Shown in pieces: positions 1 to 64,000 of a stretch of 64,000 nt of DNA. A model generated the notes under the pieces. That model was given only the letters and a program-made list of their open reading frames with translations. It was not told the origin of the DNA and did not search any database. The stretch is from Flavobacteriales bacterium (GTDB taxonomy: Bacteria; Bacteroidota; Bacteroidia; Flavobacteriales_D; Sanyastnellaceae). The stretch lies in assembly GCA_018402085.1 (NCBI GenBank), contig JAGYJM010000002.1:1178001-1242000 (forward strand). Reading direction: 5' to 3'. How positions within the stretch are numbered: the first letter of the stretch is position 1; every line of letters begins with the position of its first letter. The translations under genes were made by a program, and so were the position numbers.

Positions 1-213
1 AAGACTACCCCGATGATATGGCCGAATCCGGTCGTGTCAGGGCAGACGTTATACCTTTCTGAGGCGTCTGAATGGCGTGTCTTTTCAATGACAGGCAACC
101 TCATTGGCTCGGGCATAGGCGCCTGTATTTCCGGCACTTCCGGATGGCCGCCAGGCGCGTATATTCTCGAACTTAACCGAAAGCGAAGGATGCGCTTTGT
201 GGTAACGCGCTGA
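1..213 (+). CDS. C-terminal end of a secreted protein with a T9SS sorting domain (5' truncated)
   Basis: The reading frame is open from the first base and ends at 213, so this is the 3' end of a larger gene starting outside the window. The residues after the PNPV motif, followed by hydrophobic beta-strand patches (LYLSEASEWRVFSM, GAYILEL) and a basic final strand, match the type A C-terminal sorting domain that sends Bacteroidota proteins through the type IX secretion system to the cell surface. A very similar tail closes the 922-residue protein at 37229-39997. The function of the missing part cannot be known from here. Confidence 0.7.
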   Translation, partial: KTTPMIWPNPVVSGQTLYLSEASEWRVFSMTGNLIGSGIGACISGTSGWPPGAYILELNRKRRMRFVVTR

Positions 214-244
214 TATCCTGCTCGCTTTAATCGAAAAGTCTTCC

Positions 245-252
245 TATCTTTG
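245..252 (+). promoter_or_regulatory. Bacteroidota -7 promoter box for rpsA
   Basis: TATCTTTG fits the Bacteroidota sigma-A consensus TAnnTTTG. It predicts a leader of roughly 80 bases before the rpsA ATG. Within that leader TTACCC (267-272) can pair with GGGTAA (278-283), a small hairpin that might take part in ribosomal-protein feedback control. No clear -33 TTTG was seen at the usual spacing. Confidence 0.5.
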
Positions 253-340
253 CCGCCCGTTTAAAATTACCCGCCGGGGGTAAGAAATGTATAACCCTCG
301 TACTCAGTCCGGCATGTGAGTGCGATACAAATGATGCCAT

Positions 341-2641
341 ATGGCAGAAGAAAAAAACACTTCAGCAGATAATGCTGAAGAACAAAACAAGGCTGAGCAG
401 CCATCTGCTGACCAGCAAGAAAGCAGTGAATCTACTGCTGAAACTCCTGAAACCAAAGCTGAAGAGCCTGTAAACCAGGAAGAAGAAGCGCAGGAGGAAC
501 CAACTGAAGAGCCTGAACCAACGGCTGAAAAAGCAGAAGAAGCAGCTCCTTCGGAGCTGCAGGAAACTGTTGAAGCGAAGGAAGAAACCCATACACAGGA
601 AGAAGCGTCAGACGCTCCTTCTAACGAAGAAGTGGTTAGCCTGCCTACCGCGAACATCGCTCCCGAAGATTTTGACTGGGAAGCCTATGAAGGTGGAGAA
701 GATGAGTACGACCAAAGCGAGAAAGATCGCCTTGAGCAGGTTTATGGTGAAACCCTTTCTCTTATCAAAGAAAAAGAGGTTACCACGGGTCAGGTTGTGT
801 CAGTAGGTAAGAAAGAAGTTGTGGTTAACATCGGCTATAAGTCAGAAGGTGTGATCCAGGCTTCTGAATTCCGCTACAACCCTGAACTCAAAGAGGGAGA
901 TGAGATTCCGGTCTTCATCGAACGTCAGGAAGACGCGAGCGGTCAGCTCGTGATATCACACCGTACCGCACGTATCCACAGCGCTTGGGAGAATGTGAAC
1001 GACGCGATGGAGCAGAACAAAGTGATCCACGGTGAGGTGAAATGCCGCACCAAAGGCGGTCTTATCGTTGACGTATTTGGTATTGAGGCGTTCCTCCCCG
1101 GATCGCAGATTGATGTGAAGCCTATCCGTGACTACGATCAATACGTAGGTAAGCAGATGGAGTTCAAGGTGGTCAAAATCAACCAGGAGTTCAAAAACGT
1201 TGTGGTTTCGCACAAAGCACTCATCGAAGCAGAGCTCGAAGAGCAGAAGAAACAAATCATCGGTGGACTCGAGAAAGGACAGGTACTTGAAGGGGTGGTT
1301 AAAAACATCACTTCTTATGGTGTATTTGTTGACCTCGGTGGCGTTGACGGACTCGTTCACATTACAGACCTTTCATGGGGTCGTATCAATCACCCTGAAG
1401 AAGTGGTGGAGCTTGACGAGAAAATCAATGTCGTTATTCTTGACTTCGACGATAACAAGAAGCGTATTGCCCTCGGTATCAAGCAGCTTTCTGAGCACCC
1501 TTGGGATTCACTCGACGAGAATACCTCGGTTGGTGACAAGGTGAAAGGGAAAGTTGTGGTGATGGCTGATTATGGCGCATTTGTTGAAATCGCACCAGGT
1601 GTAGAAGGGCTCATCCACGTTTCTGAGATGTCTTGGTCACAGCACTTGCGCAGCGCTCAAGATTTCCTCAATGTAGGTGACGAAGTGGAAGCCGTTGTGC
1701 TTACTCTCGATCGTGATGAGCGCAAAATGTCGCTCGGTATGAAGCAACTCATGCCGGATCCATGGGCAGATATTGAGTCTAAATACCCTGTTGAATCCAA
1801 GCACAGTGCGAAAGTGCGCAACTTCACCAATTTTGGTGTGTTCGTAGAACTTGAAGAAGGTATTGACGGACTCATTCACATTTCTGACCTGAGCTGGTCG
1901 AAAAAGGTGAAACACCCATCAGAGTTCTGCAACATTGGCGATGAACTCGATGTAGTGGTACTTGAACTCGATAAAGAAAACCGTCGCCTCAGCCTCGGTC
2001 ACAAGCAACTCGAAGAAAATCCGTGGGATGTATTCGAGTCTGTATTCAATTCGGGCTCCGTTCACCAGGGTACCATTATAAAGAAAGATGGTAACCAGGC
2101 TACCGTAGCGCTTCCTTATGGTGTTGAAGGTTATTGCAATGTCAAGCATCTCAAAAAAGAAGACGGCGTAACCCTTGAGGTTGAAGATACCGCTGACTTC
2201 GTAGTGCTCGAATTCAATAAGAACGCCAAGCGTATCACCATATCGCATACGCGCACCTATGAAGAAGGGCCTAAGCGTAAAGAGCGCAAAACAGGCGGCA
2301 GCGGCGGCCAGCGTCCGAGCACAGGCAAGAGCTTCTCGAAAGCTGTTGATGCTGTGAATCAAAAGGCTGAGCGCGCTACACTCGGTGACCTTGAGGTGCT
2401 TTCGCAACTCAAAGAACAGATGGAAGGTGACGCTTCTTCGGCATCTGAAGTTGAAAAACTTCAACCCGAAGAGCCTAAAGTTGAAGAGCCTATAGCTGAA
2501 GAGCAGATAGCTGAAGAGACCGAAGCTGATGATGCCACAGAACCAGCCCCGAACGAGTCGGGAGCGGCGGATGAAGACGCAGCCGATGAAAGCACGGAGG
2601 CTGAAGCTTCAGACGACGACAAAGAAGAAGACGACAAATAA
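341..2641 (+). CDS. rpsA: 30S ribosomal protein S1
   Basis: Ribosomal protein S1 binds mRNA on the small subunit during initiation. Six S1 (OB-fold) repeats can be followed at about residues 145-215, 230-300, 315-387, 400-475, 487-562 and 575-645. The middle ones carry the typical G-FV-L--G-DGLVH-SDLSW pattern. At 766 residues it is much longer than the usual 550-620. The excess is an acidic N-terminal arm of about 120 residues rich in Glu, Ala and Pro, and a similar acidic C-terminal tail after residue 690. The ATG at 341 has no Shine-Dalgarno site, as expected in this phylum. A strong terminator follows at 2669, so it is probably transcribed alone. Confidence 0.96.
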   Translation: MAEEKNTSADNAEEQNKAEQPSADQQESSESTAETPETKAEEPVNQEEEAQEEPTEEPEPTAEKAEEAAPSELQETVEAKEETHTQEEASDAPSNEEVVSLPTANIAPEDFDWEAYEGGEDEYDQSEKDRLEQVYGETLSLIKEKEVTTGQVVSVGKKEVVVNIGYKSEGVIQASEFRYNPELKEGDEIPVFIERQEDASGQLVISHRTARIHSAWENVNDAMEQNKVIHGEVKCRTKGGLIVDVFGIEAFLPGSQIDVKPIRDYDQYVGKQMEFKVVKINQEFKNVVVSHKALIEAELEEQKKQIIGGLEKGQVLEGVVKNITSYGVFVDLGGVDGLVHITDLSWGRINHPEEVVELDEKINVVILDFDDNKKRIALGIKQLSEHPWDSLDENTSVGDKVKGKVVVMADYGAFVEIAPGVEGLIHVSEMSWSQHLRSAQDFLNVGDEVEAVVLTLDRDERKMSLGMKQLMPDPWADIESKYPVESKHSAKVRNFTNFGVFVELEEGIDGLIHISDLSWSKKVKHPSEFCNIGDELDVVVLELDKENRRLSLGHKQLEENPWDVFESVFNSGSVHQGTIIKKDGNQATVALPYGVEGYCNVKHLKKEDGVTLEVEDTADFVVLEFNKNAKRITISHTRTYEEGPKRKERKTGGSGGQRPSTGKSFSKAVDAVNQKAERATLGDLEVLSQLKEQMEGDASSASEVEKLQPEEPKVEEPIAEEQIAEETEADDATEPAPNESGAADEDAADESTEAEASDDDKEEDDK

Positions 2642-2668
2642 TGACGACCTTCTTATCAATCTATTGAG

Positions 2669-2701
2669 AAAAAGCCCTGTACTTAGCAGGGCTTTTTCTT
2701 T
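2669..2701 (+). terminator. Intrinsic terminator of rpsA
   Basis: A perfect 11-bp inverted repeat, AAAAAGCCCTG (2669-2679) and CAGGGCTTTTT (2687-2697), with a 7-base loop and a U-rich end. It lies between rpsA and pyrR, which argues that pyrR starts at 2757 and not at an upstream ATG in the same open frame. Confidence 0.85.
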
Positions 2702-2756
2702 GAAGAAAATCTTAGCTTCGCCTGAAGAATGCATTGCCCAGCGCAGAACTCTCATT

Positions 2757-3305
2757 ATGCGTCCGACCACACTTATAGATACCACACAGTTTGAACTCAT
2801 CATCGATCGGCTTACGCACGAGTTGATTGAGAACCATCGCAACTTTGAAGATACCGTTCTTCTAGGCCTTCAGCCCCGCGGTGTTTACCTCGCCCACAGA
2901 ATTGAGCAAAAACTCGGTCGTCTCCTTCCTGATGTGCCTTTGCGTTGTGGTGATCTGGATATCACTTTCTTCCGTGATGACTTCAGAAGAAGAGAGAAAC
3001 CACTGCAGCCAAATGCCACTGCGATTGACTTTATTATTGAAGACCAGAATGTTGTGCTGATAGACGATGTGCTGTATACAGGCCGCACCATCCGTGCAGG
3101 TCTTGATGCCATGCTTTCATTCGGACGTCCGGCTACAGTTGAATTACTGGTACTCATTGATCGCCGGTTCAGTCGAGAACTTCCCATTGAACCCACCTAT
3201 GTGGGAAAATCCGTTGACTCACTTGATCACCAGCGCGTAACAGTTAACTGGAATGAAGTCACCGGAAAAGATGATGTAGAACTCCATACCCAGCGAACCT
3301 CATGA
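2757..3305 (+). CDS. pyrR: PyrR-like phosphoribosyltransferase / pyrimidine regulator
   Basis: A 182-residue type I phosphoribosyltransferase. PyrR family members bind uridine nucleotides and pyr mRNA, and many also have uracil phosphoribosyltransferase activity. The PRPP-binding loop VVLIDDVLYTGRT is intact at about residues 100-112, and ILLGLQPRGVYLA-type residues precede it. The open frame extends back into rpsA, but the start at 2757 lies after the rpsA terminator and gives the usual family length. It overlaps pyrB by 4 bases (ATGA at 3302), so the two are translationally coupled. I saw no pyr attenuator upstream, so control of this operon by the protein is only inferred. Confidence 0.92.
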   Translation: MRPTTLIDTTQFELIIDRLTHELIENHRNFEDTVLLGLQPRGVYLAHRIEQKLGRLLPDVPLRCGDLDITFFRDDFRRREKPLQPNATAIDFIIEDQNVVLIDDVLYTGRTIRAGLDAMLSFGRPATVELLVLIDRRFSRELPIEPTYVGKSVDSLDHQRVTVNWNEVTGKDDVELHTQRTS

Positions 3306-4249
3306 GCAGCCTCAGTGTGAAGCATCTATTGGGAATCGAGCCCTTGACGCGTGAAGACATAGAGTTGATTTTCCGAACGGCTGACGAGTTCAAAGAAGTC
3401 ATCAATCGTCCGATTAAAAAGGTTCCCTCTCTGCGCGATATAACAGTGGCTAATCTTTTCTTCGAGAATTCAACCCGTACACGCCTATCTTTTGAGCTCG
3501 CCGAGAAACGCCTTTCAGCAGATGTGGTGAACTTTTCAGCGTCGTCATCATCTGTGAAGAAAGGGGAGACCCTAATAGATACGGTGAATAACATTCTCGC
3601 GATGAAGATTGACATGGTGGTTATGCGCCATCCGGATCCAGGGGCTGCGCTTTTTCTCAGTGAGAACGTGAATACCATCATCGTCAATGCCGGTGATGGA
3701 ACACATGAACACCCCACTCAGGCCCTGCTCGATGCCTATTCCATAAGGGAGCGTCTTGATGAAGACTTTACTGATCGAAGGGTGGCTATTATAGGCGACA
3801 TCCTACATTCGCGTGTTGCTTTGAGTAACATTCACTGCTTACTCAAACTTGGTGCTGAAGTACAAGTATGTGGTCCGCCAACGCTGATTCCTAAACACAT
3901 CGAATCAATGGGAGTGAGTATATCTTATTCACTTGAAGAAACCCTCATGTGGGCGGATGTCGTTAATATGCTGCGTATACAGCTTGAACGTCAAGGTGAT
4001 GGTAATGTGGTAAAGTACTTTCCATCGTTGCGAGAGTACAGTATGAAATACGGGCTTACCGCTGAGAAACTGGCAGGTGCAGGCAAACCGCTTGTCGTGA
4101 TGCACCCCGGCCCTATCAACAGAGGGGTTGAAGTTACCAGTGAGGTGGCTGACAGCAACCAGGCCATTATACTTGATCAAGTAGAAAACGGTGTTGCCGT
4201 GCGCATGGCAGTATTGTATTTACTTGCTTCGCAGATTGAAAGAAATTAA
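3302..4249 (+). CDS. pyrB: Aspartate carbamoyltransferase catalytic chain
   Basis: Catalyses carbamoyl phosphate plus L-aspartate to N-carbamoyl-L-aspartate, the committed step of de novo pyrimidine synthesis. The carbamoyl-phosphate loop ENSTRTRLSFELA (about residues 55-67), the HPTQALLDAY motif (about 137) and the C-terminal HPGPINRGVE are all present. Length, 315 residues, is normal. It is coupled to pyrR through an ATGA overlap. No pyrI regulatory chain is adjacent, so a pyrI-independent trimer type is likely. Confidence 0.96.
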   Translation: MSSLSVKHLLGIEPLTREDIELIFRTADEFKEVINRPIKKVPSLRDITVANLFFENSTRTRLSFELAEKRLSADVVNFSASSSSVKKGETLIDTVNNILAMKIDMVVMRHPDPGAALFLSENVNTIIVNAGDGTHEHPTQALLDAYSIRERLDEDFTDRRVAIIGDILHSRVALSNIHCLLKLGAEVQVCGPPTLIPKHIESMGVSISYSLEETLMWADVVNMLRIQLERQGDGNVVKYFPSLREYSMKYGLTAEKLAGAGKPLVVMHPGPINRGVEVTSEVADSNQAIILDQVENGVAVRMAVLYLLASQIERN

Positions 4250-4251
4250 TC

Positions 4252-4259
4252 TATCTTTA
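4252..4259 (+). promoter_or_regulatory. -7 promoter box for the STAS gene
   Basis: TATCTTTA, one mismatch from TAnnTTTG, lies right after the pyrB stop codon and 21 bases before the STAS start. A TTG at 4224 could be a -33 element with a long spacer. Confidence 0.4.
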
Positions 4260-4280
4260 CCCCAAACTGTCAGGTGATTT

Positions 4281-4649
4281 ATGAAGTTTGAGACGGAAAA
4301 CAGAGACAAGCTTGTGGTCGTAAAGACCAAAGTGGAAAAACTGGATGCATTGCAAGCCCCTGATCTGAAATCAGAGCTGGTGCTTCTCAATAAACAAGGG
4401 CATAAGAACATTGTGCTCGACATGACTGAAACGCGCTATTGTGACTCTTCTGGGCTCAGCGCAGTGCTCGTCGCTAACCGACTTTGTCGGGATAGCAACG
4501 GCTCGTTTGTGCTCTGCGGTCTGCAGAAAACCGTTGAGAAGCTGATCTCGATCTCCCAACTCGATAGCGTGTTGAAAATAACACCAACTCTCAATGAGGC
4601 CGTCGATCTCGTCTATATGGAGGAGGTTGAACGCGACGTGAATGATTGA
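4281..4649 (+). CDS. STAS-domain protein, anti-sigma factor antagonist type
   Basis: A single-domain STAS protein of 122 residues. The family (SpoIIAA/RsbV) binds a partner-switching kinase and is controlled by phosphorylation of a Ser in the DSSGL motif, which is present here at residues 55-59 with Ser56/Ser57 as candidates. The core pattern IVLDMTETRYCDSSGLSA followed by a Gly-rich strand and ISQLDSVLKI is typical. No RsbW-like kinase or phosphatase gene is nearby, so it works with a partner encoded elsewhere, or is a non-sigma STAS regulator. Confidence 0.85.
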   Translation: MKFETENRDKLVVVKTKVEKLDALQAPDLKSELVLLNKQGHKNIVLDMTETRYCDSSGLSAVLVANRLCRDSNGSFVLCGLQKTVEKLISISQLDSVLKITPTLNEAVDLVYMEEVERDVND

Positions 4650-4681
4650 ACTAAATTGACCCCCTTTCAATACCATTTCTT

Positions 4682-5485
4682 ATGAAGCGAATTTTACTTT
4701 TTATTGCTGTATTTACGTTCGGAACCTTGACCACTTCGGCTCAAGAGTGCACCGCTACTTACGACTTCGGTGATGCCGGTTTTGGTGTTGCCCCGGATCC
4801 CACCCTTGGTGAAGAGTTCGAAGAAGGCTACACTGAAGAGTTTTACACCGATACCATCCATATCCTTATTCCTACGGATGCCGGTGATATTGATGAGACT
4901 TTCGCTGGTGTACCCATCGATTCGGTAACCCTCATTACGGTTGATTTCATCGACGGAGGTAACCTCTTTACTACCGAAGACATGGGGCTTGACATCATTT
5001 GTAACAACAATGGTGATTCACCTGATCCTTGCACTTTCATCGGTGGCAGCCAATACTGCGCTTTGATGGAGGGCAACCCGATCCTTCCTGGCGAATACCA
5101 GCTGGTAATTACGGTTGAAGGGCACTTGTCTTTCCTCGGACAAACCCTAACACAAGAGATCGAATTCGACCAATATTTCTACACGGTCAATGAAGGTACC
5201 GGAATAGGTGAGTTGACAGTGAATGAGCCTTTTGAGCTGGTTTCCATATCACCGAACCCCGCTGCTCAACAGGCTCGTATCCGATTCAATGCGAATCACA
5301 ATGGCGCCGCTATGGTATCCGTGATGAACCTCCTCGGTGAGCAGGTTATCGATCGTCAGGTAAACGCTGTACGCGGTGAAAATATCGTTCAGGTCGACCT
5401 TTCTAACCTGACCAATGGTATCTACCTCTACGGAATTGAAATGGACGGCAAGCGTCTTACAAAGCGCGTGATCGTCAACAAATAA
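4682..5485 (+). CDS. Secreted protein with T9SS C-terminal sorting domain, function unknown
   Basis: A 267-residue exported protein. The N-terminal 21 residues form a signal peptide ending in TTSAQ. The last 80 residues are a type A sorting domain: VSISPNPAAQQARIRF, then strands ending NGIYLYGIEMDGKRLTKRV. The 160-residue body is acidic, contains four cysteines in a short stretch (CNNNGDSPDPC, YC) and shows beta-strand character. I do not recognise a domain. It follows the STAS gene by 32 bases and is closed by a strong terminator at 5505. Confidence 0.85.
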   Translation: MKRILLFIAVFTFGTLTTSAQECTATYDFGDAGFGVAPDPTLGEEFEEGYTEEFYTDTIHILIPTDAGDIDETFAGVPIDSVTLITVDFIDGGNLFTTEDMGLDIICNNNGDSPDPCTFIGGSQYCALMEGNPILPGEYQLVITVEGHLSFLGQTLTQEIEFDQYFYTVNEGTGIGELTVNEPFELVSISPNPAAQQARIRFNANHNGAAMVSVMNLLGEQVIDRQVNAVRGENIVQVDLSNLTNGIYLYGIEMDGKRLTKRVIVNK

Positions 5486-5504
5486 GAGAATCACACTACT
5501 TTTG

Positions 5505-5536
5505 AACCGTCCCGATATCGGGACGGTTTTTTTTTT
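5505..5536 (+). terminator. Intrinsic terminator after the T9SS gene
   Basis: AACCGTCCCGAT/ATCGGGACGGTT is a perfect 12-bp palindrome (5505-5528) followed by about ten T. It overlaps a possible TTG start (5502) of the RNase Z frame, which supports the later GTG start at 5538. Confidence 0.9.
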
Positions 5537-5537
5537 C

Positions 5538-6470
5538 GTGAACTTTGAAATCACCATACTGGGCTGCGGTGCAGCTACACCTACCAACAGGCATGCACCT
5601 ACGGCACAACTGGTGAATGTGCATGATAAGTTCTTTCTGGTTGATTGTGGTGAAGGTACCCAGATGCAACTCAGAAAGTTTCGCTTCAAGTTTCAGCGTA
5701 TCAATCACATCTTTATCTCACACCTGCACGGTGACCATTACCTTGGCTTGATGGGACTGATTTCGAGCATGCACCTGCTCGGTCGCAGCAAAGAGCTACA
5801 TCTATACGCTCCCCCTCAGATTCGCGAGATACTTGAAGTGCAGTTCAGAGCCAGCGAGACCCGGCTGTCATTTGAGATCGTTTACCACAACAGCCTCGTT
5901 TCAGAGAAAACTTTGCTACTTGAAGACCGCACGCTAGAGGTCTACGGTTTCCCCCTCAAGCACCGTATTCCGACCACGGGTTACCTCTTCATAGAGAAAG
6001 AACGCAAACGTAAAATGGAGAAGGACACCATTCGCCGGTACGCCCTTAGTGTAGAAGAGATTATTGCTCTGAAGAACAATCAAGACGTCAATCGGGAGGG
6101 GGGCGATGTCCTGCGCTCTAAAGAATTGACCAGTCAGCCTGTTCCGGCAAGAAGCTACGCCTTTTGCTCAGACACAGCGCTTGACCAAAAAGTCATTGAA
6201 TCTGTCGCAGCTTGCAACCTGCTCTATCACGAAGCAACTTTTCTTCATGAACTCGCTACACGCGCCAAAGAAACTTTTCACAGCACAGCTGCACAAGCAG
6301 GCGAAGTTGCAAAACAGGCGAAGGTCTGTCAACTGGTCATTGGGCATTTCTCTTCGCGATATACCGATGAGAAACCATTGCTCGATGAAGCCCGCTCCAG
6401 ATTTCCTAATGTCTTACTTGCCCATGAAGGGCTCGTGCTGGTGCCGCCGGTACCTCATAAAGCAGACTGA
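5538..6470 (+). CDS. rnz: Ribonuclease Z (tRNA 3' endonuclease)
   Basis: RNase Z cleaves the 3' trailer of tRNA precursors. It belongs to the metallo-beta-lactamase fold: the zinc motif HLHGDH is at about residues 62-67, and CSDTAL, the YHEATF motif and GHFSSRY supply further metal and substrate contacts. The GTG at 5538 gives MNFEITILGCGAATPT, the family's normal beginning, and 310 residues, a normal length. An upstream TTG in the same frame would begin inside a terminator. The GTG sits only two bases after the terminator T-tract, so transcription must start within or before it, which is unusual. Confidence 0.93.
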   Translation: MNFEITILGCGAATPTNRHAPTAQLVNVHDKFFLVDCGEGTQMQLRKFRFKFQRINHIFISHLHGDHYLGLMGLISSMHLLGRSKELHLYAPPQIREILEVQFRASETRLSFEIVYHNSLVSEKTLLLEDRTLEVYGFPLKHRIPTTGYLFIEKERKRKMEKDTIRRYALSVEEIIALKNNQDVNREGGDVLRSKELTSQPVPARSYAFCSDTALDQKVIESVAACNLLYHEATFLHELATRAKETFHSTAAQAGEVAKQAKVCQLVIGHFSSRYTDEKPLLDEARSRFPNVLLAHEGLVLVPPVPHKAD

Positions 6471-6484
6471 TGTGGATAAATACA

Positions 6485-6516
6485 TTTGCTGAACCGGGCT
6501 TCCGGGCTTACCTTTG
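6485..6516 (+). promoter_or_regulatory. Promoter of the LuxR-type response regulator
   Basis: TTTG (6485-6488), a 20-base spacer, then TACCTTTG (6509-6516): an exact match to the Bacteroidota -33/-7 pair. The predicted transcript start leaves a leader of about 20 bases before the TTG start at 6543. Confidence 0.7.
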
Positions 6517-6542
6517 TTATTTAGAAGTAGTTTAAATTAATA

Positions 6543-7235
6543 TTGGATATCCAGGTCGTCATAGCTGATAGCAACCACATTGTGCGTTGCGGCCTTACCG
6601 CCATCCTTTCAAACTTTCCGGACATCCGGATTGTGGGTGAAGCGGTGAATGAAGAAAAACTCAAAGAGTTGGTCTTCAATTTTTCGCCCAGGGTAGTTCT
6701 CATTGACTTTCTCGCTCCGGGGTTCTCTGTAGATACTGTGCAGGAACTCAAACGCATCTCTGAAAATCTCCGCGTTGTTGCCATCACCACCGAGCAGTCA
6801 GGCGTCACCATCGTGAACGCACTCAAAGCCGGCGTTGACAGCTACATTAAAAAAGACTGTGACATCCACGAAATTGTTGACTCTGTGCAGGAGACCGGAA
6901 AAGGAAGTAAGTTTTTCTGCGGGCAGATTCTAGAGGCCATACGCAGGGAGTCGATAGACCCAGATGAGATCAACGGACTTGAAATCAACTGCGAACCAGT
7001 GAGCCTGAGTCGTCGCGAACTGGAGGTCATCAAGCTGATTGCGGAGGGCAACACCAACAACCAGATCGCCGAAAAACTATACCTCAGTGCGCACACGGTA
7101 AATACACACCGAAAGAATATCATGCAGAAGCTCGGCGTGAATAACACCGCATCCATTGTCATGTACGCTGTCAAGTCCCAGCTCGTTAGTCCGAACAAGT
7201 TCCTGTTCTCTCCGGTTAATTCTGCTGCAGGTTAA
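6543..7235 (+). CDS. Response regulator, NarL/LuxR family
   Basis: A two-domain transcription regulator of 230 residues. The receiver domain (1-125) has the phospho-acceptor Asp55 in VVLIDFLAP and the conserved Lys in SYIKKD. The acidic pocket shows only one Asp (D9, followed by Ser) where two acidic residues are usual. The LuxR-type helix-turn-helix follows at about 155-215 (LSRRELEVIKLIAEGNTNNQIAEKL cut here to its pattern, then HTVNTHRKNIMQKLGV). The only possible start near the family's normal beginning is TTG. No histidine kinase is adjacent, so it is an orphan regulator with unknown targets. Confidence 0.9.
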   Translation: MDIQVVIADSNHIVRCGLTAILSNFPDIRIVGEAVNEEKLKELVFNFSPRVVLIDFLAPGFSVDTVQELKRISENLRVVAITTEQSGVTIVNALKAGVDSYIKKDCDIHEIVDSVQETGKGSKFFCGQILEAIRRESIDPDEINGLEINCEPVSLSRRELEVIKLIAEGNTNNQIAEKLYLSAHTVNTHRKNIMQKLGVNNTASIVMYAVKSQLVSPNKFLFSPVNSAAG

Positions 7236-7315
7236 CGCTATTTATGACTCCGGTCATTGCTGCAGGTGCCTCCAATGCGTATTTTCGCACTGCCTGACTT
7301 ATAACTCCTCCTAAG

Positions 7316-8386
7316 ATGATTGCATCAGATACTATGTTTGATATAGAGCGAACGGGTTCTTCCCGACTAACAGAAGTTGATTTCGAAAACCTTCCGTTCG
7401 GCAGGGTATTCAGTGATCATATGTTTGTAATGGACTTTAAAGACGGTGAGTGGCAGAAAGGCAAGATTGTACCTTTTCAAAACCTGAGCCTGAATCCGGC
7501 AACTTCCGTAATTCACTACGGGCAGTCAATCTTTGAAGGAATGAAAGCCTTTCGGGGGAAAGATCAGCACATTTTTGTCTTTCGACCTGACCGCAACATC
7601 AAACGGTTTAACCTCTCCGCAGAACGTATGTGCATGCCAAAGGTGGATCCAGACGTTTTTCGTGAAGCCCTCTCGCAATTGCTCAACCTGGATAAAGACT
7701 GGGTGCCTCCCCAAAATGACGCATCCCTTTATATACGTCCGTTTATGTTCGCCACCGATGAGTACATTGGGGTCAAGCCATCGGAAACCTACCGCTTCAT
7801 GATTTTCACTTGTCCGGTAAGACGATACTACACCGGCGATGTGAAAGTACGGGTCGAAACCCGATACGCGCGCTCTGTAAAGGGGGGCACGGGCTTCGCG
7901 AAAGCAGCAGGTAATTATGCCGGTGCTCTTTACCCCGCTAAACTCGCTCAGGAAGATGGGTATCAGCAGCTTATCTGGACCGACGCCGTTGAACACAAAT
8001 ACATTGAGGAGTCAGGCACCATGAACATTGTTTTTCGAAGTGGAAATACGATTTTCACTCCACCTACCAGCGAAACAATTCTGAACGGTGTTACCCGCGA
8101 TAGTGTGCTGCAACTGGCACGTGACTGGGGGTATAATGTTGAAGAACGCAGGGTTGAAGTAGAAGAGGTGCTACATCTGTTGAAAGAGGAGAAACTACAT
8201 GAAGCCTTTGGAGCCGGAACCGCGGCTACCATCGCTCCGATAAGTACCATTGGCTTTGAGGGCAGTGACTACGAATTGCCTCCGTTCGACGGCTGGGAAT
8301 TCGCTCAAAAAGCCGCTGCTGCGCTTGATGGTATTAAAAAGGGAATGGTCGAAGACACCCATGGCTGGAACGTCCGCTTCGTATAA
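7316..8386 (+). CDS. ilvE: Branched-chain amino acid aminotransferase
   Basis: A class IV PLP-dependent aminotransferase (356 residues) that interconverts Leu, Ile and Val with their 2-oxo acids using 2-oxoglutarate. The PLP lysine lies in GFAKAAGNYAG. The family signature continues with IEESGTMNIVF and ends with GAGTAATIAPI. ATG codons at 7316 and 7334 are both possible starts. The gene stands alone between a regulator and an intergenic hairpin at 8400. Confidence 0.93.
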   Translation: MIASDTMFDIERTGSSRLTEVDFENLPFGRVFSDHMFVMDFKDGEWQKGKIVPFQNLSLNPATSVIHYGQSIFEGMKAFRGKDQHIFVFRPDRNIKRFNLSAERMCMPKVDPDVFREALSQLLNLDKDWVPPQNDASLYIRPFMFATDEYIGVKPSETYRFMIFTCPVRRYYTGDVKVRVETRYARSVKGGTGFAKAAGNYAGALYPAKLAQEDGYQQLIWTDAVEHKYIEESGTMNIVFRSGNTIFTPPTSETILNGVTRDSVLQLARDWGYNVEERRVEVEEVLHLLKEEKLHEAFGAGTAATIAPISTIGFEGSDYELPPFDGWEFAQKAAAALDGIKKGMVEDTHGWNVRFV

Positions 8387-8399
8387 GGAATCGTGTCTG

Positions 8400-8419
8400 C
8401 ATCCTGCGCTTTTGCGCAG
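8400..8419 (-). repeat. GGATG hairpin element, copy 1 (intergenic)
   Basis: Read on the minus strand: stem CTGCGC, loop AAAA, stem GCGCAG, then GATG. The same sequence recurs inside coding regions at 63018 and, with a different loop, at 46019. Confidence 0.8.
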
Positions 8420-8445
8420 AGAACAGCCGTTAAAAAATCTGAACC

Positions 8446-8479
8446 TTGCAAAGCGTCTTGCGGGCTTATTCTACCTTTA
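8446..8479 (+). promoter_or_regulatory. Promoter with -7 box next to a start codon
   Basis: TTG (8446-8448), a 23-base spacer, then TACCTTTA (8472-8479). The ATG of the next gene is four bases downstream at 8484, so the transcript is probably leaderless or nearly so. Confidence 0.5.
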
Positions 8480-8483
8480 ACGC

Positions 8484-9377
8484 ATGCCCGCAAAGATTCG
8501 TGACCTTACTTCTGAAGAGCTCTGCACCCTGCTGAAGGGTTCTACCGCGTCTGTAGGAAACCGATGGGTAGCTGCAGATGAGCTTCATCAACGAGGAGGT
8601 GCATTGCCACTTGCTCAAGAAGAACTGACGATGCTCGCCAGAAGCCTGAGTAAGGCAGAGCAAAAGCAGTGCTACGCAAACGCTTATCAGTTTTCACTTG
8701 CTTCGCTGCAGCTGCTTGAATGGGTGCGGTATGAACGGGGTGAAGAAATCCGCAAGTGGTCTGTGAGCTTCGAAGACCGCCAAAGCCACCACCTTGATCT
8801 TACTGATTTGATGCATGAGCTTCAAGGTGCTGAGAAAGCATCGTTCATCTGGAATGAGTGGATGAAAGATTGGTCTGCGGGGGCTTCATTCACCGGGTGG
8901 ATGACAGGAAAACCTTTCGCCTTCGATCAAGCGACGCAAAAAGAGCCGAGCAGAACGCAAGATGAGCCTCGGGAGAACCTCAGTGACGCGTCTCTTAACC
9001 TGCAAAGCAACACCGCAGTCATCAAGAGAAACTCGTCATGGCCTGTGATTCTCGGACTGGCGGCGATGGTGGGTACGCCCTATTGGATCTTCATGATATT
9101 TACGGCGATTGCCTCTGGATATGAAACGTTCCTGGGGCCTATTTTACCAGTGATTTTCGCGATTGTAATGAGCGCCATGAGTATTCCTGTCTCCGTCGGT
9201 CTCTTTCAGCGAAAGAAGTGGGCATGGGGCTTTTATGTGTACGCTACTCTGGTAGCTCTTATATGGTTTGGCGGGCATTTCATCATTGATGACGCCGGAC
9301 GGATCTGGTTGGCCATGACGGTCTTCGCAGGCATTATGCTTACCTTCGCTACTATAGCGAAAGACGAATTTCAATGA
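8484..9377 (+). CDS. Membrane protein of unknown function
   Basis: A 297-residue protein with no recognised domain. Residues 1-170 are hydrophilic and helical, with many Leu, Glu and Ala and a Trp-rich stretch (WNEWMKDWSAG). Residues 183-292 form about four transmembrane helices. Helix-flanking KR residues (FQRKKWAWGF) suggest the usual inside-positive orientation. It overlaps the following outer-membrane gene by the 4 bases ATGA at 9374, so the two are translated together and may act in the same envelope process. Confidence 0.75.
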   Translation: MPAKIRDLTSEELCTLLKGSTASVGNRWVAADELHQRGGALPLAQEELTMLARSLSKAEQKQCYANAYQFSLASLQLLEWVRYERGEEIRKWSVSFEDRQSHHLDLTDLMHELQGAEKASFIWNEWMKDWSAGASFTGWMTGKPFAFDQATQKEPSRTQDEPRENLSDASLNLQSNTAVIKRNSSWPVILGLAAMVGTPYWIFMIFTAIASGYETFLGPILPVIFAIVMSAMSIPVSVGLFQRKKWAWGFYVYATLVALIWFGGHFIIDDAGRIWLAMTVFAGIMLTFATIAKDEFQ

Positions 9378-10834
9378 AACATTTGCTCATCCCGACGTTG
9401 ATCCTGTTGTCATTGACCACGCAGGCTCAGCTTGAATCCGGCGTGTTTACAGCAACAGGACGAGGTGCGGTGACACCTTTTGTGACCGATTACCAGGCCA
9501 TCGGAATTAATCCGGCCAATCTTGACTTGACCCCTGAGTATGAAAATACGACGGTAACCTTTGGTTTTGCCGAAGGTTCTGCCGGACTCTATTCTCAGTT
9601 TTTTTCCCGGGAAGAGGTGCGGAAATCCATATTCGGAGGAGACTTTGAGCAGCTCAATCAGCAAGACCGGCAACAGTATGCAGAAGAATTACGTGGAGAA
9701 CTCACCAACATTGATATCGATGTGATTTCAACAGGTATCAGTGTCCGTACCGAAAAAGCAGGCACCTTTGCGTTCAGCACCCGTGAGCGGATTGATTTTT
9801 CATTTCGTCTCGGGCAAATTCCTTCAGAACTCCTTTTTCTCGGCAACACTGCATCTTACTTCGATCAGCTGGTACTTCAGAATGGTGACACCATTCCAAA
9901 TACGGGTAACCTCAGCGCAGATACCCTTCAACTGGTGCAAAGCGGTATCGTATCGTCAGAAAATGCGCTCAGCCTGGCGCAGGCACTTGATCAAACAACC
10001 ATCGGATTTAGCTGGCTGCGTGAGTTCAACCTCGCATGGGGAAAGCGACTCTTGAAAACTGAAAATATGGAGTTGCACGGCGGAATCGGTGCGAAATTGC
10101 TCATCGGAAATGGATGGCTACAAGTAGATGTTGACGGCACGAATGTAGACGTATTCTCGGCCCTCTCTCCGGTTTTCGGTATCGACTACGGCGAAATCGC
10201 AAACAACAACCCAACGGCTTTTCCGCAAGATGCGAATGACTTGACCCCTGTGGGTTATGGCTGGGGTGTAGACCTCGGTGCTACCCTCGTTTTCAAAGAA
10301 AAGCTGCTCCTCTCTGCAGCAATCAACGACATCGGTGCTATGTACTGGAACGGCAACCTGTACGAACTGAACGATCAGCTTTTTACTGAATTTTCTGATC
10401 CCGGAGCTGAATCTGCAGATGTCATTGACGAAGTCATTAACTTCTCTAGTCCGGAAAGCTTCTTTGAATGGAAAGGAACAGAACGTCGCACCACCAACCT
10501 GCCAACCCAGGCGCGTTTAGGTGTGGGCTACACCTTTAATAAGTTTCTCAGGATCGCCGGTGATGTTGTGCTGCCTGTTTCGGATAACGTTGTTAACCTC
10601 GACCAGCCGCTATGGGCAATAGGTGGAGATGTCCGGGTACTTCCGTTCATGCGACTGTCTGCCGGGTTTGTTTCAAATGAAGCCGGTGATTTTAAACTTC
10701 CCACGGGCATTACCTTCATTGCGAATGAAGGACGATGGGAGGGAGGACTTGCCAGTCGCGATTTTGTTACCTGGTTCACTGAAGAAGATCCAACCGTATC
10801 CCTTGCTTTCGGATTCTTGCGCTTTCGGATTTGA
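9374..10834 (+). CDS. Outer-membrane beta-barrel protein, DUF5723-like
   Basis: A 486-residue exported protein with the signal peptide MKHLLIPTLILLSLTTQAQ. The mature start (TGRGAVTPFVTDYQAIGINPANL) and alternating beta-strands to a C-terminal aromatic/arginine strand (LAFGFLRFRI) match large Bacteroidota outer-membrane proteins of the DUF5723 type. A distant paralogue is at 58226-59650. The role of the family is not known to me. It is translationally coupled to the upstream membrane protein and closed by a terminator at 10968. Confidence 0.75.
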   Translation: MKHLLIPTLILLSLTTQAQLESGVFTATGRGAVTPFVTDYQAIGINPANLDLTPEYENTTVTFGFAEGSAGLYSQFFSREEVRKSIFGGDFEQLNQQDRQQYAEELRGELTNIDIDVISTGISVRTEKAGTFAFSTRERIDFSFRLGQIPSELLFLGNTASYFDQLVLQNGDTIPNTGNLSADTLQLVQSGIVSSENALSLAQALDQTTIGFSWLREFNLAWGKRLLKTENMELHGGIGAKLLIGNGWLQVDVDGTNVDVFSALSPVFGIDYGEIANNNPTAFPQDANDLTPVGYGWGVDLGATLVFKEKLLLSAAINDIGAMYWNGNLYELNDQLFTEFSDPGAESADVIDEVINFSSPESFFEWKGTERRTTNLPTQARLGVGYTFNKFLRIAGDVVLPVSDNVVNLDQPLWAIGGDVRVLPFMRLSAGFVSNEAGDFKLPTGITFIANEGRWEGGLASRDFVTWFTEEDPTVSLAFGFLRFRI

Positions 10835-10967
10835 GGAATTCTCCTACAAGCTCGTCATCATCGTGACGACAAACCTTATTGAGAATCAACCCGTTATTTG
10901 AAGTGTATTGTTTGGGCATCGAGTTCAGCAATAGCAAGTAGTAGTAGTAAGTATTATCTGGTTAGAC

Positions 10968-11001
10968 TCCGGGAAGCAACGGCTTCCCGGATTTCTTTTT
11001 T
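10968..11001 (+). terminator. Intrinsic terminator
   Basis: TCCGGGAAGC (10968-10977) pairs with GCTTCCCGGA (10982-10991) around the loop AACG, followed by TTTCTTTTTT. It lies 134 bases after the outer-membrane gene and could also end a short unannotated RNA. Confidence 0.75.
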
Positions 11002-11064
11002 AGGAATCGAGCTGAAGCCGTTCAAGTTGATGACTGCCTTGAAGGTGGCCTTCCGGAAAGATTT

Positions 11065-11084
11065 CAATGCGAAAGCATTGGATG
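11065..11084 (+). repeat. GGATG hairpin element, copy 2 (intergenic)
   Basis: Stem CAATGC, loop GAAA, stem GCATTG, then GATG. The stem differs from other copies at both partners of each changed pair, so pairing is kept. Confidence 0.75.
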
Positions 11085-11516
11085 CTATGAAGTGCTGCGA
11101 CGCAGTCATTGTTGATGCGTAAACTCAGAAAAATCAGCGCCGCCCCGCAAGTGGCGGGCCCGCCCCGCCGCCACCACGTGGCTAAGTTCGGAAGCAGACC
11201 AACACGGCGAAAGACCCACTTCACCCACGCCGTAATTTGTTTTACGGATCAGCACTTTTTCCTGAAAATCCCGAATGGAACTCAGCACAAAATTGTCCCG
11301 CGCTTCCCGATGAATCGGGACAGGTCTCGCGCGGAAAAGAGCTAAACGGAGGATTGAGCTCAAAAGGACAAACCCATATAAGGTGGTCAATACTATTCAC
11401 GACTGCACCAACCACCAACCACCAGCGACGAACCACCCACCATCAGGAACAACCATTTAACATCCCTTCACGCCATGGTTGTACAAAATGGCGATATTAG
11501 AGTAAGGTTTTAACTT

Positions 11517-11777
11517 ATGACAACAACAAGGAACATCTATGCATACCTGCTGGCTGCGGCAGTCATCGTCGTATCGATTCTCGGACTCCTCGGAATCTGG
11601 GATGTGCTTCAGTGGGAAGACATCAAGGATTTCTTCTGGAAAGGAATCTACTCGCTCATCCTGATCCTATTCAGTGGGGCAGTCATACTTTTTATCTTCT
11701 CTACCATCTACAAAACCGAGAAGAAGCCGCCTTCGTCGCCCTTTGAGCGCAAAGAAGATGATCGCAGTGCAGCCTGA
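11517..11777 (+). CDS. Small two-helix membrane protein, function unknown
   Basis: An 86-residue protein with two hydrophobic helices, about residues 9-29 and 43-65, joined by an acidic loop (VLQWEDIKDFFWK), and a charged C-terminal tail with KKPPSSPFERKEDD. I do not recognise a family. It lies 43 bases before msrA on the same strand and may share its transcript. Confidence 0.65.
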   Translation: MTTTRNIYAYLLAAAVIVVSILGLLGIWDVLQWEDIKDFFWKGIYSLILILFSGAVILFIFSTIYKTEKKPPSSPFERKEDDRSAA

Positions 11778-11820
11778 ACACCCGACGCGGGTGAATGTTA
11801 TTCAGAAAACAGTTTGAAGT

Positions 11821-12354
11821 ATGGAGTTAGCGACATTTGGTGCAGGTTGTTTCTGGTGCGTAGAGGCCGTTTTCAGTGAATTGAATGGCGTGCAAAGCGT
11901 GAAGCCGGGGTATGCCGGTGGACATATCAAGAACCCCGCGTATCGCGAGGTTTGCTCAGGGCGAACCGGACATGCAGAAGTGGTGCAAATCGCTTTTGAC
12001 CCTGATCTTATAAGTTTCGCCGAACTTCTCGAGGTGTTTTTTGCCACGCATGACCCTACAACCCTGAATCGCCAGGGCGCAGATATCGGCACACAGTATA
12101 GATCTGCTATTTTTCCGCACAGTGAAGCACAACGCGAGGTGGCTGAACTCGCCGTGAAAACGGCGGATGAAAGTGGCAGCTGGACAAACAAGATCGTAAC
12201 CACGATCGAAGAAATGGATGCCTTCTACGAGGCTGAAGACTACCATCACGATTATTATAAGTACAATAAAGACCAGCCATACTGTGCGGCACTGATCCGT
12301 CCGAAGCTCGATAAATTCAGAGCGGCTTTCGCTGAGAAACTCGCCGGTGAATAA
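11821..12354 (+). CDS. msrA: Peptide-methionine (S)-S-oxide reductase
   Basis: MsrA repairs methionine-S-sulfoxide in proteins. The catalytic GCFWC motif is at residues 9-13, with GYAGG and the GRTGHAEVVQ segment that follow it in all MsrA proteins. HHDYYKYN near the end is also typical. Length, 177 residues, is normal and there is no signal peptide, so it acts in the cytoplasm. No msrB is fused or adjacent. Confidence 0.96.
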   Translation: MELATFGAGCFWCVEAVFSELNGVQSVKPGYAGGHIKNPAYREVCSGRTGHAEVVQIAFDPDLISFAELLEVFFATHDPTTLNRQGADIGTQYRSAIFPHSEAQREVAELAVKTADESGSWTNKIVTTIEEMDAFYEAEDYHHDYYKYNKDQPYCAALIRPKLDKFRAAFAEKLAGE

Positions 12355-12418
12355 ACATTGCAGAAATTAAACCTTGCTCCCTTCTTAGCGTCATAAGGGC
12401 AAATCGAAAAAAAAAGCA

Positions 12419-13219
12419 ATGAAGACGCTATTTAAACTCACTCTGCTATTAACGATCATCGCAACCTTCACATCTTGCCGCAAAGACAGGAGAGACCCTT
12501 CACTCGAAGCTGCAACCAATGAGGTATTGTTCCAGAGTACAGAGAAATCTTTTCAGAATGAGGTAGATGCCCTCACCATGAAAAGCAATAATGAGGGCTG
12601 CAACGCGCAAAACTGGATGCCGCCATGTGCTGAAATCACAGACTCGGGAGAAGATGAATACCCGCGTACCATCTCACTTGATTTCGGAGAAGGCTGTACC
12701 GGCTGGTATGGTATTCAGCGCAGTGGAATCATCCATATCGATCTCACCGCCCCAATGGATCAGGAAGGCGCTGTGCGAACCGTAACTTTTGAAGGCTACA
12801 TCGTTAACGGTAATGCGCTGTCTGGTACACGCATCACCACCTCAAATGGCACCAATGGCAACGGACAACCGCTGTTTACGCGTGAAGTAGACGTAACGAT
12901 CACTCGTAACGGCAACATCTGGCAGCGTGACTTTGTGTACAACATCACTTGGCTGAGCGGCTATGATTCGCAAGAATGTGGAGACAACGTGTTTGAAGTA
13001 GCCGGAAGCGGCACAGTTACTCGTCCGGGAGGCGCTACGGTGAGCCGCACAATCATAGAGCCGCTAATCGTTGATCGTGTCTGCGGGTACACCACAAGCG
13101 GCGTGATTCAGGTAAATGCACCACTCGGTGAACGCACGATTGATTTCGGTGACGGTAACTGCGACAACGATGCCGTTATCATCATTGACGGAGAGTCGTA
13201 CGATGTAGAGTTGGATTAA
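12419..13219 (+). CDS. Lipoprotein of unknown function
   Basis: A 266-residue exported protein with a lipobox ending FTSC (residue 20), so it is a lipoprotein. The mature part is beta-rich with many Thr, Gly and Asn (GCTGWYGIQRSGIIHIDLT and similar strands) and carries several Cys that may pair (CNAQNWMPPCAE, CGDN, VCGY, DGNCDN). No domain is recognised. It is monocistronic, closed by a terminator at 13241. Confidence 0.75.
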   Translation: MKTLFKLTLLLTIIATFTSCRKDRRDPSLEAATNEVLFQSTEKSFQNEVDALTMKSNNEGCNAQNWMPPCAEITDSGEDEYPRTISLDFGEGCTGWYGIQRSGIIHIDLTAPMDQEGAVRTVTFEGYIVNGNALSGTRITTSNGTNGNGQPLFTREVDVTITRNGNIWQRDFVYNITWLSGYDSQECGDNVFEVAGSGTVTRPGGATVSRTIIEPLIVDRVCGYTTSGVIQVNAPLGERTIDFGDGNCDNDAVIIIDGESYDVELD

Positions 13220-13240
13220 CCGCTAAGGCACATACATTTG

Positions 13241-13273
13241 AAAAAGCAGCGCAGGATAGCGCTGTTTTTTTTT
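13241..13273 (+). terminator. Intrinsic terminator of the lipoprotein gene
   Basis: CAGCGC (13247-13252) pairs with GCGCTG (13259-13264) around AGGATA, flanked by A-rich sequence and followed by nine T. Confidence 0.75.
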
Positions 13274-13678
13274 GCCCTAAACTGACCACTTCACAATACG
13301 AAGAGTCTACGCCTCATATGATCCATTCCACGTAGTTTACCCCTACATCATATTCCACAGCTTGCCTATGATACGACTTGCAAATAAGACTTTCTGCCGG
13401 GAGGTGCATACCGAAGAACAGCCTCCTGCAGAAGCTTAAATGGCTCCGCCCAAAATCAATTAAAGGAATACAGCGTTAATTGCAAGAAATCGACAGATGG
13501 TAGGCTTTTATGCTACTTTTGCCCTCCTTGCTGTGATAGAGAACAATCCCTCTGGATGCCACGGGTACGGACTTCAATTCTCCTGAGTTCAGTGGAACAC
13601 AGTGATTGCTCTTCAGCCCTTGTGCATTATGCATTTTGAATTTTGCATTCGCCGAAGGCATATTCCGGACAGTATAAT

Positions 13679-13708
13679 AAAAAAGGCCATCCGCATGGAT
13701 GACCTTTC
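13679..13708 (-). terminator. Intrinsic terminator for the minus-strand lipoprotein
   Basis: On the minus strand AGGTCATCC and GGATGGCCT pair around ATGC and are followed by TTTTTT. It lies 20 bases after the stop codon at 13729. Confidence 0.75.
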
Positions 13709-13728
13709 TGCTTGGATCATATGATCTT

Positions 13729-14283
13729 TTACTCACCGTCTTGTGCCTCAAGGGCCTCAAGACGCTCAATTTCCTTATCGAGCATTTCCATCATGGCTTC
13801 GCGCTCGTATTCGTCGATCTTCGCTTCTGTCTTGGCCTTCTTTTTCAGGAAACGAAACATTTTAAGCTTTTTGATTTCATAAGCGATGTAGACTGTGTAA
13901 TTCTCCCCGTCAAAGTATTTCTCCTCCCCAATTTTGCGGAGATCACCCATTTCTGTATTGGTTACTTCGCGGATAAGGGTTTGAAATTTGTCGTTCATCT
14001 CTGAACCATTATTGGTCTGGGTATCGGAAAGGTACTGGTCAGTGACAACTTTGACGGTGGTTTGAACCTGCTGAGCCAGTTCGCGCTTCGATTCAATATC
14101 TGCCTTGCTCTTTGCAATGTTATCGCGTATCGAGACGCCTTTACCTACAGATCGAAACCAGCGGTTGTTACTCTCGTATTTGTTTCCTGAGAAGGGCTCC
14201 TTCACTTTATTACCCATAGGTTTCTCGGCACACTGCGTCAGCAGGAACAGCATCGGAAGGAAGAGGATCAAGTATCTGCGCAT
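13729..14283 (-). CDS. Lipoprotein of unknown function, LPP20-like
   Basis: A 184-residue lipoprotein: signal peptide with lipobox LTQC at residue 18. The first half (WFRSVGKGVSIRDNIAKSKAD, then ELAQQVQTTVKVVTDQYL) resembles small Bacteroidota lipoproteins of the LPP20 type. The last 45 residues are a charged coiled coil rich in Glu and Lys (EREAMMEMLDKEIERLEAL). It stands 46 bases downstream of the next minus-strand lipoprotein gene, with which it may be co-transcribed. The function is unknown. Confidence 0.7.
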   Translation of the reverse strand: MRRYLILFLPMLFLLTQCAEKPMGNKVKEPFSGNKYESNNRWFRSVGKGVSIRDNIAKSKADIESKRELAQQVQTTVKVVTDQYLSDTQTNNGSEMNDKFQTLIREVTNTEMGDLRKIGEEKYFDGENYTVYIAYEIKKLKMFRFLKKKAKTEAKIDEYEREAMMEMLDKEIERLEALEAQDGE

Positions 14284-14329
14284 AGCTTATGTTTTTTCAA
14301 GAAGCATCTAAAATCGTGCCAGCAATTTA

Positions 14330-15256
14330 CTACTCCATTCCGATATTCTGACGATAGGTGCTGTCTTGAATGCTGTTTAACGTCCAGTATGCCAGTCGCT
14401 CCGTGCCCTTTCTATAAGCCGCACTTCTTTCCATTTTCCCGTTTCGTCCCTCCTGAACTTCTTCCCAGGAGAGTATTCGGTAAGGAAAGGCATTCTCGAA
14501 GCTGATCGAAACTTTTCTTGAAATACCGCGATATTCAATGGTATAGGTGGTGCTGTCACCAGCGGTCTTCAATGCTGCATCGGCCGTGTAGGCTTGCGGC
14601 GTAATATGACTGAACCGGAGAAAGTGTCCGGCCGGAATCATTTCAACCGCACCAGTCGGCAGGGCAGAAGGATTCATCCTGATCTGCGACCAGACCCCGT
14701 CTTCCAGTATTTGCACCGGAAAATAAGCTTCAGCGTCACTTTCCGACTCAAAATAGCTGTGTTGCTGATAACGATATCCCCGTTTCTCTTCATTAAACTG
14801 TAGCCAGGAATGTCCGCACCATTCCTGAGATGATTGCGTCATTTTCACGGGGCCACGCGGTTTTTTGGTATCAACTTCCGTAAAAACAGAAGTCATGAGC
14901 GAATACGGGTAAATGCCGGTATTGAACTTCCGCATCTGGTTCATTTTCAGCACCTGAATATCGTTTTCATCTTCACGGTCCGACTTCACTTGCAATTCCG
15001 TATCAAAAGGCTCCGTCACAAACACGAGCACAGCTTCACCTTTTCGAGGCTGACCATAACGGTACTGCGTCAGGGCATAACTACTCAGCTCAGCTTTGCC
15101 GTCATACCAGTGGTTTTTGAAGTCTTTTGACACCTGGGGAGGCGCTTTTGGCCCTTCAGGTGTTTCGCCACGATTTCCGCAGCCTATGGTCAGCAGCAAA
15201 GCTGTTGCCAGAACGATTAATACGGAGGTGATCAGGTGGAGGTATGGGTGCTTCAT
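14330..15256 (-). CDS. Lipoprotein of unknown function (family often labelled Maf-like)
   Basis: A 308-residue lipoprotein with lipobox TIGC at about residue 26. The conserved run HWYDGKAELSSYALTQYRYG and the FNTGIYPYSLMTSVFTEV segment belong to a Bacteroidota family sometimes annotated as septum formation inhibitor Maf. I see none of the Maf nucleotide pyrophosphatase motifs, and the protein is exported, so that label should not be copied. The function is unknown. The ATG at 15256 lies opposite the araC gene, with a hairpin at 15301 in the shared upstream region. Confidence 0.75.
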   Translation of the reverse strand: MKHPYLHLITSVLIVLATALLLTIGCGNRGETPEGPKAPPQVSKDFKNHWYDGKAELSSYALTQYRYGQPRKGEAVLVFVTEPFDTELQVKSDREDENDIQVLKMNQMRKFNTGIYPYSLMTSVFTEVDTKKPRGPVKMTQSSQEWCGHSWLQFNEEKRGYRYQQHSYFESESDAEAYFPVQILEDGVWSQIRMNPSALPTGAVEMIPAGHFLRFSHITPQAYTADAALKTAGDSTTYTIEYRGISRKVSISFENAFPYRILSWEEVQEGRNGKMERSAAYRKGTERLAYWTLNSIQDSTYRQNIGME

Positions 15257-15300
15257 ATTGAACTAAATACAAAATTCGGGTATTTGTTTGCTGTAACTTA

Positions 15301-15320
15301 CAGGCGAAAACGCCTGGATA
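15301..15320 (+). repeat. GGATG hairpin element, copy 3 (divergent intergenic)
   Basis: Stem CAGGCG, loop AAAA, stem CGCCTG, then GATA. It sits between two divergent genes, 20 bases before the araC start, where it might also act as an operator. Confidence 0.7.
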
Positions 15321-15339
15321 TTACAATGCGTCATTCAAT

Positions 15340-16245
15340 ATGAAAGGTATACATAACCATGCGATTCCACTGATTGAGCTTGATCAGTTTGACTTTCGGG
15401 TTGAACGGATGGAAGACATCGAAAAACAACGGGAAAATGGCCAGGGGCCTCATCGGCATGCCTTTTATACGATTGTGTTCCCCGTCAGCGGCAGCGGAAT
15501 GCATACCATCGATTTTAAGGGCTATGAGATGGCTGGCGGACAACTATTTTTTGTGTCGCCTCAGCAGGTTCACGATGTGTACATCGATAAGATGGATGAT
15601 CTGAAAGGCTATGTGCTCATGTTTAACCGTGGTTTTCTGCTCTCGAACGGCATTCGGGAGGATGTGGTCGAAGACATCCGCCTATTCGGAGACTGCAGTG
15701 ACAACCGTCCGCTTGTGCCTGAAGAGAAAATCCACATCAAGCTTGAGCAAATTGCCGAAGAGATCATCGAACGCCGCGATTACGCTGACCTCTATCAGTT
15801 TGAATCCATTGGTGCGCTGTTGAAATTATTCCTGATTGAGTGCCTTCGTAGTGCCCGTGATCGCTCAGATCAGAGCCATCACGAACGATTTGCAACGCAA
15901 AGCATTTTGAAACGCTACAAAGAAGCTGTCGAGAAGCATTTCCGCCATTGGCATCAGGTGCAGAAATATGCCGCTGAACTGAATGTTACCCCGGGATATC
16001 TAAATGAGGTGATCCGGGCAAACCTCAACCAAACAGCCAAAGAATACCTGCAATCAAGAATCTTGCTCGAAAGCCAGCGGCTTGCAGTCTTTACTGACTT
16101 CTCTGCGAAAGAAGTGGCCTATGAAGTAGGATATGATGACCCTTCTCATTTTAGTCGGTTCTTTAAAACGCAGACCCGACAATCATTCTCTGACTGGCGA
16201 GAGGATAACCGTGAAAATGACAATTCCGCCCACGATTTTTCCTAA
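15340..16245 (+). CDS. AraC-family transcriptional regulator
   Basis: A 301-residue regulator. The N-terminal cupin-like sensor domain (GPHRHAFYTIVFPVSGSG, then GGQLFFVSPQQVHDV) is followed by the double helix-turn-helix of AraC proteins at about 190-290, ending with the signature VAYEVGYDDPSHFSRFFKTQ. It is divergent from the lipoprotein at 14330 and lies 46 bases upstream of a nitroreductase and then a pirin gene, so these are its most likely targets. The ligand is unknown. Confidence 0.92.
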   Translation: MKGIHNHAIPLIELDQFDFRVERMEDIEKQRENGQGPHRHAFYTIVFPVSGSGMHTIDFKGYEMAGGQLFFVSPQQVHDVYIDKMDDLKGYVLMFNRGFLLSNGIREDVVEDIRLFGDCSDNRPLVPEEKIHIKLEQIAEEIIERRDYADLYQFESIGALLKLFLIECLRSARDRSDQSHHERFATQSILKRYKEAVEKHFRHWHQVQKYAAELNVTPGYLNEVIRANLNQTAKEYLQSRILLESQRLAVFTDFSAKEVAYEVGYDDPSHFSRFFKTQTRQSFSDWREDNRENDNSAHDFS

Positions 16246-16291
16246 AACAGCCCCTGCTTTCGTCTGATCTTTACCAGATAAAATGTAAACT

Positions 16292-16867
16292 ATGAAAGAA
16301 GCAAAAACCGATTACGAAATTCACGAATTGATCCGCAAACGATGGAGTCCGAGAGCCTTCTCAGATGAAACCATTGCGCACAACGACCTTATGTGTCTTT
16401 TTGATGCCGCACGCTGGGCAGCGTCTAGCACGAATGAACAACCCTGGCGCTTTTATTACGGGCACCGCGGAACACCAGCCTTTGCTACCATCCTCAATAC
16501 CTTAATGGAAGGCAATCAAGAATGGGCGAAGAACGCTGCAGTACTCGTGGCAGTGGTCGGGAAAACACACCATGACTACAAAAATAAGCCCAACCGAACA
16601 TGGCAGTATGACCTCGGACTTGCCGTGGGCAACCTGACGTTTCAGGCAGCCTCTATGAACATCTATCTGCATCAAATGGGCGGGGTACATCTTGATAAAA
16701 TGCAAGATGCGCTGGATCTACCTGAAAATTATGAGCCCTTTGTCGCCATTGCACTTGGTTATAAGGGGGATCCCAACATCCTCAGCGACAAAAACAAAAA
16801 GTCAGAAACAGCAGAACGCTCGCGCAATGACCTTGCGGAGGTAGCCTTCGAGGCATATTCAAACTAA
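16292..16867 (+). CDS. Nitroreductase-family flavoprotein
   Basis: A 191-residue FMN-dependent oxidoreductase of the nitroreductase fold. The start RKRWSPRAFSDETI and the segment RWAASSTNEQPWRFYY contain the usual FMN-phosphate contacts, and IALGYKGDP closes the fold. The family reduces nitroaromatics, quinones or flavins with NAD(P)H, and the true substrate cannot be told. It is placed between araC and pirin genes with short gaps, forming a likely redox or electrophile-response operon. Confidence 0.9.
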   Translation: MKEAKTDYEIHELIRKRWSPRAFSDETIAHNDLMCLFDAARWAASSTNEQPWRFYYGHRGTPAFATILNTLMEGNQEWAKNAAVLVAVVGKTHHDYKNKPNRTWQYDLGLAVGNLTFQAASMNIYLHQMGGVHLDKMQDALDLPENYEPFVAIALGYKGDPNILSDKNKKSETAERSRNDLAEVAFEAYSN

Positions 16868-16896
16868 AGAAGACCTTTCACCATCATTTCAGCGCA

Positions 16897-17745
16897 ATGA
16901 AACGAAAAGATTTCCTCAAGAAAAGCATGCTCGGACTTGCCGCGGGTACGGTCGGACTTGCGGCATCCGGAAAGTCAGATTCGACTTCACAGGAAGCCTA
17001 CGCATCTAAATCAGCACAACGGATTATGAAAGAGGCCAAATACATTCATCATCCCGCGCTTTCGCGCGGTGAAGCAAATCACGGATGGCTGAAAAGTCAT
17101 CACAGCTTCAGCTTTGCCAATTACCACAATCCGCAGAAAATGAATTTCGGATTGCTGCGCGTACTGAATGATGATACAGTCGCGCCAGGGCGTGGCTTCG
17201 GGACGCATCCTCACGATAATATGGAGATCGTCAGCATACCGCTGTATGGTGATCTTGAGCACAAAGACAGCATGGGGAATACCACGGTCATTCGCCAGGG
17301 AGATGTGCAGATAATGTCGGCCGGAACGGGCGTGTTTCACAGTGAATACAACAAAAACCAAGACCAGGAGGTGAAGTTTCTGCAAATCTGGGTGTTCCCG
17401 AAAGAACGTAACATCGAACCGCGCTATGGTCAAAAAAGCTATCCGCCACAGGAACGTGCAGGGGCGCTTAAAACCGTAGTATCGCCTGCAACCGATGACG
17501 ACGCAGTATGGATCAACCAGGATGCCTGGTTCTCACTCGGACGTCTCAACAGAGGGCAGGAGCTTGATTATTCCATCAGAAGGAATGGTAATGGCGTGTA
17601 TGCCTTCGTGATTGACGGCGAGGTTGAAATTGACGGGCACACACTCAAACAGCGTGATGCGCTTGGAGTTTATGAAGCTGAAGGCGTCAGGATCAAAGCC
17701 GGCAAAGAAACCGAACTGTTGTTGATCGATGTGCCGATGGGGTGA
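16897..17745 (+). CDS. Pirin family protein with an export-like N-terminus
   Basis: A bicupin protein of 282 residues. The pirin core is clear: HGWLKSHHSFSFANY, LRVLNDD, then GFGTHPHDNMEIVSIPL with the iron-binding His residues and VFHSEYN. Some pirins have quercetinase activity; others bind transcription factors. Unlike ordinary pirins it begins with MKRKDFLKKSMLGLAAGTVGL, which resembles a Tat signal but has KRK where RR is expected. Codons for HPALSRG at about residues 52-58 are supplied by a GGATG hairpin element (17050-17069), just where homologues vary. Confidence 0.9.
   Translation: MKRKDFLKKSMLGLAAGTVGLAASGKSDSTSQEAYASKSAQRIMKEAKYIHHPALSRGEANHGWLKSHHSFSFANYHNPQKMNFGLLRVLNDDTVAPGRGFGTHPHDNMEIVSIPLYGDLEHKDSMGNTTVIRQGDVQIMSAGTGVFHSEYNKNQDQEVKFLQIWVFPKERNIEPRYGQKSYPPQERAGALKTVVSPATDDDAVWINQDAWFSLGRLNRGQELDYSIRRNGNGVYAFVIDGEVEIDGHTLKQRDALGVYEAEGVRIKAGKETELLLIDVPMG
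17050..17069 (-). repeat. GGATG hairpin element, copy 4 (inside pirin gene)
   Basis: Minus-strand reading: CCGCGC, loop GAAA, GCGCGG, then GATG. It is antisense to the host gene, which reads it as HPALSRG. Confidence 0.85.
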
Positions 17746-17747
17746 AA

Positions 17748-18461
17748 CTAAGCGCTTTTAAGCTCAAGCATGAGACGGCGCCTCGCAATGGGCAACAAGG
17801 TTTCGTGCAGAGGAAAAGCGAGGTTGCAACGCACCAGGTAGGTCGCCGGGTTGGGAAGATCGGTAAAACGTTTGATCAGCTCAACTTTGAGCTGTTCGAA
17901 AGTCTGTCCCAAACTTTTTCTTCGCTGATCAATCAATGCTGTTTGCAGTGAGTGAAAGTGTTCATCGGCCAGTTCAAGTAACGAAACCACGTACCGAAAG
18001 AGGTACACATCTTTGCGCGGCTCATCGTAAAGAAACAGATACCCCTCTTTGCGGTACATCGGAACGAGACCGACCGGCGTCAGTTGCAGGTGCTCATCTA
18101 CCAGGTCGTAAAGGCTTTTACCCTCTCTGAGCATTGACTCAAGGCGGGGCAGTGCGAACTCGATCAGGCTGTTGAGGTATTCATTTAGCTCAGGATGCTC
18201 TTCGAGTTCTTTGTAAACCAGACGCATTTTACGGAGGTCAATTTCTTTGACGTCACGACGAATCTTCAGTGAGAAATCCGCTTTGCCTTTGCGAAGTGCA
18301 TCAAGGCGGCGATGTTCTTCGATCAGGCGCGAAAGCGCCGGATAGAGTCGTGCATCTGTGAATTCACGTTTGGCCTTTTGCAACCAGGCCAGAAACAGAT
18401 ACGTTTTGTACTCCTGGTCAAGCACACCATCTGTCAGCCAGTTTTCCTGCAGCTTTTCCAT
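17748..18461 (-). CDS. Conserved hypothetical cytoplasmic protein
   Basis: A 237-residue helical protein without signal peptide or membrane segment. It is rich in Leu, Glu and Arg with a probable coiled stretch (RLIEEHRRLDALRKGKAD). I do not recognise a domain. The sequence looks like a real, evenly charged soluble protein and the frame is intact. It is convergent with the pirin gene, two bases apart. A GGATG hairpin at 18326 encodes its YPALSRL segment. Confidence 0.75.
   Translation of the reverse strand: MEKLQENWLTDGVLDQEYKTYLFLAWLQKAKREFTDARLYPALSRLIEEHRRLDALRKGKADFSLKIRRDVKEIDLRKMRLVYKELEEHPELNEYLNSLIEFALPRLESMLREGKSLYDLVDEHLQLTPVGLVPMYRKEGYLFLYDEPRKDVYLFRYVVSLLELADEHFHSLQTALIDQRRKSLGQTFEQLKVELIKRFTDLPNPATYLVRCNLAFPLHETLLPIARRRLMLELKSA
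18326..18344 (+). repeat. GGATG hairpin element, copy 5 (inside a coding region)
   Basis: Stem GGCGC, loop GAAA, stem GCGCC, then GGATA. It is antisense to the gene at 17748-18461, which reads it as YPALSRL. Confidence 0.8.
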
Positions 18462-18514
18462 GTTCTTGTTTTCGCTTTCTCCAATTTAACGTGAGAAATA
18501 TGAAAAACGTTATG

Positions 18515-18640
18515 TCCGTCTGCTGTCAGCCGTCAGCCGTCTGCGGTCTGCGCTGTCAATGCTATTTAGGACTGCCCCCCTTGACACCTAACCCCTGATA
18601 CCAGGCCCCTGACACCTAACCCCTAACCCTGACCTGAATG
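18515..18640. repeat. Intergenic repeat cluster: heptamer array and CCCCTGA-type repeats
   Basis: 18515-18556 is an imperfect tandem array of 7-base units CCGTCTG, CTGTCAG, CCGTCAG, CCGTCTG and CGGTCTG. It is followed by repeated CTAACCCCTGA/CCCCTGACAC units (18574-18640). Related arrays occur at 26195, 28869 and 42388. A further CCCCTGACCCC stands just before the next gene at 18700. Confidence 0.8.
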
Positions 18641-18726
18641 TATCCTTCCCACAACCCACCAGTCGGTTGTTAAAAACCGGTCGTTGGATGCGATAATTGC
18701 CCCTGACCCCTTTGTATCATTGCGAT

Positions 18727-19278
18727 ATGGAAATTTTGGATCATCTTAAATCCAGAGCCGGAGAGCTATTGCTGAACCGGCAGCAGCCGGTGGAGCGCAT
18801 GAGGCGTGGAGTTTCTTTGCGCACTGCGCAGCGGCTGGCGTTGCTGTTTGTACTGCGCAATATCGATGATGCTGAGCTCTTGAAAGCGATCCTCGCTGAT
18901 TTGCGCGACAGCTTTGATGTACCCGAAGTCAATGCCTTCGTGTATGCACCTAAGGGGCTCCAGGGTGGCGCTTCTTTAGACACATACGGGTATGATATCC
19001 AGTTGTTTGGTAAAAATAGCTTAAACTGGTACTTTAAGCCGGTTGACGTGGTTCGTGCGGACGTAAAGCCCTATGATCTTTTGATCGATCTGACCACAGA
19101 GCCACAAGTGCCCATGGGATACCTCTTGCACCAGCTTCCATCATCAACCGTTGCGGGCACTAACCTCACACGGATGAATGAGTGTTATGATTTGTTGCTC
19201 GATTTTGGACGCGACGCAGAAGCGTCGGATGTTTGGGCACAGATGAAATTTTACCTCTCTAACCTGAATTTACAATGA
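18727..19278 (+). CDS. DUF6913-like protein coupled to dapA
   Basis: A 183-residue soluble protein. The segment LNWYFKPVDVVRADVKPYDLLIDLT and the partner position next to dapA are those of a Bacteroidota family listed as DUF6913; the function is unknown. I start it at the ATG at 18727 because an upstream TTG (18697) lies within intergenic repeats. It overlaps dapA by ATGA at 19275, which implies a link to the lysine/diaminopimelate branch. A GGATG hairpin at 19213 encodes DAEASDV. Confidence 0.75.
   Translation: MEILDHLKSRAGELLLNRQQPVERMRRGVSLRTAQRLALLFVLRNIDDAELLKAILADLRDSFDVPEVNAFVYAPKGLQGGASLDTYGYDIQLFGKNSLNWYFKPVDVVRADVKPYDLLIDLTTEPQVPMGYLLHQLPSSTVAGTNLTRMNECYDLLLDFGRDAEASDVWAQMKFYLSNLNLQ
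19213..19231 (+). repeat. GGATG hairpin element, copy 6 (inside a coding region)
   Basis: Stem GACGC, loop AGAA, stem GCGTC, then GGATG. It is in the sense orientation and is read DAEASD. Confidence 0.8.
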
Positions 19279-20165
19279 ATACGTTTCACGGATTAGGCGT
19301 TGCGATGGTGACGCCCTTTACAGAGGCCGGGAAGATTGATTTCGCCGGACTGAAAAAGCTTACGGAGCATCTGGTGACCGGAGGTGCCGACTATCTCGTG
19401 GTGCAGGGCACCACCGGTGAATCACCCGCGCTGAGCCTCGAAGAGAAACGAACATTGCTCGATTTTGTGTTTGAAGTCAACCAGAAACGCAAGCCCGTGG
19501 TTTTCGGTCTCGGAGGCAACAACACTGCAGCTACCGTAAAGCTCATGGAAGAAATGGATACCACCGGACTCAGTGGTTTCCTCTCGGTGAGTCCGTACTA
19601 CAACAAACCAACCCAGGAAGGCATTTATCGCCACTACAAGGCCTTATCGGAAGTCTCATCTCTCCCGATCATCCTATACAACGTACCCGGACGAACCGGT
19701 TCAAACATTGCTGCAGAAACCACGCTTCGTCTGGCGAATGATTGTGAGAACATTGTCGCTATCAAAGAAGCCAGCGGTGATCTTGACCAGATAGGTGCCA
19801 TCATTGAAGAGCGCCCCGACGAATTCAGTGTGATTTCCGGGGATGATGCACTTACGCTGCCCATTCTTGCGCTCGGTGGAGACGGTGTCATTTCTGTGGT
19901 GGGGAATGCCTTTCCCAAAGTGTTCAGTCAAATGGTACACCAGTGTCTTTTTGGCTCGTTTGCTGATGCTCGCCAACGTCATTATCGCCTCAGGAAGACC
20001 ATGGATTTGCTCTTTGCAGAAGGAAACCCCGGTGGAATTAAAGAGGCACTCAAGCACCTCGGCATCTGTGATAACCACATGCGACTTCCTGCATATCCGG
20101 TTTCTAAAGCGGTCAGTGATGCGCTTTATAGAGAGATGGCTGAGAAAGACCTGGTGAGGGTGTAA
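19275..20165 (+). CDS. dapA: 4-hydroxy-tetrahydrodipicolinate synthase
   Basis: Condenses pyruvate with L-aspartate semialdehyde, the first step of the diaminopimelate/lysine pathway. The (beta/alpha)8 aldolase is complete at 296 residues: GTTGESPALS (Thr-Thr pair), the Tyr in YNVPGRTGSNI, and the Schiff-base Lys in VAIKEASGD. GDDALTLP follows. It is translationally coupled to the DUF6913-like gene upstream and ends one base before the convergent transketolase gene. Confidence 0.96.
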   Translation: MNTFHGLGVAMVTPFTEAGKIDFAGLKKLTEHLVTGGADYLVVQGTTGESPALSLEEKRTLLDFVFEVNQKRKPVVFGLGGNNTAATVKLMEEMDTTGLSGFLSVSPYYNKPTQEGIYRHYKALSEVSSLPIILYNVPGRTGSNIAAETTLRLANDCENIVAIKEASGDLDQIGAIIEERPDEFSVISGDDALTLPILALGGDGVISVVGNAFPKVFSQMVHQCLFGSFADARQRHYRLRKTMDLLFAEGNPGGIKEALKHLGICDNHMRLPAYPVSKAVSDALYREMAEKDLVRV

Positions 20166-21125
20166 CTACCCCCGTGGTTTGACCAGTGCTTCAGCAGCCT
20201 GTACCACATCTTTCACCCCACAGCCATATTTATCGAGGAGTTCGTCAGGTTTACCACTTTCGCCGAATTGGTCATTTACACCAACAAAGCGCATTGGCGT
20301 AGGTTTGTGTTCAGCCAATACCTGAGCGACCGCACTGCCGAGTCCGCCACGGATCTGATGCTCCTCAGCCGTTACTACAGCCCCGGTCTTGGATGCTGAA
20401 CGTAAAATGATATCCTCATCAAGCGGCTTGATCGTATGGATGTTGATGACCTCTGCTGAAATGCCTTTATCCTCGAGCTCTTTCGCGGCCTCCAGCGACT
20501 TCCAAACCAAGTGGCCGGTGGCGATGATGGTGACATCGCTGCCCTCATTCAATAAGATTCCTTTTCCGATCTCAAACGGCATGTCTTCCGGAACGAAGAT
20601 TGGCACTTTAGGGCGGCCGAACCGGAGGTACACCGGACCATGGTGGTCAGCAATGGCGATGGTGGCTGCTTTGGTCTGATTGTAGTCGCACGGATTGATG
20701 ACAGTCATATTCGGGAGCATCTGCATCAAGCCGATATCTTCAAGAATCTGGTGGGTAGCGCCATCCTCTCCCAGCGTGAGCCCGGCGTGGGAGGCACAGA
20801 TCTTGACATTTTTCTCGCTGTAAGCAATCGATTGACGGATCTGGTCGTATACTCGTCCGGTGCTGAAATTCGCGAAAGTCCCGGTGAACGGGATTTTCCC
20901 TCCAATGGTCATGCCGGCTGCAAGCCCCATCATATTTGCTTCGGCGATGCCGACTTGAAAGAAGCGATCAGGAAAAGCATCCTGAAATGCATTCATTTTG
21001 AGTGAGCCGGTCAGATCAGCGCAGAGGGCCACCACATTGGGGTTGGTTTGCCCGAGTTCGAAGAGTCCGTCTCCGAAACCTGATCGGGTGTCTTTTTTTC
21101 CAAGTACGGGGTATTCTTTCATCAC
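20166..21125 (-). CDS. Transketolase, C-terminal subunit
   Basis: A 319-residue protein equal to the pyrimidine-binding and C-terminal domains of transketolase. It supplies [17 protein letters not shown] (the catalytic Glu), GEDGATHQ and the C-terminal [15 protein letters not shown]. The other half is encoded at 22533-23378. Together they transfer two-carbon units in the non-oxidative pentose phosphate pathway. It is the last gene of a three-gene operon and starts nine bases after the VWA gene. Confidence 0.93.
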
Positions 21126-21134
21126 CGGAGGATT

Positions 21135-22499
21135 TTAATTGAGGTTCAGGTTGGTATTGCTTCCGCTTTGGATGCTAAATTCTCGTTCAATCGTGTAAAG
21201 GGTCTCATTGCTATTCCGCGAACGGAAAACCAGCACGTAGGTGCCGGGCTGCAGCACATAACGTCCGCTCGGGTTACCGTCGCTGAACTTGATTGCTTGT
21301 AAAAGTTCATTGTTCTTCTTCAGGAACAATCCGCCGTAGCCGCTGGTGCCGGTATTGAGCAGCAAGGTTCCCGGTGCGGGAATCACAATGCGGGTAGGTT
21401 CAGTAGCATTGATGGTGACATCTTCAAGGATGGTTCGAGGAGTCGTCAGCACTTCAAGGTCGTACTTTCCGACAAGATAGCGCTCGGTTGTGCCGAAGGT
21501 CTGGTGGTTGACGATGCTGCAGTCAGCCGTACGCTTAACGATACACTGCAGGTCGTCATACTCGCTGCGACCGTTGTACTCGAGCACAAGGTCACCCTGG
21601 GCCGCATCCACTTCGAAAGTGGTGTGAACGCCTGGTTTGACTGTCAGGTTCTCTTTTTCGATCGGAGGGAGGGTGTGCACGACCATTCGGTAGGTGGGAA
21701 GTGGATCGAGTGAAAGGGTATCCGGATTGCCCTTCTTGTTGAGGGTATGCACAAGGTTGTACAGGGCTTCACCTTTCTGCTGGTCATAAAGCGTGAAAGC
21801 CACATCTGTTTCTTTCGGGTCGCCGGCGGCGTCAAGAAGGTTGATCTGCACGCTGGTGTTGTTCAATGCCTGTGTAATCACGATGTCAAGCACATACTCG
21901 AAAGTCTCTGAGTTGGTCGCATCGAAGTAGTTGCCGACGCATTCAAAGGTGCTTTTGTACTTGGCATCGAGACCGATACCGATCACAAAGGGCTTCACGA
22001 TGATCCCTTTTGACTGCAGTGCCTTGCTCACCGCACAAGGGTCGCCGTCACATGCTTCGATGCCATCCGTAATCAAGATGATGATGTTCCGGCAGTTGTC
22101 GCAGTCTGTAAAGTCTCCGGCGGCTTTCTCAAGGGAGCGTGCGATGGGAGTTGTGCCTTTCGGTGTGATGTATGAAAGCTCTTTTTTGATGACGAGATTG
22201 TTTCCGCTTCCGATCGGTACAACGAGCTGTGTATCGTCACAATCCTGTTGTCCGGGAATATGCACCGTCTGGTGGCCGTAGACCCGAAGTCCGAGTTCAA
22301 GGTTATCAACGCCGTAGAGTTCTTCTAGCGATTGTGACAGAAGGTCAACAGCGGTGTTGATTTTGCGGGTGCCTTCCCAATATCCGTTCATGCTATTAGA
22401 CGCGTCGAATACGAAGAGAATCCGTGTTTTCTGCGCGTTTACATCCGCCGCTTTTGCGGCGAAAAAAAGAACTAAAAAGAAAATGCCTAGATGCTTCAT
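21135..22499 (-). CDS. Secreted von Willebrand factor A domain protein
   Basis: A 454-residue exported protein with a signal peptide ending at about residue 22 (DVNAQ). The VWA domain spans about 25-210 with an intact metal-ion site: DASNS, the Thr in PKGTTPIA, and LITDGIEACDGDPC. The rest is several beta-sandwich repeats like carboxypeptidase-regulatory folds, ending in a strand-rich tail. It stands between the two halves of transketolase in one operon, which has no obvious metabolic sense. The signal-peptide region AAKAAD is encoded by a GGATG hairpin (22442). Confidence 0.88.
   Translation of the reverse strand: MKHLGIFFLVLFFAAKAADVNAQKTRILFVFDASNSMNGYWEGTRKINTAVDLLSQSLEELYGVDNLELGLRVYGHQTVHIPGQQDCDDTQLVVPIGSGNNLVIKKELSYITPKGTTPIARSLEKAAGDFTDCDNCRNIIILITDGIEACDGDPCAVSKALQSKGIIVKPFVIGIGLDAKYKSTFECVGNYFDATNSETFEYVLDIVITQALNNTSVQINLLDAAGDPKETDVAFTLYDQQKGEALYNLVHTLNKKGNPDTLSLDPLPTYRMVVHTLPPIEKENLTVKPGVHTTFEVDAAQGDLVLEYNGRSEYDDLQCIVKRTADCSIVNHQTFGTTERYLVGKYDLEVLTTPRTILEDVTINATEPTRIVIPAPGTLLLNTGTSGYGGLFLKKNNELLQAIKFSDGNPSGRYVLQPGTYVLVFRSRNSNETLYTIEREFSIQSGSNTNLNLN
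22442..22461 (-). repeat. GGATG hairpin element, copy 7 (signal peptide of the VWA protein)
   Basis: Minus strand: CGCCGC, loop AAAA, GCGGCG, then GATG. It is sense to the host gene, which reads it as AAKAAD near the signal-peptide cleavage region. The element at 53195 is nearly identical over 20 bases. Confidence 0.85.
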
Positions 22500-22532
22500 G
22501 CAATATGCTTCAGCAAGATCTGTGCCGTGTCA

Positions 22533-23378
22533 TCAATAATCACCGAGGGTCTCTTCGAGCTGATGGAGTGCCTGCGCGAGCTGCTCATCGTCGGGAGCCA
22601 CGCCGTGCCACTTGTGCGTACCCTCCATGAAGTCAACGCCTTTGCCCATCTCCGTAGTCATTAGTATCATCTGCGGCTTACCCTTACCGCAGGCATCCCT
22701 CGCTTCTGCGACGATACGTCGAATATCATCGATCGAATGGCCGTACATCTGGTGCACCTGCCAGCCGAATGCTTCCCATTTGGCACGGAGATCACCGAGG
22801 TTCATCACATTCTCTACCGCTCCGTCGATCTGCTGTCCGTTAAAATCAATGGTCGAAATGATGTTGTCAACCTTGTGGTGCGCTGCATACATCGCCGCCT
22901 CCCAGATCTGTCCTTCTTGCAGCTCGCCGTCGCCGTGAAGACTGTAAACGAAGCGATCATCCTTGTTCAGCTTCTTGGCCTGTGCCGCACCGATCGCCAC
23001 CGACAGACCTTGTCCGAGTGAACCCGAAGCTACGCGGATACCCGGAAGGCCTTCTTCTGTGGCAGGATGCCCCTGCAGGCGACTTTCAATTTTTCGGAAA
23101 GTTGCCAGCTCGCCCACCGGAAAGAAGCCGCGCCGTGCCAGGGTGCTGTACCAGACCGGCGAGATATGTCCGTTGGAAAGAAAAAAGAGGTCTTCGCCTT
23201 CGCCATCCATATTGAAAACGGGTGCTTTCGTATGCATGACATCGAAGTAGAGGGCTACGAAGAAATCAGTGCACCCGAGTGAACCACCAGGGTGACCTGA
23301 CGCAGCACCGTGTACCATTCTGACGATGTCGCGGCGCACCTGGCTTGCGATTTGTTGAAGTTTCTCAGTACTTTCCAT
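22533..23378 (-). CDS. Transketolase, N-terminal (thiamine diphosphate-binding) subunit
   Basis: A 281-residue protein corresponding to the first transketolase domain: SGHPGGSLGCTD, GSLGQGLSVAIG, then GDGELQEGQIWEA with the thiamine diphosphate/Mg motif and an Asn in IDFNGQQIDG. The open frame extends 23 residues upstream, but the ATG at 23378 matches the family start and lies after the promoter-like CAAAGGTA at 23405. It forms an operon with the VWA gene (33 bases downstream) and the C-terminal subunit. Confidence 0.93.
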   Translation of the reverse strand: MESTEKLQQIASQVRRDIVRMVHGAASGHPGGSLGCTDFFVALYFDVMHTKAPVFNMDGEGEDLFFLSNGHISPVWYSTLARRGFFPVGELATFRKIESRLQGHPATEEGLPGIRVASGSLGQGLSVAIGAAQAKKLNKDDRFVYSLHGDGELQEGQIWEAAMYAAHHKVDNIISTIDFNGQQIDGAVENVMNLGDLRAKWEAFGWQVHQMYGHSIDDIRRIVAEARDACGKGKPQMILMTTEMGKGVDFMEGTHKWHGVAPDDEQLAQALHQLEETLGDY

Positions 23379-23404
23379 AGAGCATACGGCTGACAATGTA
23401 CCGC

Positions 23405-23412
23405 CAAAGGTA
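23405..23412 (-). promoter_or_regulatory. -7 promoter box for the split transketolase operon
   Basis: CAAAGGTA on the plus strand is TACCTTTG on the minus strand, an exact TAnnTTTG match, 27 bases upstream of the transketolase start. Confidence 0.55.
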
Positions 23413-23480
23413 GAGGATGCGCTGCAGGGCTTGCGGAGGCTGTTCAAAACTTTTGAAAAAGCGGGGCGATTCGGAATAGC

Positions 23481-23488
23481 TATCTTTG
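23481..23488 (+). promoter_or_regulatory. -7 promoter box for ychF
   Basis: TATCTTTG, an exact TAnnTTTG match, 19 bases before the ychF ATG. It is divergent from the transketolase promoter at 23405. A TTTTG at 23451 is a possible -33 element with a long spacer. Confidence 0.6.
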
Positions 23489-23507
23489 CCCGACCAAATT
23501 CCGTTTT

Positions 23508-24605
23508 ATGGCCCTCAAATGTGGTATTGTCGGATTGCCGAATGTAGGTAAATCGACCTTGTTTAACTGCCTGTCAAATGCGAAAGCACAGAGCGCGAAT
23601 TTTCCGTTTTGTACGATTGAACCAAACCTCGGTACGATTACTGTGCCGGATGAGCGACTGAATAAGCTTTCAGAGTTGGTAAAGCCGCAGAACCTTGTAC
23701 CGACGACCGTGGAGATCGTTGATATTGCCGGACTCGTGAAAGGAGCGAGCAAGGGCGAAGGTCTGGGGAACAAGTTCCTGGCGAACATTCGGGAGACAGA
23801 TGCCATCTTGCATGTGCTGCGCTGCTTCGACGACGGAAACGTGGTTCACGTGGACGGCAGCGTCGATCCGATTCGTGACAAAGAAGTGATCGATACGGAG
23901 CTGCAATTGAAAGACCTGGAGACGCTTGAAACCCGCCGTGAGAAGATCGCCCGAGCTGCGAAGACGGGTGACAAAGAGGCTCAGAAGACACTTGCTTTTT
24001 ACAATAAACTGAAAGAAGTGCTCGAGAGTGGTAAATCAGCGCGCACGGTAGAGCTCGAAGAGCACGAAGTGCCTATGATGAAAGATATGCAGCTCCTTAC
24101 GGCGAAGCCGATCATGTATGTATGCAACGTAGATGAAGGCTCAGTGGTGAATGGCAATGCGTACGTAGATCAAGTTCGTGAGGTAGCGAAAGAAGAAGGT
24201 GCTGAAGTGCTCGTGATCGGTGCCTCAATTGAGGCGGAAATCGCTGAACTTGAAGACCAGGAAGAGCGAGTGATGTTTCTGAGCGACCTCGGACTCGATC
24301 AGCCGGGGGTGGCGAAGCTCATCAAGTCGGCATATAAGCTGCTTAATCTCCAGACGTATTTCACTGCCGGTGAGAAGGAAGTGCGCGCATGGACCGTCAA
24401 GGTAGGCGCAACAGCACCTGAAGCGGCGGGTGTGATCCACACGGATTTTCAGAAAGGCTTTATTCGTGCAGAGGTAATGAAATACGATGATTTCGTAAGC
24501 ATGGGCTCAGAGCAGGCGGTAAAAGAGGCCGGAAAGCTGTCGGTAGAAGGGAAGGAGTACATCGTGCAGGATGGCGACATCATGCATTTCCGCTTCAATG
24601 TGTGA
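23508..24605 (+). CDS. ychF: Redox-responsive P-loop ATPase YchF/OLA1 type
   Basis: A 365-residue TRAFAC-class P-loop protein that prefers ATP and binds ribosomes. The G1 loop GLPNVGKSTLFN is at residues 8-19, DIAGLVKGASKGEGLG is the G3 region, and the C-terminal TGS domain ends with EYIVQDGDIMHFRFNV. The length is normal. It is expressed from its own promoter and followed by a tandem repeat. Confidence 0.96.
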   Translation: MALKCGIVGLPNVGKSTLFNCLSNAKAQSANFPFCTIEPNLGTITVPDERLNKLSELVKPQNLVPTTVEIVDIAGLVKGASKGEGLGNKFLANIRETDAILHVLRCFDDGNVVHVDGSVDPIRDKEVIDTELQLKDLETLETRREKIARAAKTGDKEAQKTLAFYNKLKEVLESGKSARTVELEEHEVPMMKDMQLLTAKPIMYVCNVDEGSVVNGNAYVDQVREVAKEEGAEVLVIGASIEAEIAELEDQEERVMFLSDLGLDQPGVAKLIKSAYKLLNLQTYFTAGEKEVRAWTVKVGATAPEAAGVIHTDFQKGFIRAEVMKYDDFVSMGSEQAVKEAGKLSVEGKEYIVQDGDIMHFRFNV

Positions 24606-24675
24606 TCTTGGATCGGGGATCGGGGATCGGGGATCGGGGATCGGGGATCGGGGATCGGGGATCTTGGATCGGAGT
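24606..24675. repeat. Tandem octamer array GATCGGGG
   Basis: About seven head-to-tail copies of GGATCGGG (GATCGGGG in register), bounded on both sides by GATCTTGGATCGG, directly after the ychF stop codon. A shorter, interrupted version of the same octamer is at 28812-28853. Confidence 0.9.
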
Positions 24676-24693
24676 TATTTTTTGAGGTGATGT

Positions 24694-25143
24694 ATGAGAC
24701 GGTTCGTGCCTTTTTTGCTTATGGTTTTCGTTCTAAGCGCATGCAACGCCGATAAAACGGCGGATGCGACCACGAAGTTGTCTGCTCTGACTTCTATCGC
24801 ACTGGCGATGAATGAGCAGGAGAACGCATGGAATGAAGGTGACCTGGAAGGTTTCATGGAGCACTACTGGAAAAGCGATAGTCTTCGCTTTATCGGCAGC
24901 CGCGGACTCAATTACGGATGGCAAACCACACTTGAGAACTACAAAGAAAGCTACCCTGATCGCGAGGCCATGGGAACCCTCACTTTTTCCAACAAGTACA
25001 TGGATATGGTCGCTCCGGATGCCGCATTCATCGTCGGGAAGTGGCAGCTCGATCGCCGTTCAGACACGTTGAGCGGGCATTATAGTCTCCTTTGGAGGCA
25101 GATTGAAGGTAAGTGGGTGATCGTGGCAGACCATTCTTCTTGA
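24694..25143 (+). CDS. DUF4440/SnoaL-like lipoprotein
   Basis: A 149-residue lipoprotein (lipobox LSAC, residue 17). The mature part has the NTF2-like pattern of the DUF4440 family: ALAMNEQENAWNEGDLEGFM, a central LRFIGSRG, then GHYSLLWRQIEGKWVIVADHSS. Such domains form cone-shaped pockets; some are enzymes, many have no known ligand. Two His (SGHYS, ADHSS) stand where family members often keep them. The function cannot be specified. Confidence 0.85.
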   Translation: MRRFVPFLLMVFVLSACNADKTADATTKLSALTSIALAMNEQENAWNEGDLEGFMEHYWKSDSLRFIGSRGLNYGWQTTLENYKESYPDREAMGTLTFSNKYMDMVAPDAAFIVGKWQLDRRSDTLSGHYSLLWRQIEGKWVIVADHSS

Positions 25144-25293
25144 TGGGTTGGTGGTTGGTTGTTGCATTATCTCTTGATACAAAGGGAATCTGCTATGATA
25201 AATGAGCCGGGAGTCACTTCACGGAGCTGCTTCTCAATTTTAACCTTGATAGCAGATGACTACGGATACCATAGAATCTTCGCACTTCGTGCG

Positions 25294-25301
25294 TAGCTTT
25301 G
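25294..25301 (+). promoter_or_regulatory. -7 promoter box abutting the rhomboid start
   Basis: TAGCTTTG, an exact TAnnTTTG match, ends eight bases before the ATG at 25309. The transcript would be leaderless or nearly so. CGCACTTCGTGCG (25281-25293), a short inverted repeat, lies immediately upstream. Confidence 0.5.
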
Positions 25302-25308
25302 CGCAGAC

Positions 25309-25962
25309 ATGGATATTTCTGTAACCACTATCATTGCCGGAATCACGGTTGTTGCCTCCCTTTGGGGCTTTTCGAATCAGGAGGGCCTGCGTAAGGTGCT
25401 GATGAACCCCTATCAGGTGGTGCAACACAAAGAGTACCATCGTCTGTTGCTGCACGGCTTTGTACATGCCGACTACCTCCACCTCTTTTTCAATATGTTC
25501 ATCTTCTACCAGTTCGGACAAATTCTCGAGCAGGCTTTTACTCAGCAGGAATTATTCAGCAAGGTTTTTCCTGAACAGGTCTTTTGGGGTGAAGCGACGG
25601 GTACGACTTATTTCCTAATGCTCTACATCGGGTCAATCCTCTTCGCGACGATACCGAGCATGGTAAAACACCGCAATAATCCGGGCTATAATTCGCTCGG
25701 TGCATCAGGAGCTGTGTCGGCCGTATTGATTTCGTTCATTCTGTTGTTCCCGATGACCAAACTTGCGCTGTTCTTCATTGTACCGATGCCTGCATGGGTG
25801 GCCGGTATCCTGTTCTTCGTCTTCGAAGCATACATGAACAAGAGGGGAAACACGGGCATTGCTCATGATGCTCACCTGTACGGAGCGATATTCGGGGTGC
25901 TGTTCCTGACGATTATTCAGCCGTCTGTATGGGTACGGTTTGTGGGGCAGCTGCCTTTTTAG
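25309..25962 (+). CDS. Rhomboid-family intramembrane serine protease
   Basis: A 217-residue polytopic protein. The catalytic Ser is in LGASGAVSAV (about residue 139), and the partner His is in HDAHLYGAIFG (about residue 187). The first-loop HGFVHADYLHLFFNMF motif is typical of rhomboids. Six hydrophobic helices can be traced. It cleaves transmembrane segments of unknown substrates within the inner membrane. It has its own start-proximal promoter. Confidence 0.93.
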   Translation: MDISVTTIIAGITVVASLWGFSNQEGLRKVLMNPYQVVQHKEYHRLLLHGFVHADYLHLFFNMFIFYQFGQILEQAFTQQELFSKVFPEQVFWGEATGTTYFLMLYIGSILFATIPSMVKHRNNPGYNSLGASGAVSAVLISFILLFPMTKLALFFIVPMPAWVAGILFFVFEAYMNKRGNTGIAHDAHLYGAIFGVLFLTIIQPSVWVRFVGQLPF

Positions 25963-25965
25963 AGA

Positions 25966-26056
25966 CTCCTTCGGGACGTGTAATTATGCTAACGCTCCCC
26001 TCAGATGAGGGGAGCTCCAAATCTCATGCTTCGCATGGGATTTGGTGAGGGGTTGA
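25966..26056. repeat. Intergenic repeat with nested hairpins, first copy
   Basis: After ACTCCTTCGGGA comes GCTCCCCTCAGATGAGGGGAGC, a hairpin, then CCAAATCTCATGC/GCATGGGATTTGG, a second hairpin, then TGAGGGG. The same arrangement with changed but matching stems recurs at 33879-33963. Confidence 0.75.
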
Positions 26057-26152
26057 AAACTAGCGAAGTAGGTCGCCTTCGGATCAGGCGTCAGGTGTCG
26101 GGTGGGCAGCGCATCTTTGAACTGCCTGAACCAATTGCTGTGAATAGTTGGT

Positions 26153-26180
26153 GGCTGCTACCAGCAGCCGTTCGTTGAAC
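26153..26180 (+). repeat. Intergenic GGCTGCT hairpin, first copy
   Basis: GGCTGCT-ACC-AGCAGCC followed by GTTCGTT. The reverse complement of the same block, with one base different in the flank, is at 42444-42467. Confidence 0.8.
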
Positions 26181-26194
26181 TTCGGGGCTTTTTC

Positions 26195-26221
26195 AGACCG
26201 CAGACGGCTGACGGCAGACGG
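26195..26221. repeat. Heptamer array, second copy
   Basis: CAGACCG CAGACGG CTGACGG CAGACGG, the reverse complement of the units in the array at 18515. It runs up to the stop codon of the DivIC-like gene. Confidence 0.8.
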
Positions 26222-26521
26222 TCACTCTTCGAACTTGATGACGTACAGATCCTCGTTCGGGCGCTTCATATAGTACTGCTCGCGTGCGAACTTTTCGAGG
26301 GTTTGTTCATTGGTAGTGAGGTCGTGCAGAGCCTCGCGTGTCTTTTCGTTCTCCGTCTTGAAATAATCGACCTGCTCTTTCATGTCTTTCAGCTCACGAT
26401 GAGAGGAGTAAATGAAGAATAGATCTACATCATTGAAAAAAAGCATCCAGACAAAGAATGCGACGGGAGTCACCACATACTTGTTCTTCAGCCAGCGAGG
26501 TATAGGAACGCGCTTTTTCAC
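26222..26521 (-). CDS. FtsB/DivIC-family septum protein
   Basis: A 99-residue single-pass membrane protein: basic N-terminus, one helix (about 17-37), a coiled coil (about 40-75, HRELKDMKEQVDYFKTENEK) and EKFAREQYYMKRPNEDLYVI. This last motif is the signature of FtsB/DivIC proteins, which join FtsL and FtsQ in the divisome to activate septal wall synthesis. Length and topology fit. The heptamer repeat array reaches its stop codon. Confidence 0.88.
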   Translation of the reverse strand: MKKRVPIPRWLKNKYVVTPVAFFVWMLFFNDVDLFFIYSSHRELKDMKEQVDYFKTENEKTREALHDLTTNEQTLEKFAREQYYMKRPNEDLYVIKFEE

Positions 26522-26703
26522 ATTACAAAGATGTGCTGGTTTTGACAGGATTTCTCGCGTGCCGGAAAAGTTTCACTAACGCGTGAGTGTTGATATTGGA
26601 GACGCACAGACTCATCGCCCCATCCACCTGCAGACTTACGCTTGAATCACTTCACGGCAGTATTTCACTTATACTTCACTATTCATTACTCACTACTCAT
26701 TAT

Positions 26704-28755
26704 TTATTCCTGCTCCCGACACTTCACCATCGTTAGAATGGTCGCCAGCGCTACGGTTTCGTTTTCGTCATCGTAGACATCAACCAGGAATTTCACGATG
26801 CCTTTTTTCACATCGTCACCATCGCGTTTTTCCTGCTCGGTTTTCTCTTTCACCGTAAAGCGCACGCCGATGGTCATACCCGGATAAACCGGCTTCGTGA
26901 AGCGGCAGTCGTCAATTCCGTAATTGAGCAAAACAGGACCTTTCTTAGGGTCAACGAAGAGCCCGGCAGCTTTCGAAAGCACGAAATAACCATGCGCCAC
27001 ACGCTTCTCAAAGATGGTGCCCTCAAGCGAGGTTTCGTCCATGTGGGCGTAGAAGTTGTCTCCTGAAACATTCGCGAAGTTGACGATATCGGTTTCGGTC
27101 ACGGTGTGCTTGTGGGTGAACACAGTATCACCAATTTCAAGCTCTTCGAAATGCTTTCGGAACACATGAGGTTCAGATTCTTTTTGCTCAGCGCCGTACT
27201 GGTAGACATTGGTGATCTTGCTGATCGTAGTAGGGGAGCCCTGGATAGCCGTGCGCTGCATATAGTGGAAAACACCTCGCTTACCACCCATTTCTTCGCC
27301 GCCGCCTGCACGTCCCGGACCACCGTGTACGAGCAATGGCATCGGTGAACCGTGCCCTGTGCTCTCTTTGGCCATGTCTCGATTAAGTACAAGGATACGT
27401 CCGTGATGTGATGCCGCTCCTAGAGTGAACTCGCGGGCGAGCTGGTCATCGTTGCTGGCGAAAGAGCAGCATAGTGAGCCTTTTCCGAGCTTAGAAATTG
27501 CGATGGCTTCGTCAAGGGTTTTGTAAGGCAGTAAGGTGCTGACCGGACCAAAGGCCTCTACGTTGTGTGCGGCCTTTTTGTTGAATGGGTCGCTGTTGCG
27601 CATCAGGATAGGTGAGAGGAAAGCCCCTTTAGAGGCGTCAGCGCCGGTCACTTCGAGCTTATCCAGGTCTCCGTAAACCAGTTCGTTTTCCTGAAGCAGC
27701 TCTCTGACCTTTTCGCGCACTTCTTTTACCTGGTCAAGGCCGGCCAATGCCCCCATGCGCACGCCCTCGACCTGTGGGTCGCCAATCACAGTCTTGGCAA
27801 GTTGTGCAGCAAGGGCTTTTTCAACGTCTTCGAGATACTTCTCCGGCACAATGATGCGGCGTATAGCCGTACATTTTTGTCCGCATTTCACCGTCATCTC
27901 CTTGCGCACTTCTTTCACGAAGAGATCAAATTCAGGCGTGCCGGGTGCTGCGTCTTCACCGAGGATCGAAGCATTCAGGGAGTCAGCTTCCATGTTGAAG
28001 GGTACGGCTTCTTCGGTAATGCGCTTATGCGACTTCAGCATTTGTCCGGTACTGGCTGATCCGGTGAAGGTGACAACGTCTTGCGATTCTACATGATCAA
28101 GGATGCCCCGTGCAGAGCCTACGAGAAGCTGTAATGCACCTTCTGGCAGAATACCCGAAGCATGTATTTCACGTACCATATCCTGTGTAAGGTAGGAGGT
28201 AATGGTAGCAGGCTTCACAATCGCCGGCACCCCTGCCAGCAGGTTCACAGCGATTTTTTCAAGCATTCCCCAGATCGGGAAATTGTAAGCATTGATGTGC
28301 ACGGCCACACCCTCTTTCGGCACCATAATGTGATGACCGATAAAAGAACCTCCTTTCGACAGCGGTGCCGCATCACCATCAACGTAATAAGGTTCATTCG
28401 GAAACTGCCGACGAAGGCTTGAATAAGCGAACAGGTTACCGATGCCGCCTTCAATGTCTATCCAACTGTCTGCGCGTGTGGCGCCCGTAGCCCAGCTCGT
28501 TTCATAAAATTGCTCCTTTTTATCCATGAGGTGCAGTGCAAGCGCCTTGAGCATGCGTCCGCGTTCGTGAAAGGTCATCTTCCTTAAGGTCGGTGATCCC
28601 GTTTCACGCGCGTAGCGCATCATCGCCTGAATATCGAGTCCGTCACTGCTCGCCCGGGCAATTTCATTACCGGTAATCGCATTGTACAGCGGCTTACCTT
28701 CTCCGTCTCCGGTGACCCATTTTCCGAGGGCGTAATTTTCAAGAATTTTGGTCAT
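26704..28755 (-). CDS. paaZ: Bifunctional aldehyde dehydrogenase / enoyl-CoA hydratase PaaZ
   Basis: A 683-residue fusion protein. Residues 1-520 are an aldehyde dehydrogenase with the catalytic Cys in [12 protein letters not shown] and the NAD contact FTGSASTG. Residues 535-683 are an R-specific MaoC-type hydratase with NFYAHMD and [10 protein letters not shown]. In the phenylacetyl-CoA pathway PaaZ opens oxepin-CoA and oxidises the resulting semialdehyde. No other paa gene is in the window, so it may be a stand-alone gene here or act on a related substrate. Confidence 0.9.
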
Positions 28756-28783
28756 AATGAGGGGCTTTTCGCGAAGATAGGAT

Positions 28784-28806
28784 ATCCCGCGCGAAAGCGC
28801 GGGATG
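28784..28806 (+). repeat. GGATG hairpin element, copy 8 (intergenic)
   Basis: CCGCGC, loop GAAA, GCGCGG, then GATG. The stem extends to nine pairs (ATCCCGCGC/GCGCGGGAT). It lies upstream of paaZ and next to an octamer array. Confidence 0.85.
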
Positions 28807-28894
28807 GTTGGTGGATCGGGGATCGGGGATGGTGGATCGGGGATCGGTGACCTTCCCTAAATAGCGTTGACCGCAGACGGCAGACGGCAGACGG
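28807..28894. repeat. Intergenic repeat cluster: octamer units plus heptamer array
   Basis: GGTTGGTGGATCGGGGATCGGGGATGGTGGATCGGGGATCGGTG-type sequence (28807-28850) repeats the octamer of 24606. GACCGCAGACGGCAGACGGCAGACGG (28869-28894) repeats the heptamer units of 18515, 26195 and 42388. Both repeat families are therefore side by side here. Confidence 0.8.
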
Positions 28895-28899
28895 TTTCC

Positions 28900-28907
28900 T
28901 ACCTTTG
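28900..28907 (+). promoter_or_regulatory. -7 promoter box abutting a GTG start
   Basis: TACCTTTG, an exact TAnnTTTG match, ends four bases before the GTG at 28912. If used, the mRNA is leaderless. Confidence 0.5.
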
Positions 28908-28911
28908 CGTG

Positions 28912-30021
28912 GTGATTCGAAACCTTTATCAGCGGCTTTACCGATGGGGACCGGCGATGATCGGCTTGTTTTGCATGCTGATTTCACTACTGATCAGCGG
29001 CATGCCCGAAGTCGCAGACAGGCTCTACCGCAAGGGATTGTTTGCAGCTTATCGCTGGGTGAGAGACGGTATTTTCAGTTGGCAGCCCGTGCCTGTCATT
29101 TTACTGGTACTGCTACTGATATCCATCATAGTCGTGATAGAATGGCGTCGTAAACAGTGGGCCTTTGTACGTCCGTGGTACCGAAGCTTGCTTAATTTTT
29201 TCGGACTCATCATCGCCTGGTTTTACATGAGTTGGGGGTTTAACTACAGCGCATCGGATGTAGCAGATGTTCTTTCTTTTCCGCGTAAAAACGCGGGATG
29301 GGAGATGGATACCCACTTTTCTGCAGAAGTGATCCAAAACATGGATGAGGCATTCGCACGTATTGATACCTCCTTATTGTTCACCACGGAGGTGAAACAA
29401 GATGACCTGATGGCGATCCATGCATCGGTGCGGGAGTACCTCCACAGCATTGAGTGGGAAACTCCCGGGCGTGTCGCAATGCGACGCGTATCGCACTCCG
29501 GCTGGATGCGTCGAATGGGGGTTGCGGGCATCTACCTGCCGTTCTCAGGCGAGGGACATGCTGACGCCTCATACCTTGCACTACGGCAGTGGTTCACTTT
29601 GGCGCATGAGTATGGCCACGGTTACGGAATTACCGATGAAGGTGAATGCAACTTCATTGCTTTCATGTCATTGCGCTCTAGCGACCTTCCTCATTTAGAG
29701 TACGCTGCCTGGTTCGGATTGGCAGATGCCATCCTGCCTTTTCAGGCAGAAAAGAAAGACAGCCTTCAACAAGGCAGCATCGTGATAGAGCATCAACAAC
29801 ATCCTCTTCCCGAGCACTTTACAAAAGGCCGCTTACGCCTCATGAATGATGCACGTCAATATCCGTCATTCATTCCGGGTCTCGCTGCATGGAGCAATAA
29901 CCTATACCTGAAGAGCCAGGGCATTGAAGAAGGCATTCAGAGCTATGACAGTTGGTCGCATTTGGTGGCTTTCGCGCTGGCGCAAGAGCAAGAGCAGGGA
30001 GGTCAATCGAGGAGGCCATAG
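28912..30021 (+). CDS. DUF3810-family membrane protein with a metalloprotease-like motif
   Basis: About 369 residues from the GTG at 28912, which I prefer because the upstream TTG frame starts inside repeats. Three hydrophobic helices lie within the first 130 residues (MIGLFCMLISLLI, VILLVLLLISIIVV, LLNFFGLIIAWFYM). A soluble domain follows with TLAHEYGHGYG and, about 7 residues later, EGECNFIAF: the HExxH...E pattern of a zinc peptidase. This fits the DUF3810 family, whose activity is unproven. A GGATG hairpin at 29281 encodes PRKNAGW. Confidence 0.82.
   Translation: MIRNLYQRLYRWGPAMIGLFCMLISLLISGMPEVADRLYRKGLFAAYRWVRDGIFSWQPVPVILLVLLLISIIVVIEWRRKQWAFVRPWYRSLLNFFGLIIAWFYMSWGFNYSASDVADVLSFPRKNAGWEMDTHFSAEVIQNMDEAFARIDTSLLFTTEVKQDDLMAIHASVREYLHSIEWETPGRVAMRRVSHSGWMRRMGVAGIYLPFSGEGHADASYLALRQWFTLAHEYGHGYGITDEGECNFIAFMSLRSSDLPHLEYAAWFGLADAILPFQAEKKDSLQQGSIVIEHQQHPLPEHFTKGRLRLMNDARQYPSFIPGLAAWSNNLYLKSQGIEEGIQSYDSWSHLVAFALAQEQEQGGQSRRP
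29281..29300 (+). repeat. GGATG hairpin element, copy 9 (inside DUF3810 gene)
   Basis: CCGCGT, loop AAAA, ACGCGG, then GATG. The sixth pair is T-A instead of C-G. It is sense to the host but in a reading frame shifted by one from the other sense copies. Confidence 0.8.
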
Positions 30022-30049
30022 AAGCCTGCGGGATCATTACCTTCGCAAT

Positions 30050-30451
30050 ATGAGTACTGACAAGAACATCGAAACAGCTCGCATCCAGTCAGAGATTGGA
30101 GAGTACATCGGATTGGGAGAGAATAGCCTGATTTTCGATTATGAAGAGCGTGAAGGCGACCACATCCTGCGCCTGATCACCGTGAATCCCCGCCACAATC
30201 AGAGCTTTCTGTTTCACTCAACGGAAGGCGAAACGAAGCTGGAAGCCTTGCGTGAAATGCTCAACTATGTGCAGAGTTACAAAGACCGCGAACAGTCTTA
30301 TACCATTCAGTGGTCAGTCAAAGGCGATCCGAATTTGCACACCTCTTACTTTCGGGCCAAGCATATCCTGATGGCTCTGGATAAGTTTTACTTCGGACGA
30401 GACCCGAACAGCATCACGGTATTCTCTGTGATGCTCAATCCTGTTTCCTGA
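30050..30451 (+). CDS. Conserved hypothetical protein
   Basis: A 133-residue soluble protein starting at the ATG at 30050; the longer open frame upstream overlaps the previous gene. It is mixed alpha/beta with no signal peptide. I recognise no domain. The spacing, 28 bases after DUF3810 and 8 bases before the yigZ-like gene, puts it in the same operon as both. Confidence 0.75.
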   Translation: MSTDKNIETARIQSEIGEYIGLGENSLIFDYEEREGDHILRLITVNPRHNQSFLFHSTEGETKLEALREMLNYVQSYKDREQSYTIQWSVKGDPNLHTSYFRAKHILMALDKFYFGRDPNSITVFSVMLNPVS

Positions 30452-30459
30452 GGTTACTG

Positions 30460-31068
30460 ATGAAAGACACTTATCGCACACTTGCCGGTACTTCGGAGAG
30501 TCTCCATAAGGTTAAGGGAAGCAAGCATTACGGTTATGCTTTCAGGGTGCGCAATGAAGACGAAATCCGCAAGCGGCTTGAAGAGGTCAAGCAATTGCAT
30601 CATGCTGCCCGGCATCACTGCTACGCCTGGCGTCTTGGCGCAGATATGAAGCGCTACCGTGCGAATGACGACGGTGAACCATCAAACAGCGCAGGTAAGC
30701 CAATTCTCGGACAAATACACTCTTTTGAGCTAACCAACGTGTTGATCGTCGTGGTGAGGTATTTCGGTGGTGTGAAGCTCGGCGTTGGCGGGTTAATCGA
30801 TGCCTACCGCACGAGTGCAAGGGATGCTATTGAAAGTGGGAAGATCGTTGAGAAGCAGGTGACTTCAGAAGTCTCGGTTGATTTTCCATACGATGCCATG
30901 GGTGGTGTTATGCGGGTGATGAAGGAGTTTGCTCTTGAGATGCTCGAACACCAATTCGAGTTCAAGTGTCATTTGATCACCGAAGTTCGTCTTTCAGAGC
31001 TCAATGCATTGCTCGAGGCCTTCAACAGTATAGATTTTGTGAATGCGAAGGTGGTCAATGCGGTTTAG
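30460..31068 (+). CDS. yigZ: YigZ/IMPACT family protein
   Basis: A 202-residue member of the UPF0029/IMPACT family. The characteristic DDGEPSNSAGKPILGQI and the VVRYFGGVKLGVGGLI segments are intact, and a small ferredoxin-like C-terminal domain follows. The eukaryotic relative IMPACT acts in translation control; the bacterial role is not settled. It overlaps the convergent oxidoreductase gene by 14 bases. Confidence 0.92.
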   Translation: MKDTYRTLAGTSESLHKVKGSKHYGYAFRVRNEDEIRKRLEEVKQLHHAARHHCYAWRLGADMKRYRANDDGEPSNSAGKPILGQIHSFELTNVLIVVVRYFGGVKLGVGGLIDAYRTSARDAIESGKIVEKQVTSEVSVDFPYDAMGGVMRVMKEFALEMLEHQFEFKCHLITEVRLSELNALLEAFNSIDFVNAKVVNAV

Positions 31069-32491
31069 CCTTGGCTATGGACTGCATCATTCCTTCAAAT
31101 ACAAAGAAATGAAAGGGAAGCACGCCAAACCAGTAAAGTCTGCCTGCCAGACCTTTCGGACGAAAGGTCGCTTTCTGGTGTAATCTACCGTCTCTTATTT
31201 TAAATTCAAGCCAGGCCTCGCCCGGCAGTTTCATTTCGGCAAATAACAGCAAACGTTTATCTTCTTTGCTGGCATAAAGTACTCGCCAGAAATCTACCGC
31301 ATCACCCGCTGACAATTCGCTCGGACTGGTTCGACCGCGGCGCAGTCCCACGCCCCCAAAAAGCTTGTCAATTAGTCCGCGTAAGCGCCAAAGTCTGTTC
31401 GCATAATACCAGCCTTTTTCACCACCAATGCTCCAGATACGATCGATTACGGCGTTTTCATCGTCAATTAGGGTGCTGCGTTCATCGGTGAGGCAGCCGT
31501 ATTCGGGCACTTCAAGAAAATCAGAGAGCTGGAGGTCCATCACCCCGCTGACCAGCGAATCTTTCCAGCTTGAGATGATCTCTTGTTGTTTGATTTTCCG
31601 AAAGGTACGCCGTAGTGAGGTTTCGTATGACGCCGGTTTCAGTCCGAGCATACCGGGCAGGTCGTGGTTGCGCGCAACCACCTCAACTTTCATGCTGTCT
31701 ACCAGTGAGGTAGCCAGCTTGTAAGAGGTAGAGGTCACAAAGTAAAGCCAGTACGAAGAGAGTCGCGGGGTCATGACCGGCACGGTGTAGATCCATCTAT
31801 TGAGCTTTCTGACTTTTGCGTATCCGAGCATCATTTCGCGGTAAGTGAGGATGTCTGGTCCTGCGATATCAAAATTGCGGTCATAGGTTTCGCTGACGCC
31901 TGCAACCCCGGTGAGTAAGTCAAGTACATCGCGGATACCAATTGGCTGGCAACGGGTATTGACCCATTTAGGCGTGATCATGACCGGCAGTTTTTCAACA
32001 AGATCTCGCAGAATTTCGAAGCTGGCGCTACCTGACCCTATGATGATTCCGGCGCGCAGCGTAGTAAGATGAAACGGGCCGGATTCGAGTCGTTCTTCTA
32101 CTGCTTTTCTTGATAAAAGGTGCTTTGATAAGTGCTCTTCATTGACCATCCCGCTTAGGTAGATCACTTGAATCTGTTGTGCTTGATCTGCGCGCGAAAG
32201 CGCGCGGATGAAACGGTCAGCCGTTTCTAGTTCGAGCGAGGCGTATGACTTGGAGGCAGACATCGAGTGCATGAGGTAGTAAGCTGCATCGATATCTTTG
32301 GGCACGGCATGCAGGGTTTCTTCTTTCAGGAAGTCAACTTCCACCACTTCAGTGGCATCGGCAAGAGAGGGGGGAGGACTAAAGCGTGTTTTATCACGTA
32401 CACAGCAATACACGAAATGTCCTTCGTGCACCAATTGCGGCAAGAGTCGCTTACCAATATATCCGGTAGCACCGGTGAGGAGAATGCGCAT
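31055..32491 (-). CDS. NAD(P)-binding oxidoreductase with DUF2867 domain
   Basis: A 478-residue protein in two parts. Residues 1-290 are an extended SDR-like Rossmann domain beginning MRILLTGATGYIGKRL, with GATGYIG as the cofactor loop and YLMHSM further on. Residues 330-478 match DUF2867 (SAGDAVDFWRVLY, GEAWLEFKI, YWFGVLPFHFFVF). The natural substrate is unknown; the family is common in Bacteroidota. A GGATG hairpin at 32190 encodes IRALSRA. Confidence 0.88.
   Translation of the reverse strand: MRILLTGATGYIGKRLLPQLVHEGHFVYCCVRDKTRFSPPPSLADATEVVEVDFLKEETLHAVPKDIDAAYYLMHSMSASKSYASLELETADRFIRALSRADQAQQIQVIYLSGMVNEEHLSKHLLSRKAVEERLESGPFHLTTLRAGIIIGSGSASFEILRDLVEKLPVMITPKWVNTRCQPIGIRDVLDLLTGVAGVSETYDRNFDIAGPDILTYREMMLGYAKVRKLNRWIYTVPVMTPRLSSYWLYFVTSTSYKLATSLVDSMKVEVVARNHDLPGMLGLKPASYETSLRRTFRKIKQQEIISSWKDSLVSGVMDLQLSDFLEVPEYGCLTDERSTLIDDENAVIDRIWSIGGEKGWYYANRLWRLRGLIDKLFGGVGLRRGRTSPSELSAGDAVDFWRVLYASKEDKRLLLFAEMKLPGEAWLEFKIRDGRLHQKATFRPKGLAGRLYWFGVLPFHFFVFEGMMQSIAKAKPH
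32190..32210 (+). repeat. GGATG hairpin element, copy 10 (inside oxidoreductase gene)
   Basis: GCGCGC, loop GAAA, GCGCGC, then GGATG. It is antisense to the host, which reads IRALSRA. Confidence 0.85.
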
Positions 32492-32794
32492 AGAGAATCA
32501 TTCAATAGGGTTTGAAGAGGGTTTGTTCGGATTGTATTCGTAGGTAAAAATGGGGGCAAAGAAAAACCGGAGCTTACGCTCCGGCTTCCCTCTCTCTCAA
32601 TTACAGGTAAATCGCTTGCTCTACGATATAGGATACCTGTCTCCTTTATTTTGTAGTGTTCTTCTCTCGTTTGCTCAGCTAATGTAATGATCTCTTCGAT
32701 CTTTTTGGAATAAGGGGCACCTTTTTAAGGAAACACACCTCAACTGAACGACCTAAAGGTATAAACTTTTTTGAAGGTCAAAAACTGAGAGGTC
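32492..32794. other. 303-base intergenic region
   Basis: It contains the terminator at 32560 for the T9SS gene on the minus strand. The rest is AT-rich with no recognisable gene or RNA. Confidence 0.5.
32560..32584 (-). terminator. Intrinsic terminator
   Basis: CCGGAGC (32567-32573) and GCTCCGG (32578-32584) pair around a 4-base loop. On the minus strand a run of five T follows. It is about 210 bases downstream of the T9SS gene stop. Confidence 0.65.
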
Positions 32795-33776
32795 TTAATT
32801 TTTGAAAATTCTCGCAGTTTTTCTGATTTTTCCTTGCTCTATGGTGATCAGGTACATGCCGGTGGGCAAGTGAGAGAGGTTCAGAGCCTGACCTGAAATT
32901 GCTTGATCACGTTGCACGAGGCGTCCATCTGGCGACAGCACATCCACTGAAAAAGCTCCGGATTGAAGTCCGTCAACGTAAACAAAATCATGTACTGCCG
33001 TGGGGTAAACGCGCAGGTTCGCATCCGCCGTTTCTACGGCGTCAATTGAAAGCGCACCCGCCTCAAAGCGATACACTCGTCCGTTTTCAGGCAGCCCGAG
33101 AATTTGAACCGAGAAAAAATCGTTCTCATTCTCGATATTGAGCGCAGTGGGGCTCATGGGTGTTCCGGTGACAAACAGTCCGCCTCCAAAAGATCCTTCG
33201 CTGACGGCATCGTCAAGAAGTCCGCAGCTATTCCAAACATTCGTGATATAGAACGTTTCTTTCACGGTATTTGGTCCCCAGCGCACTTCAATATCATTGC
33301 TGCCTTCATAAAGCCAGAGCTGGAAATTGAGTTTGTTATTGGCAGTGCCTTCGGCATCGTATTCATCATAGAGGCCCACGTCTTTCCATTGCATTTTGAA
33401 GATGCGAGAGCCGGGCTCACCTTCTGTGATGTAGGAAATCGGACTTTCAAAGGTGTTCATTGCATAACCGGCATCAATCACATCGAGGGTTGTGACCCAG
33501 AGCAGATCCCAGGCGACTATCTCCTCATTGGCGATAAGCGTTCCTCCGAGAAACGTGTCATTACTGTGTAAGAATCCTGTGGTGGTTCCCATAAGGTTGA
33601 AATCAAATCCGATCGGCACCGAGTAGGTGGGGTCGTCCCAGGAGAAATTGACTGCAAGGTTTTCTTCTGAAATCTCAATATATGTATCGGTAAAGGTCGA
33701 GAAGCTGTAATCTGCCTGGGCGTTTGCGGCGGCGGCGATTGCATAAACTGAAGAAGGCGAGTAATAGTCTTTTCAT
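32795..33776 (-). pseudogene. T9SS-sorted secreted protein gene with a frameshift in the signal peptide
   Basis: The body and C-terminal sorting domain (VYPTAVHDFVYVDG to KIRKTARIFKN) are open from 33619 downward. The coding frame continues upstream as VYAIAAAANAQADYSFSTF, the second half of a signal peptide, but has no start codon before a stop. The ATG at 33776 begins MKRLLLAFF in another frame. One base gained or lost near 33748-33755 would join the two into a normal signal peptide. So the gene is either a recent pseudogene or contains a sequencing error. The function of the about 320-residue product is unknown. Confidence 0.75.
33022..33041 (-). repeat. GGATG hairpin element, copy 11 (inside T9SS gene)
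   Basis: Minus strand: CGCCGT, loop AGAA, ACGGCG, then GATG. It is sense to the host, read AVETAD just before the sorting domain. Confidence 0.8.
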
Positions 33777-33878
33777 GGTGTTTGTTTTTTTTGATAACCC
33801 GAATGTAAGACGGTTTAGAACTCCAGAAGTTACTCGGTTTACTGAAATGTAGCATTTGAGGGATGAATTGTGGCAGAC

Positions 33879-33963
33879 TCCTTCGGTACAAGGAATACAC
33901 TTTAATGCTCCCCTGATTCACGGGAGCTCCCGAGCCCATGCTGCGGCTCTCGGGTGAGGGGGG
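33879..33963. repeat. Intergenic repeat with nested hairpins, second copy
   Basis: GACTCCTTCGG, then GCTCCCCTGATTCACGGGAGC, then CCCGAGCCCATGCTGCGGCTCTCGGG, then TGAGGGG. The order and spacing of parts equal those at 25966-26056, while the stem bases differ and stay paired. Confidence 0.7.
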
Positions 33964-34045
33964 CGAGACTCCTCGGGGGCGTTCTTCTCGGGATGCTGTC
34001 AGTTGAAGCCGGATAGCGCAAACGGAATTACCGCCCTGAATGCCT

Positions 34046-34053
34046 TATTTTTG
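34046..34053 (+). promoter_or_regulatory. -7 promoter box for the TonB-dependent receptor
   Basis: TATTTTTG, an exact TAnnTTTG match, 14 bases upstream of the ATG at 34068. Confidence 0.5.
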
Positions 34054-34067
34054 CAATAATTGAAACT

Positions 34068-36287
34068 ATGCGCTCATTTCTCATTGCTCTACTGTCGATT
34101 TTATCCCTCGGCGCTGCAATTAGCCAGGCGCCGGTTACCGGGATTGTATTGGATCAGAATGACCACCTTCTGATCGGGGCCCAGGTATATTGGGTTGATG
34201 GTGCGGGTACCCTTACTGACAGCAACGGGCGTTTCATCATTGATGCACACCATGACGGAATGCACCAACTGGTTGCACGGTTCGTCGGTTACAAACCGGA
34301 TACCTTAACGGTTGGTCCGGATTTCGAGTGTACGTATTACCTGAAACCGCTCGGAGATCTGGAAGCCGTTGAAATCGTAGAGCAACGCGATGGTGTTTTT
34401 ATTTCGAACCTCAACACCATTAAAACGGAGACCATTACGCAGGTAGAGCTTCGCAAAGCAGCCTGTTGTGACCTTGCCGGATGCTTTGAGACCCAAACAA
34501 CTGTGCAGCCTCAAGTCACCAATGTGATTACGAACGCGAAGGAGCTTCGCATTTTAGGACTGTCTGGCGTGTATAATCAAATACTGGTAGACGGATTACC
34601 CATGATTCAGGGATTGACCTACACGTATGGTCTGAGCGGTATTCCAGGCACTCTTGTAGATAACATTCATGTGTCAAAAGGGGCGAACAGCGTGGTGCAG
34701 GGCTATGAAAGCATGGTAGGGCAGATCAACGTAGAAACGAAAGATCCACAAGAAACAGATCGCCTCTACTTAAATGGGTATATCAACAATTTCGGTGAAA
34801 GGCACCTGAATGCCAATGTGGTAGCAAAGAGGGGCAAATGGAGCAATCTGACAACCTTGCATACCGTGCAGCCCGCCGGGGTGGTTGATCGGGATGGTGA
34901 CCGATTCATGGACCTGCCCCGGCTGACTCGATATATGGTATTCAACCGCACGCATTATGGCAATGATGACCAGAAAGGCTTGTTCAGTCGGATGAACGTG
35001 AGGTTTATGAATGAACGCCGCATAGGAGGGCAGGTGAATTTTGACCCTGAGAAGCACCTTGAAGACACAGAAGTATACGGACAACAAGTACTGATTGAGC
35101 AGCCGGAGATTTCAACCCGCACCGGCTATAGATTCAATGATCGCACCCAATTGGTTTTTCTGGCTTCAGCCTTTGCCCATGCACAGGATGCATGGTTTGG
35201 GACTGTTCATTTTGACGCCATGCAGAAAAACGCATACGCTAATCTTCAGATTGAGCACAATTATGGAGAAACACACAGTTTTAAGGCAGGAGTCAGTTAC
35301 CGGCATTTGACCCTCTCAGAGACCATCGATTTTAGTGAACGTTTGGATCGAACGTATGACGGTCGATATGTGAGGGTGGAGAACATTCCGGGTATGTTTG
35401 CCGAAAATACGGCAGGATTCTTCAACAACCGCCTCACCTGGATTGCCGGTGTGCGCGTGGATCAACACAATGTTTTCGGCAGTATCACCACCCCGCGTTC
35501 ATTACTCAAATATGACCTTTCAGAGAACACCAGCGTACGCGCCAGCGCGGGCTTTGGCTGGCGCACGGTCAATCTTTTCAGTGAAAATAATCTCCTGATG
35601 ATTGGCGCCAGAGACGTTGCGATCACCGAAGAACTGCGGCCGGAAACCTCATGGAACTATGGCGCGAACTTCACTCATAATTTTTCAGGAGATAAGGCCT
35701 CAGGGTTTTTCACCCTTGACTACTACCGAACAGTCTTTGGTAACCAGATTTTTCCCGACTATGATGTATCGCCCGATCTTGCCATAGTGGGAAATTTCAC
35801 CGGCACAGCCATCAGTGAAGGCTTTCAGGCCGAAGTGAGCGTCCGCTTATTCAAGCGTCTCGAACTGAAATCAGGCTACAATTACCTTTATGTGTACAGG
35901 GAGATGAACGGGGAACGTGTACTGTTGCCTTTTAACGCCATGCATAAGGTGGTAAACACTTTTAGCTACAAGCCATCAAATGAGAAATGGCATGTCGATG
36001 CCAACATTCACAGCTATGGCCGGCAGCGATTACCCGGCACTGCTTCAAACCCTGAAGAACACAGACGCCCTGATTTTTCAGAACCGTACACCGTGGTCAG
36101 TGTTCAGTGGACATCCATTTTCAAGCGGTTTGAATGCTATGCCGGGGTTGAGAATGTGTTCGATTTCAGGCAACTTCGTCCGATCATATCCTGGGAAGAC
36201 CCTTTCAGCAGATACTTTGATACCTCATCGGTCTGGGGGCCTACCCGCGGAAGGGAGATTTATCTTGGTGTGCGGTTTACGATGTAG
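34068..36287 (+). CDS. TonB-dependent outer-membrane receptor
   Basis: A 739-residue receptor. The signal peptide is followed by a carboxypeptidase-regulatory-like domain (VTGIVLDQNDHLLIGAQVYW), a plug with ILVDGLPM and ANSVVQGYESMVGQINV, and a 22-strand barrel ending in an aromatic residue region (YLGVRFTM). The motif CCDLAGCF (about residues 132-139) followed by TNAKELRILGLSG marks a receptor subgroup that I associate with metal uptake or resistance loci; metal as substrate is an inference. No SusD gene is adjacent, so it is not a polysaccharide system. Confidence 0.9.
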   Translation: MRSFLIALLSILSLGAAISQAPVTGIVLDQNDHLLIGAQVYWVDGAGTLTDSNGRFIIDAHHDGMHQLVARFVGYKPDTLTVGPDFECTYYLKPLGDLEAVEIVEQRDGVFISNLNTIKTETITQVELRKAACCDLAGCFETQTTVQPQVTNVITNAKELRILGLSGVYNQILVDGLPMIQGLTYTYGLSGIPGTLVDNIHVSKGANSVVQGYESMVGQINVETKDPQETDRLYLNGYINNFGERHLNANVVAKRGKWSNLTTLHTVQPAGVVDRDGDRFMDLPRLTRYMVFNRTHYGNDDQKGLFSRMNVRFMNERRIGGQVNFDPEKHLEDTEVYGQQVLIEQPEISTRTGYRFNDRTQLVFLASAFAHAQDAWFGTVHFDAMQKNAYANLQIEHNYGETHSFKAGVSYRHLTLSETIDFSERLDRTYDGRYVRVENIPGMFAENTAGFFNNRLTWIAGVRVDQHNVFGSITTPRSLLKYDLSENTSVRASAGFGWRTVNLFSENNLLMIGARDVAITEELRPETSWNYGANFTHNFSGDKASGFFTLDYYRTVFGNQIFPDYDVSPDLAIVGNFTGTAISEGFQAEVSVRLFKRLELKSGYNYLYVYREMNGERVLLPFNAMHKVVNTFSYKPSNEKWHVDANIHSYGRQRLPGTASNPEEHRRPDFSEPYTVVSVQWTSIFKRFECYAGVENVFDFRQLRPIISWEDPFSRYFDTSSVWGPTRGREIYLGVRFTM

Positions 36288-36371
36288 CCGGCTCTACTGT
36301 CTTTGGTAGGAGAGGCCTTAGGTAAAAGAACCCTGGTTTAACATCGCTGACTGCACGACAATGGCTAGAAA

Positions 36372-37079
36372 TCAGAAGTTCGGTCGCAGGAGGTATTTGC
36401 TGTAGAAACGGTCAATCTCGTCAACGGCCTCTTCGGCAGTGTCAACCACCTTCCAGAGATCGAGGTCTTGCGGAGAAATGTTGGCTTCTTGATCGAGCAG
36501 TGTGCCTTTAATCCAGTCGATAAGCCCTCCCCAGAAATCAGTGCCCACCAGAATAATCGGAAATCGACCGATTTTATTGGTTTGAATCAAGGTCAGCGAC
36601 TCGAAGAGTTCGTCGAGTGTTCCGAATCCGCCGGGCATTACGATGAAACCTTGAGAATATTTTACAAACATGACCTTACGGACAAAGAAGTAGTCAAAGT
36701 TGATCGATTTGTCGTGATCAATCCAGGGATTTCCTTTTTGCTCGAAAGGGAGTTCGATATTGAGTCCGACTGATGTACCGCCTCCATCTGCAGCACCCCG
36801 GTTACCTGCTTCCATGATACCGGGTCCGCCACCGGTGATGACGCCATATCCTTTCTCGGTAAGCTTTCGGGCGATCAGTCGCGCGGTCTTGTAATAAGGA
36901 GTGCCCGGTTTAGTGCGTGCAGAACCAAAAATGGAAACACATGGGCCAATTTGCTGAAGCTTGTCATATCCTTCAACAAACTCTGCCATTATTTTGAAAA
37001 CGGCCCAGGAGTCGTTTGATTTCGTTTCGTTCCAGGAACGCTGGCTGAATTTCTCTTCTACTTTGCTGTCTTTCGTCAT
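36372..37079 (-). CDS. LOG family (TIGR00730) Rossmann-fold protein
   Basis: A 235-residue protein of the lysine-decarboxylase-like/LOG superfamily. GGPGIMEAGNRGA and MPGGFGTLDELFE are the conserved nucleotide-binding motifs (the PGGxGTxxE box). Plant and bacterial LOG proteins release free bases from nucleoside monophosphates; the bacterial substrate here is unproven. The start at 37079 gives a slightly extended charged N-terminus. It is monocistronic. Confidence 0.9.
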   Translation of the reverse strand: MTKDSKVEEKFSQRSWNETKSNDSWAVFKIMAEFVEGYDKLQQIGPCVSIFGSARTKPGTPYYKTARLIARKLTEKGYGVITGGGPGIMEAGNRGAADGGGTSVGLNIELPFEQKGNPWIDHDKSINFDYFFVRKVMFVKYSQGFIVMPGGFGTLDELFESLTLIQTNKIGRFPIILVGTDFWGGLIDWIKGTLLDQEANISPQDLDLWKVVDTAEEAVDEIDRFYSKYLLRPNF

Positions 37080-37228
37080 CGCGTCATTTATCGGATGCGA
37101 AAGTAGCGAAAATTGGCGGGATCAGACTCTTGGCGCTCGAATACAAGGCCTCTTACGAGCACCTTAAAATGTTGATTAATAGATTCTTTCATTTTTTTTT
37201 GTAGATTGACTGACCAACCCTAATCAAA

Positions 37229-39997
37229 ATGAAAAAGCTCTATATCTTTTTTACGGCACTGTGCTCAGCGAATATGCTCAACGCTCAATTAGAAGGTTTG
37301 GTTGTAGAGGCTTTGCCGGTATCCACCAGCACATGGGAAAATGACTTAACGCAGACCGACCCGGCTATTCCGCAAGGCGCTGTCACGTATCGTGTTTATG
37401 CTGAACTCGAAAGCCCGGAAGATAAGTTGCATAAAGTTTTCGGACATCCCGACTGTGCATCGCTGCTTGTGACTACCACATCAGAGTTTTACAATGACAA
37501 TTCTTTTGGAGGTAATTCAGCGGCAGCGATCAATCCACTCTTATTTTTTGCTTTTCCAGCTATAGAACCGGACTCTTATGTTTCCATTGGTGCATATAAC
37601 AATTCTGACCCTCAAGCGGCGAATATTATTTTGGGTGCAACAATGCCGCCTGATGGTTTTTCCAACTCAATGGAAGGCCCTGGGGCCAGTCTGGAAATTG
37701 AAGATGGTCATTGGCTTAGTCTTGGAGGTGTCAACGGGGAAGGCCCCTTCAATAAGGTTTTTATAGGCCAGTTTACCACTACAGGACAACTCTCATTAAG
37801 TTTGAATCTAACCGTTTATCTGGGAGGGAACCCAAATAACGCTGTACACTACCTGTGGAATGAAAACTGTGATGAGGATGTTGGCGATGGTGAAGAGGTT
37901 TACTTTCCCGGGCTTTCCGGGCTTGTTGGCTGCGCTGACGAAGAGAGTTGCAATTACAATCCGGATGCACAGATACCGTTGCTCGAATGTCAGGAAATTG
38001 AAGGGTGTACGGATGAAAATGCATGCAATTATTCTTCACTCGCCTGCATTGAAGGCGGCAGTTGTTATTACGGCTGCGGATGCAATGATCCTGAGGCATG
38101 TAATTATGACCCGGATGATTCAGGTACAGATGACTGCTTGTACAATGTTGGTTGCACAAATCCGCTGGCCGTAAACTTCGATCCCGCAGCAGAATGTGAG
38201 GCAACGTGCATCTTTGAAGGTTTGGTCTATCATGATGCGAACCAGAATGAAGAGCAAGATGCCGGGGAAGGTGGTCTTGCCGGGCAAGAAGTAGTCATCG
38301 AACCTCTTGGGCTTGTGTTACTTACAAACGCCGAAGGTGAATTTACTTTCTCGGTTGATCCACCGTATACTGCTTCATCAGTTGTTTTTCAGCCCAGCGA
38401 TTTGTTTCCAACGGTGACAACCTGGGAATCGCTGCCACTTCAGGGGAATGTCCCACTCGTTTTTGGTGTGACTTCTGATGAGCCTTTTAGCAGCCTATCT
38501 GTGTACATCTACCCCGAATGGGGCCCTTTCATTGTTTGTGATCAAGTCAATATGATCGACGTCTGCGTCTCGAATTGGGGAAATGAAACCGTGGATGGTT
38601 ATGCGACCTTAGAATTACCTGAAGGTTCAGCTCAATTCGCACCTGATCAAATCCCACCACTGGACTCTATTTCCGGAAATACTGCTTATTTCAGTTTTGG
38701 TGAACTCGAACCCAATGAAGTGTATTGCGGAGAGGTTGCAGTGCTGGGGTCAACTTTTGAGGATATGGGTATAATCGTGGATGTATCTTCTGATGCCTTC
38801 GGTTTTCAGAACGGTGAGCAAACTGCAGTTGGGATGGATAATTATGGTTCTTTCATCAACGTCTGCGCCTACGACCCCAATGACAAACAGGTGTTTCCGC
38901 TGGGGTATGAAGAGCCCCAATACATTGACCCTGACACTACCCTTGAATACCTGGTGCGATTCCAGAATACCGGAAATTTCTTTGCGTTCAATGTCCTGAT
39001 CCGGGATACCATTTCCGAACACCTTGACCTATCAACCTTTGAATTGCGTGCATATAGCCACAGTGTTCAGACAACCATTGACCACGAGACGCGAGAAGTG
39101 CAGTTCTTTTTTGAAGACATTATGCTGCCCGACAGCACCTGTTGCGAAGAAGATAGCCACGGCTTTGTATCTTTTGAAATCCAGCCGTTACCGGATCTGC
39201 CACATAACACCGAAATCAATAATACCGCCCACATTTTCTTTGATTCTAACCCGGCTATCGTGACGAACACCACTAAGAATACCATCTTCATTTGTGACGA
39301 AAGCCTGGCACAATTCGATGCTCCTGAACAGGTGTGCGCAGGAGAGGCTTTCACGACCGCCAGCAGTATGGCCTTCATCGATGATTATCAATGGCTCATT
39401 GATGGAGAACCGTTCAGCAACGATTCGATTGCCGAATTCAGCTTTGATGCCGGACAGTATGCGATTGAGCTACAGGTTGAGAACCCGCTGTGTGCTACGT
39501 CTGCAGGAGCGACTGTGAACGTTTCTGCGCTGCCGGAGGTAGATTTTGTGCAAGACCCCGATAATCAGACCGTTCTCGTAGCTATTGAAGGAACTTCATA
39601 CCAATGGTTCCTGAACGGTGAACCTCTCGATGGCGAGACCGGACAAACCCTGTCGATTGAAGAAGAAGGAAACTACAGCGTAGAGGTTACCGATGAGAAT
39701 GGTTGCACGGCCACCTCAGAAGAGGTCTTTATCATGATTACTTCTGTAGGTGGACTAAATCCTGAAGATGTAAGTATATATCCAACGCCACTTCGCGCTG
39801 GTCAACCGCTGTATGTGAGTGGCATTCACCCTGAGCAAATGGATTTGGTTCGCGTTCTCGATTCTTCAGGCAAAGAGGTGTGGAGCTCTGAAACAGGTGT
39901 TCAACTCATTCCTACTGCAGGATGGGCTTCAGGTAATTATGCTGTTGAAATACGTGCAGCTGATCAGCGGATTGTGAAACGGATCGCGGTACAATAA
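37229..39997 (+). CDS. Large multi-domain T9SS surface protein with Cys-rich repeats
   Basis: A 922-residue exported protein. A signal peptide (1-20) precedes a beta-rich N-terminal domain. Residues about 232-328 are a Cys-rich block of repeats around CNYNPDA/ACNYSS/ACNYDPDD. Residues about 329-391 resemble an SdrD B-type repeat (YHDANQNEEQDAGEGGLAG). A long DUF7619-type region follows with CAYDPNDKQVFP at about 546 and a FQNTGN segment. Two Ig/PKD-like domains (about 690-835) and a type A sorting domain (842-922, IYPTPLRAGQ) complete it. Probably a cell-surface adhesin or structural protein. Confidence 0.88.
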   Translation: MKKLYIFFTALCSANMLNAQLEGLVVEALPVSTSTWENDLTQTDPAIPQGAVTYRVYAELESPEDKLHKVFGHPDCASLLVTTTSEFYNDNSFGGNSAAAINPLLFFAFPAIEPDSYVSIGAYNNSDPQAANIILGATMPPDGFSNSMEGPGASLEIEDGHWLSLGGVNGEGPFNKVFIGQFTTTGQLSLSLNLTVYLGGNPNNAVHYLWNENCDEDVGDGEEVYFPGLSGLVGCADEESCNYNPDAQIPLLECQEIEGCTDENACNYSSLACIEGGSCYYGCGCNDPEACNYDPDDSGTDDCLYNVGCTNPLAVNFDPAAECEATCIFEGLVYHDANQNEEQDAGEGGLAGQEVVIEPLGLVLLTNAEGEFTFSVDPPYTASSVVFQPSDLFPTVTTWESLPLQGNVPLVFGVTSDEPFSSLSVYIYPEWGPFIVCDQVNMIDVCVSNWGNETVDGYATLELPEGSAQFAPDQIPPLDSISGNTAYFSFGELEPNEVYCGEVAVLGSTFEDMGIIVDVSSDAFGFQNGEQTAVGMDNYGSFINVCAYDPNDKQVFPLGYEEPQYIDPDTTLEYLVRFQNTGNFFAFNVLIRDTISEHLDLSTFELRAYSHSVQTTIDHETREVQFFFEDIMLPDSTCCEEDSHGFVSFEIQPLPDLPHNTEINNTAHIFFDSNPAIVTNTTKNTIFICDESLAQFDAPEQVCAGEAFTTASSMAFIDDYQWLIDGEPFSNDSIAEFSFDAGQYAIELQVENPLCATSAGATVNVSALPEVDFVQDPDNQTVLVAIEGTSYQWFLNGEPLDGETGQTLSIEEEGNYSVEVTDENGCTATSEEVFIMITSVGGLNPEDVSIYPTPLRAGQPLYVSGIHPEQMDLVRVLDSSGKEVWSSETGVQLIPTAGWASGNYAVEIRAADQRIVKRIAVQ

Positions 39998-40033
39998 GCA
40001 ATTATTGGTCAATAACCTTTTCTTGATGAATAG

Positions 40034-40061
40034 TCCCGCGCGAAAGCGCGGGATTATTTTT
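40034..40061 (+). terminator. Intrinsic terminator formed by a GGATG hairpin
   Basis: TCCCGCGC (40034-40041), loop GAAA, GCGCGGGA (40046-40053), then TTATTTTTT. It ends the 922-residue protein gene. Confidence 0.75.
40036..40055 (+). repeat. GGATG hairpin element, copy 12 (intergenic, acting as terminator)
   Basis: CCGCGC, loop GAAA, GCGCGG, then GATT. It has the same stem and loop as copies 4 and 8. A T-run follows, so this copy appears to have been taken over as a terminator. Confidence 0.8.
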
Positions 40062-40121
40062 TCTGAAGCTGAAAGCAGAGTTGTGTATAAATCGTTATAT
40101 ATTCCGGCTCACATCACTATT

Positions 40122-40787
40122 ATGACCAAAATAACCTTTGCAGCATTGCTGCTTTTCGCTTGTTTGTTCGCAAGCGCTCAAGGACTCGAAGACACCTTTG
40201 ATGACGGTGTGAGTACTGACAAAAACCTAATCGGAATCAACCTCGGAGGCTTGTACTCCGGAACACTAGACATTCGTTACACGCGGCTATTCGACCGGAA
40301 TAACATTGCAGAGTCAGAAGGCCTCGAGCTGGGAATCGGTTTTGGCGTTGGCGAATACAGTGATCCCTTCGCTTTTGGTGAATGGGAGGATGTTAACGGC
40401 GAAGCGTTTGATCCTTCAGAGAACCTCAGCGGTCATACGCGATTCGCTCTCGGGTGGTACACACTACCGGGCAGCTTTTTCGGAAGCTCGAACATCGGAT
40501 ATGGCGGCGGATTCAATTTTGCTTACACGCGCTTGAGTTATGACCCATTTGAAGGGTCTGATGAAGTATTAGGAGATTACAGTTATGAAATGCAAGGCTG
40601 GACACTCACCTCTTCGTTTCACCTGAACATTCACGGTTACCTCACCGATCACCTCCGCTTTACGGTAGCGGGTGGCCCGGCTTACCTGATGGCTCGGTGG
40701 ACGGTTGACTCTGACCTTGATCCTGACCTTGATCCTGACGGTCGATTCGCAATAACCGGTCAGGCTCAGCTTGCTTATTCATTCTAA
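40122..40787 (+). CDS. Outer-membrane beta-barrel protein, function unknown
   Basis: A 221-residue exported protein with signal peptide MTKITFAALLLFACLFASAQ. I start it at 40122, because the longer open frame runs through the terminator. The body shows alternating strands (LGIGFGVGEYSD, HLRFTVAGGPAYLMARW) and ends GQAQLAYSF with a terminal Phe, as outer-membrane barrels do. Near the end DSDLDPDLDPDGRF reflects a tandem 12-base duplication in the DNA. It is followed 12 bases later by another exported protein gene. Confidence 0.75.
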   Translation: MTKITFAALLLFACLFASAQGLEDTFDDGVSTDKNLIGINLGGLYSGTLDIRYTRLFDRNNIAESEGLELGIGFGVGEYSDPFAFGEWEDVNGEAFDPSENLSGHTRFALGWYTLPGSFFGSSNIGYGGGFNFAYTRLSYDPFEGSDEVLGDYSYEMQGWTLTSSFHLNIHGYLTDHLRFTVAGGPAYLMARWTVDSDLDPDLDPDGRFAITGQAQLAYSF

Positions 40788-40799
40788 AACTACTCAAAC

Positions 40800-42344
40800 A
40801 TGAAGCACCTGTTAATCGCATTTGCGCTGCTCTGCGCAACAGCCCTTTCTGCGCAAACATTCAAGCATTCTGAACCGCAGAAGGCTAAGTTCAAACGTGA
40901 CTATACCTTCGGAATGCTAGGGAAGTTCGGCAGTGACATCATTGGCTATTACCGCGTCAAGGGTGATATGCACATTCAGCGCATGAATGCTGAGGGCAAG
41001 TTGGTCAAGGAATCTGCATTTGAGATCAGCCAGTACGGCGATAAGCTTGACTACCTCGGGGCTGTTCAGAAAGACGACAACACATTCTTTCTGATTGGCA
41101 CTTTCCTGAATGCGAAAACATCAACTTTTTACTTCTACAAACGTGAAATTGATGCCAAGTCCCTCATGCCAACCGGCGAACTGGAATTGCTTGCGGAGAT
41201 CAAAACCAACGAAGACCGCCGTTCTTATCGCTCTGTGGGTATGATTGATGATGAAGCAGGGAAGACTTCCGGGTTGTACTACTTTAGCGGGCAGGACGAA
41301 GTAGACGGCTTGGGCGTGTACATTCCTTTAGACGAGAACATAGAAGCCGGAGAGCAGCAGGAGTTCTCTGTCGAAATCAAGCCCGGCGAATCTTACGGTA
41401 CCATCGATAATGTGCTTAGCGACAGCCAGGGCAATGTATACCTGCTTGCGTCATTTGTGCGCAAGAAAGTGGCCGATCGTCCGGTACTCGTAAAACTGAA
41501 CAGCGCAGGCGAGAAAGAGTACGAGTTCTCACTACCACTTGAGCGCGTCTTTATCGTTAGCCATTCGGGCAATTCATACTTCCTGGGGCTCAACGAAGCA
41601 GAAACGGATCTTTACGTTGCGGCCTTCACTTCTGAGGAGGGGCGGAAAGGTGCTACCGGAGCGCTTATCCAAAAAGTAGACGCCAAAGAGGGGAAATTGG
41701 CTAACAGTGAGAATCTCAACTTTAGCGAGGAGTTCATCAACGATTATATCGATTCAGTGACCCGTCGCGAGAAGAAGGCTGAACGTAAAAAAGACAAAGA
41801 CATCGAAGACAAACCAGGTATACCGCACCTACAGGGTATTAATTTGCTGACTTACGATGACGGCAGCATGGCCTTCGTAGGTGAACAGGACTGGGTAGTG
41901 ATAACCACAACAACTGATTCGAACGGACGCACTACTACGCGTGAACGCTACTACAACGGTTCGGTGGTGGTCATGCGTTTTGATCAGGACCTTAACCTGA
42001 TTCATAATTCGATGGTGCAACGTTACGCAGTGAGTTCCTCCCCACAGGATCTGATCAACCGGGCTTGTGTATTTGCAGCCGGAAATGATACGCATGTGTT
42101 GTATAATGCACGCGCCGGCGACCTTGAAGGCAAAAACTACTTCGTTTGGAACTGTAACAATGCACTGGGGTTCGCAACCATTAACGCTGCCGGTGAGAAA
42201 GAGGTGAAAGCCCTTATCGAAGGCAGTGGCGAGCAGACCTATGTGGTTACAGGTGCGTACGTCGAAATTGAGCCCGGTCGTTACGGCTATCCGGTAGTGG
42301 CGAAGAAGATGTTTGCGATGGGGCTGATCGATCTTGAGAAGTAG
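40800..42344 (+). CDS. Secreted protein of unknown function
   Basis: A 514-residue exported protein with a 19-residue signal peptide ending TALSAQ. The mature part has repeated beta-strand blades, such as KLDYLGAVQKDDNTFFLIG and VLSDSQGNVYLLAS, consistent with a propeller-like fold, though I do not recognise a family. A Lys/Arg/Asp-rich linker (RREKKAERKKDKDIEDKP) lies at about 321-339. It shares an operon with the preceding outer-membrane protein gene. Confidence 0.75.
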   Translation: MKHLLIAFALLCATALSAQTFKHSEPQKAKFKRDYTFGMLGKFGSDIIGYYRVKGDMHIQRMNAEGKLVKESAFEISQYGDKLDYLGAVQKDDNTFFLIGTFLNAKTSTFYFYKREIDAKSLMPTGELELLAEIKTNEDRRSYRSVGMIDDEAGKTSGLYYFSGQDEVDGLGVYIPLDENIEAGEQQEFSVEIKPGESYGTIDNVLSDSQGNVYLLASFVRKKVADRPVLVKLNSAGEKEYEFSLPLERVFIVSHSGNSYFLGLNEAETDLYVAAFTSEEGRKGATGALIQKVDAKEGKLANSENLNFSEEFINDYIDSVTRREKKAERKKDKDIEDKPGIPHLQGINLLTYDDGSMAFVGEQDWVVITTTTDSNGRTTTRERYYNGSVVVMRFDQDLNLIHNSMVQRYAVSSSPQDLINRACVFAAGNDTHVLYNARAGDLEGKNYFVWNCNNALGFATINAAGEKEVKALIEGSGEQTYVVTGAYVEIEPGRYGYPVVAKKMFAMGLIDLEK

Positions 42345-42387
42345 CTTGTTTCTGAGATTGGCTTTTCTCGGCAGATGGTGTGGTAGC

Positions 42388-42424
42388 TGTCTGCGGTCTG
42401 CAGTCAGCCGTCTGCCGTCTGCTG
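42388..42424. repeat. Heptamer array, fourth copy
   Basis: Tandem 7-base units TGTCTGC, GGTCTGC, AGTCAGC, CGTCTGC, CGTCTGC, matching those at 18515, 26195 and 28869. Confidence 0.8.
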
Positions 42425-42443
42425 ATTATGGTCAAGTAGTTTT

Positions 42444-42467
42444 AACAAACGGCTGCTGGTAGCAGCC
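42444..42467 (-). repeat. Intergenic GGCTGCT hairpin, second copy
   Basis: The reverse complement of the block at 26153-26180 (GGCTGCT-ACC-AGCAGCC plus GTTTGTT), with one base different. Confidence 0.8.
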
Positions 42468-42492
42468 TCCACTTATTAAGCAGTGATCGGTT

Positions 42493-42550
42493 GGGCAGCG
42501 CAACGATGCGCTGCTCACCTGACCCCTGACCCGAAGGTGTCCCTACGGCG
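42493..42550. repeat. Intergenic mosaic: GCAGCGC hairpin and CCTGACCCC repeat
   Basis: GGGCAGCGCAACGATGCGCTGC is a hairpin followed by CACCTGACCCCTGACCC and GGTGTCCC. Elements of it (GGTGGGCAGCGCATC; GCGTCAGGTGTC) occur at 26086-26113, and CCCCTGAC units at 18574-18640. Confidence 0.65.
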
Positions 42551-42618
42551 TCCCGAAGAAGTCATACCTGAAACCATCGTATACCGGGTGCGTATAAGAA
42601 TCAAAAGCTTACGCCCCT

Positions 42619-43323
42619 ATGAAAAGCTATATCCCTTTTCTTTTTGCAGTTCTGTTTTCAGGAATGGCTCTTGCGCAAGACTATTGCTATTTGGTTTCAT
42701 TTCACGGCGACACGTTGAAAGGGGAGACCCTTGCCTACAAAGATCCGATACTCAGGAGCCCTTACTTTCAGATTGACGAGCAGGAAGTTATCTGGGATGG
42801 AGTGAAGCTGATCCGCAACGAACACGGTGTTTTTGCGAATGTGTCTCACCTTCATCGCGGTGATGAGCGCTACGCCATGCGCATTAAAACCGGTGATATT
42901 TCGGTGTTCGAGCGGGTTGAAATGGACATTTACGGGCGCGAGACTTTACCATCCCGGCTCGATGCGAACGAAGAGCAGGCACTGCTGGCAACCGGTGAGC
43001 TGAATTACCTCATGGATGAAACCGGCAGGCTGTACAAGCCCACTTACCAGCATATGAAAGCAATGATGGGCGGTTCAGAAATGGCTTCTGCACATCTAAA
43101 GCGCTTCCGTACTTTCCAGTGGGTGAAGAGGGGACTCGCCTATGGTGGTGGAGGCTTACTCGCCGTTAGTTTTCTGTCAATGACGGGCGGTTTCGTAATG
43201 TCGCCTCAACTCATCATTGGCATCCTCATGAGCGGAGGAAGCTTCTTCCTCAACGAGCCGATGAACGATATGCGCTGGCTGGCGGTAGACAGCTACAATG
43301 CGGGTACTACTTCTTCGCCTTGA
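42619..43323 (+). CDS. Exported protein of unknown function with a C-terminal membrane region
   Basis: A 234-residue protein. The signal peptide ends GMALAQ (residue 19). A soluble beta-rich domain follows (FHGDTLKGETLAYKDPILRS). Hydrophobic segments at about 178-213 (GGGLLAVSFLSMTGGFVMSPQLIIGILMSGG in pattern) could be one or two membrane helices. No family is recognised. Its 3' end overlaps the convergent enoyl-CoA hydratase gene by 17 bases. Confidence 0.7.
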   Translation: MKSYIPFLFAVLFSGMALAQDYCYLVSFHGDTLKGETLAYKDPILRSPYFQIDEQEVIWDGVKLIRNEHGVFANVSHLHRGDERYAMRIKTGDISVFERVEMDIYGRETLPSRLDANEEQALLATGELNYLMDETGRLYKPTYQHMKAMMGGSEMASAHLKRFRTFQWVKRGLAYGGGGLLAVSFLSMTGGFVMSPQLIIGILMSGGSFFLNEPMNDMRWLAVDSYNAGTTSSP

Positions 43324-44071
43324 AGGCATTGATGGCATTGCGCGTAAAATCAGAAAGCACCAATCTGCCACTCATTGCTGCGCGCTCTGCGAGTAGTTCA
43401 TCCCAGTGCTCGGTGCCACTCCAAAAGTTTTTCTTGAGTTCGGACATGGCCTCCGGATTGCTTTTTGCCAGTTGACGTGCGAGGCGATCAACCGACACAT
43501 CCAGCGCTTCTGCGCTGTCAAAAACTTCTGAATACAAACCACGATCGCGTGCCCATTCAGCACTTTTCCATTCAGTAGCGTCGATAGCAAGTTGGCTCAT
43601 GCCTGAAGTACCGAGCTTGCGTTCAACGGCCGGCCCCACCACAAAGGGACCAATACCGATGGCCAGCTCGCTGAGCTTGACCGCTGCGAATTTGGTGGCA
43701 AAGCAGTAGTCAACCGCGCTCGCCATACCGACACCGCCACCCACAGCTTTACCCTGTACGCGACCAATGATGAATTTCGGACATTTTCTGGCGGCGTTGA
43801 TCACATTCGCAAAGCCTGAGAAAAATGACTTGCCATCGTCTTCATTACTGATGGCAATGAGCTCGTCAAAGCTAGCGCCTGCGCAGAAGGCACGTTCGCC
43901 GGCAGATTTGAGAACGATCACTTTGATCTCATCGTTTTCACCGGCATGTGCGATTGAATCGGCCAGGCTTGCGAGAAGATGACCGGGCAGGGAGTTGCTT
44001 TGAGGGTGAAAGAACTCAATGGTGCCGATTCCGTCGGCGATATTGGTTTTAACGTATCCTTCGATATTCAT
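43307..44071 (-). CDS. Enoyl-CoA hydratase/isomerase family protein
   Basis: A 254-residue crotonase-fold protein. AFCAGASFDEL and KAVGGGVGMASAVDYCFA supply the oxyanion hole. The glutamates usual for hydration are not obvious: one region reads LSELAIGIGPFVVGPAVERKLG, where E-x-x-x-G-x-x-P would be expected to carry the catalytic acid. It may be a hydratase or an isomerase. A GGATG hairpin (43498) encodes SAEALD. A terminator separates it from the upstream citrate synthase gene. Confidence 0.85.
   Translation of the reverse strand: MNIEGYVKTNIADGIGTIEFFHPQSNSLPGHLLASLADSIAHAGENDEIKVIVLKSAGERAFCAGASFDELIAISNEDDGKSFFSGFANVINAARKCPKFIIGRVQGKAVGGGVGMASAVDYCFATKFAAVKLSELAIGIGPFVVGPAVERKLGTSGMSQLAIDATEWKSAEWARDRGLYSEVFDSAEALDVSVDRLARQLAKSNPEAMSELKKNFWSGTEHWDELLAERAAMSGRLVLSDFTRNAINAFKAKK
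43498..43517 (-). repeat. GGATG hairpin element, copy 13 (inside enoyl-CoA hydratase gene)
   Basis: Minus strand: CAGCGC, loop AGAA, GCGCTG, then GATG. Sense orientation, read SAEALD. Confidence 0.85.
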
Positions 44072-44079
44072 AATGGCTC

Positions 44080-44105
44080 AAAAAAAGCCCTCCACGGGGG
44101 AGGGC
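44080..44105 (-). terminator. Intrinsic terminator of citrate synthase
   Basis: On the minus strand GCCCTCC pairs with GGAGGGC around a 5-base loop and is followed by seven T. It lies 26 bases after the citrate synthase stop. Confidence 0.85.
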
Positions 44106-44130
44106 AAGGGTTATTCAGGGTCAATAAGGT

Positions 44131-45417
44131 TTATCGCTTTTCAACCGATACATAGTCGCGGTTATTGGCGCCTGTGTAGATTTGACGCGGGCGACCGATA
44201 GGTTCGCCGTTTTCGGTCATTTCTTTCCACTGTGCGATCCATCCGGGAAGACGTCCGATGGCGAACATCACCGTAAACATTTCGGTAGGGATACCGAGAG
44301 CTCGATAAATAATACCGCTGTAGAAATCTACGTTCGGGTAGAGGCCGCGCTCTACGAAGTACTCATCTTTGAGTGCGACTTCTTCGAGTTGTTTTGCGAT
44401 ATCGAGCACCGGGTCATCAATACCGAGTTTATCAAGCACATCGTCTGCGGCTTTTTTGATGATCTTGGCGCGCGGGTCAAAGTTCTTGTATACACGGTGT
44501 CCGAAGCCCATCAGGCGGAAGCTGTCGGTTTTATCTTTTGCTTTATCAACCCATTTTGTCAGGTCACCACCGTCATTTTTAATGGTTTCGAGCATTTCGA
44601 TCACAGCCTGGTTGGCACCTCCGTGAAGCGGCCCCCAGAGTGCTGCGATGCCTGCAGAGATGGACGAGTAGAGGTTTGCCTGAGAAGAACCCACGATACG
44701 CACAGTTGATGCAGAGCAGTTTTGCTCGTGATCGGCGTGAAGGATGAGCAGCTTGTTGAGTGCATCATCAATTACCGGGTCAACTTCGTAGTCGCTAGAA
44801 GGTAATCCGAACATCATGTAGAGGAAGTTCTCGGTGTAAGAGAGTTCGTTTTTCGGGTACATGATCGGATGCCCAAGGTTATTCTTATAAGCCTGTGCTG
44901 CGAGGGTTGGGATTTTCGCAATGAGGCGGTGAATGGTCAGCTCGATGTCTTTGAACGGGCGATTCGGGTTTTGCGACTCCGGGTAGTAAGTAGAGAGGCT
45001 GCTGATCATTGAGCTGAGAATTCCCATTGGGTGGGCATTGTTCGGGAATGCCTCAAAGAAGCGGCGCATATCTTCATGCACAAGGGTGTGCATGGTGATG
45101 CTGTTGGTGAACCAATCGAGCTGTTGCTGATTTGGAAGCTCTGAATAAATCAGGAGATAAGCGACTTCGAGGAAAGAGGCATTCTCTGCAAGCTGTTCAA
45201 TTGGATACCCCCTGTATCGGAGAATACCTTGCTCACCATCAAGAAAGGTGATGGAACTTTTAGTGGATCCGGTGTTTTTGAATCCGGAGTCGAGGGTGAT
45301 GTAACCGGTGGTGGCTCGCAGTTTGGAGATATCGATGGCTTTTTCGCCTTCAGAACCCTCAATCACGGGCAATTCATACTCTTTGCCGTCTAGAATAATC
45401 CTCGCAGTTTCACTCAT
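44131..45417 (-). CDS. gltA: Citrate synthase
   Basis: Condenses acetyl-CoA with oxaloacetate at the entry to the citric acid cycle. Complete at 428 residues, of the hexameric type II class. The catalytic residues lie in GPLHGGANQAV (His), MGFGHRVYKNFDPRA (His) and VDFYSGIIYRALG (Asp). The N-terminal beta domain (ILDGKEYELPVIEG) is also typical of this class. It appears to be transcribed alone. Confidence 0.97.
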   Translation of the reverse strand: MSETARIILDGKEYELPVIEGSEGEKAIDISKLRATTGYITLDSGFKNTGSTKSSITFLDGEQGILRYRGYPIEQLAENASFLEVAYLLIYSELPNQQQLDWFTNSITMHTLVHEDMRRFFEAFPNNAHPMGILSSMISSLSTYYPESQNPNRPFKDIELTIHRLIAKIPTLAAQAYKNNLGHPIMYPKNELSYTENFLYMMFGLPSSDYEVDPVIDDALNKLLILHADHEQNCSASTVRIVGSSQANLYSSISAGIAALWGPLHGGANQAVIEMLETIKNDGGDLTKWVDKAKDKTDSFRLMGFGHRVYKNFDPRAKIIKKAADDVLDKLGIDDPVLDIAKQLEEVALKDEYFVERGLYPNVDFYSGIIYRALGIPTEMFTVMFAIGRLPGWIAQWKEMTENGEPIGRPRQIYTGANNRDYVSVEKR

Positions 45418-45539
45418 TATTTGTGGTATTAAGATCGTTTTTTTCGGGGGTGCAATATAGTAAGAAAAAGAGGTGTGCCGTTAACTACCGCGGGGGTACA
45501 AGGCGAAGTTTTTCGTTTTCGGAAGTTTGAAAGAACCTT

Positions 45540-46079
45540 TTACCAGCTAGGCTGGAAGCTGGCCTGATAAGCCTCCCATTTTTCTTGTGTATTTACCTCT
45601 TCATGTTCGTTATTGGCAAAGAACCTGAGGTAAAGTTCAATCTGTGGGGGCTTTTGAAATCCGCGGATAGGGGCCAGCATATTGAGGTTTTCATCGAGGA
45701 AAACCACGGTGGGATATGCACTGACATTGAGCGCACGCGCGAATTCATTCACTCCGTTTCGGCCTCGGGCGTTCGGGTCATAGTTTGGATTTGTGAACGT
45801 GCGGCCTTTAAATACGACATCATCCGGTGATTCGGCGTTAAACTTAACGGCGTAGTAGTTTTTATTGATATAATCGATAACGTTCGCGTTACCGAATGTG
45901 GTGCGATCCATCATTTTGCAAGGGCCGCACCATGAGGTGTAGACATCAATGAGGATTTTTCGTGGTTCTTTTTCATTGGCGGCAACGGCTTCTTCAACGG
46001 TCATCCAGTTAATTTTCGCATCCTGCGCTTCTGCGCAGAAAGCGGCCAACATCATCGTAAGGGTCAATATATACTTCAT
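45540..46079 (-). CDS. Exported thioredoxin-like protein
   Basis: A 179-residue protein with a thioredoxin fold: WCGPC at about residues 50-54 and VSAYPTVVFLDENL with the cis-Pro. The signal peptide ends FCAEAQDAK, so it works in the periplasm, where such proteins reduce or reshuffle disulphides. The cleavage region CAEAQD is encoded by a GGATG hairpin element (46019). It stands alone between citrate synthase and the peptide transporter. Confidence 0.9.
   Translation of the reverse strand: MKYILTLTMMLAAFCAEAQDAKINWMTVEEAVAANEKEPRKILIDVYTSWCGPCKMMDRTTFGNANVIDYINKNYYAVKFNAESPDDVVFKGRTFTNPNYDPNARGRNGVNEFARALNVSAYPTVVFLDENLNMLAPIRGFQKPPQIELYLRFFANNEHEEVNTQEKWEAYQASFQPSW
46019..46038 (-). repeat. 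GGATG hairpin element, copy 14 (signal peptide of thioredoxin-like protein)
   Basis: Minus strand: CTGCGC, loop AGAA, GCGCAG, then GATG. Sense orientation, read CAEAQD. The stem equals copies 1 and 18. Confidence 0.85.
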
Positions 46080-46176
46080 AGCTCGAGGGCCCGGTTTACG
46101 TTTATTTGAATATAGGACAGCAATAAACGGGCCAAACTGTCAGGCGTAAAGGTACCAACCAAAGGATGTATTGCCA

Positions 46177-46218
46177 AGAAAAACGCCCGCAGCTCTTTCA
46201 CGAGTGCAGGCGTTTTGA
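46177..46218 (-). terminator. Intrinsic terminator of the DPP IV-POT operon
   Basis: AAAACGCCCGCA (46180-46191) pairs with TGCAGGCGTTTT (46205-46216) with one mismatch. On the minus strand a T-run follows. It lies 24 bases after the transporter stop codon. Confidence 0.75.
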
Positions 46219-46241
46219 GAAATTTTCACAGAAAAGCGCGC

Positions 46242-48194
46242 TTATTGTCGTCCTTCGTCACCCAATTCGAACCCTTCAGCTTCATCATCTGCACCCGGTT
46301 TGAGGTCGCGTTCTGCTTCTTCGACACCGTGAGTGAGTTTTTTGAGTTTGCGCAGGAAGATAAGAACGAGGAAGCCGATAATCACCGTGAGGATGGTGAT
46401 GGCGATGAACGTTCTCAGCTCACGCTCATTTGAAGCCTGGAAAAGGATCACCTCGCCTTTGTAGTTATCGAGGCTGACGTTTACGTTTTGTTCTTTATCG
46501 ATTTTTTCGCGGTCTTCTTCATTTTCGAAGGTGATGGTGATCTGCTGCGGATCAGCCTGTGTAGACTCTTGTTCTTTAAGGGTTTCGATCATCGCCATGC
46601 GGTTTTCGTCACCTTCTACGTCTTCTTGATCAACAAATGCTACGAGGTTGAGCAGGCTACGGCCACTATCTTTCGCGACCACCACCAGTTCGTCATTTTC
46701 GAGGTAGGCATCACCTTTAATTTTAAAGAGTTTTGCTGCATTCAGGGTGCTGTCAGCAGCGTAAGTGCCAAGGTCGCCTCTGTCAGCGGTCAGTTGCACC
46801 CGGATAGGTTCTGACTGAGACGCTTCGCCGATTGCTCCGGCGAGTTTATTACCGAGCCCGGTAGCTGCGAAATATACCCCCATCATAATGGACACATATC
46901 GTACCGGAGCGAGTTTTGTGATGAAGGAAAGTGCCACGGGCGAAGCGGAGAGCTCACCAATGGTATGAAAGAGGTAGGCGAGAATGATCCAGACGAGGGC
47001 TGCTTGCCCGGTGCTCAGCACCTCCAATGAAGCTTTGGCCATGAAGAGAAATCCGGCACCCATGATCATGGTACCGATCGCCATTTTGTAGAGTGAGGTA
47101 GCCTCTTTGCCGCGCCGCTTTCGCCATGCCCAAAAGCCAGCTACTGCGGTTCCGAAAAGAATGATGAAAATGGCGTTGACCGACTGAAATACCGATGCCG
47201 GCAGTTCGAAGCCCATCACTACGCGATCTACTTTTTCTTTGGTGTAGATGTTCATGAGTCCGCCAGCCTGTTCAAAAGCTCCCCAGAAGGCAATAACGAT
47301 CAGGAAGGAGATAAGGAGCACCACGTAGCGATCTTTTTCTTGCTGTGTGAGCTCATTGTAAATCACCATCATCAATCCGACCACAAGCCCCAGGAACATC
47401 GCCAGGATACCATATCCGATGGAGGTGCCACTCGCGATCAGGTAGATACCTACGGCTTGAATAATGAGAAATGAGATAAGTGGTACACGCTCTTTAAAGA
47501 GTTTGTTGAAGAGTTTACCGAGACTGTCATCGCTGTTCGACCGTTCTTCTTTCGTGGGGGCTTCGCCAACGCCGGCGAGGTATTTCTGACCTGCCATGAA
47601 AACAACTTGACCGAGCAACATTCCGATACCAGCCATGCCGAACCCATAGTGCCATCCTATTTTTTCACCTACATAGCCTACCGCGAGAGACGCAGCAGCA
47701 GCACCTATGTTGATACCAATATAAAAGATGGTGAACCCTCGATCACGACGAATGTCGCCGGCTTTATATAATCCGCCAACCATCGTCGAGATGTTAGGCT
47801 TAAGTCCGCCTACACCAACCACAATCAGCAATAACCCACTGTAGAAGGCCCACATTTGCTCAACTGCGAGAATACCGTGTCCGGCTACGAGAATAAGTCC
47901 GCCAACCAACACACTTTTCTTTTGTCCGATAAATTTATCAGCGAGAATACCCCCCGGGATTGACATGACATACACCAGCATGGTATACCATCCGTAGAGG
48001 GCAAGGGCGTCTCCTTTTTCCCATCCAAGGCCCGGATTAGCTCCAGTGGCTGCAGAGGTAATATAAAGTACAAGAATTGCGCGCATTCCGTAGTAAGAGA
48101 AGCGCTCCCACATTTCTGTGAAAAAGAGGATGTAAAGTCCGGCAGGATGTCCGAAAAACTCTTTCTTATGAGCTTGTGATGCGTCCAATGACAT
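46242..48194 (-). CDS. POT-family proton-dependent peptide transporter
   Basis: A 650-residue major facilitator of the PTR2/POT family, which imports di- and tripeptides with protons. ExxER-type FTEMWERFSYYGMRA at about residues 26-40, GGILADKFIGQ and FYIGINIGAAAASL are family signatures. Between the last two membrane helices, residues about 475-595 form an unusual hydrophilic insert of roughly 120 residues with acidic and beta-rich sequence. It follows the DPP IV gene by 63 bases on the same strand. Confidence 0.93.
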   Translation of the reverse strand: MSLDASQAHKKEFFGHPAGLYILFFTEMWERFSYYGMRAILVLYITSAATGANPGLGWEKGDALALYGWYTMLVYVMSIPGGILADKFIGQKKSVLVGGLILVAGHGILAVEQMWAFYSGLLLIVVGVGGLKPNISTMVGGLYKAGDIRRDRGFTIFYIGINIGAAAASLAVGYVGEKIGWHYGFGMAGIGMLLGQVVFMAGQKYLAGVGEAPTKEERSNSDDSLGKLFNKLFKERVPLISFLIIQAVGIYLIASGTSIGYGILAMFLGLVVGLMMVIYNELTQQEKDRYVVLLISFLIVIAFWGAFEQAGGLMNIYTKEKVDRVVMGFELPASVFQSVNAIFIILFGTAVAGFWAWRKRRGKEATSLYKMAIGTMIMGAGFLFMAKASLEVLSTGQAALVWIILAYLFHTIGELSASPVALSFITKLAPVRYVSIMMGVYFAATGLGNKLAGAIGEASQSEPIRVQLTADRGDLGTYAADSTLNAAKLFKIKGDAYLENDELVVVAKDSGRSLLNLVAFVDQEDVEGDENRMAMIETLKEQESTQADPQQITITFENEEDREKIDKEQNVNVSLDNYKGEVILFQASNERELRTFIAITILTVIIGFLVLIFLRKLKKLTHGVEEAERDLKPGADDEAEGFELGDEGRQ

Positions 48195-48257
48195 AGCTTC
48201 TGGTGTTTGGTCTGTGTTTCCGTTGCGTTAAGAAAGCGGGAAAGTAAACAAAAATGA

Positions 48258-50465
48258 TCAGAGGTTCGATTCGATGTAGTTGAGCATCTTATTGAAGAGG
48301 TGCAGACGTGTGGTACCTCCATAGATGCCGTGGTTACGATCCGGGTAAATGAAGAGGTCAAACTGTTTATTAGCTACCACGAGGGCATTGATCATCTCCA
48401 TGGTGTTCTGGTAGTGTACGTTATCATCAGCGCTGCCGTGAACCAGAAGATACTTTCCGGTGAGTTTTTCGACATGATTGATGGGGGAGTTGTCATCGTA
48501 ACCTGAAGCATTCTCCTGGGGTGTGCGCATAAACCGCTCGGTGTAAATGGTATCGTAGTAGCGCCAGTTGGTAACGGGTGCTACGGCGATACCCATTTTA
48601 TAGAACTCAGCCCCCTTGGTCATGCAGAGCGACGTCATATACCCGCCATAGCTCCAGCCCATGATACCGATTCGATCGGCATCTACAAAGGGCTGCGATT
48701 GGAGGTGCTTCGCGAAGTCGATAAAATCTTCGGTTTCGAGTTTTCCTAGCTGTTGGTAGGTGGCGTGTTTGAATTCACGACCACGGTACATCGTTCCTCT
48801 GGGGTCACAGCTCACGACGATGTATCCTTTCTGTGCGAGGAGCTGGTGGAAAAGATAGTTAGCCCCACCCCACGAGTCGGTGACCGTATTGTGCCCGGGC
48901 CCCCCATATATATTGACATAAACCGGGTACTTTTGTGTAGGGTCAAAGTCTGCCGGTTTGATCATCGAGCAATTCAGCTCGACTCCGGCACTGTTGGTAA
49001 AGGTGAAGAACGACTTGGGTGAAATCTCATATTTGGCGAGGGTTTCTTTTAGGTTTTCGTTTGTTTTGAGCACGCGCAGTTCTTTGCCTTTTGCGTCATG
49101 AAGGGAGATGTAATAGGGCGTATTGGCGTCAGTATGATAGTTGATGTAGTATTTGCAGCCTTCGCTGAATACGGCATTGTTGCTTCCTTTCCGTGTGCTT
49201 AATTGATCAGGTTTTCCACGTTTGATGCGCACGCTGTACACGTGTTGCTCCAGTGGTGATACTTCTGAAGAAGAATAGAACACGCGTCCATTGTCTTGGT
49301 TTACACCGAGAAACTCGATCACATCCCAGCTTCCTTCAGTGAGTTGGCGGATCACTTCCCCTTCCATGCTGTAATGATAAATGTGATTGTAGCCGTCGTG
49401 TTCAGAATTCCAGAGGAAGCTGTTTCCATCCTGGAGGAAAATCAGGTTGTCATTGATTTCAATGTACGTCGCTGACTTTTCTTCGTAGATTTTCTTGGTT
49501 TGGTACTTGAAAGGTTGGTCGCCACTGCCGATATCTGTTAAGAGAAACTCAAGGTGATTCTGGTGACGGTTGAGGCGCATTACACAGAGTCTGTCATTGT
49601 CTTGTGTCCACTTTATGCGTGGGTAATAAATGTCGGTTTCATTACCGGTGTCAACCGGACGTGCCTCAGTGTTGTTAAGGTCGTAAATGTAAATGCCAAC
49701 GATGCTGTTTTTTTCGCCTGCTTTAGGATACTTGAAGGTATATTGATCCGGGTAGAGTTCACCGTACATGGCCATTTGAAACTCTTTCACGCGGCTCTCA
49801 TCAAAGCGATAATACGCCAGACGATCTCCATCAGGAGACCAATACATTCCGTTGTCAAACCCAAATTCTTCTTCATACACCCAGTCGGTAGCCCCATTGA
49901 TGATGTGGTTCATCTTTCCGTCATTCGTGACCTGAATTTCTTCGCGTGATTTTAGATCGGTGATAAAGATGTTGTTATCGCGCACGAAGGCTACTTTGTC
50001 AGCCCCGGGAGAAAATGCAGCCAGGCGCTGTTTACCTTTATCAAAATCAGTGAGTGGGAAGGCCCGTTTCTTTTTAAGGTCGAATACATAGTAATGGGCT
50101 TTTGTGCTGTAGCGGTAAATGCTTTCGGTTTCTGTTTTGATGAGCAGTTTGCCTTCATTCGCACTGAATTCATAATCTTCAATCGACTTTGACGGGTCAT
50201 TGAAGATATCTCTTGAAGTCGCGATCACTTCGATTCGGCTGCCGGTCGAAAAAGCATATTTAACGATGGCGCTTCCATTTTCCTGATCGTTTTCGAGACT
50301 GGTATAGTGTTCACCATCGTTCATGGAGCGAAGTCCACTCACATATTCGGGGGAAAATTCGCCTGAATACCATATAAGGTCATTCGTGAGTTGCTGCTGG
50401 GCGATCACTGAGAGCCCGCTAAAAGTCAGGATACTGAAGATGAAAATAGTTCTGAACTGCTTCAT
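48258..50465 (-). CDS. Dipeptidyl peptidase IV-type S9 peptidase
   Basis: A 735-residue exported serine peptidase; signal peptide ends LSVIAQ. An eight-bladed propeller N-terminal domain (about 40-480) precedes an alpha/beta-hydrolase domain with the catalytic Ser in GWSYGGYMTS, Asp in GSADDNVHY and His in DRNHGIYGG. The EE pair that recognises the substrate N-terminus is in VYEEEFG. It releases X-Pro or X-Ala dipeptides. The POT importer gene next to it would take these up. Confidence 0.94.
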   Translation of the reverse strand: MKQFRTIFIFSILTFSGLSVIAQQQLTNDLIWYSGEFSPEYVSGLRSMNDGEHYTSLENDQENGSAIVKYAFSTGSRIEVIATSRDIFNDPSKSIEDYEFSANEGKLLIKTETESIYRYSTKAHYYVFDLKKKRAFPLTDFDKGKQRLAAFSPGADKVAFVRDNNIFITDLKSREEIQVTNDGKMNHIINGATDWVYEEEFGFDNGMYWSPDGDRLAYYRFDESRVKEFQMAMYGELYPDQYTFKYPKAGEKNSIVGIYIYDLNNTEARPVDTGNETDIYYPRIKWTQDNDRLCVMRLNRHQNHLEFLLTDIGSGDQPFKYQTKKIYEEKSATYIEINDNLIFLQDGNSFLWNSEHDGYNHIYHYSMEGEVIRQLTEGSWDVIEFLGVNQDNGRVFYSSSEVSPLEQHVYSVRIKRGKPDQLSTRKGSNNAVFSEGCKYYINYHTDANTPYYISLHDAKGKELRVLKTNENLKETLAKYEISPKSFFTFTNSAGVELNCSMIKPADFDPTQKYPVYVNIYGGPGHNTVTDSWGGANYLFHQLLAQKGYIVVSCDPRGTMYRGREFKHATYQQLGKLETEDFIDFAKHLQSQPFVDADRIGIMGWSYGGYMTSLCMTKGAEFYKMGIAVAPVTNWRYYDTIYTERFMRTPQENASGYDDNSPINHVEKLTGKYLLVHGSADDNVHYQNTMEMINALVVANKQFDLFIYPDRNHGIYGGTTRLHLFNKMLNYIESNL

Positions 50466-50524
50466 GAATACAGAGGTTTATATTTGGAACAAGGCCACCG
50501 AAGATAATATTTCTCACGCACAGC

Positions 50525-51970
50525 ATGATGTACACCCCACTCAACTCAGCACATTTAGACCAGCTCGCACGTATTGTTGGAGCCGCTCACTGCCTGCATG
50601 ATCCTGAAACACGCAGGGCGTTCGGAAGTGACTACACAGAAGATTTCAACTTTCCGCCTGAAGCAGTAGTCAGTCCGGCAAACACCAAAGAGGTAGCCGC
50701 AGTGATGCGCTATTGTCATGAACATGTGATCCCCGTGACACCGATCGGAGCGCTGACCGGACTCAGTGGCGGGGCGTTGAGTGTTTACGGAGGTGTCGGA
50801 CTTTCACTTCGCCGCATGAACCGAATCATTTCTATCGATACCGATAACCATCAGGTGCTTGTGCAGCCCGCGGTTATTGTGCAGAAGCTGCAGGAGGCCG
50901 TGGAAGCAAAGGGCTTGTATTATGCCCCGGACCCTGCAAGTAGGGGGTCTTCTTTCATTGGAGGCAATCTCGCAGAGAATTCTGGTGGGCCGAGGGCCGT
51001 TAAGTATGGGGTAACCAAAGACTGGGTGCTGAACCTTGAGGTGGTTCTGCCAACAGGAGAAGTATTGCATACCGGCGCAAACACTCTTAAGAACAGCACT
51101 GGCTATAACCTTACACAATTGATGGTGGGGAGTGAGGGCACTTTAGGGATTATAACGCAGGCTACCTTGAAGTTGATTCCAAGACCGCAGAATGATTTGC
51201 TGATGTTGGTGCCGTTTCCGAGTGCTTCTTCAGCATGCGAAGCTGTATCAGCTATTTTTAAAGCCGGTATTACGCCGTCAGCACTCGAGTTTATGGAGCG
51301 TGATGCCGTGCAATACACACTTGACCATACCGATGCTGCCGGTTTAGACCTTCCTGACGACGTAGAGGCCCACTTATTGATCGAGGTTGATGGAAAGCCG
51401 CCGGAGGTGCTGATGCAGGAGTGCGAAACCATCCTGGGCGTGGTTGAATCACACGGCGCCGGTGAGGTGCTGTTTGCAGATGACCAGGCGAAAAAAGACC
51501 AGCTTTGGTACATGCGAAGAAGGGTAGGTGAAGCGGTGAAGCAGCATAGTATATACAAAGAAGAAGATACCGTAGTGCCCCGATACGAACTTCCCGCGCT
51601 TTTGCGCGGTGTAAAGAATATTGGAAGAGCTTATGGCTTCTCTTCAGTGTGTTACGGACATGCAGGTGATGGCAACCTTCATGTGAACATCATTAAAGGT
51701 GAAATCGACGACCGTACCTGGAAAGAAGAACTACCAAAGGCCATTCGTGAGATTTTTGAGCTGGTGAGAGCGTTAGGCGGAACCATTAGCGGAGAGCATG
51801 GCATCGGACTTGTGCAGAAAGATTTTATGGACATTGTTTTCCCTTCCTCTTCACTGGAGCTGATGTGGGCGGTTAAAAAATCATTTGACCCGCGGCTTAT
51901 CATGAATCCCGGCAAAGTTTTTCCGCAACATTTCTGGAATATGCAGGGGGAAGAAGTAACCCCGGAATAA
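50525..51970 (+). CDS. FAD-binding oxidase, GlcD/D-lactate dehydrogenase type
   Basis: A 481-residue flavoprotein of the glycolate oxidase/D-2-hydroxyacid dehydrogenase class. VTPIGALTGLSGGALSVYGG binds the FAD diphosphate, and IGGNLAENSGGPRAVKYG is the second FAD segment. The C-terminal catalytic region has CYGHAGDGNLHVNI and SGEHGIG. The substrate, D-lactate, glycolate or another 2-hydroxy acid, is not decided by sequence alone. ATG codons at 50525 and 50528 are both possible starts. A GGATG hairpin (51590) encodes LPALLRG. Confidence 0.92.
   Translation: MMYTPLNSAHLDQLARIVGAAHCLHDPETRRAFGSDYTEDFNFPPEAVVSPANTKEVAAVMRYCHEHVIPVTPIGALTGLSGGALSVYGGVGLSLRRMNRIISIDTDNHQVLVQPAVIVQKLQEAVEAKGLYYAPDPASRGSSFIGGNLAENSGGPRAVKYGVTKDWVLNLEVVLPTGEVLHTGANTLKNSTGYNLTQLMVGSEGTLGIITQATLKLIPRPQNDLLMLVPFPSASSACEAVSAIFKAGITPSALEFMERDAVQYTLDHTDAAGLDLPDDVEAHLLIEVDGKPPEVLMQECETILGVVESHGAGEVLFADDQAKKDQLWYMRRRVGEAVKQHSIYKEEDTVVPRYELPALLRGVKNIGRAYGFSSVCYGHAGDGNLHVNIIKGEIDDRTWKEELPKAIREIFELVRALGGTISGEHGIGLVQKDFMDIVFPSSSLELMWAVKKSFDPRLIMNPGKVFPQHFWNMQGEEVTPE
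51590..51609 (-). repeat. GGATG hairpin element, copy 15 (inside the oxidase gene)
   Basis: Minus strand: CCGCGC, loop AAAA, GCGCGG, then GAAG in place of GATG. It is antisense to the host, which reads LPALLRG. Confidence 0.8.
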
Positions 51971-51979
51971 TGTTTTGGA

Positions 51980-52010
51980 TTTGCACAAGAAATTTTAGGT
52001 CGTATATTTG
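51980..52010 (+). promoter_or_regulatory. Strong Bacteroidota promoter in an intergenic region
   Basis: TTTG (51980-51983), a 19-base spacer, then TATATTTG (52003-52010): the best promoter match in the window. It lies nine bases after the oxidase stop and drives a terminated region before fabI. Confidence 0.75.
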
Positions 52011-52014
52011 GCTT

Positions 52015-52141
52015 GCCCGGTAGGAGAGAGACCGGGCAATTAGTTGAGATAGGTATGCCTTTCAGGCTACCGTACGAGTAATTTATAGTTTTTAGTTTTT
52101 CAGTTTAAGCCATTGAGTCCCGCAAAAGTGCGGGACTTTTT
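52015..52141 (+). ncRNA. Candidate small RNA or fabI leader RNA
   Basis: A promoter (51980-52010) is followed by a structured stretch and an intrinsic terminator, with no open frame of useful size. Stem 1 is TTGCCCGGT (52013-52021)/ACCGGGCAA (52031-52039), nine perfect pairs, with a purine loop AGGAGAGAG. Stem 2 pairs GGTA and GCC with GGC and TACC (52052-52070). A U/A-rich single-stranded stretch and then the terminator hairpin follow. The RNA would be about 125 bases. It could be independent or an attenuator of fabI, which starts 56 bases after the terminator. Confidence 0.55.
52116..52141 (+). terminator. Intrinsic terminator upstream of fabI
   Basis: AGTCCCGCA (52116-52124) pairs perfectly with TGCGGGACT (52129-52137), loop AAAG, then T's. 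The loop and GC-rich stem resemble the GGATG hairpins but the 3' flank does not. Confidence 0.85.
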
Positions 52142-52196
52142 GGTTGCGGTCATTCGAATTCACTTAGTTTAGCCGCAGAAAACAAACCAAGGAGCT

Positions 52197-53018
52197 ATGG
52201 CACACCAACTCTTGAAAGGAAAGCGCGGAATCATCTTCGGAGCGCTGAACGATATGTCAATCGCATGGAAAACTGCCGAAGCAGCGCACGCGCAAGGAGC
52301 AGAATTCGTGCTGACGAATGCCCCAATAGCCATGCGCATGGGTGAAATCAATAAGCTCGCTGAACAGTGCGGTAACGCGCCGGTCATTGCTGCAGACGCC
52401 ACCAAAGAAGAAGATCTTCAGGCACTCTTTGAGCAGACAATGGAGCACTTCGGGGGTAAAATAGATTTCGTCTTGCACTCAATCGGTATGTCTCCGAATG
52501 TGCGTAAGAAACGCCACTACACCGACCTCAAGTACGACTGGTACCATCAGACACTGGATGTAAGTGCGATGTCGCTGCATAAAACCCTCAGCACGGCACT
52601 GAAGCTGGATGCCCTGAATGAATGGGGCTCTGTGGTGGCGCTGACTTACATTGCCGCCCAGCGCGTTTTCCCTGATTATAACGATATGGCTGATGCGAAA
52701 TCGCTGCTCGAAAGTATCACGCGCAGTTTCGGCTATCACTACGGCGCTCAGAAAAAAGTGCGCATCAATACCATCAGCCAGTCACCTACGGTCACTACGG
52801 CCGGCAGCGGTGTGAAAGGGTTTGACGAATTCATCAGTTTCTCTGACCAGATGAGCCCGCTCGGAAACGCCGATGCCGCGGCCTGCGCTGATTACATCAT
52901 CACCATGTTCAGTGATTACACCCGTTATGTGACCATGCAAAATCTCTTTCACGACGGCGGTTTTAGCAACACCGGTGTGACCGAATCGGTCATCAGTAAG
53001 TTCGGTAACGGCGAATAA
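52197..53018 (+). CDS. fabI: Enoyl-[acyl-carrier-protein] reductase (NADH)
   Basis: Reduces trans-2-enoyl-ACP in fatty acid elongation. This is the FabI-type SDR: GIIFGALNDMSIAWKTAE at the start, HSIGMSP in the middle, and YNDMADAK, the Y-x6-K catalytic motif, at about residues 161-168. The length of 273 residues is normal. It is preceded by the candidate RNA and convergent with the ATP-grasp-like gene, adjacent without a gap. Confidence 0.94.
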   Translation: MAHQLLKGKRGIIFGALNDMSIAWKTAEAAHAQGAEFVLTNAPIAMRMGEINKLAEQCGNAPVIAADATKEEDLQALFEQTMEHFGGKIDFVLHSIGMSPNVRKKRHYTDLKYDWYHQTLDVSAMSLHKTLSTALKLDALNEWGSVVALTYIAAQRVFPDYNDMADAKSLLESITRSFGYHYGAQKKVRINTISQSPTVTTAGSGVKGFDEFISFSDQMSPLGNADAAACADYIITMFSDYTRYVTMQNLFHDGGFSNTGVTESVISKFGNGE

Positions 53019-53891
53019 TCAGCTCAGAAATGCACGCTTAAAAGCTGTGGCCAGCAAGTGCACGGCCTTTTTATGCGCAGCAGCAGAAAGTCCGGCCGGC
53101 GGACCATACGGCGTCGGGTTGACATCGATGATGTAGATATTGCCGTCAGTATTGTCGCGAATGATGTCGAGCTCGCAGAATTCTGCTTTCATTTCGCCGC
53201 AAAAGCGGCGGATATGAACAAGCTCCTGCTCACTAAACAGTGCTGCGCAATCCGGATAGAGCTCGCTGCGATCGACTTCGTTAGTGAAGCGCACATCCCA
53301 CTGCTTGAACTTTTGGTAAGCGAGCGGGAGTTCATCGCGCATGACGGGCACGCGGATGTCAACAGCCATGCCATCATCGGTGCGGTTATCAAGGATGCGC
53401 TGGTAGACGCATCCGGGCTTTGGTTTTTTGATCGGCAACCGGATGTAGCGTCCGTCGTGGGCAGCATTCGCGTCACTCTTTTCAACAGCATTTGCTTCAT
53501 GCGTGAGTGGGTCTACAAAAGTGCCGTAGCCAAATACCTTGCGGTGTACTTCCTCTACTCTTTGTTTGGAGATATCCAGAAGTGAAAGGTTCACCGTAGC
53601 ATCCCGGCTTTTCAGACGGTCATCAGGAACTGCTTTCAAGGTTGCATCGTGAAAGAAGATGGTGACATCAGCAGATATGGGCTTATTCGTAAGGCGATAA
53701 CCGAGGTGCTTTGCAATCTTGGCAAGCGTCGTGCGCTTACTCGGAAACTCAGGGTAGGCAACAATGACCGGAATACGCCCGTGACTAGCGAAAGCTTTTG
53801 CCTCATGCCAGAGTGCACGGAGATCTTTTGTGAAGCGTTCGCCGGCCGGCATACCTTCTCGATAATGGTTTCGCCAGCCCTTCTTAGCCAT
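53019..53891 (-). CDS. ATP-grasp-like protein of unknown substrate
   Basis: A 290-residue protein starting at the ATG at 53891; the longer open frame would reach deep into nth. The C-terminal part, FCELDIIRDNTDGNIYIIDVNPTPYGP, resembles the metal-binding Asp-x-Asn end of ATP-grasp enzymes, and the N-terminal half reads like a pre-ATP-grasp domain (IPVIVAYPEF, LAKIAKHLGYRLTN). No family name is certain. It overlaps nth by 8 bases, so it is translationally coupled. A GGATG hairpin at 53195 encodes IRRFCGE. Confidence 0.7.
   Translation of the reverse strand: MAKKGWRNHYREGMPAGERFTKDLRALWHEAKAFASHGRIPVIVAYPEFPSKRTTLAKIAKHLGYRLTNKPISADVTIFFHDATLKAVPDDRLKSRDATVNLSLLDISKQRVEEVHRKVFGYGTFVDPLTHEANAVEKSDANAAHDGRYIRLPIKKPKPGCVYQRILDNRTDDGMAVDIRVPVMRDELPLAYQKFKQWDVRFTNEVDRSELYPDCAALFSEQELVHIRRFCGEMKAEFCELDIIRDNTDGNIYIIDVNPTPYGPPAGLSAAAHKKAVHLLATAFKRAFLS
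53195..53214 (+). repeat. GGATG hairpin element, copy 16 (inside ATP-grasp-like gene)
   Basis: CGCCGC, loop AAAA, GCGGCG, then GATA. It is antisense to the host, read IRRFCGE. Nearly identical to copy 7 at 22442. Confidence 0.85.
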
Positions 53892-54534
53892 TTGACCACT
53901 TTTTGATCTCCGATTTTCGCCCGATCGTAGCCGTAATGAAATCTTTCTCAAGGTCGACGCGGCGCGCCGGAGAGAATTCACGACCGTAGAAAATGATCTG
54001 CAAATGCAGCGAATTCCACTTCTCCCGAGGAAACAATTTTTTGGCGTCTCTTTCAGTCTGGACAACGCTTTTACCGGTAGTGAGCCCCCACCGGTACATG
54101 AGCCGGTGAATGTGGGTGTCTACCGGAAAGGCCGGTACACCAAAAGCCTGCGCCATGACCACACTCGCAGTTTTATGTCCGACCCCAGGCAGCTTCTCAA
54201 GCGCTTCAAAAGAGTCTGGCACCTCACCGTTGTGCTCATCAAGCAAGATGTGCGAGAGGTTGTAGATTGCTTTAGACTTGGCAGGGGAGAGTCCGCAGGG
54301 ACGAATAATCGCTTTGATCTCGTCAACTGAAAGCTGCACCATTTCGTGCGGTGTAGAGGCGCGTTCGAAGAGGATCGGTGTGATTTTATTCACGCGTTCA
54401 TCGGTGCACTGAGCAGAGAGCAAAACAGCAATGAGGAGCGTGTAAGGATCGGTGTGATCAAGAGGTATTGGAGTTTCAGGATAGAGTCTTTCGAGTGCCT
54501 CTACCACAAAAGCAGCTTTTTCTTTATTCGTCAT
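53884..54534 (-). CDS. nth: Endonuclease III without the iron-sulphur cluster
   Basis: A DNA glycosylase/AP lyase of base excision repair (216 residues). The helix-hairpin-helix LPGVGHKTASVV contains the catalytic Lys, and FPVDTHIHRL the catalytic Asp. E. coli Nth ends with C-x6-C-x2-C-x5-C for a 4Fe-4S cluster. Here the region reads YGREFSPARRVDLEKDFITA and contains no cysteine; the whole protein has only two Cys, neither in the C-terminal domain. It starts one base into the stop codon of the DUF6702-like gene. Confidence 0.93.
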   Translation of the reverse strand: MTNKEKAAFVVEALERLYPETPIPLDHTDPYTLLIAVLLSAQCTDERVNKITPILFERASTPHEMVQLSVDEIKAIIRPCGLSPAKSKAIYNLSHILLDEHNGEVPDSFEALEKLPGVGHKTASVVMAQAFGVPAFPVDTHIHRLMYRWGLTTGKSVVQTERDAKKLFPREKWNSLHLQIIFYGREFSPARRVDLEKDFITATIGRKSEIKKWSNG

Positions 54535-55049
54535 CAGTTCTGTACAGCTTCTGAAGGTTGCTCACGATGCAGTTGAATGCGGCGTTCCCATCCGGCCATT
54601 TCGAGATCAACTTCGTTGAGTTGGTCTTCAAACAGATCTGTAAGTGTAGTGTTCTTCACCTCAATTACATGTATGTCAGGCACATTGGAGACTTCAAAAA
54701 AGCACCAGGTAATGTCGTAATCCACTTCTTTGCCCCAGAAGCGCATCATCATAGGTTGCCCGTTAATTTCAATGGTAAAGTGGTTTCGAAGGTAGTCTTC
54801 AATGAGCTGGTCTGCACCTTCAATTTCGCGATCATCTCCGAGTCGAGCCGGAATATCGGCTGTAGCCCCTATGGCGCGTTCAAGATCATCGGTGAAAATG
54901 CGCATTTCAATTTCGAGCGCATTATTTTGCACATTATGGCGCACCACCGTGCGGCTGTAATAAAACTTATGGACTGCCGTTCCTGTGGAAACCACAAGGG
55001 CCAGCACTCCTAGTGTGCGCAGCAGAAAACGACGTTGGGCTGAAATCAT
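54534..55049 (-). CDS. DUF6702-like exported protein
   Basis: A 171-residue protein with a hydrophobic N-terminus (about 12-30, TLGVLALVVSTGTAVHKFYY). HKFYYSRTVVRHNVQNNALEIEMRIFTDDLE is the mark of a Bacteroidota family listed as DUF6702. The function is unknown. I start it at the ATG at 55049 because the longer frame has no start fitting the family and overlaps the divergent promoter. It heads an operon with nth and the ATP-grasp-like gene. Confidence 0.75.
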   Translation of the reverse strand: MISAQRRFLLRTLGVLALVVSTGTAVHKFYYSRTVVRHNVQNNALEIEMRIFTDDLERAIGATADIPARLGDDREIEGADQLIEDYLRNHFTIEINGQPMMMRFWGKEVDYDITWCFFEVSNVPDIHVIEVKNTTLTDLFEDQLNEVDLEMAGWERRIQLHREQPSEAVQN

Positions 55050-55053
55050 AGGG

Positions 55054-55061
55054 TAAAGGTA
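55054..55061 (-). promoter_or_regulatory. -7 promoter box abutting the DUF6702-like start
   Basis: TAAAGGTA on the plus strand is TACCTTTA on the minus strand. It ends four bases upstream of the ATG, so the transcript is probably leaderless. Confidence 0.45.
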
Positions 55062-55094
55062 CAAAGTCCGCCAAGCTAAGAGATGCAGGAAACC

Positions 55095-55102
55095 TATCTT
55101 TG
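55095..55102 (+). promoter_or_regulatory. -7 promoter box for the nrnA operon
   Basis: TATCTTTG, an exact TAnnTTTG match. It lies within the longest open frame of nrnA, 16 bases before the TTG at 55119, which therefore looks like the true start. Confidence 0.55.
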
Positions 55103-55118
55103 TCACAAAGCAAAAGAC

Positions 55119-56144
55119 TTGGAGAACCACACGATTCAACAACTCAAGCGACTGATCGAAGACGCTGATTCATTCTGTATTACGGCACATAAATCTCCTG
55201 ATGGTGATGCGGTAGGTTCGTCACTTGCCCTGGCGTGGTATCTCAAAGCCATCGGTAAGCAGGCAACTGTAGTGCTGCCTGACGGATTTGCTGACTTTTT
55301 AAGTTTTCTGCCCGGTGCAGAAGAAATCATTACCTACGAAGAACACCGCGAGCGTGCTGAAGAGGTTCTCAACAATTCAGACCTGATCTTCTGCCTTGAC
55401 TACAATCATCTTAATCGCACGGGAGCCATGCAAGATGTGCTCGCCAAAGAGGTTGGGCAAAAGCCTTTTGTACTGATTGATCATCACCAGAACCCGGCCG
55501 ATTTTCCGGATGTACTGATCTCTGACACTACAAGCTGTTCAACAGCGCAACTCATTTACAGGGTCATCGATAGGATGGGCGATCGTGATAAAATTGACCA
55601 GAATGCGGCAAAAGGAATGTATTGCGGCATTATGACAGACTCCGGCAGTTTTCGTTTTCCGGCAGTCACACCGGAAACCCATGAGATTGCTGCTGACCTG
55701 ATCCGTAAGGGAGCAGACCATGCGGCAATTCACAGGGCGGTGTACGATACGAATCTGCTCGATCGACTGCGCCTCGTGGGGTACGCTCTAAGCGAGAAAC
55801 TCGTTGTCATGCCTGAATATCATACGGCCTATATCAGTTTGTCAGCCGATGAACTCGAACGATTCAATTACCGTCCGGGTGATACGGAAGGATTGGTCAA
55901 CCAGGCGCTCTCTATTAAAGGGGTCAATTTTGCCGCCTTCATTCGTGAAGGAAACAATCAAATCAAAATGTCATTGCGCTCTCAAGGGCAGTTTCGTGTG
56001 AATGAAATAGCGGCGCAGTATTTTAATGGCGGCGGACATCATAATGCCGCGGGTGGGGCCGTAGATGCAAAGTTGGACGATGTAATTGACACTTTCAGAG
56101 AGGTTGTGCAAAAGCACAGACACGATTTGAATTACGAAGTATGA
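55119..56144 (+). CDS. nrnA: DHH-family phosphoesterase, NrnA type
   Basis: NrnA-type enzymes degrade oligoribonucleotides from the 3' or 5' end and hydrolyse pAp. The DHH motif set is present: AHKSPDGDAVGSSLAL, LDYNHLNRTG, LIDHHQNP and, in the DHHA1 domain, NGGGHHNAAGG at the C-terminus. The open frame begins at an ATG at 55083, but the promoter box at 55095 would then lie inside the gene, so I favour the TTG at 55119 (341 residues). It is coupled to the next gene by ATGA at 56141. Confidence 0.92.
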   Translation: MENHTIQQLKRLIEDADSFCITAHKSPDGDAVGSSLALAWYLKAIGKQATVVLPDGFADFLSFLPGAEEIITYEEHRERAEEVLNNSDLIFCLDYNHLNRTGAMQDVLAKEVGQKPFVLIDHHQNPADFPDVLISDTTSCSTAQLIYRVIDRMGDRDKIDQNAAKGMYCGIMTDSGSFRFPAVTPETHEIAADLIRKGADHAAIHRAVYDTNLLDRLRLVGYALSEKLVVMPEYHTAYISLSADELERFNYRPGDTEGLVNQALSIKGVNFAAFIREGNNQIKMSLRSQGQFRVNEIAAQYFNGGGHHNAAGGAVDAKLDDVIDTFREVVQKHRHDLNYEV

Positions 56145-56656
56145 GAGTGATGTTGTCAAGCCTTTTTCTGGTAGCAGTGCTCGTGGCCTGCCACGACGAA
56201 AAAACCGCCTACCGTGAAGTTTCTGATGCTGAGCTGCGCGAGCAATTGATGGACTATAACAAACGGAAAGTGGAGAATGAAGACTCCTTGATTTCAGCTT
56301 TCGTGCGTGAGTATGGGCTCGACTTTGACATCTCACCTACGGGAATGCGCTATAGAATTCTGAATACGGGCGGGGCTCGTAAAGTGGAAAAAGGAGATGA
56401 CGTGGCGTTGACGTATGCCATTCACTTACTTGACAGCACTCCTGTTTATGCAAGTAAGGATAATGGTGCCTTTCGTTTTACCATCGAACAGAGCGACGCA
56501 GCTCCCGGATTTCACGAACTGGTTAAACGCATGAATTACGGCGACAGTGCGGTAACGATCTGGCCCGCAAGGCTGGGATATGGCATTGCCGGCGATCAGG
56601 ATCGCATACCGCTCGATGCCATTTTACTCGTTGACATCCGAATACTTGAACCATGA
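56141..56656 (+). CDS. FKBP-type prolyl isomerase lipoprotein, GldI-like
   Basis: A 171-residue lipoprotein (lipobox VAC at about residue 17). The FKBP domain spans about 65-171: VEKGDDVALTYAIHLLDSTPVY, PGFHELVKRMNYGDSAVTIWP, and DAILLVDIRIL. Several active-site aromatics of classical FKBPs are replaced, as in the GldI family of gliding-motility and T9SS-associated prolyl isomerases; the GldI assignment is an inference. It overlaps nrnA and the next FKBP gene by four bases each. Confidence 0.82.
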   Translation: MRVMLSSLFLVAVLVACHDEKTAYREVSDAELREQLMDYNKRKVENEDSLISAFVREYGLDFDISPTGMRYRILNTGGARKVEKGDDVALTYAIHLLDSTPVYASKDNGAFRFTIEQSDAAPGFHELVKRMNYGDSAVTIWPARLGYGIAGDQDRIPLDAILLVDIRILEP

Positions 56657-57558
56657 GCTGGCCTGGGGTCATTGCGGTATATTGTGTTGTATTCTTTCTC
56701 GGCTGTTCATCTTCACCTGAAGGCTTCGATGAAGTTGAAGATGACACTTACCGTAAGCTGCATCGATTTGGTGATGGTAAGACAACTGCCTCAGCGGCCT
56801 ACTTTCTGAGTCTCAGGGTCGATATGCGCAAGCCCGGGAATGACGTATTCGATTATTACCTTGAGCTAGAAGGTGAACTGGCTGCTTCGGGCTGGGAAAA
56901 AGATGAACTGTTGCGGCGCGAAATTGGCGGGATGGTTGCCGGCGACAGTATCACATGGCACACCCCATACGCTGCCTTAAAGAACAGTTACCTTGACGAG
57001 TATACGGCTGACGGGAAATTGCTGCCGGACACCACACGGTTGGCGCTCACGGTATCCGTGGTGCATGCAATGACTGAAGCCGAATACCTGAGCAGCACCT
57101 TGTACAGGAGAAAGATGCGCAAGACCGAAGAACTGCAGCTTATACGGCGCATTCTGGAAAGGTCGGGAGTGGCGAATCAAATGCAGTCATACGCAGGAGG
57201 GTGGTTCAGGATACTCAGTGAAGGCACCGGTGAGCCGCCGAAAGCCGGAGACGAACTCACACTTGGCTATTCGGGCTATTTTCTTGACAGCACACGTTTT
57301 GATCTTGCGGCGGATTCGTCCACGTGGTTGTATTTCCCTTACGGCAAGCCGGATCAGGTGATACCGGGAATCGAGAAAATGGTCGGCTACATGCTCGAGG
57401 GCGAGCGCCGTGAATTGTGGATGACTTCAGATCACGCTTTTGGCGAGCAGGGTTCGAAGGGCATCGTTCCGCCAAATACGCCGGTTCGATTTGAGATCCA
57501 ACTGGTTGATATTCTGGATTCAGAGAATGCACCCGCCGATGAAGAATCACACGATTAA
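56653..57558 (+). CDS. Second FKBP-type prolyl isomerase lipoprotein
   Basis: A 301-residue protein with a hydrophobic N-terminus ending FFLGCSSS, a probable lipobox. Residues 20-165 are an unrecognised FKBP-like duplicated region (DYYLELEGELAASGW, MVAGDSITWHTPYAAL). Residues about 185-292 are a clear FKBP domain: EPPKAGDELTLGYSGYF, PDQVIPGIEKMVGYMLEGE, DHAFGEQGSKGIVPPNTPVRFEIQLVDI. The duplication suggests a fold pair. It is the third gene of the nrnA operon. Confidence 0.85.
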   Translation: MSWPGVIAVYCVVFFLGCSSSPEGFDEVEDDTYRKLHRFGDGKTTASAAYFLSLRVDMRKPGNDVFDYYLELEGELAASGWEKDELLRREIGGMVAGDSITWHTPYAALKNSYLDEYTADGKLLPDTTRLALTVSVVHAMTEAEYLSSTLYRRKMRKTEELQLIRRILERSGVANQMQSYAGGWFRILSEGTGEPPKAGDELTLGYSGYFLDSTRFDLAADSSTWLYFPYGKPDQVIPGIEKMVGYMLEGERRELWMTSDHAFGEQGSKGIVPPNTPVRFEIQLVDILDSENAPADEESHD

Positions 57559-57609
57559 GGTATGGCGCAGTAATGCTCCAGACCATTTCTTTGCAGAAAG
57601 CAGTGAACA

Positions 57610-58161
57610 GTGAAAAATGCAATCGTCACCATTGTATTTGTCTTGTCAATAGCACTGGCAGGATATAGCTACTACATGAGCCGTACCCAGCAAAAAGAGA
57701 TGAAAGAACTTCGTGCGATGCTCACCGAGGCATCTTCGGGTGATGAAGAAAGTGAGTCTGACCCTCATGATGGAGAAGCACATGAACACCACGAACTCGT
57801 GGAGTCTATGGGGCATATGCAGCGCTATATGAATAAACTTTGGTTTGCGGGAGAAGCCGAACACTGGGAGTTGGCTGACTTTTACACCCATGAGCTTGAA
57901 GAAACCATGGAAGAGCTCATTGAGGGTGAAATCAAAGAAGACGAGCACAACATTTCAGTGCTTGTAGAAACCATGGCTCTGCCGTCACTCGAGCGCCTGG
58001 AGGAGGTGCTGAAAACGAAAGACGGCCGCGCATTTGAGGGCGAGTACCTCGGTCTGGTCAATGCCTGCAACTCATGTCACCAAGTGACAGAACATGCGTT
58101 TATTCACTTGCAGAAACCGACCACTCCTGCTTTTACCAATCAGGTGTACAAATTGCCGTAA
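57610..58161 (+). CDS. Exported single-haem c-type cytochrome-like protein
   Basis: A 183-residue protein from a GTG start. An N-terminal helix (about 4-21) acts as signal or anchor. An acidic His-rich linker (DPHDGEAHEHHELVESMGH) follows. The rest is helical (about 75-150) and ends NACNSCHQVTEHAFI, one CxxCH haem-c motif, then the possible haem ligand Met is not obvious, as in four-helix-bundle cytochromes c'. The electron partner is unknown. It is 51 bases after the FKBP gene. Confidence 0.72.
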   Translation: MKNAIVTIVFVLSIALAGYSYYMSRTQQKEMKELRAMLTEASSGDEESESDPHDGEAHEHHELVESMGHMQRYMNKLWFAGEAEHWELADFYTHELEETMEELIEGEIKEDEHNISVLVETMALPSLERLEEVLKTKDGRAFEGEYLGLVNACNSCHQVTEHAFIHLQKPTTPAFTNQVYKLP

Positions 58162-58225
58162 CCAATCAGCAGCGTACAACATTTCCGTTTGATTCGCGTA
58201 ATGTTGTAAACGAACTGACGGTTGT

Positions 58226-59650
58226 GTGAAACGCTTACTCTTTATATCTCTCATGGTTTTCGCATCTGCGCGATTGATCGCGCAGGAAAGCATTGGTATC
58301 GGTGTGAGCAACTACGCTCCGGCGAACAGCCTACTGCTGAATCCCTCCTCAATAGTTGACTCTAAAGCGTTTGTGGATGTGCACCTTTTGGGCGTCAGCG
58401 CTTTTGTGCGCAATGACCTGGTGTTTTTTCCGGGCAATGAAGTCAGTCTTTTGCAGCCGTCAAGCTTCTCAGGTGTAGATCCTCAGTATAATCTTGGGGC
58501 CGGGCAGTACCGTGCTTACACTGATTTACTGGTTCAGGGCCCCACCATTACAGCGACTATAGGCAGGCATTCATTTGGCCTTTATACGGGCTTTCGAACG
58601 ATGGCAGATGTCAGGGGAATTGGAAATCGATCAGCGCAATATGTCATTAATGGCTTCCAGTATGGTCCATACATCGGTCAGGAAACCCGAGTGCGCAACA
58701 TGCGGCTTACTACCTTGGCCTGGGCTGAAGCCGGGCTCTCTTACGGAACGATTCTGCACCAGCGAGGCAATGATTTGCTGACCGGCGGTTTGCATGTCAA
58801 ACGATTATTTGGCGTTTCTGGTGCAGCGGTAAGGCTGAATGACTGGCATTTTCTTGTGGCCGACTCCAATACCATCGAAACTTTTAGTCTTCGCGGTGCA
58901 TACGGAGCGAATGAACCGGGCTGGAATGCTGGCAGCGGCTGGGGGATTGATCTTGGGATCACCTATAAAAAGACCTTGCAGGGCGTGAGCAATTACGAGC
59001 CTCATCTGAGCAGGGGAGGGTGCAAGACCTGCGACTACAAATACAAACTTTCAGCGGCTCTGCTCGATATCGGGCGCATCAATTTTAATCCGGAGTTTTA
59101 CACGGGCAACATAAGTGCCGATGAAGGCGAAACATGGGAAGATTTCGACGGAGAGAACCCTGACGGGGTCAATGATGTGGCGCAGCTGATCGATGATAAT
59201 TTTGGAGCACTCGATCAGGATGCCCGAGATCGCATGCGAGTATGGCTACCCGGAGCCTTGAGCGTACAGGTCGATTATAACCTTGGCTATAATTTTTACC
59301 TGAATGGTTCTCTGATTCTCGGAGCTCCCTGGAGAAATAGCTTTGGCGTGCAGCGCGCAACCTTATTTTCAGCCACACCCCGGTTTGAAACAAAGCGTTT
59401 TGAACTTGCATTGCCCGTTTCGCTTCATGAATTGCGCGACCCTATGATCGGTGCAATGGTTCGATTGAACAGCATCATCGTCGGTACGGATAACCTCGGA
59501 GCCTATTTGCTTGACTCTGATCTCTATGGTGCTGATATTTATGTGCATATCAAGTACACGATATTCAGGGCATGGGGATGTCGAAATCAAAAGAATAAGG
59601 TACGTCGAAGCAAGAGTGGCGGACGCGTAGTTCCGTGTGCTTCGTGGTGA
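58226..59650 (+). CDS. DUF5723-like outer-membrane protein
   Basis: A 474-residue exported protein from a GTG start; signal peptide ends RLIAQ. Opening SNYAPANSLLLNPSSIVDSKAFVDVHL is the hallmark of the DUF5723 type. Internal strands and WGIDLGITYK match the same fold as the protein at 9374-10834, a distant paralogue. The tail CRNQKNKVRRSKSGGRVVP is basic, not aromatic, and odd for a barrel end. The role is unknown. Confidence 0.8.
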   Translation: MKRLLFISLMVFASARLIAQESIGIGVSNYAPANSLLLNPSSIVDSKAFVDVHLLGVSAFVRNDLVFFPGNEVSLLQPSSFSGVDPQYNLGAGQYRAYTDLLVQGPTITATIGRHSFGLYTGFRTMADVRGIGNRSAQYVINGFQYGPYIGQETRVRNMRLTTLAWAEAGLSYGTILHQRGNDLLTGGLHVKRLFGVSGAAVRLNDWHFLVADSNTIETFSLRGAYGANEPGWNAGSGWGIDLGITYKKTLQGVSNYEPHLSRGGCKTCDYKYKLSAALLDIGRINFNPEFYTGNISADEGETWEDFDGENPDGVNDVAQLIDDNFGALDQDARDRMRVWLPGALSVQVDYNLGYNFYLNGSLILGAPWRNSFGVQRATLFSATPRFETKRFELALPVSLHELRDPMIGAMVRLNSIIVGTDNLGAYLLDSDLYGADIYVHIKYTIFRAWGCRNQKNKVRRSKSGGRVVPCASW

Positions 59651-59651
59651 T

Positions 59652-60122
59652 TCAGGATGCCGGGAAATGTGTTTCGAGCATGGCTTCAATCGCTCTATCG
59701 AGTAAATCATAGACATACGCAAAGCCATCACGCTGACCAAAGTAAGGGTCGGGAACGCTCTCCGGGGCGTCTGTTTCAGGCAGGTAGCTTAGTACCAGCT
59801 TCACTTTGTTTTCGTCTTCTTTATTGCGCGAAAGCGCAAGGATGTCAGCGTGATTCTGAACGTCCATAGCAAGGATTAGATCGAAACGGTCATAATCTTC
59901 GCGCACGAACTGCCTTGCAGCAAGGTTTCCGATATCGATCTGGTGCTGGCGCATGGTCTCAACTGCCCGGTGATCCGGACTTTCGCCGATGTGGTAATTG
60001 CCGGTGCCGGCAGAATCAATTTCGAGGTGCAGTTGACGTTCTGTTGTTTTCTGCCGAAGAATACCTTCAGCCATTGGTGAACGGCAAATATTGCCGAGGC
60101 AAACGGTAAGAATGCGTTTCAT
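59652..60122 (-). CDS. Low molecular weight protein-tyrosine phosphatase
   Basis: A 156-residue phosphatase. The P-loop CLGNICRSPMAEG is at residues 8-20, with the general-acid Asp in VPDPYFG at about 130. It acts on phosphotyrosine of unknown targets, often polysaccharide-export kinases in bacteria. No kinase is nearby. A GGATG hairpin (59824) encodes ILALSRN. It is convergent with the outer-membrane gene, one base apart. Confidence 0.93.
   Translation of the reverse strand: MKRILTVCLGNICRSPMAEGILRQKTTERQLHLEIDSAGTGNYHIGESPDHRAVETMRQHQIDIGNLAARQFVREDYDRFDLILAMDVQNHADILALSRNKEDENKVKLVLSYLPETDAPESVPDPYFGQRDGFAYVYDLLDRAIEAMLETHFPAS
59824..59844 (+). repeat. GGATG hairpin element, copy 17 (inside phosphatase gene)
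   Basis: TTGCGC, loop GAAA, GCGCAA, then GGATG. The outer pairs T-A replace C-G of other copies. It is antisense to the host. Confidence 0.85.
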
Positions 60123-60218
60123 TTCAGGGTGTAAGATTTAGCGTACATGCGAAGCGGTGAATGACTGACGAACCTGCTTGTTGAACCTGCGTAGAAAGAA
60201 GAGTATAAAGTCAGCAGT

Positions 60219-60401
60219 ATGAAACGTAAACATCTTTCTCTAGCCACTATTGTTCTCATTATGATGACCCTGCTGATGCCGGCCATGACAGGCTGCCGGG
60301 TTCAAAAAAACGAATTCGCCAAGAAGAAATGGAAGATACACAAAGATCATCCGCCCACTCAGCGCTATTACAGCAAAGGTAATCTGTTCCGTAAGCATTA
60401 G
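60219..60401 (+). CDS. Very small lipoprotein
   Basis: A 60-residue product with a long hydrophobic signal and lipobox MTGC (residue 26), leaving a 35-residue basic peptide (KNEFAKKKWKIHKDHPPTQRYYSKGN). Several Bacteroidota encode short lipoproteins like this and the frame is intact, but no family is recognised. A bidirectional terminator lies 30 bases downstream. Confidence 0.65.
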   Translation: MKRKHLSLATIVLIMMTLLMPAMTGCRVQKNEFAKKKWKIHKDHPPTQRYYSKGNLFRKH

Positions 60402-60432
60402 TATAAAACAGGCGTGCCTGCTGGAGACAAAA

Positions 60433-60462
60433 GAAAAAAAAAGCCCGGATTACCGGGCTTTT
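60433..60462 (-). terminator. Intrinsic terminator of dnaA (works both ways)
   Basis: AAGCCCGG (60441-60448) pairs with CCGGGCTT (60453-60460) around ATTA. On the minus strand T's follow; on the plus strand TTTT follows. It lies between the small lipoprotein and dnaA. Confidence 0.85.
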
Positions 60463-60466
60463 CTAC

Positions 60467-61897
60467 TTATTGAATACTGAGTTTCTTTTCAAGGTCATCG
60501 AGGTACCTTCTGAAATGCTTATCGGTTTCCTGAAGGTTGTTCACCGTGCGGCATGCATGCAGAACAGTGGCGTGATCCTTACCTCCGCAGTGCAGACCAA
60601 TGTTTGCCAACGATGACTTGGTCATTTTTTTGGCAAAATACATAGCGATTTGACGTGCCTGAACGATTTCGCGTTTCCTGGTTTTCGACTTGAGAAGTTC
60701 GATTGGAAGGTCGAAATAGTCACAAACCACCTTTTGGATGTAGTCTATGCTTACTTCACGCGCAGTGTTCTTCACAAACTTATCGATCATCTGTTTGGCA
60801 AGGTCAAGGGTAATCGACTTCTTGTTCAGTGATGCTTGAGCGATAAGCGAAATGAGGGCTCCTTCGAGTTCACGAATATTCGTAGTGATGCTGTAGGCGA
60901 GGTATTCAACAACCTCTTTAGGGAGCTCGATACCGTCTGCATACATCTTCTTCTCGAGGATCGCTATGCGCGTCTCGGTAGAAGGTGTTTGCAAGTCAGC
61001 ACTGAGACCCCATTTGAAGCGCGAAAGCAGACGCTGCTCCATACCCTGCATTTCAACCGGTGGCTTGTCGCTGGTCAGCACAATTTGCTTGCCGGTCTGG
61101 TGGAGGTGATTGAAAATATGGAAGAACACATCCTGTGTTTTCTCTTTGCCACTAAAGAACTGCACATCATCCATGATCAGGACGTCCATCATTTGATAGA
61201 AGTGACTGAAATCATTGACGCTGTTGTTCTTCACCGCATCGATAAACTGGTGTGTGAACTTCTCAGAAGAGACGTACAGTACGGTTTTCTCCGGGGTTTT
61301 GTTCTTGATCTCTATGCCGATCGCGTGGGCGAGGTGTGTTTTACCTAAGCCTACGCCACCGTAGATAAGAAGCGGATTGAAAGCCGTACCTCCTGGTTTG
61401 TTTGCAACGGCGAAACCGGCAGAGCGTGCCAGTCGGTTGCAATCGCCCTCGATGAAGTTGTCGAAAGAATAGTTCGGATTCAGGTTAGAATCGATGTTGA
61501 GCTTTCGCAAACCCGGAATAATGAAAGGGTTCTTGATGGGCGCATCGCTCATGTCGAGCGGCATCGACACCGAAGGATTCTTGATTGCTTTTTTGTGAGT
61601 CGTTGGAACCTTAACGGTGTAAGGATTAGCTGCATCACGGTTGTTTTCCATGATGATGCTGTACTCCAGACGACCCTCAGCACCAAGCTCCTTACGGATA
61701 ATGCGTTTGAGGAGTGGAACATAGTGTTCTTCAAGCCATTCGTAGAAGAACTGAGAGGGTACCTGAATCGTCAACACATTCTTCTCGAGCTTCACCGGTT
61801 TGATGGGCTCAAACCAGGTCTTGAATGCCTGCATACTGACATTGTCTTTGATAATGTCAATGCAATTGGTCCAAACCTGATTGTGATCCTTGCTCAT
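60467..61897 (-). CDS. dnaA: Chromosomal replication initiator DnaA
   Basis: The AAA+ initiator that unwinds oriC, complete at 476 residues. An N-terminal DnaB-interaction domain (1-90), a linker, Walker A GGVGLGKTHLAHAIG (about 180), Walker B VLIMDDVQFF, and the C-terminal DNA-binding helix GGKDHATVLHACRTV. The R of the usual GGRDHTTV is K here. It is followed at once by a strong terminator. I found no obvious DnaA-box cluster or dnaN beside it, so the origin may lie elsewhere. Confidence 0.97.
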   Translation of the reverse strand: MSKDHNQVWTNCIDIIKDNVSMQAFKTWFEPIKPVKLEKNVLTIQVPSQFFYEWLEEHYVPLLKRIIRKELGAEGRLEYSIIMENNRDAANPYTVKVPTTHKKAIKNPSVSMPLDMSDAPIKNPFIIPGLRKLNIDSNLNPNYSFDNFIEGDCNRLARSAGFAVANKPGGTAFNPLLIYGGVGLGKTHLAHAIGIEIKNKTPEKTVLYVSSEKFTHQFIDAVKNNSVNDFSHFYQMMDVLIMDDVQFFSGKEKTQDVFFHIFNHLHQTGKQIVLTSDKPPVEMQGMEQRLLSRFKWGLSADLQTPSTETRIAILEKKMYADGIELPKEVVEYLAYSITTNIRELEGALISLIAQASLNKKSITLDLAKQMIDKFVKNTAREVSIDYIQKVVCDYFDLPIELLKSKTRKREIVQARQIAMYFAKKMTKSSLANIGLHCGGKDHATVLHACRTVNNLQETDKHFRRYLDDLEKKLSIQ

Positions 61898-62278
61898 TTG
61901 AAATACGAGAAATTGTTGGTGTTAACCGATTTTTAACTAATCTGACACGAAGCACAGAAGATTGTGCAGTCTCTGTCAGAGCGAACAAATATTTGGAGAA
62001 AAAACTGAAAAAAAAAACGGCGGGGCTATTGACTTTTACCTTTTTTAGACAATACTGCTCCCTTCGTGGAAATCTTGATTGACGCGGAGTTTAGGTGATT
62101 TTGTGGCATAAAAAAAATACATTCGTCAAAAATTTTGCACGACGAATCGACAGGCTGCAGATAATGCGTGTTGAAGTTACCGTTACGACTGAAGAACTGT
62201 CAATTTTGGCTGTTCGTAAATACTGCCTTAACCTTGCCTTAACGAATTTTGATCATTTAGGAATACAATACTTAACCT
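61898..62278. other. 381-base AT-rich region upstream of dnaA
   Basis: It carries the dnaA and thioesterase promoters in opposite directions. CAAATATT (61986-61993) is a near match to a minus-strand -7 box. It is AT-rich with A-tracts at 62005-62020 and 62110-62120. I could not find TTATCCACA-type DnaA boxes, so I do not call an origin. A short open frame here (62095) is probably not a gene. Confidence 0.5.
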
Positions 62279-62680
62279 ATGTTCAGCCATCAGACACAGG
62301 TACGTGTAAGGTACAGCGAAACAGACCAAATGGGCTATGTCTACTATGGTCAATATGCATCTTTTTTTGAAGTTGCCCGGGTAGAGGCTCTGCGCAAACT
62401 CGGAATGCCCTACCGCGCAATTGAAGAAAGTGGCATCATGTTGCCTGTAAGAACCTTCAGTGTGAGCTATCTCAAGCCGGCACGTTACGACGATCTACTG
62501 ACCATTGAAACAGTGGTGCCCGTAATGCCTGGTGCTCGAATTCGCTTTACCTACAGGTGTTTCAACGATAAGGTGTTGCTGACTGAAGCTGAGACAGAGC
62601 TGGTCTTTATTGACAAAGCAAGCGGAAAACCGACCCGATGTCCGGCATCACTCACTGCAGCCTTACAGCCTTACTTCTGA
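62279..62680 (+). CDS. Hot-dog fold acyl-CoA thioesterase, YbgC/FcbC type
   Basis: A 133-residue single-domain thioesterase. VRYSETDQMGYVYYGQYASFFE contains the active-site Asp and the conserved YGQY motif of the 4-hydroxybenzoyl-CoA/YbgC class. It hydrolyses acyl-CoA of unknown chain type. The start at 62279 fits the family length. Its 3' end overlaps the convergent cupin gene by 10 bases. Confidence 0.93.
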   Translation: MFSHQTQVRVRYSETDQMGYVYYGQYASFFEVARVEALRKLGMPYRAIEESGIMLPVRTFSVSYLKPARYDDLLTIETVVPVMPGARIRFTYRCFNDKVLLTEAETELVFIDKASGKPTRCPASLTAALQPYF

Positions 62681-63081
62681 GGCGGTCTGCGAAGAAAAAT
62701 ACGGTCTTTACCTTTAAACTCAGGAGACTGTATTGACAGCACTTTCATTTGTGTATCGGCATTTACCTGAACTGAATGCAGCGTTTCAGACGGAATGTAA
62801 ATCAAGTCTCCGGGCTTGACCGTGCGCGAGCTGTCTCCCAGTATCATCTCACCACTGCCTTCCAGCACCACCACATATTCGGTATGTTCCGCATGAAAAT
62901 GGGCTTTCACTTCTGAAGATATCCAAATAATGAAGCTGCTCGCCAGGCTGTCTGATGCGATAGGCTGCACCTTGACCGGGAGATCACCTTCATAGCGGAT
63001 TTCACTAAGCTTATAAACATCCTGCGCTTTTGCGCAGAAAGCGAGAAAAATGGCCGCCAGCAGCGCAATATTGTTCAGCAT
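62671..63081 (-). CDS. Exported cupin-domain protein
   Basis: A 136-residue protein. The signal peptide ends FCAKAQD; the cleavage region is encoded by a GGATG hairpin (63018). The cupin fold is seen in KAHFHAEHTEYVVVLEGSGEM (motif 1 with the His ligands) and PGDLIYIPSETLHSVQ (motif 2). The ligand is unknown. It starts 6 bases after the end of the mannosyltransferase-like gene and so is probably in its operon. Confidence 0.87.
   Translation of the reverse strand: MLNNIALLAAIFLAFCAKAQDVYKLSEIRYEGDLPVKVQPIASDSLASSFIIWISSEVKAHFHAEHTEYVVVLEGSGEMILGDSSRTVKPGDLIYIPSETLHSVQVNADTQMKVLSIQSPEFKGKDRIFLRRPPQK
63018..63037 (-). repeat. GGATG hairpin element, copy 18 (signal peptide of cupin)
   Basis: Minus strand: CTGCGC, loop AAAA, GCGCAG, then GATG. 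Sense orientation, read CAKAQD. The same 20 bases occur intergenically at 8400. Confidence 0.85.
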
Positions 63082-63087
63082 AACTTC

Positions 63088-64000
63088 CTATTTGGCGCGA
63101 AAGGTATGAAAGATGTCACTGAAGCATTGCGCATAGAGTGGCGCCATCGCCGACCAGTCATAGCGTGCAAGTCGCGCACGGTTCGGGTACCCATTGCGCC
63201 AGGCATTGCCTGTGATTAAGTGCCGTAGAGCGGTTGTAAATTCACCTTGTTTATACATGAAGCGCGCATCAGGCTCGTGCTCAGCATACACGCGATGGGC
63301 GGGCAGCAAGGGCCAGGCGCCTGCAGCAAGCGCTTCAACGGTTGATATTCCGAAGAAATCTTGCACGGCTGTAACCGGAAGAATATCGGAGGCCAGCAGC
63401 AGATCTTCGTACACCTTGCGATTGTTGGCATAGCCAAAGTGCAGCAGGCGGTGCGAAAGCCGATTGCGCGCATCAGCGAAGCAAGCAGGTTCTCGCGCAT
63501 ATGATGCACCGGTAACGATCAACTTGAAGGGGATGCCTTCTTGATCCAGTTGAAACAGTGCATTGAAAAAGGCTTCAGGTGACTTATCGTATTCCCAGCG
63601 GTGGTTCCATAGAATCGTTGGCGGCCCCTCGCGTTTTTCGCGCTTTGGCGCAATTAAATGTGAAAGATCAAGTCCGAGGTGTAAAACGCTGCTTTTCGCT
63701 TTGATCGAGTTGAGTTCTTCAATGAGATTGGGTTTTGGAAAGGCCGCGCAAAAGCGCGGGATGGCTTCGGTGAACGACTTCAGGTGCCAGGCAGAATTGA
63801 AAAGAACGTGGTCAGCAGCCAATGCGCTAGCGAAATGAATAAAGGCATAGTGTCGATCACGTCCGGAAGCAACGTCAGGATCATTCGGTGACCAGGGGTA
63901 ACTGAGCTGGTTTTCGTGAAAGTAATACACTGTAGGGAGGTGAATTCCGGCATGCGCCAGCAGAGAGCGCAGAATGCAGAGGTCAGTCATAGAGGTCACC
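63088..64000 (-). CDS. Glycosyltransferase related to tRNA-queuosine mannosyltransferase (5' truncated)
   Basis: A GT-B glycosyltransferase whose start lies beyond the window edge; about 80 residues are missing. YYFHENQLSYPWSPND, then VLFNSAWHLKSF in the N-domain and ILWNHRWEYDKSPEAFF, FFGISTVEALAAGAWPLLP in the C-domain match the DUF3524/QTMAN family, whose animal member GTDC1 attaches mannose to queuosine in tRNA-Asp. That the bacterial protein does the same is inference. A GGATG hairpin (63744) encodes IPRFCAA. A cupin gene follows closely. Confidence 0.82.
   Translation of the reverse strand, partial: VTSMTDLCILRSLLAHAGIHLPTVYYFHENQLSYPWSPNDPDVASGRDRHYAFIHFASALAADHVLFNSAWHLKSFTEAIPRFCAAFPKPNLIEELNSIKAKSSVLHLGLDLSHLIAPKREKREGPPTILWNHRWEYDKSPEAFFNALFQLDQEGIPFKLIVTGASYAREPACFADARNRLSHRLLHFGYANNRKVYEDLLLASDILPVTAVQDFFGISTVEALAAGAWPLLPAHRVYAEHEPDARFMYKQGEFTTALRHLITGNAWRNGYPNRARLARYDWSAMAPLYAQCFSDIFHTFRAK
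63744..63763 (+). repeat. GGATG hairpin element, copy 19 (inside glycosyltransferase gene)
   Basis: CCGCGC, loop AAAA, GCGCGG, then GATG. It is antisense to the host, read IPRFCAA. Confidence 0.85.

Follow-up and report, generated by a model that had tools for sequence, protein, structure and literature searches.

A candidate small RNA gene with an invariant U-rich core between a glcD-like gene and fabI in Flavobacteriales

Directly upstream of fabI in a Flavobacteriales bacterium (GenBank assembly GCA_018402085.1) lies a short, strongly structured segment, which raises the question whether it encodes a small RNA (sRNA) of its own or serves as a regulatory part of one of its neighbours. It was studied within a stretch of 64,000 nucleotides of contig JAGYJM010000002.1, referred to here as the window; all features described lie on its forward strand. 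The segment is preceded by a gene for a glcD-like FAD-linked oxidase (50525–51970) with the Pfam domains FAD_binding_4 and FAD-oxidase_C, whose NCBIfam glcD score of 418.4 bits is below the cut-off of 567.9. It is followed by fabI for enoyl-ACP reductase (52197–53018; Pfam adh_short_C2).

A promoter, two hairpins, a U-rich stretch and a terminator had been described between these genes in an initial annotation and were all located as stated there. The Bacteroidota promoter consensus is TTTG / TAnnTTTG according to the part of the source that was available (PMC7366714). By sequence reading, a −33 element TTTG was assigned to 51980–51983 and, after a spacer of 19 bases, a −7 element TATATTTG to 52003–52010; the stop codon of the glcD-like gene is 10 bases ahead of the promoter element. 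The 5′ end of the RNA would lie at approx. 52014–52017. Hairpin 1 (52014–52038) was obtained by folding and shows compensatory changes in relatives. Its stem, first described with nine base pairs, has eight in the minimum-energy fold, and the ninth (U52013-A52039) is possible; the loop AGGAGAGAG covers 52022–52030. Hairpin 2 (52039–52082) is imperfect, with a 5′ side (TTAGTTGAG) that is conserved according to the fold and the comparison with relatives. A U-rich stretch at about 52083–52108 is unpaired in the fold and contains the 23-nt core TAGTTTTTAGTTTTTCAGTTTAA (52086–52108), which is invariant and common to the long and short forms of the RNA introduced below. The intrinsic terminator (52109–52144) with ten main pairs and the extended base GCCA/UGGU was recognised by fold, scan and covariation. 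It ends 55–58 bases before the start of fabI, in agreement with the 56 bases noted earlier, and a probable −7 element of fabI, TAGTTTAG (52165–52172), is located 3′ of it, one letter off TAnnTTTR.

The folding energy of the RNA was −50.2 compared to −31.6 ± 3.95 for shuffled sequences (z −4.71), and none of 200 dinucleotide shuffles was as good. Simple scans for sigma-70-like sites (2 against 2.8 expected) and terminator-like sites (6 against 2.9 ± 2.0 expected) told little on their own. Of 32 copies, 22 have the Bacteroidota-type motif TAnnTTTR in the 150 bases ahead of the core, compared to 313 of 1600 shuffles. These are 17 of 22 long forms, with the motif −71 to −106 relative to the core, and five of ten short forms. 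An own promoter, a structured RNA and an intrinsic terminator, as expected for the gene of a trans-encoded sRNA, were found at sequence level.

The RNA was then followed through related genomes by several searches. Matches were obtained in 21 out of 60 genomes by DNA search, the own genome included. They were clear in 17 (own included; E of 2e-12 or better) and marginal in G033, G035, G040 and G047. Among the 28 loci of this search, L018–L021 and L026–L028 had no full core and were not taken as copies; L026, excluded as an RNA copy, became a target lead. The exact core used as a pattern matched 31 stretches of named genomes which belong by title to Chryseobacterium gleum (seven), Crocinitomicaceae (one) and Flavobacteriales (23). 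With up to two mismatches allowed, 199 genomes of the order gave 25 exact, no one-mismatch and four two-mismatch matches. In total, 32 distinct copies with exact core were assembled, comprising 22 two-hairpin long forms and ten one-hairpin short forms. As these copies were picked by the exact core, their invariance is exaggerated, and the DNA, mismatch and model searches are less biased in this regard.

A covariance model of core and terminator (the 3′ half) was built from the exact-core copies and hence derived from the same family genomes on which it was scored. It detected 33 copies that scored 81 bits or more; they are spread over 24 of the 114 family genomes and ten of 21 genera. Nine family genomes contain two strong copies; the genome studied here has one. 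The next-best score was 44.2 bits in the family, and the best one outside was 44.6 bits in a class sample of 295 genomes. As other families reach equal scores, model matches of 30–45 bits were counted as background, and the syntenic second locus was set apart from this background. A divergent copy of genus g18 (L156; G035:C8:123795-123852) has a changed 3′ end of the core (TAGTTTTTAGTTTTTCAGTTAAG) and reached 39.5 bits.

The short form carries the same core and terminator at another genomic place, and its upstream genes differ from the glcD-like gene. In eight of the ten short forms (L013, L022, L033, L035, L045, L046, L052 and L055), the upstream product ends with a stretch that was labelled DnaJ-like by eye, followed by ...YEQIKKER or similar. 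Further elements were observed. A second conserved sRNA-like gene of the same genus and its relatives, found in L148 (2150–2345; G000:C2, match 395756–395815), L149, L150 and L151, consists of a promoter-like TACATTTG, a variable middle and an invariant tail TTATTTAGTATTTTGGTTAAGGTTAAGGC followed by a terminator; similar tails occur in L152, L159 and L160, and G001, G002 and G003 have two weakly similar elements within approx. 240–470 bases. An RNA-like element of genus g16 (L153 and L154; G017:C15:36296 and G034:C48:26345) has a different hairpin and its own terminator, and ahead of the latter it bears 20 bases that span the end of the core (TTAGTTTTTCAGTTTAAGCC). Phage-borne copies were rejected, as viral contigs gave no exact match to the 23-base core pattern. 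A conserved small open reading frame was rejected as well, given that by eye the ATG which opens the short frame of this copy is lost in G001, which has TTG at this position, G002 and G016.

The sequence and the loop of hairpin 1 differ between genera while its pairing is kept. Covariation was counted on hand-anchored arms because MAFFT misplaces this hairpin across genera, and the count covers 11 of the 22 long forms, namely, six of seven g9 copies and five copies of g1, g2 and g15. The seventh g9 copy, L023, was left out owing to another loop type; its arms and those of L008, L009, L011 and L015 were typed and not counted, and the remaining long forms were not tabulated. In the g9 copies, 56 of 60 cells were paired with their own arms versus 186 of 300 after arms had been exchanged among the copies; the values for the five g1, g2 and g15 copies were 34 of 35 versus 113 of 140. 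All five of the latter retain the purine loop GAGAGAG, and other genera have other hairpin 1 loops.

Hairpin 2 and terminator were evaluated together in 13 of the 22 long forms (other genera) with the structure taken from the fold of L051, which favours it in the slide control. Here, 93.7% of the cells were paired and eight pairs had changed on both sides, two in hairpin 2 and six in the terminator, a number reached by none of 500 shuffles. Because only two of these eight pairs lie in hairpin 2, it is less supported than hairpin 1 and the terminator. For the terminator in 30 distinct rows, 96.2% were paired. Six pairs had changed on both sides, which was reached by 21 of 500 shuffles, and there were 30 double-changed cells versus 12.3 in shuffled rows (0 of 500 as high). 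The core had a mean unpaired probability of 0.91 in the fold of 52011–52144 and of 0.78 with promoter-side bases added. In 22 longer sequences including the promoter-side bases it was between 0.42 and 0.87, so the predicted openness is not equally clear across relatives and the core appears only partly open in several of them.

The stems are conserved in syntenic relatives, a point on which the initial annotation had let its reading depend. Conservation, covariation, the similarly placed promoter element and the terminator all agree with the discrete small RNA proposed there, and judged from the sequences the locus very probably is an sRNA gene. It would give rise to an RNA of about 130 nt (120–140) from its own promoter in the 3′ region of the glcD-like gene, whose terminator it probably uses jointly. 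Hairpins 1 and 2 would form a scaffold, with hairpin 1 drifting by compensating changes, and the 23-nt core before the terminator would be the functional element common to the copies. Action in trans is likely and would most probably proceed without Hfq, the U-rich core pairing with A-rich stretches of mRNAs. Whether the core is a pairing element or a protein site is evenly balanced on the present data. The complete explanation, a discrete trans-acting sRNA whose core pairs with mRNAs and whose best candidate partner is gene X, is given somewhat better than even chances.

Gene X encodes a secreted DUF4412 protein (Pfam). The DNA search revealed 22 contiguous Watson-Crick complements to the core region in its 3′UTR in G016, right after the stop codon; the longest other non-self Watson-Crick run in 400 kb of G016, on both strands, was 12. 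Orthologues of gene X were found in G001 and G002 by protein search. They contain a 17-base core complement with one G-U which begins with the stop codon, and their sites have TAAAAACTATRAAT in common with the one of G016. When a pattern was made from the G001/G002 site, no equally good second site was found in the five genomes searched, G001 and G002 among them, apart from the RNA genes; the perfect score in G001 and G002 is by construction, as the pattern was designed after the site had been seen. With the same pattern, another site in G016 tied with gene X at two mismatches. Concerning the duplex energy, 0 (G016), 4 (G001) and 7 (G002) out of 300 3′UTR shuffles were as good. Gene X of the genome studied here showed only a 10-base match in another register, and 19 of its 300 shuffles did as well; for the orthologues of G007 and G026, genomes without strong RNA copies, 140 and 222 of 300 shuffles were as good.

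Long core complements in ten genomes showed no excess, with 34 non-self matches versus 40 of the reversed control, and the G001/G002-site pattern was not enriched in five genomes (64 matches, five of them RNA genes, versus 95 in the control). Duplex energy was dropped as a discriminator, as several further sites in 400 kb attain the −25.4 calculated for the one in G016. If G-U pairs are freely allowed, runs of at least 17 occur five times by chance in the 400-kb sample of G016. One further near-complement of the core with one mismatch was seen between a stop codon, which it follows immediately, and a terminator (L193; G016:C83:9070-9086); A-rich sites ahead of terminators may often arise by chance. 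Six of 114 family genomes yielded gene X at an E of 1e-20 or better, so that it cannot account for a core that is invariant across ten genera. It is a lead for the two genera g1 and g15 and not the explanation of the core. That it is a true partner there is conceivable, at slightly less than even chances. The best candidate target site would be its 3′UTR at or just after the stop codon, where pairing would alter the stability of the mRNA or the mRNA would titrate the sRNA.

The strongest competing explanation is that the core is a tail bound by an RNA chaperone that is not Hfq, or by a stabilising protein, and that the variable 5′ loops carry lineage-specific seeds. This agrees with a core that stays constant while the loops differ by genus and with the missing enrichment of its complements. 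The second sRNA-like gene of the same genus, which is built alike and bears a U-rich tail of another sequence, and the 20 bases across the core's end that recur in the g16 element point in the same direction. So does Hfq: PF17209 gave no match in this genome, the one genome of the family in which it was sought, and the same search found it in E. coli and four other of 14 genomes. The protein on which an Hfq-dependent sRNA relies was thus not detected in this genome, and together with the invariant U-rich tail this raises the question of what binds the tail. RRM proteins such as RbpB are partners of FopS in Bacteroides in the available part of the report (PMC11697453) and represent the known type of candidate in Bacteroidota. 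RRM_1 was found in seven of ten RNA-bearing genomes, this one included and G003, G008 and G017 being those without it, and in six of eight others searched. An RRM protein as obligatory partner was rejected, as its distribution does not track the RNA, which speaks against a protein-bound tail, and the long complements in gene X would then be a coincidence. This explanation is regarded as rather unlikely. It is doubtful, too, whether the core is a 3′ module that replaces Hfq binding in this lineage, Hfq being undetected in the one genome searched, and that is joined to varied 5′ hairpins and seeds (long form, short form and g16 element) and able to target mRNAs from the stop codon into the 3′UTR as well, in place of the start codon.

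In place of a separate trans-acting sRNA, the segment could merely be the 3′UTR and terminator of the glcD-like mRNA which it stabilises. The glcD-like gene indeed precedes 20 of the 22 long forms in the same direction and is, as a correction to the first reading, the stable neighbour instead of fabI; its stop codon lies close to the promoter element (10 bases), and the sRNA terminator would end its transcript, too. Against this stand the TAnnTTTR motifs, similarly placed in 17 of 22 long forms, the long forms L012 and L025 without glcD within the locus and the other upstream genes of the short forms. A mere 3′UTR is thus very unlikely.

Read-through control of fabI by a cis-acting leader or attenuator had also been considered possible. 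fabI follows directly in nine of 22 long forms, and the promoter element of fabI in this copy is one letter off the consensus, which would fit. However, fabI is located approx. 1.3 kb beyond the RNA in L010, L011 and L017 (in L017, an intervening open reading frame was read), and G010 has its RNA copies on contigs other than that of fabI. The gene was not seen at the other ten long forms, some of whose loci end too soon to tell. In six of 19 fabI loci fetched (G006, G007, G012, G015, G026 and G033; genera g5, g6, g11 and g14), glcD and fabI are adjacent and so close that the RNA would not fit between them. A constant place of the RNA in the fabI leader, as expected for a cis attenuator, was hence not found. 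Furthermore, 27 of the available fabI regions were evaluated, and TAnnTTTR precedes fabI in 20 of them versus 106 of 1350 shuffles. Where the RNA is directly upstream, it was present in eight of nine cases, the ninth being this copy. These sequence motifs suggest that fabI mostly has its own promoter 3′ of the RNA terminator. The attenuator was rejected as highly improbable, as there is no fixed link between RNA and fabI, which is regarded as a neighbour for which no control by the RNA is assumed.

A comparison with Rfam had been proposed at the outset. No match above the gathering threshold of Rfam 15 was obtained in the window or in eight loci, and a permissive search gave no plausible match (best isrJ with 22.9 bits against a threshold of 37), so that a known Rfam family was rejected. 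Size and strong structure would suit a housekeeping RNA that has diverged, 6S or SRP RNA for instance, which can nevertheless hardly be assumed given the lack of Rfam matches, even with permissive filters, and strong copies in only 24 of 114 family genomes.

The preferred reading, a trans-acting sRNA, can be compared with known systems. Qrr-type sRNAs of Proteobacteria exist in multiple copies and their paralogues have an invariant stretch and a terminator in common. They depend on Hfq, and their targets are established. The RNA described here resembles them in the invariant stretch and terminator across paralogues and would differ from them in both of the latter respects.

Closer by lineage are the Bacteroidota sRNAs FopS and GibS. 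Their host, Bacteroides thetaiotaomicron, has no classical RNA chaperones in the available parts of both reports (PMC11697453, PMC7366714). The FopS members are described there with canonical sigma-ABfr promoters and one segment common to the paralogues, which resembles this RNA by description. They comprise 12 to 15 copies in contrast to one or two here. The seeds of FopS and GibS are reported in these parts to lie in the 5′ part and to pair around start codons, whereas the invariant segment of this RNA adjoins the terminator and its candidate partner site is a 3′UTR. An unstructured 5′ end that carries a conserved seed was not found here, as a hairpin is predicted at this end. Rfp18 of Flavobacterium psychrophilum is strongly structured, conserved beyond the species and tied to secreted proteins in the sections of the report at hand (PMC9723704). 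By this description, it is similar to the present RNA as a flavobacterial sRNA with strong structure, wider conservation and a link to secreted proteins, here a candidate one; it differs in that its pairing was predicted in the third stem-loop. By analogy, this RNA may work like FopS and GibS or like Rfp18. No report of it was among the matches listed for open-licence literature on flavobacterial or fabI-linked sRNAs and on structured RNAs of Flavobacteriales. In the few papers examined, as far as their available parts extend, it is seldom that a trans-acting sRNA from Bacteroidota other than Bacteroides has a defined family, an invariant segment and also a candidate partner. The present RNA is of value as it is compact, with covarying hairpin 1 and terminator and a candidate site that can be tested by mutation. 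On this evidence, it represents a new family of a known kind, best read as trans-acting sRNAs.
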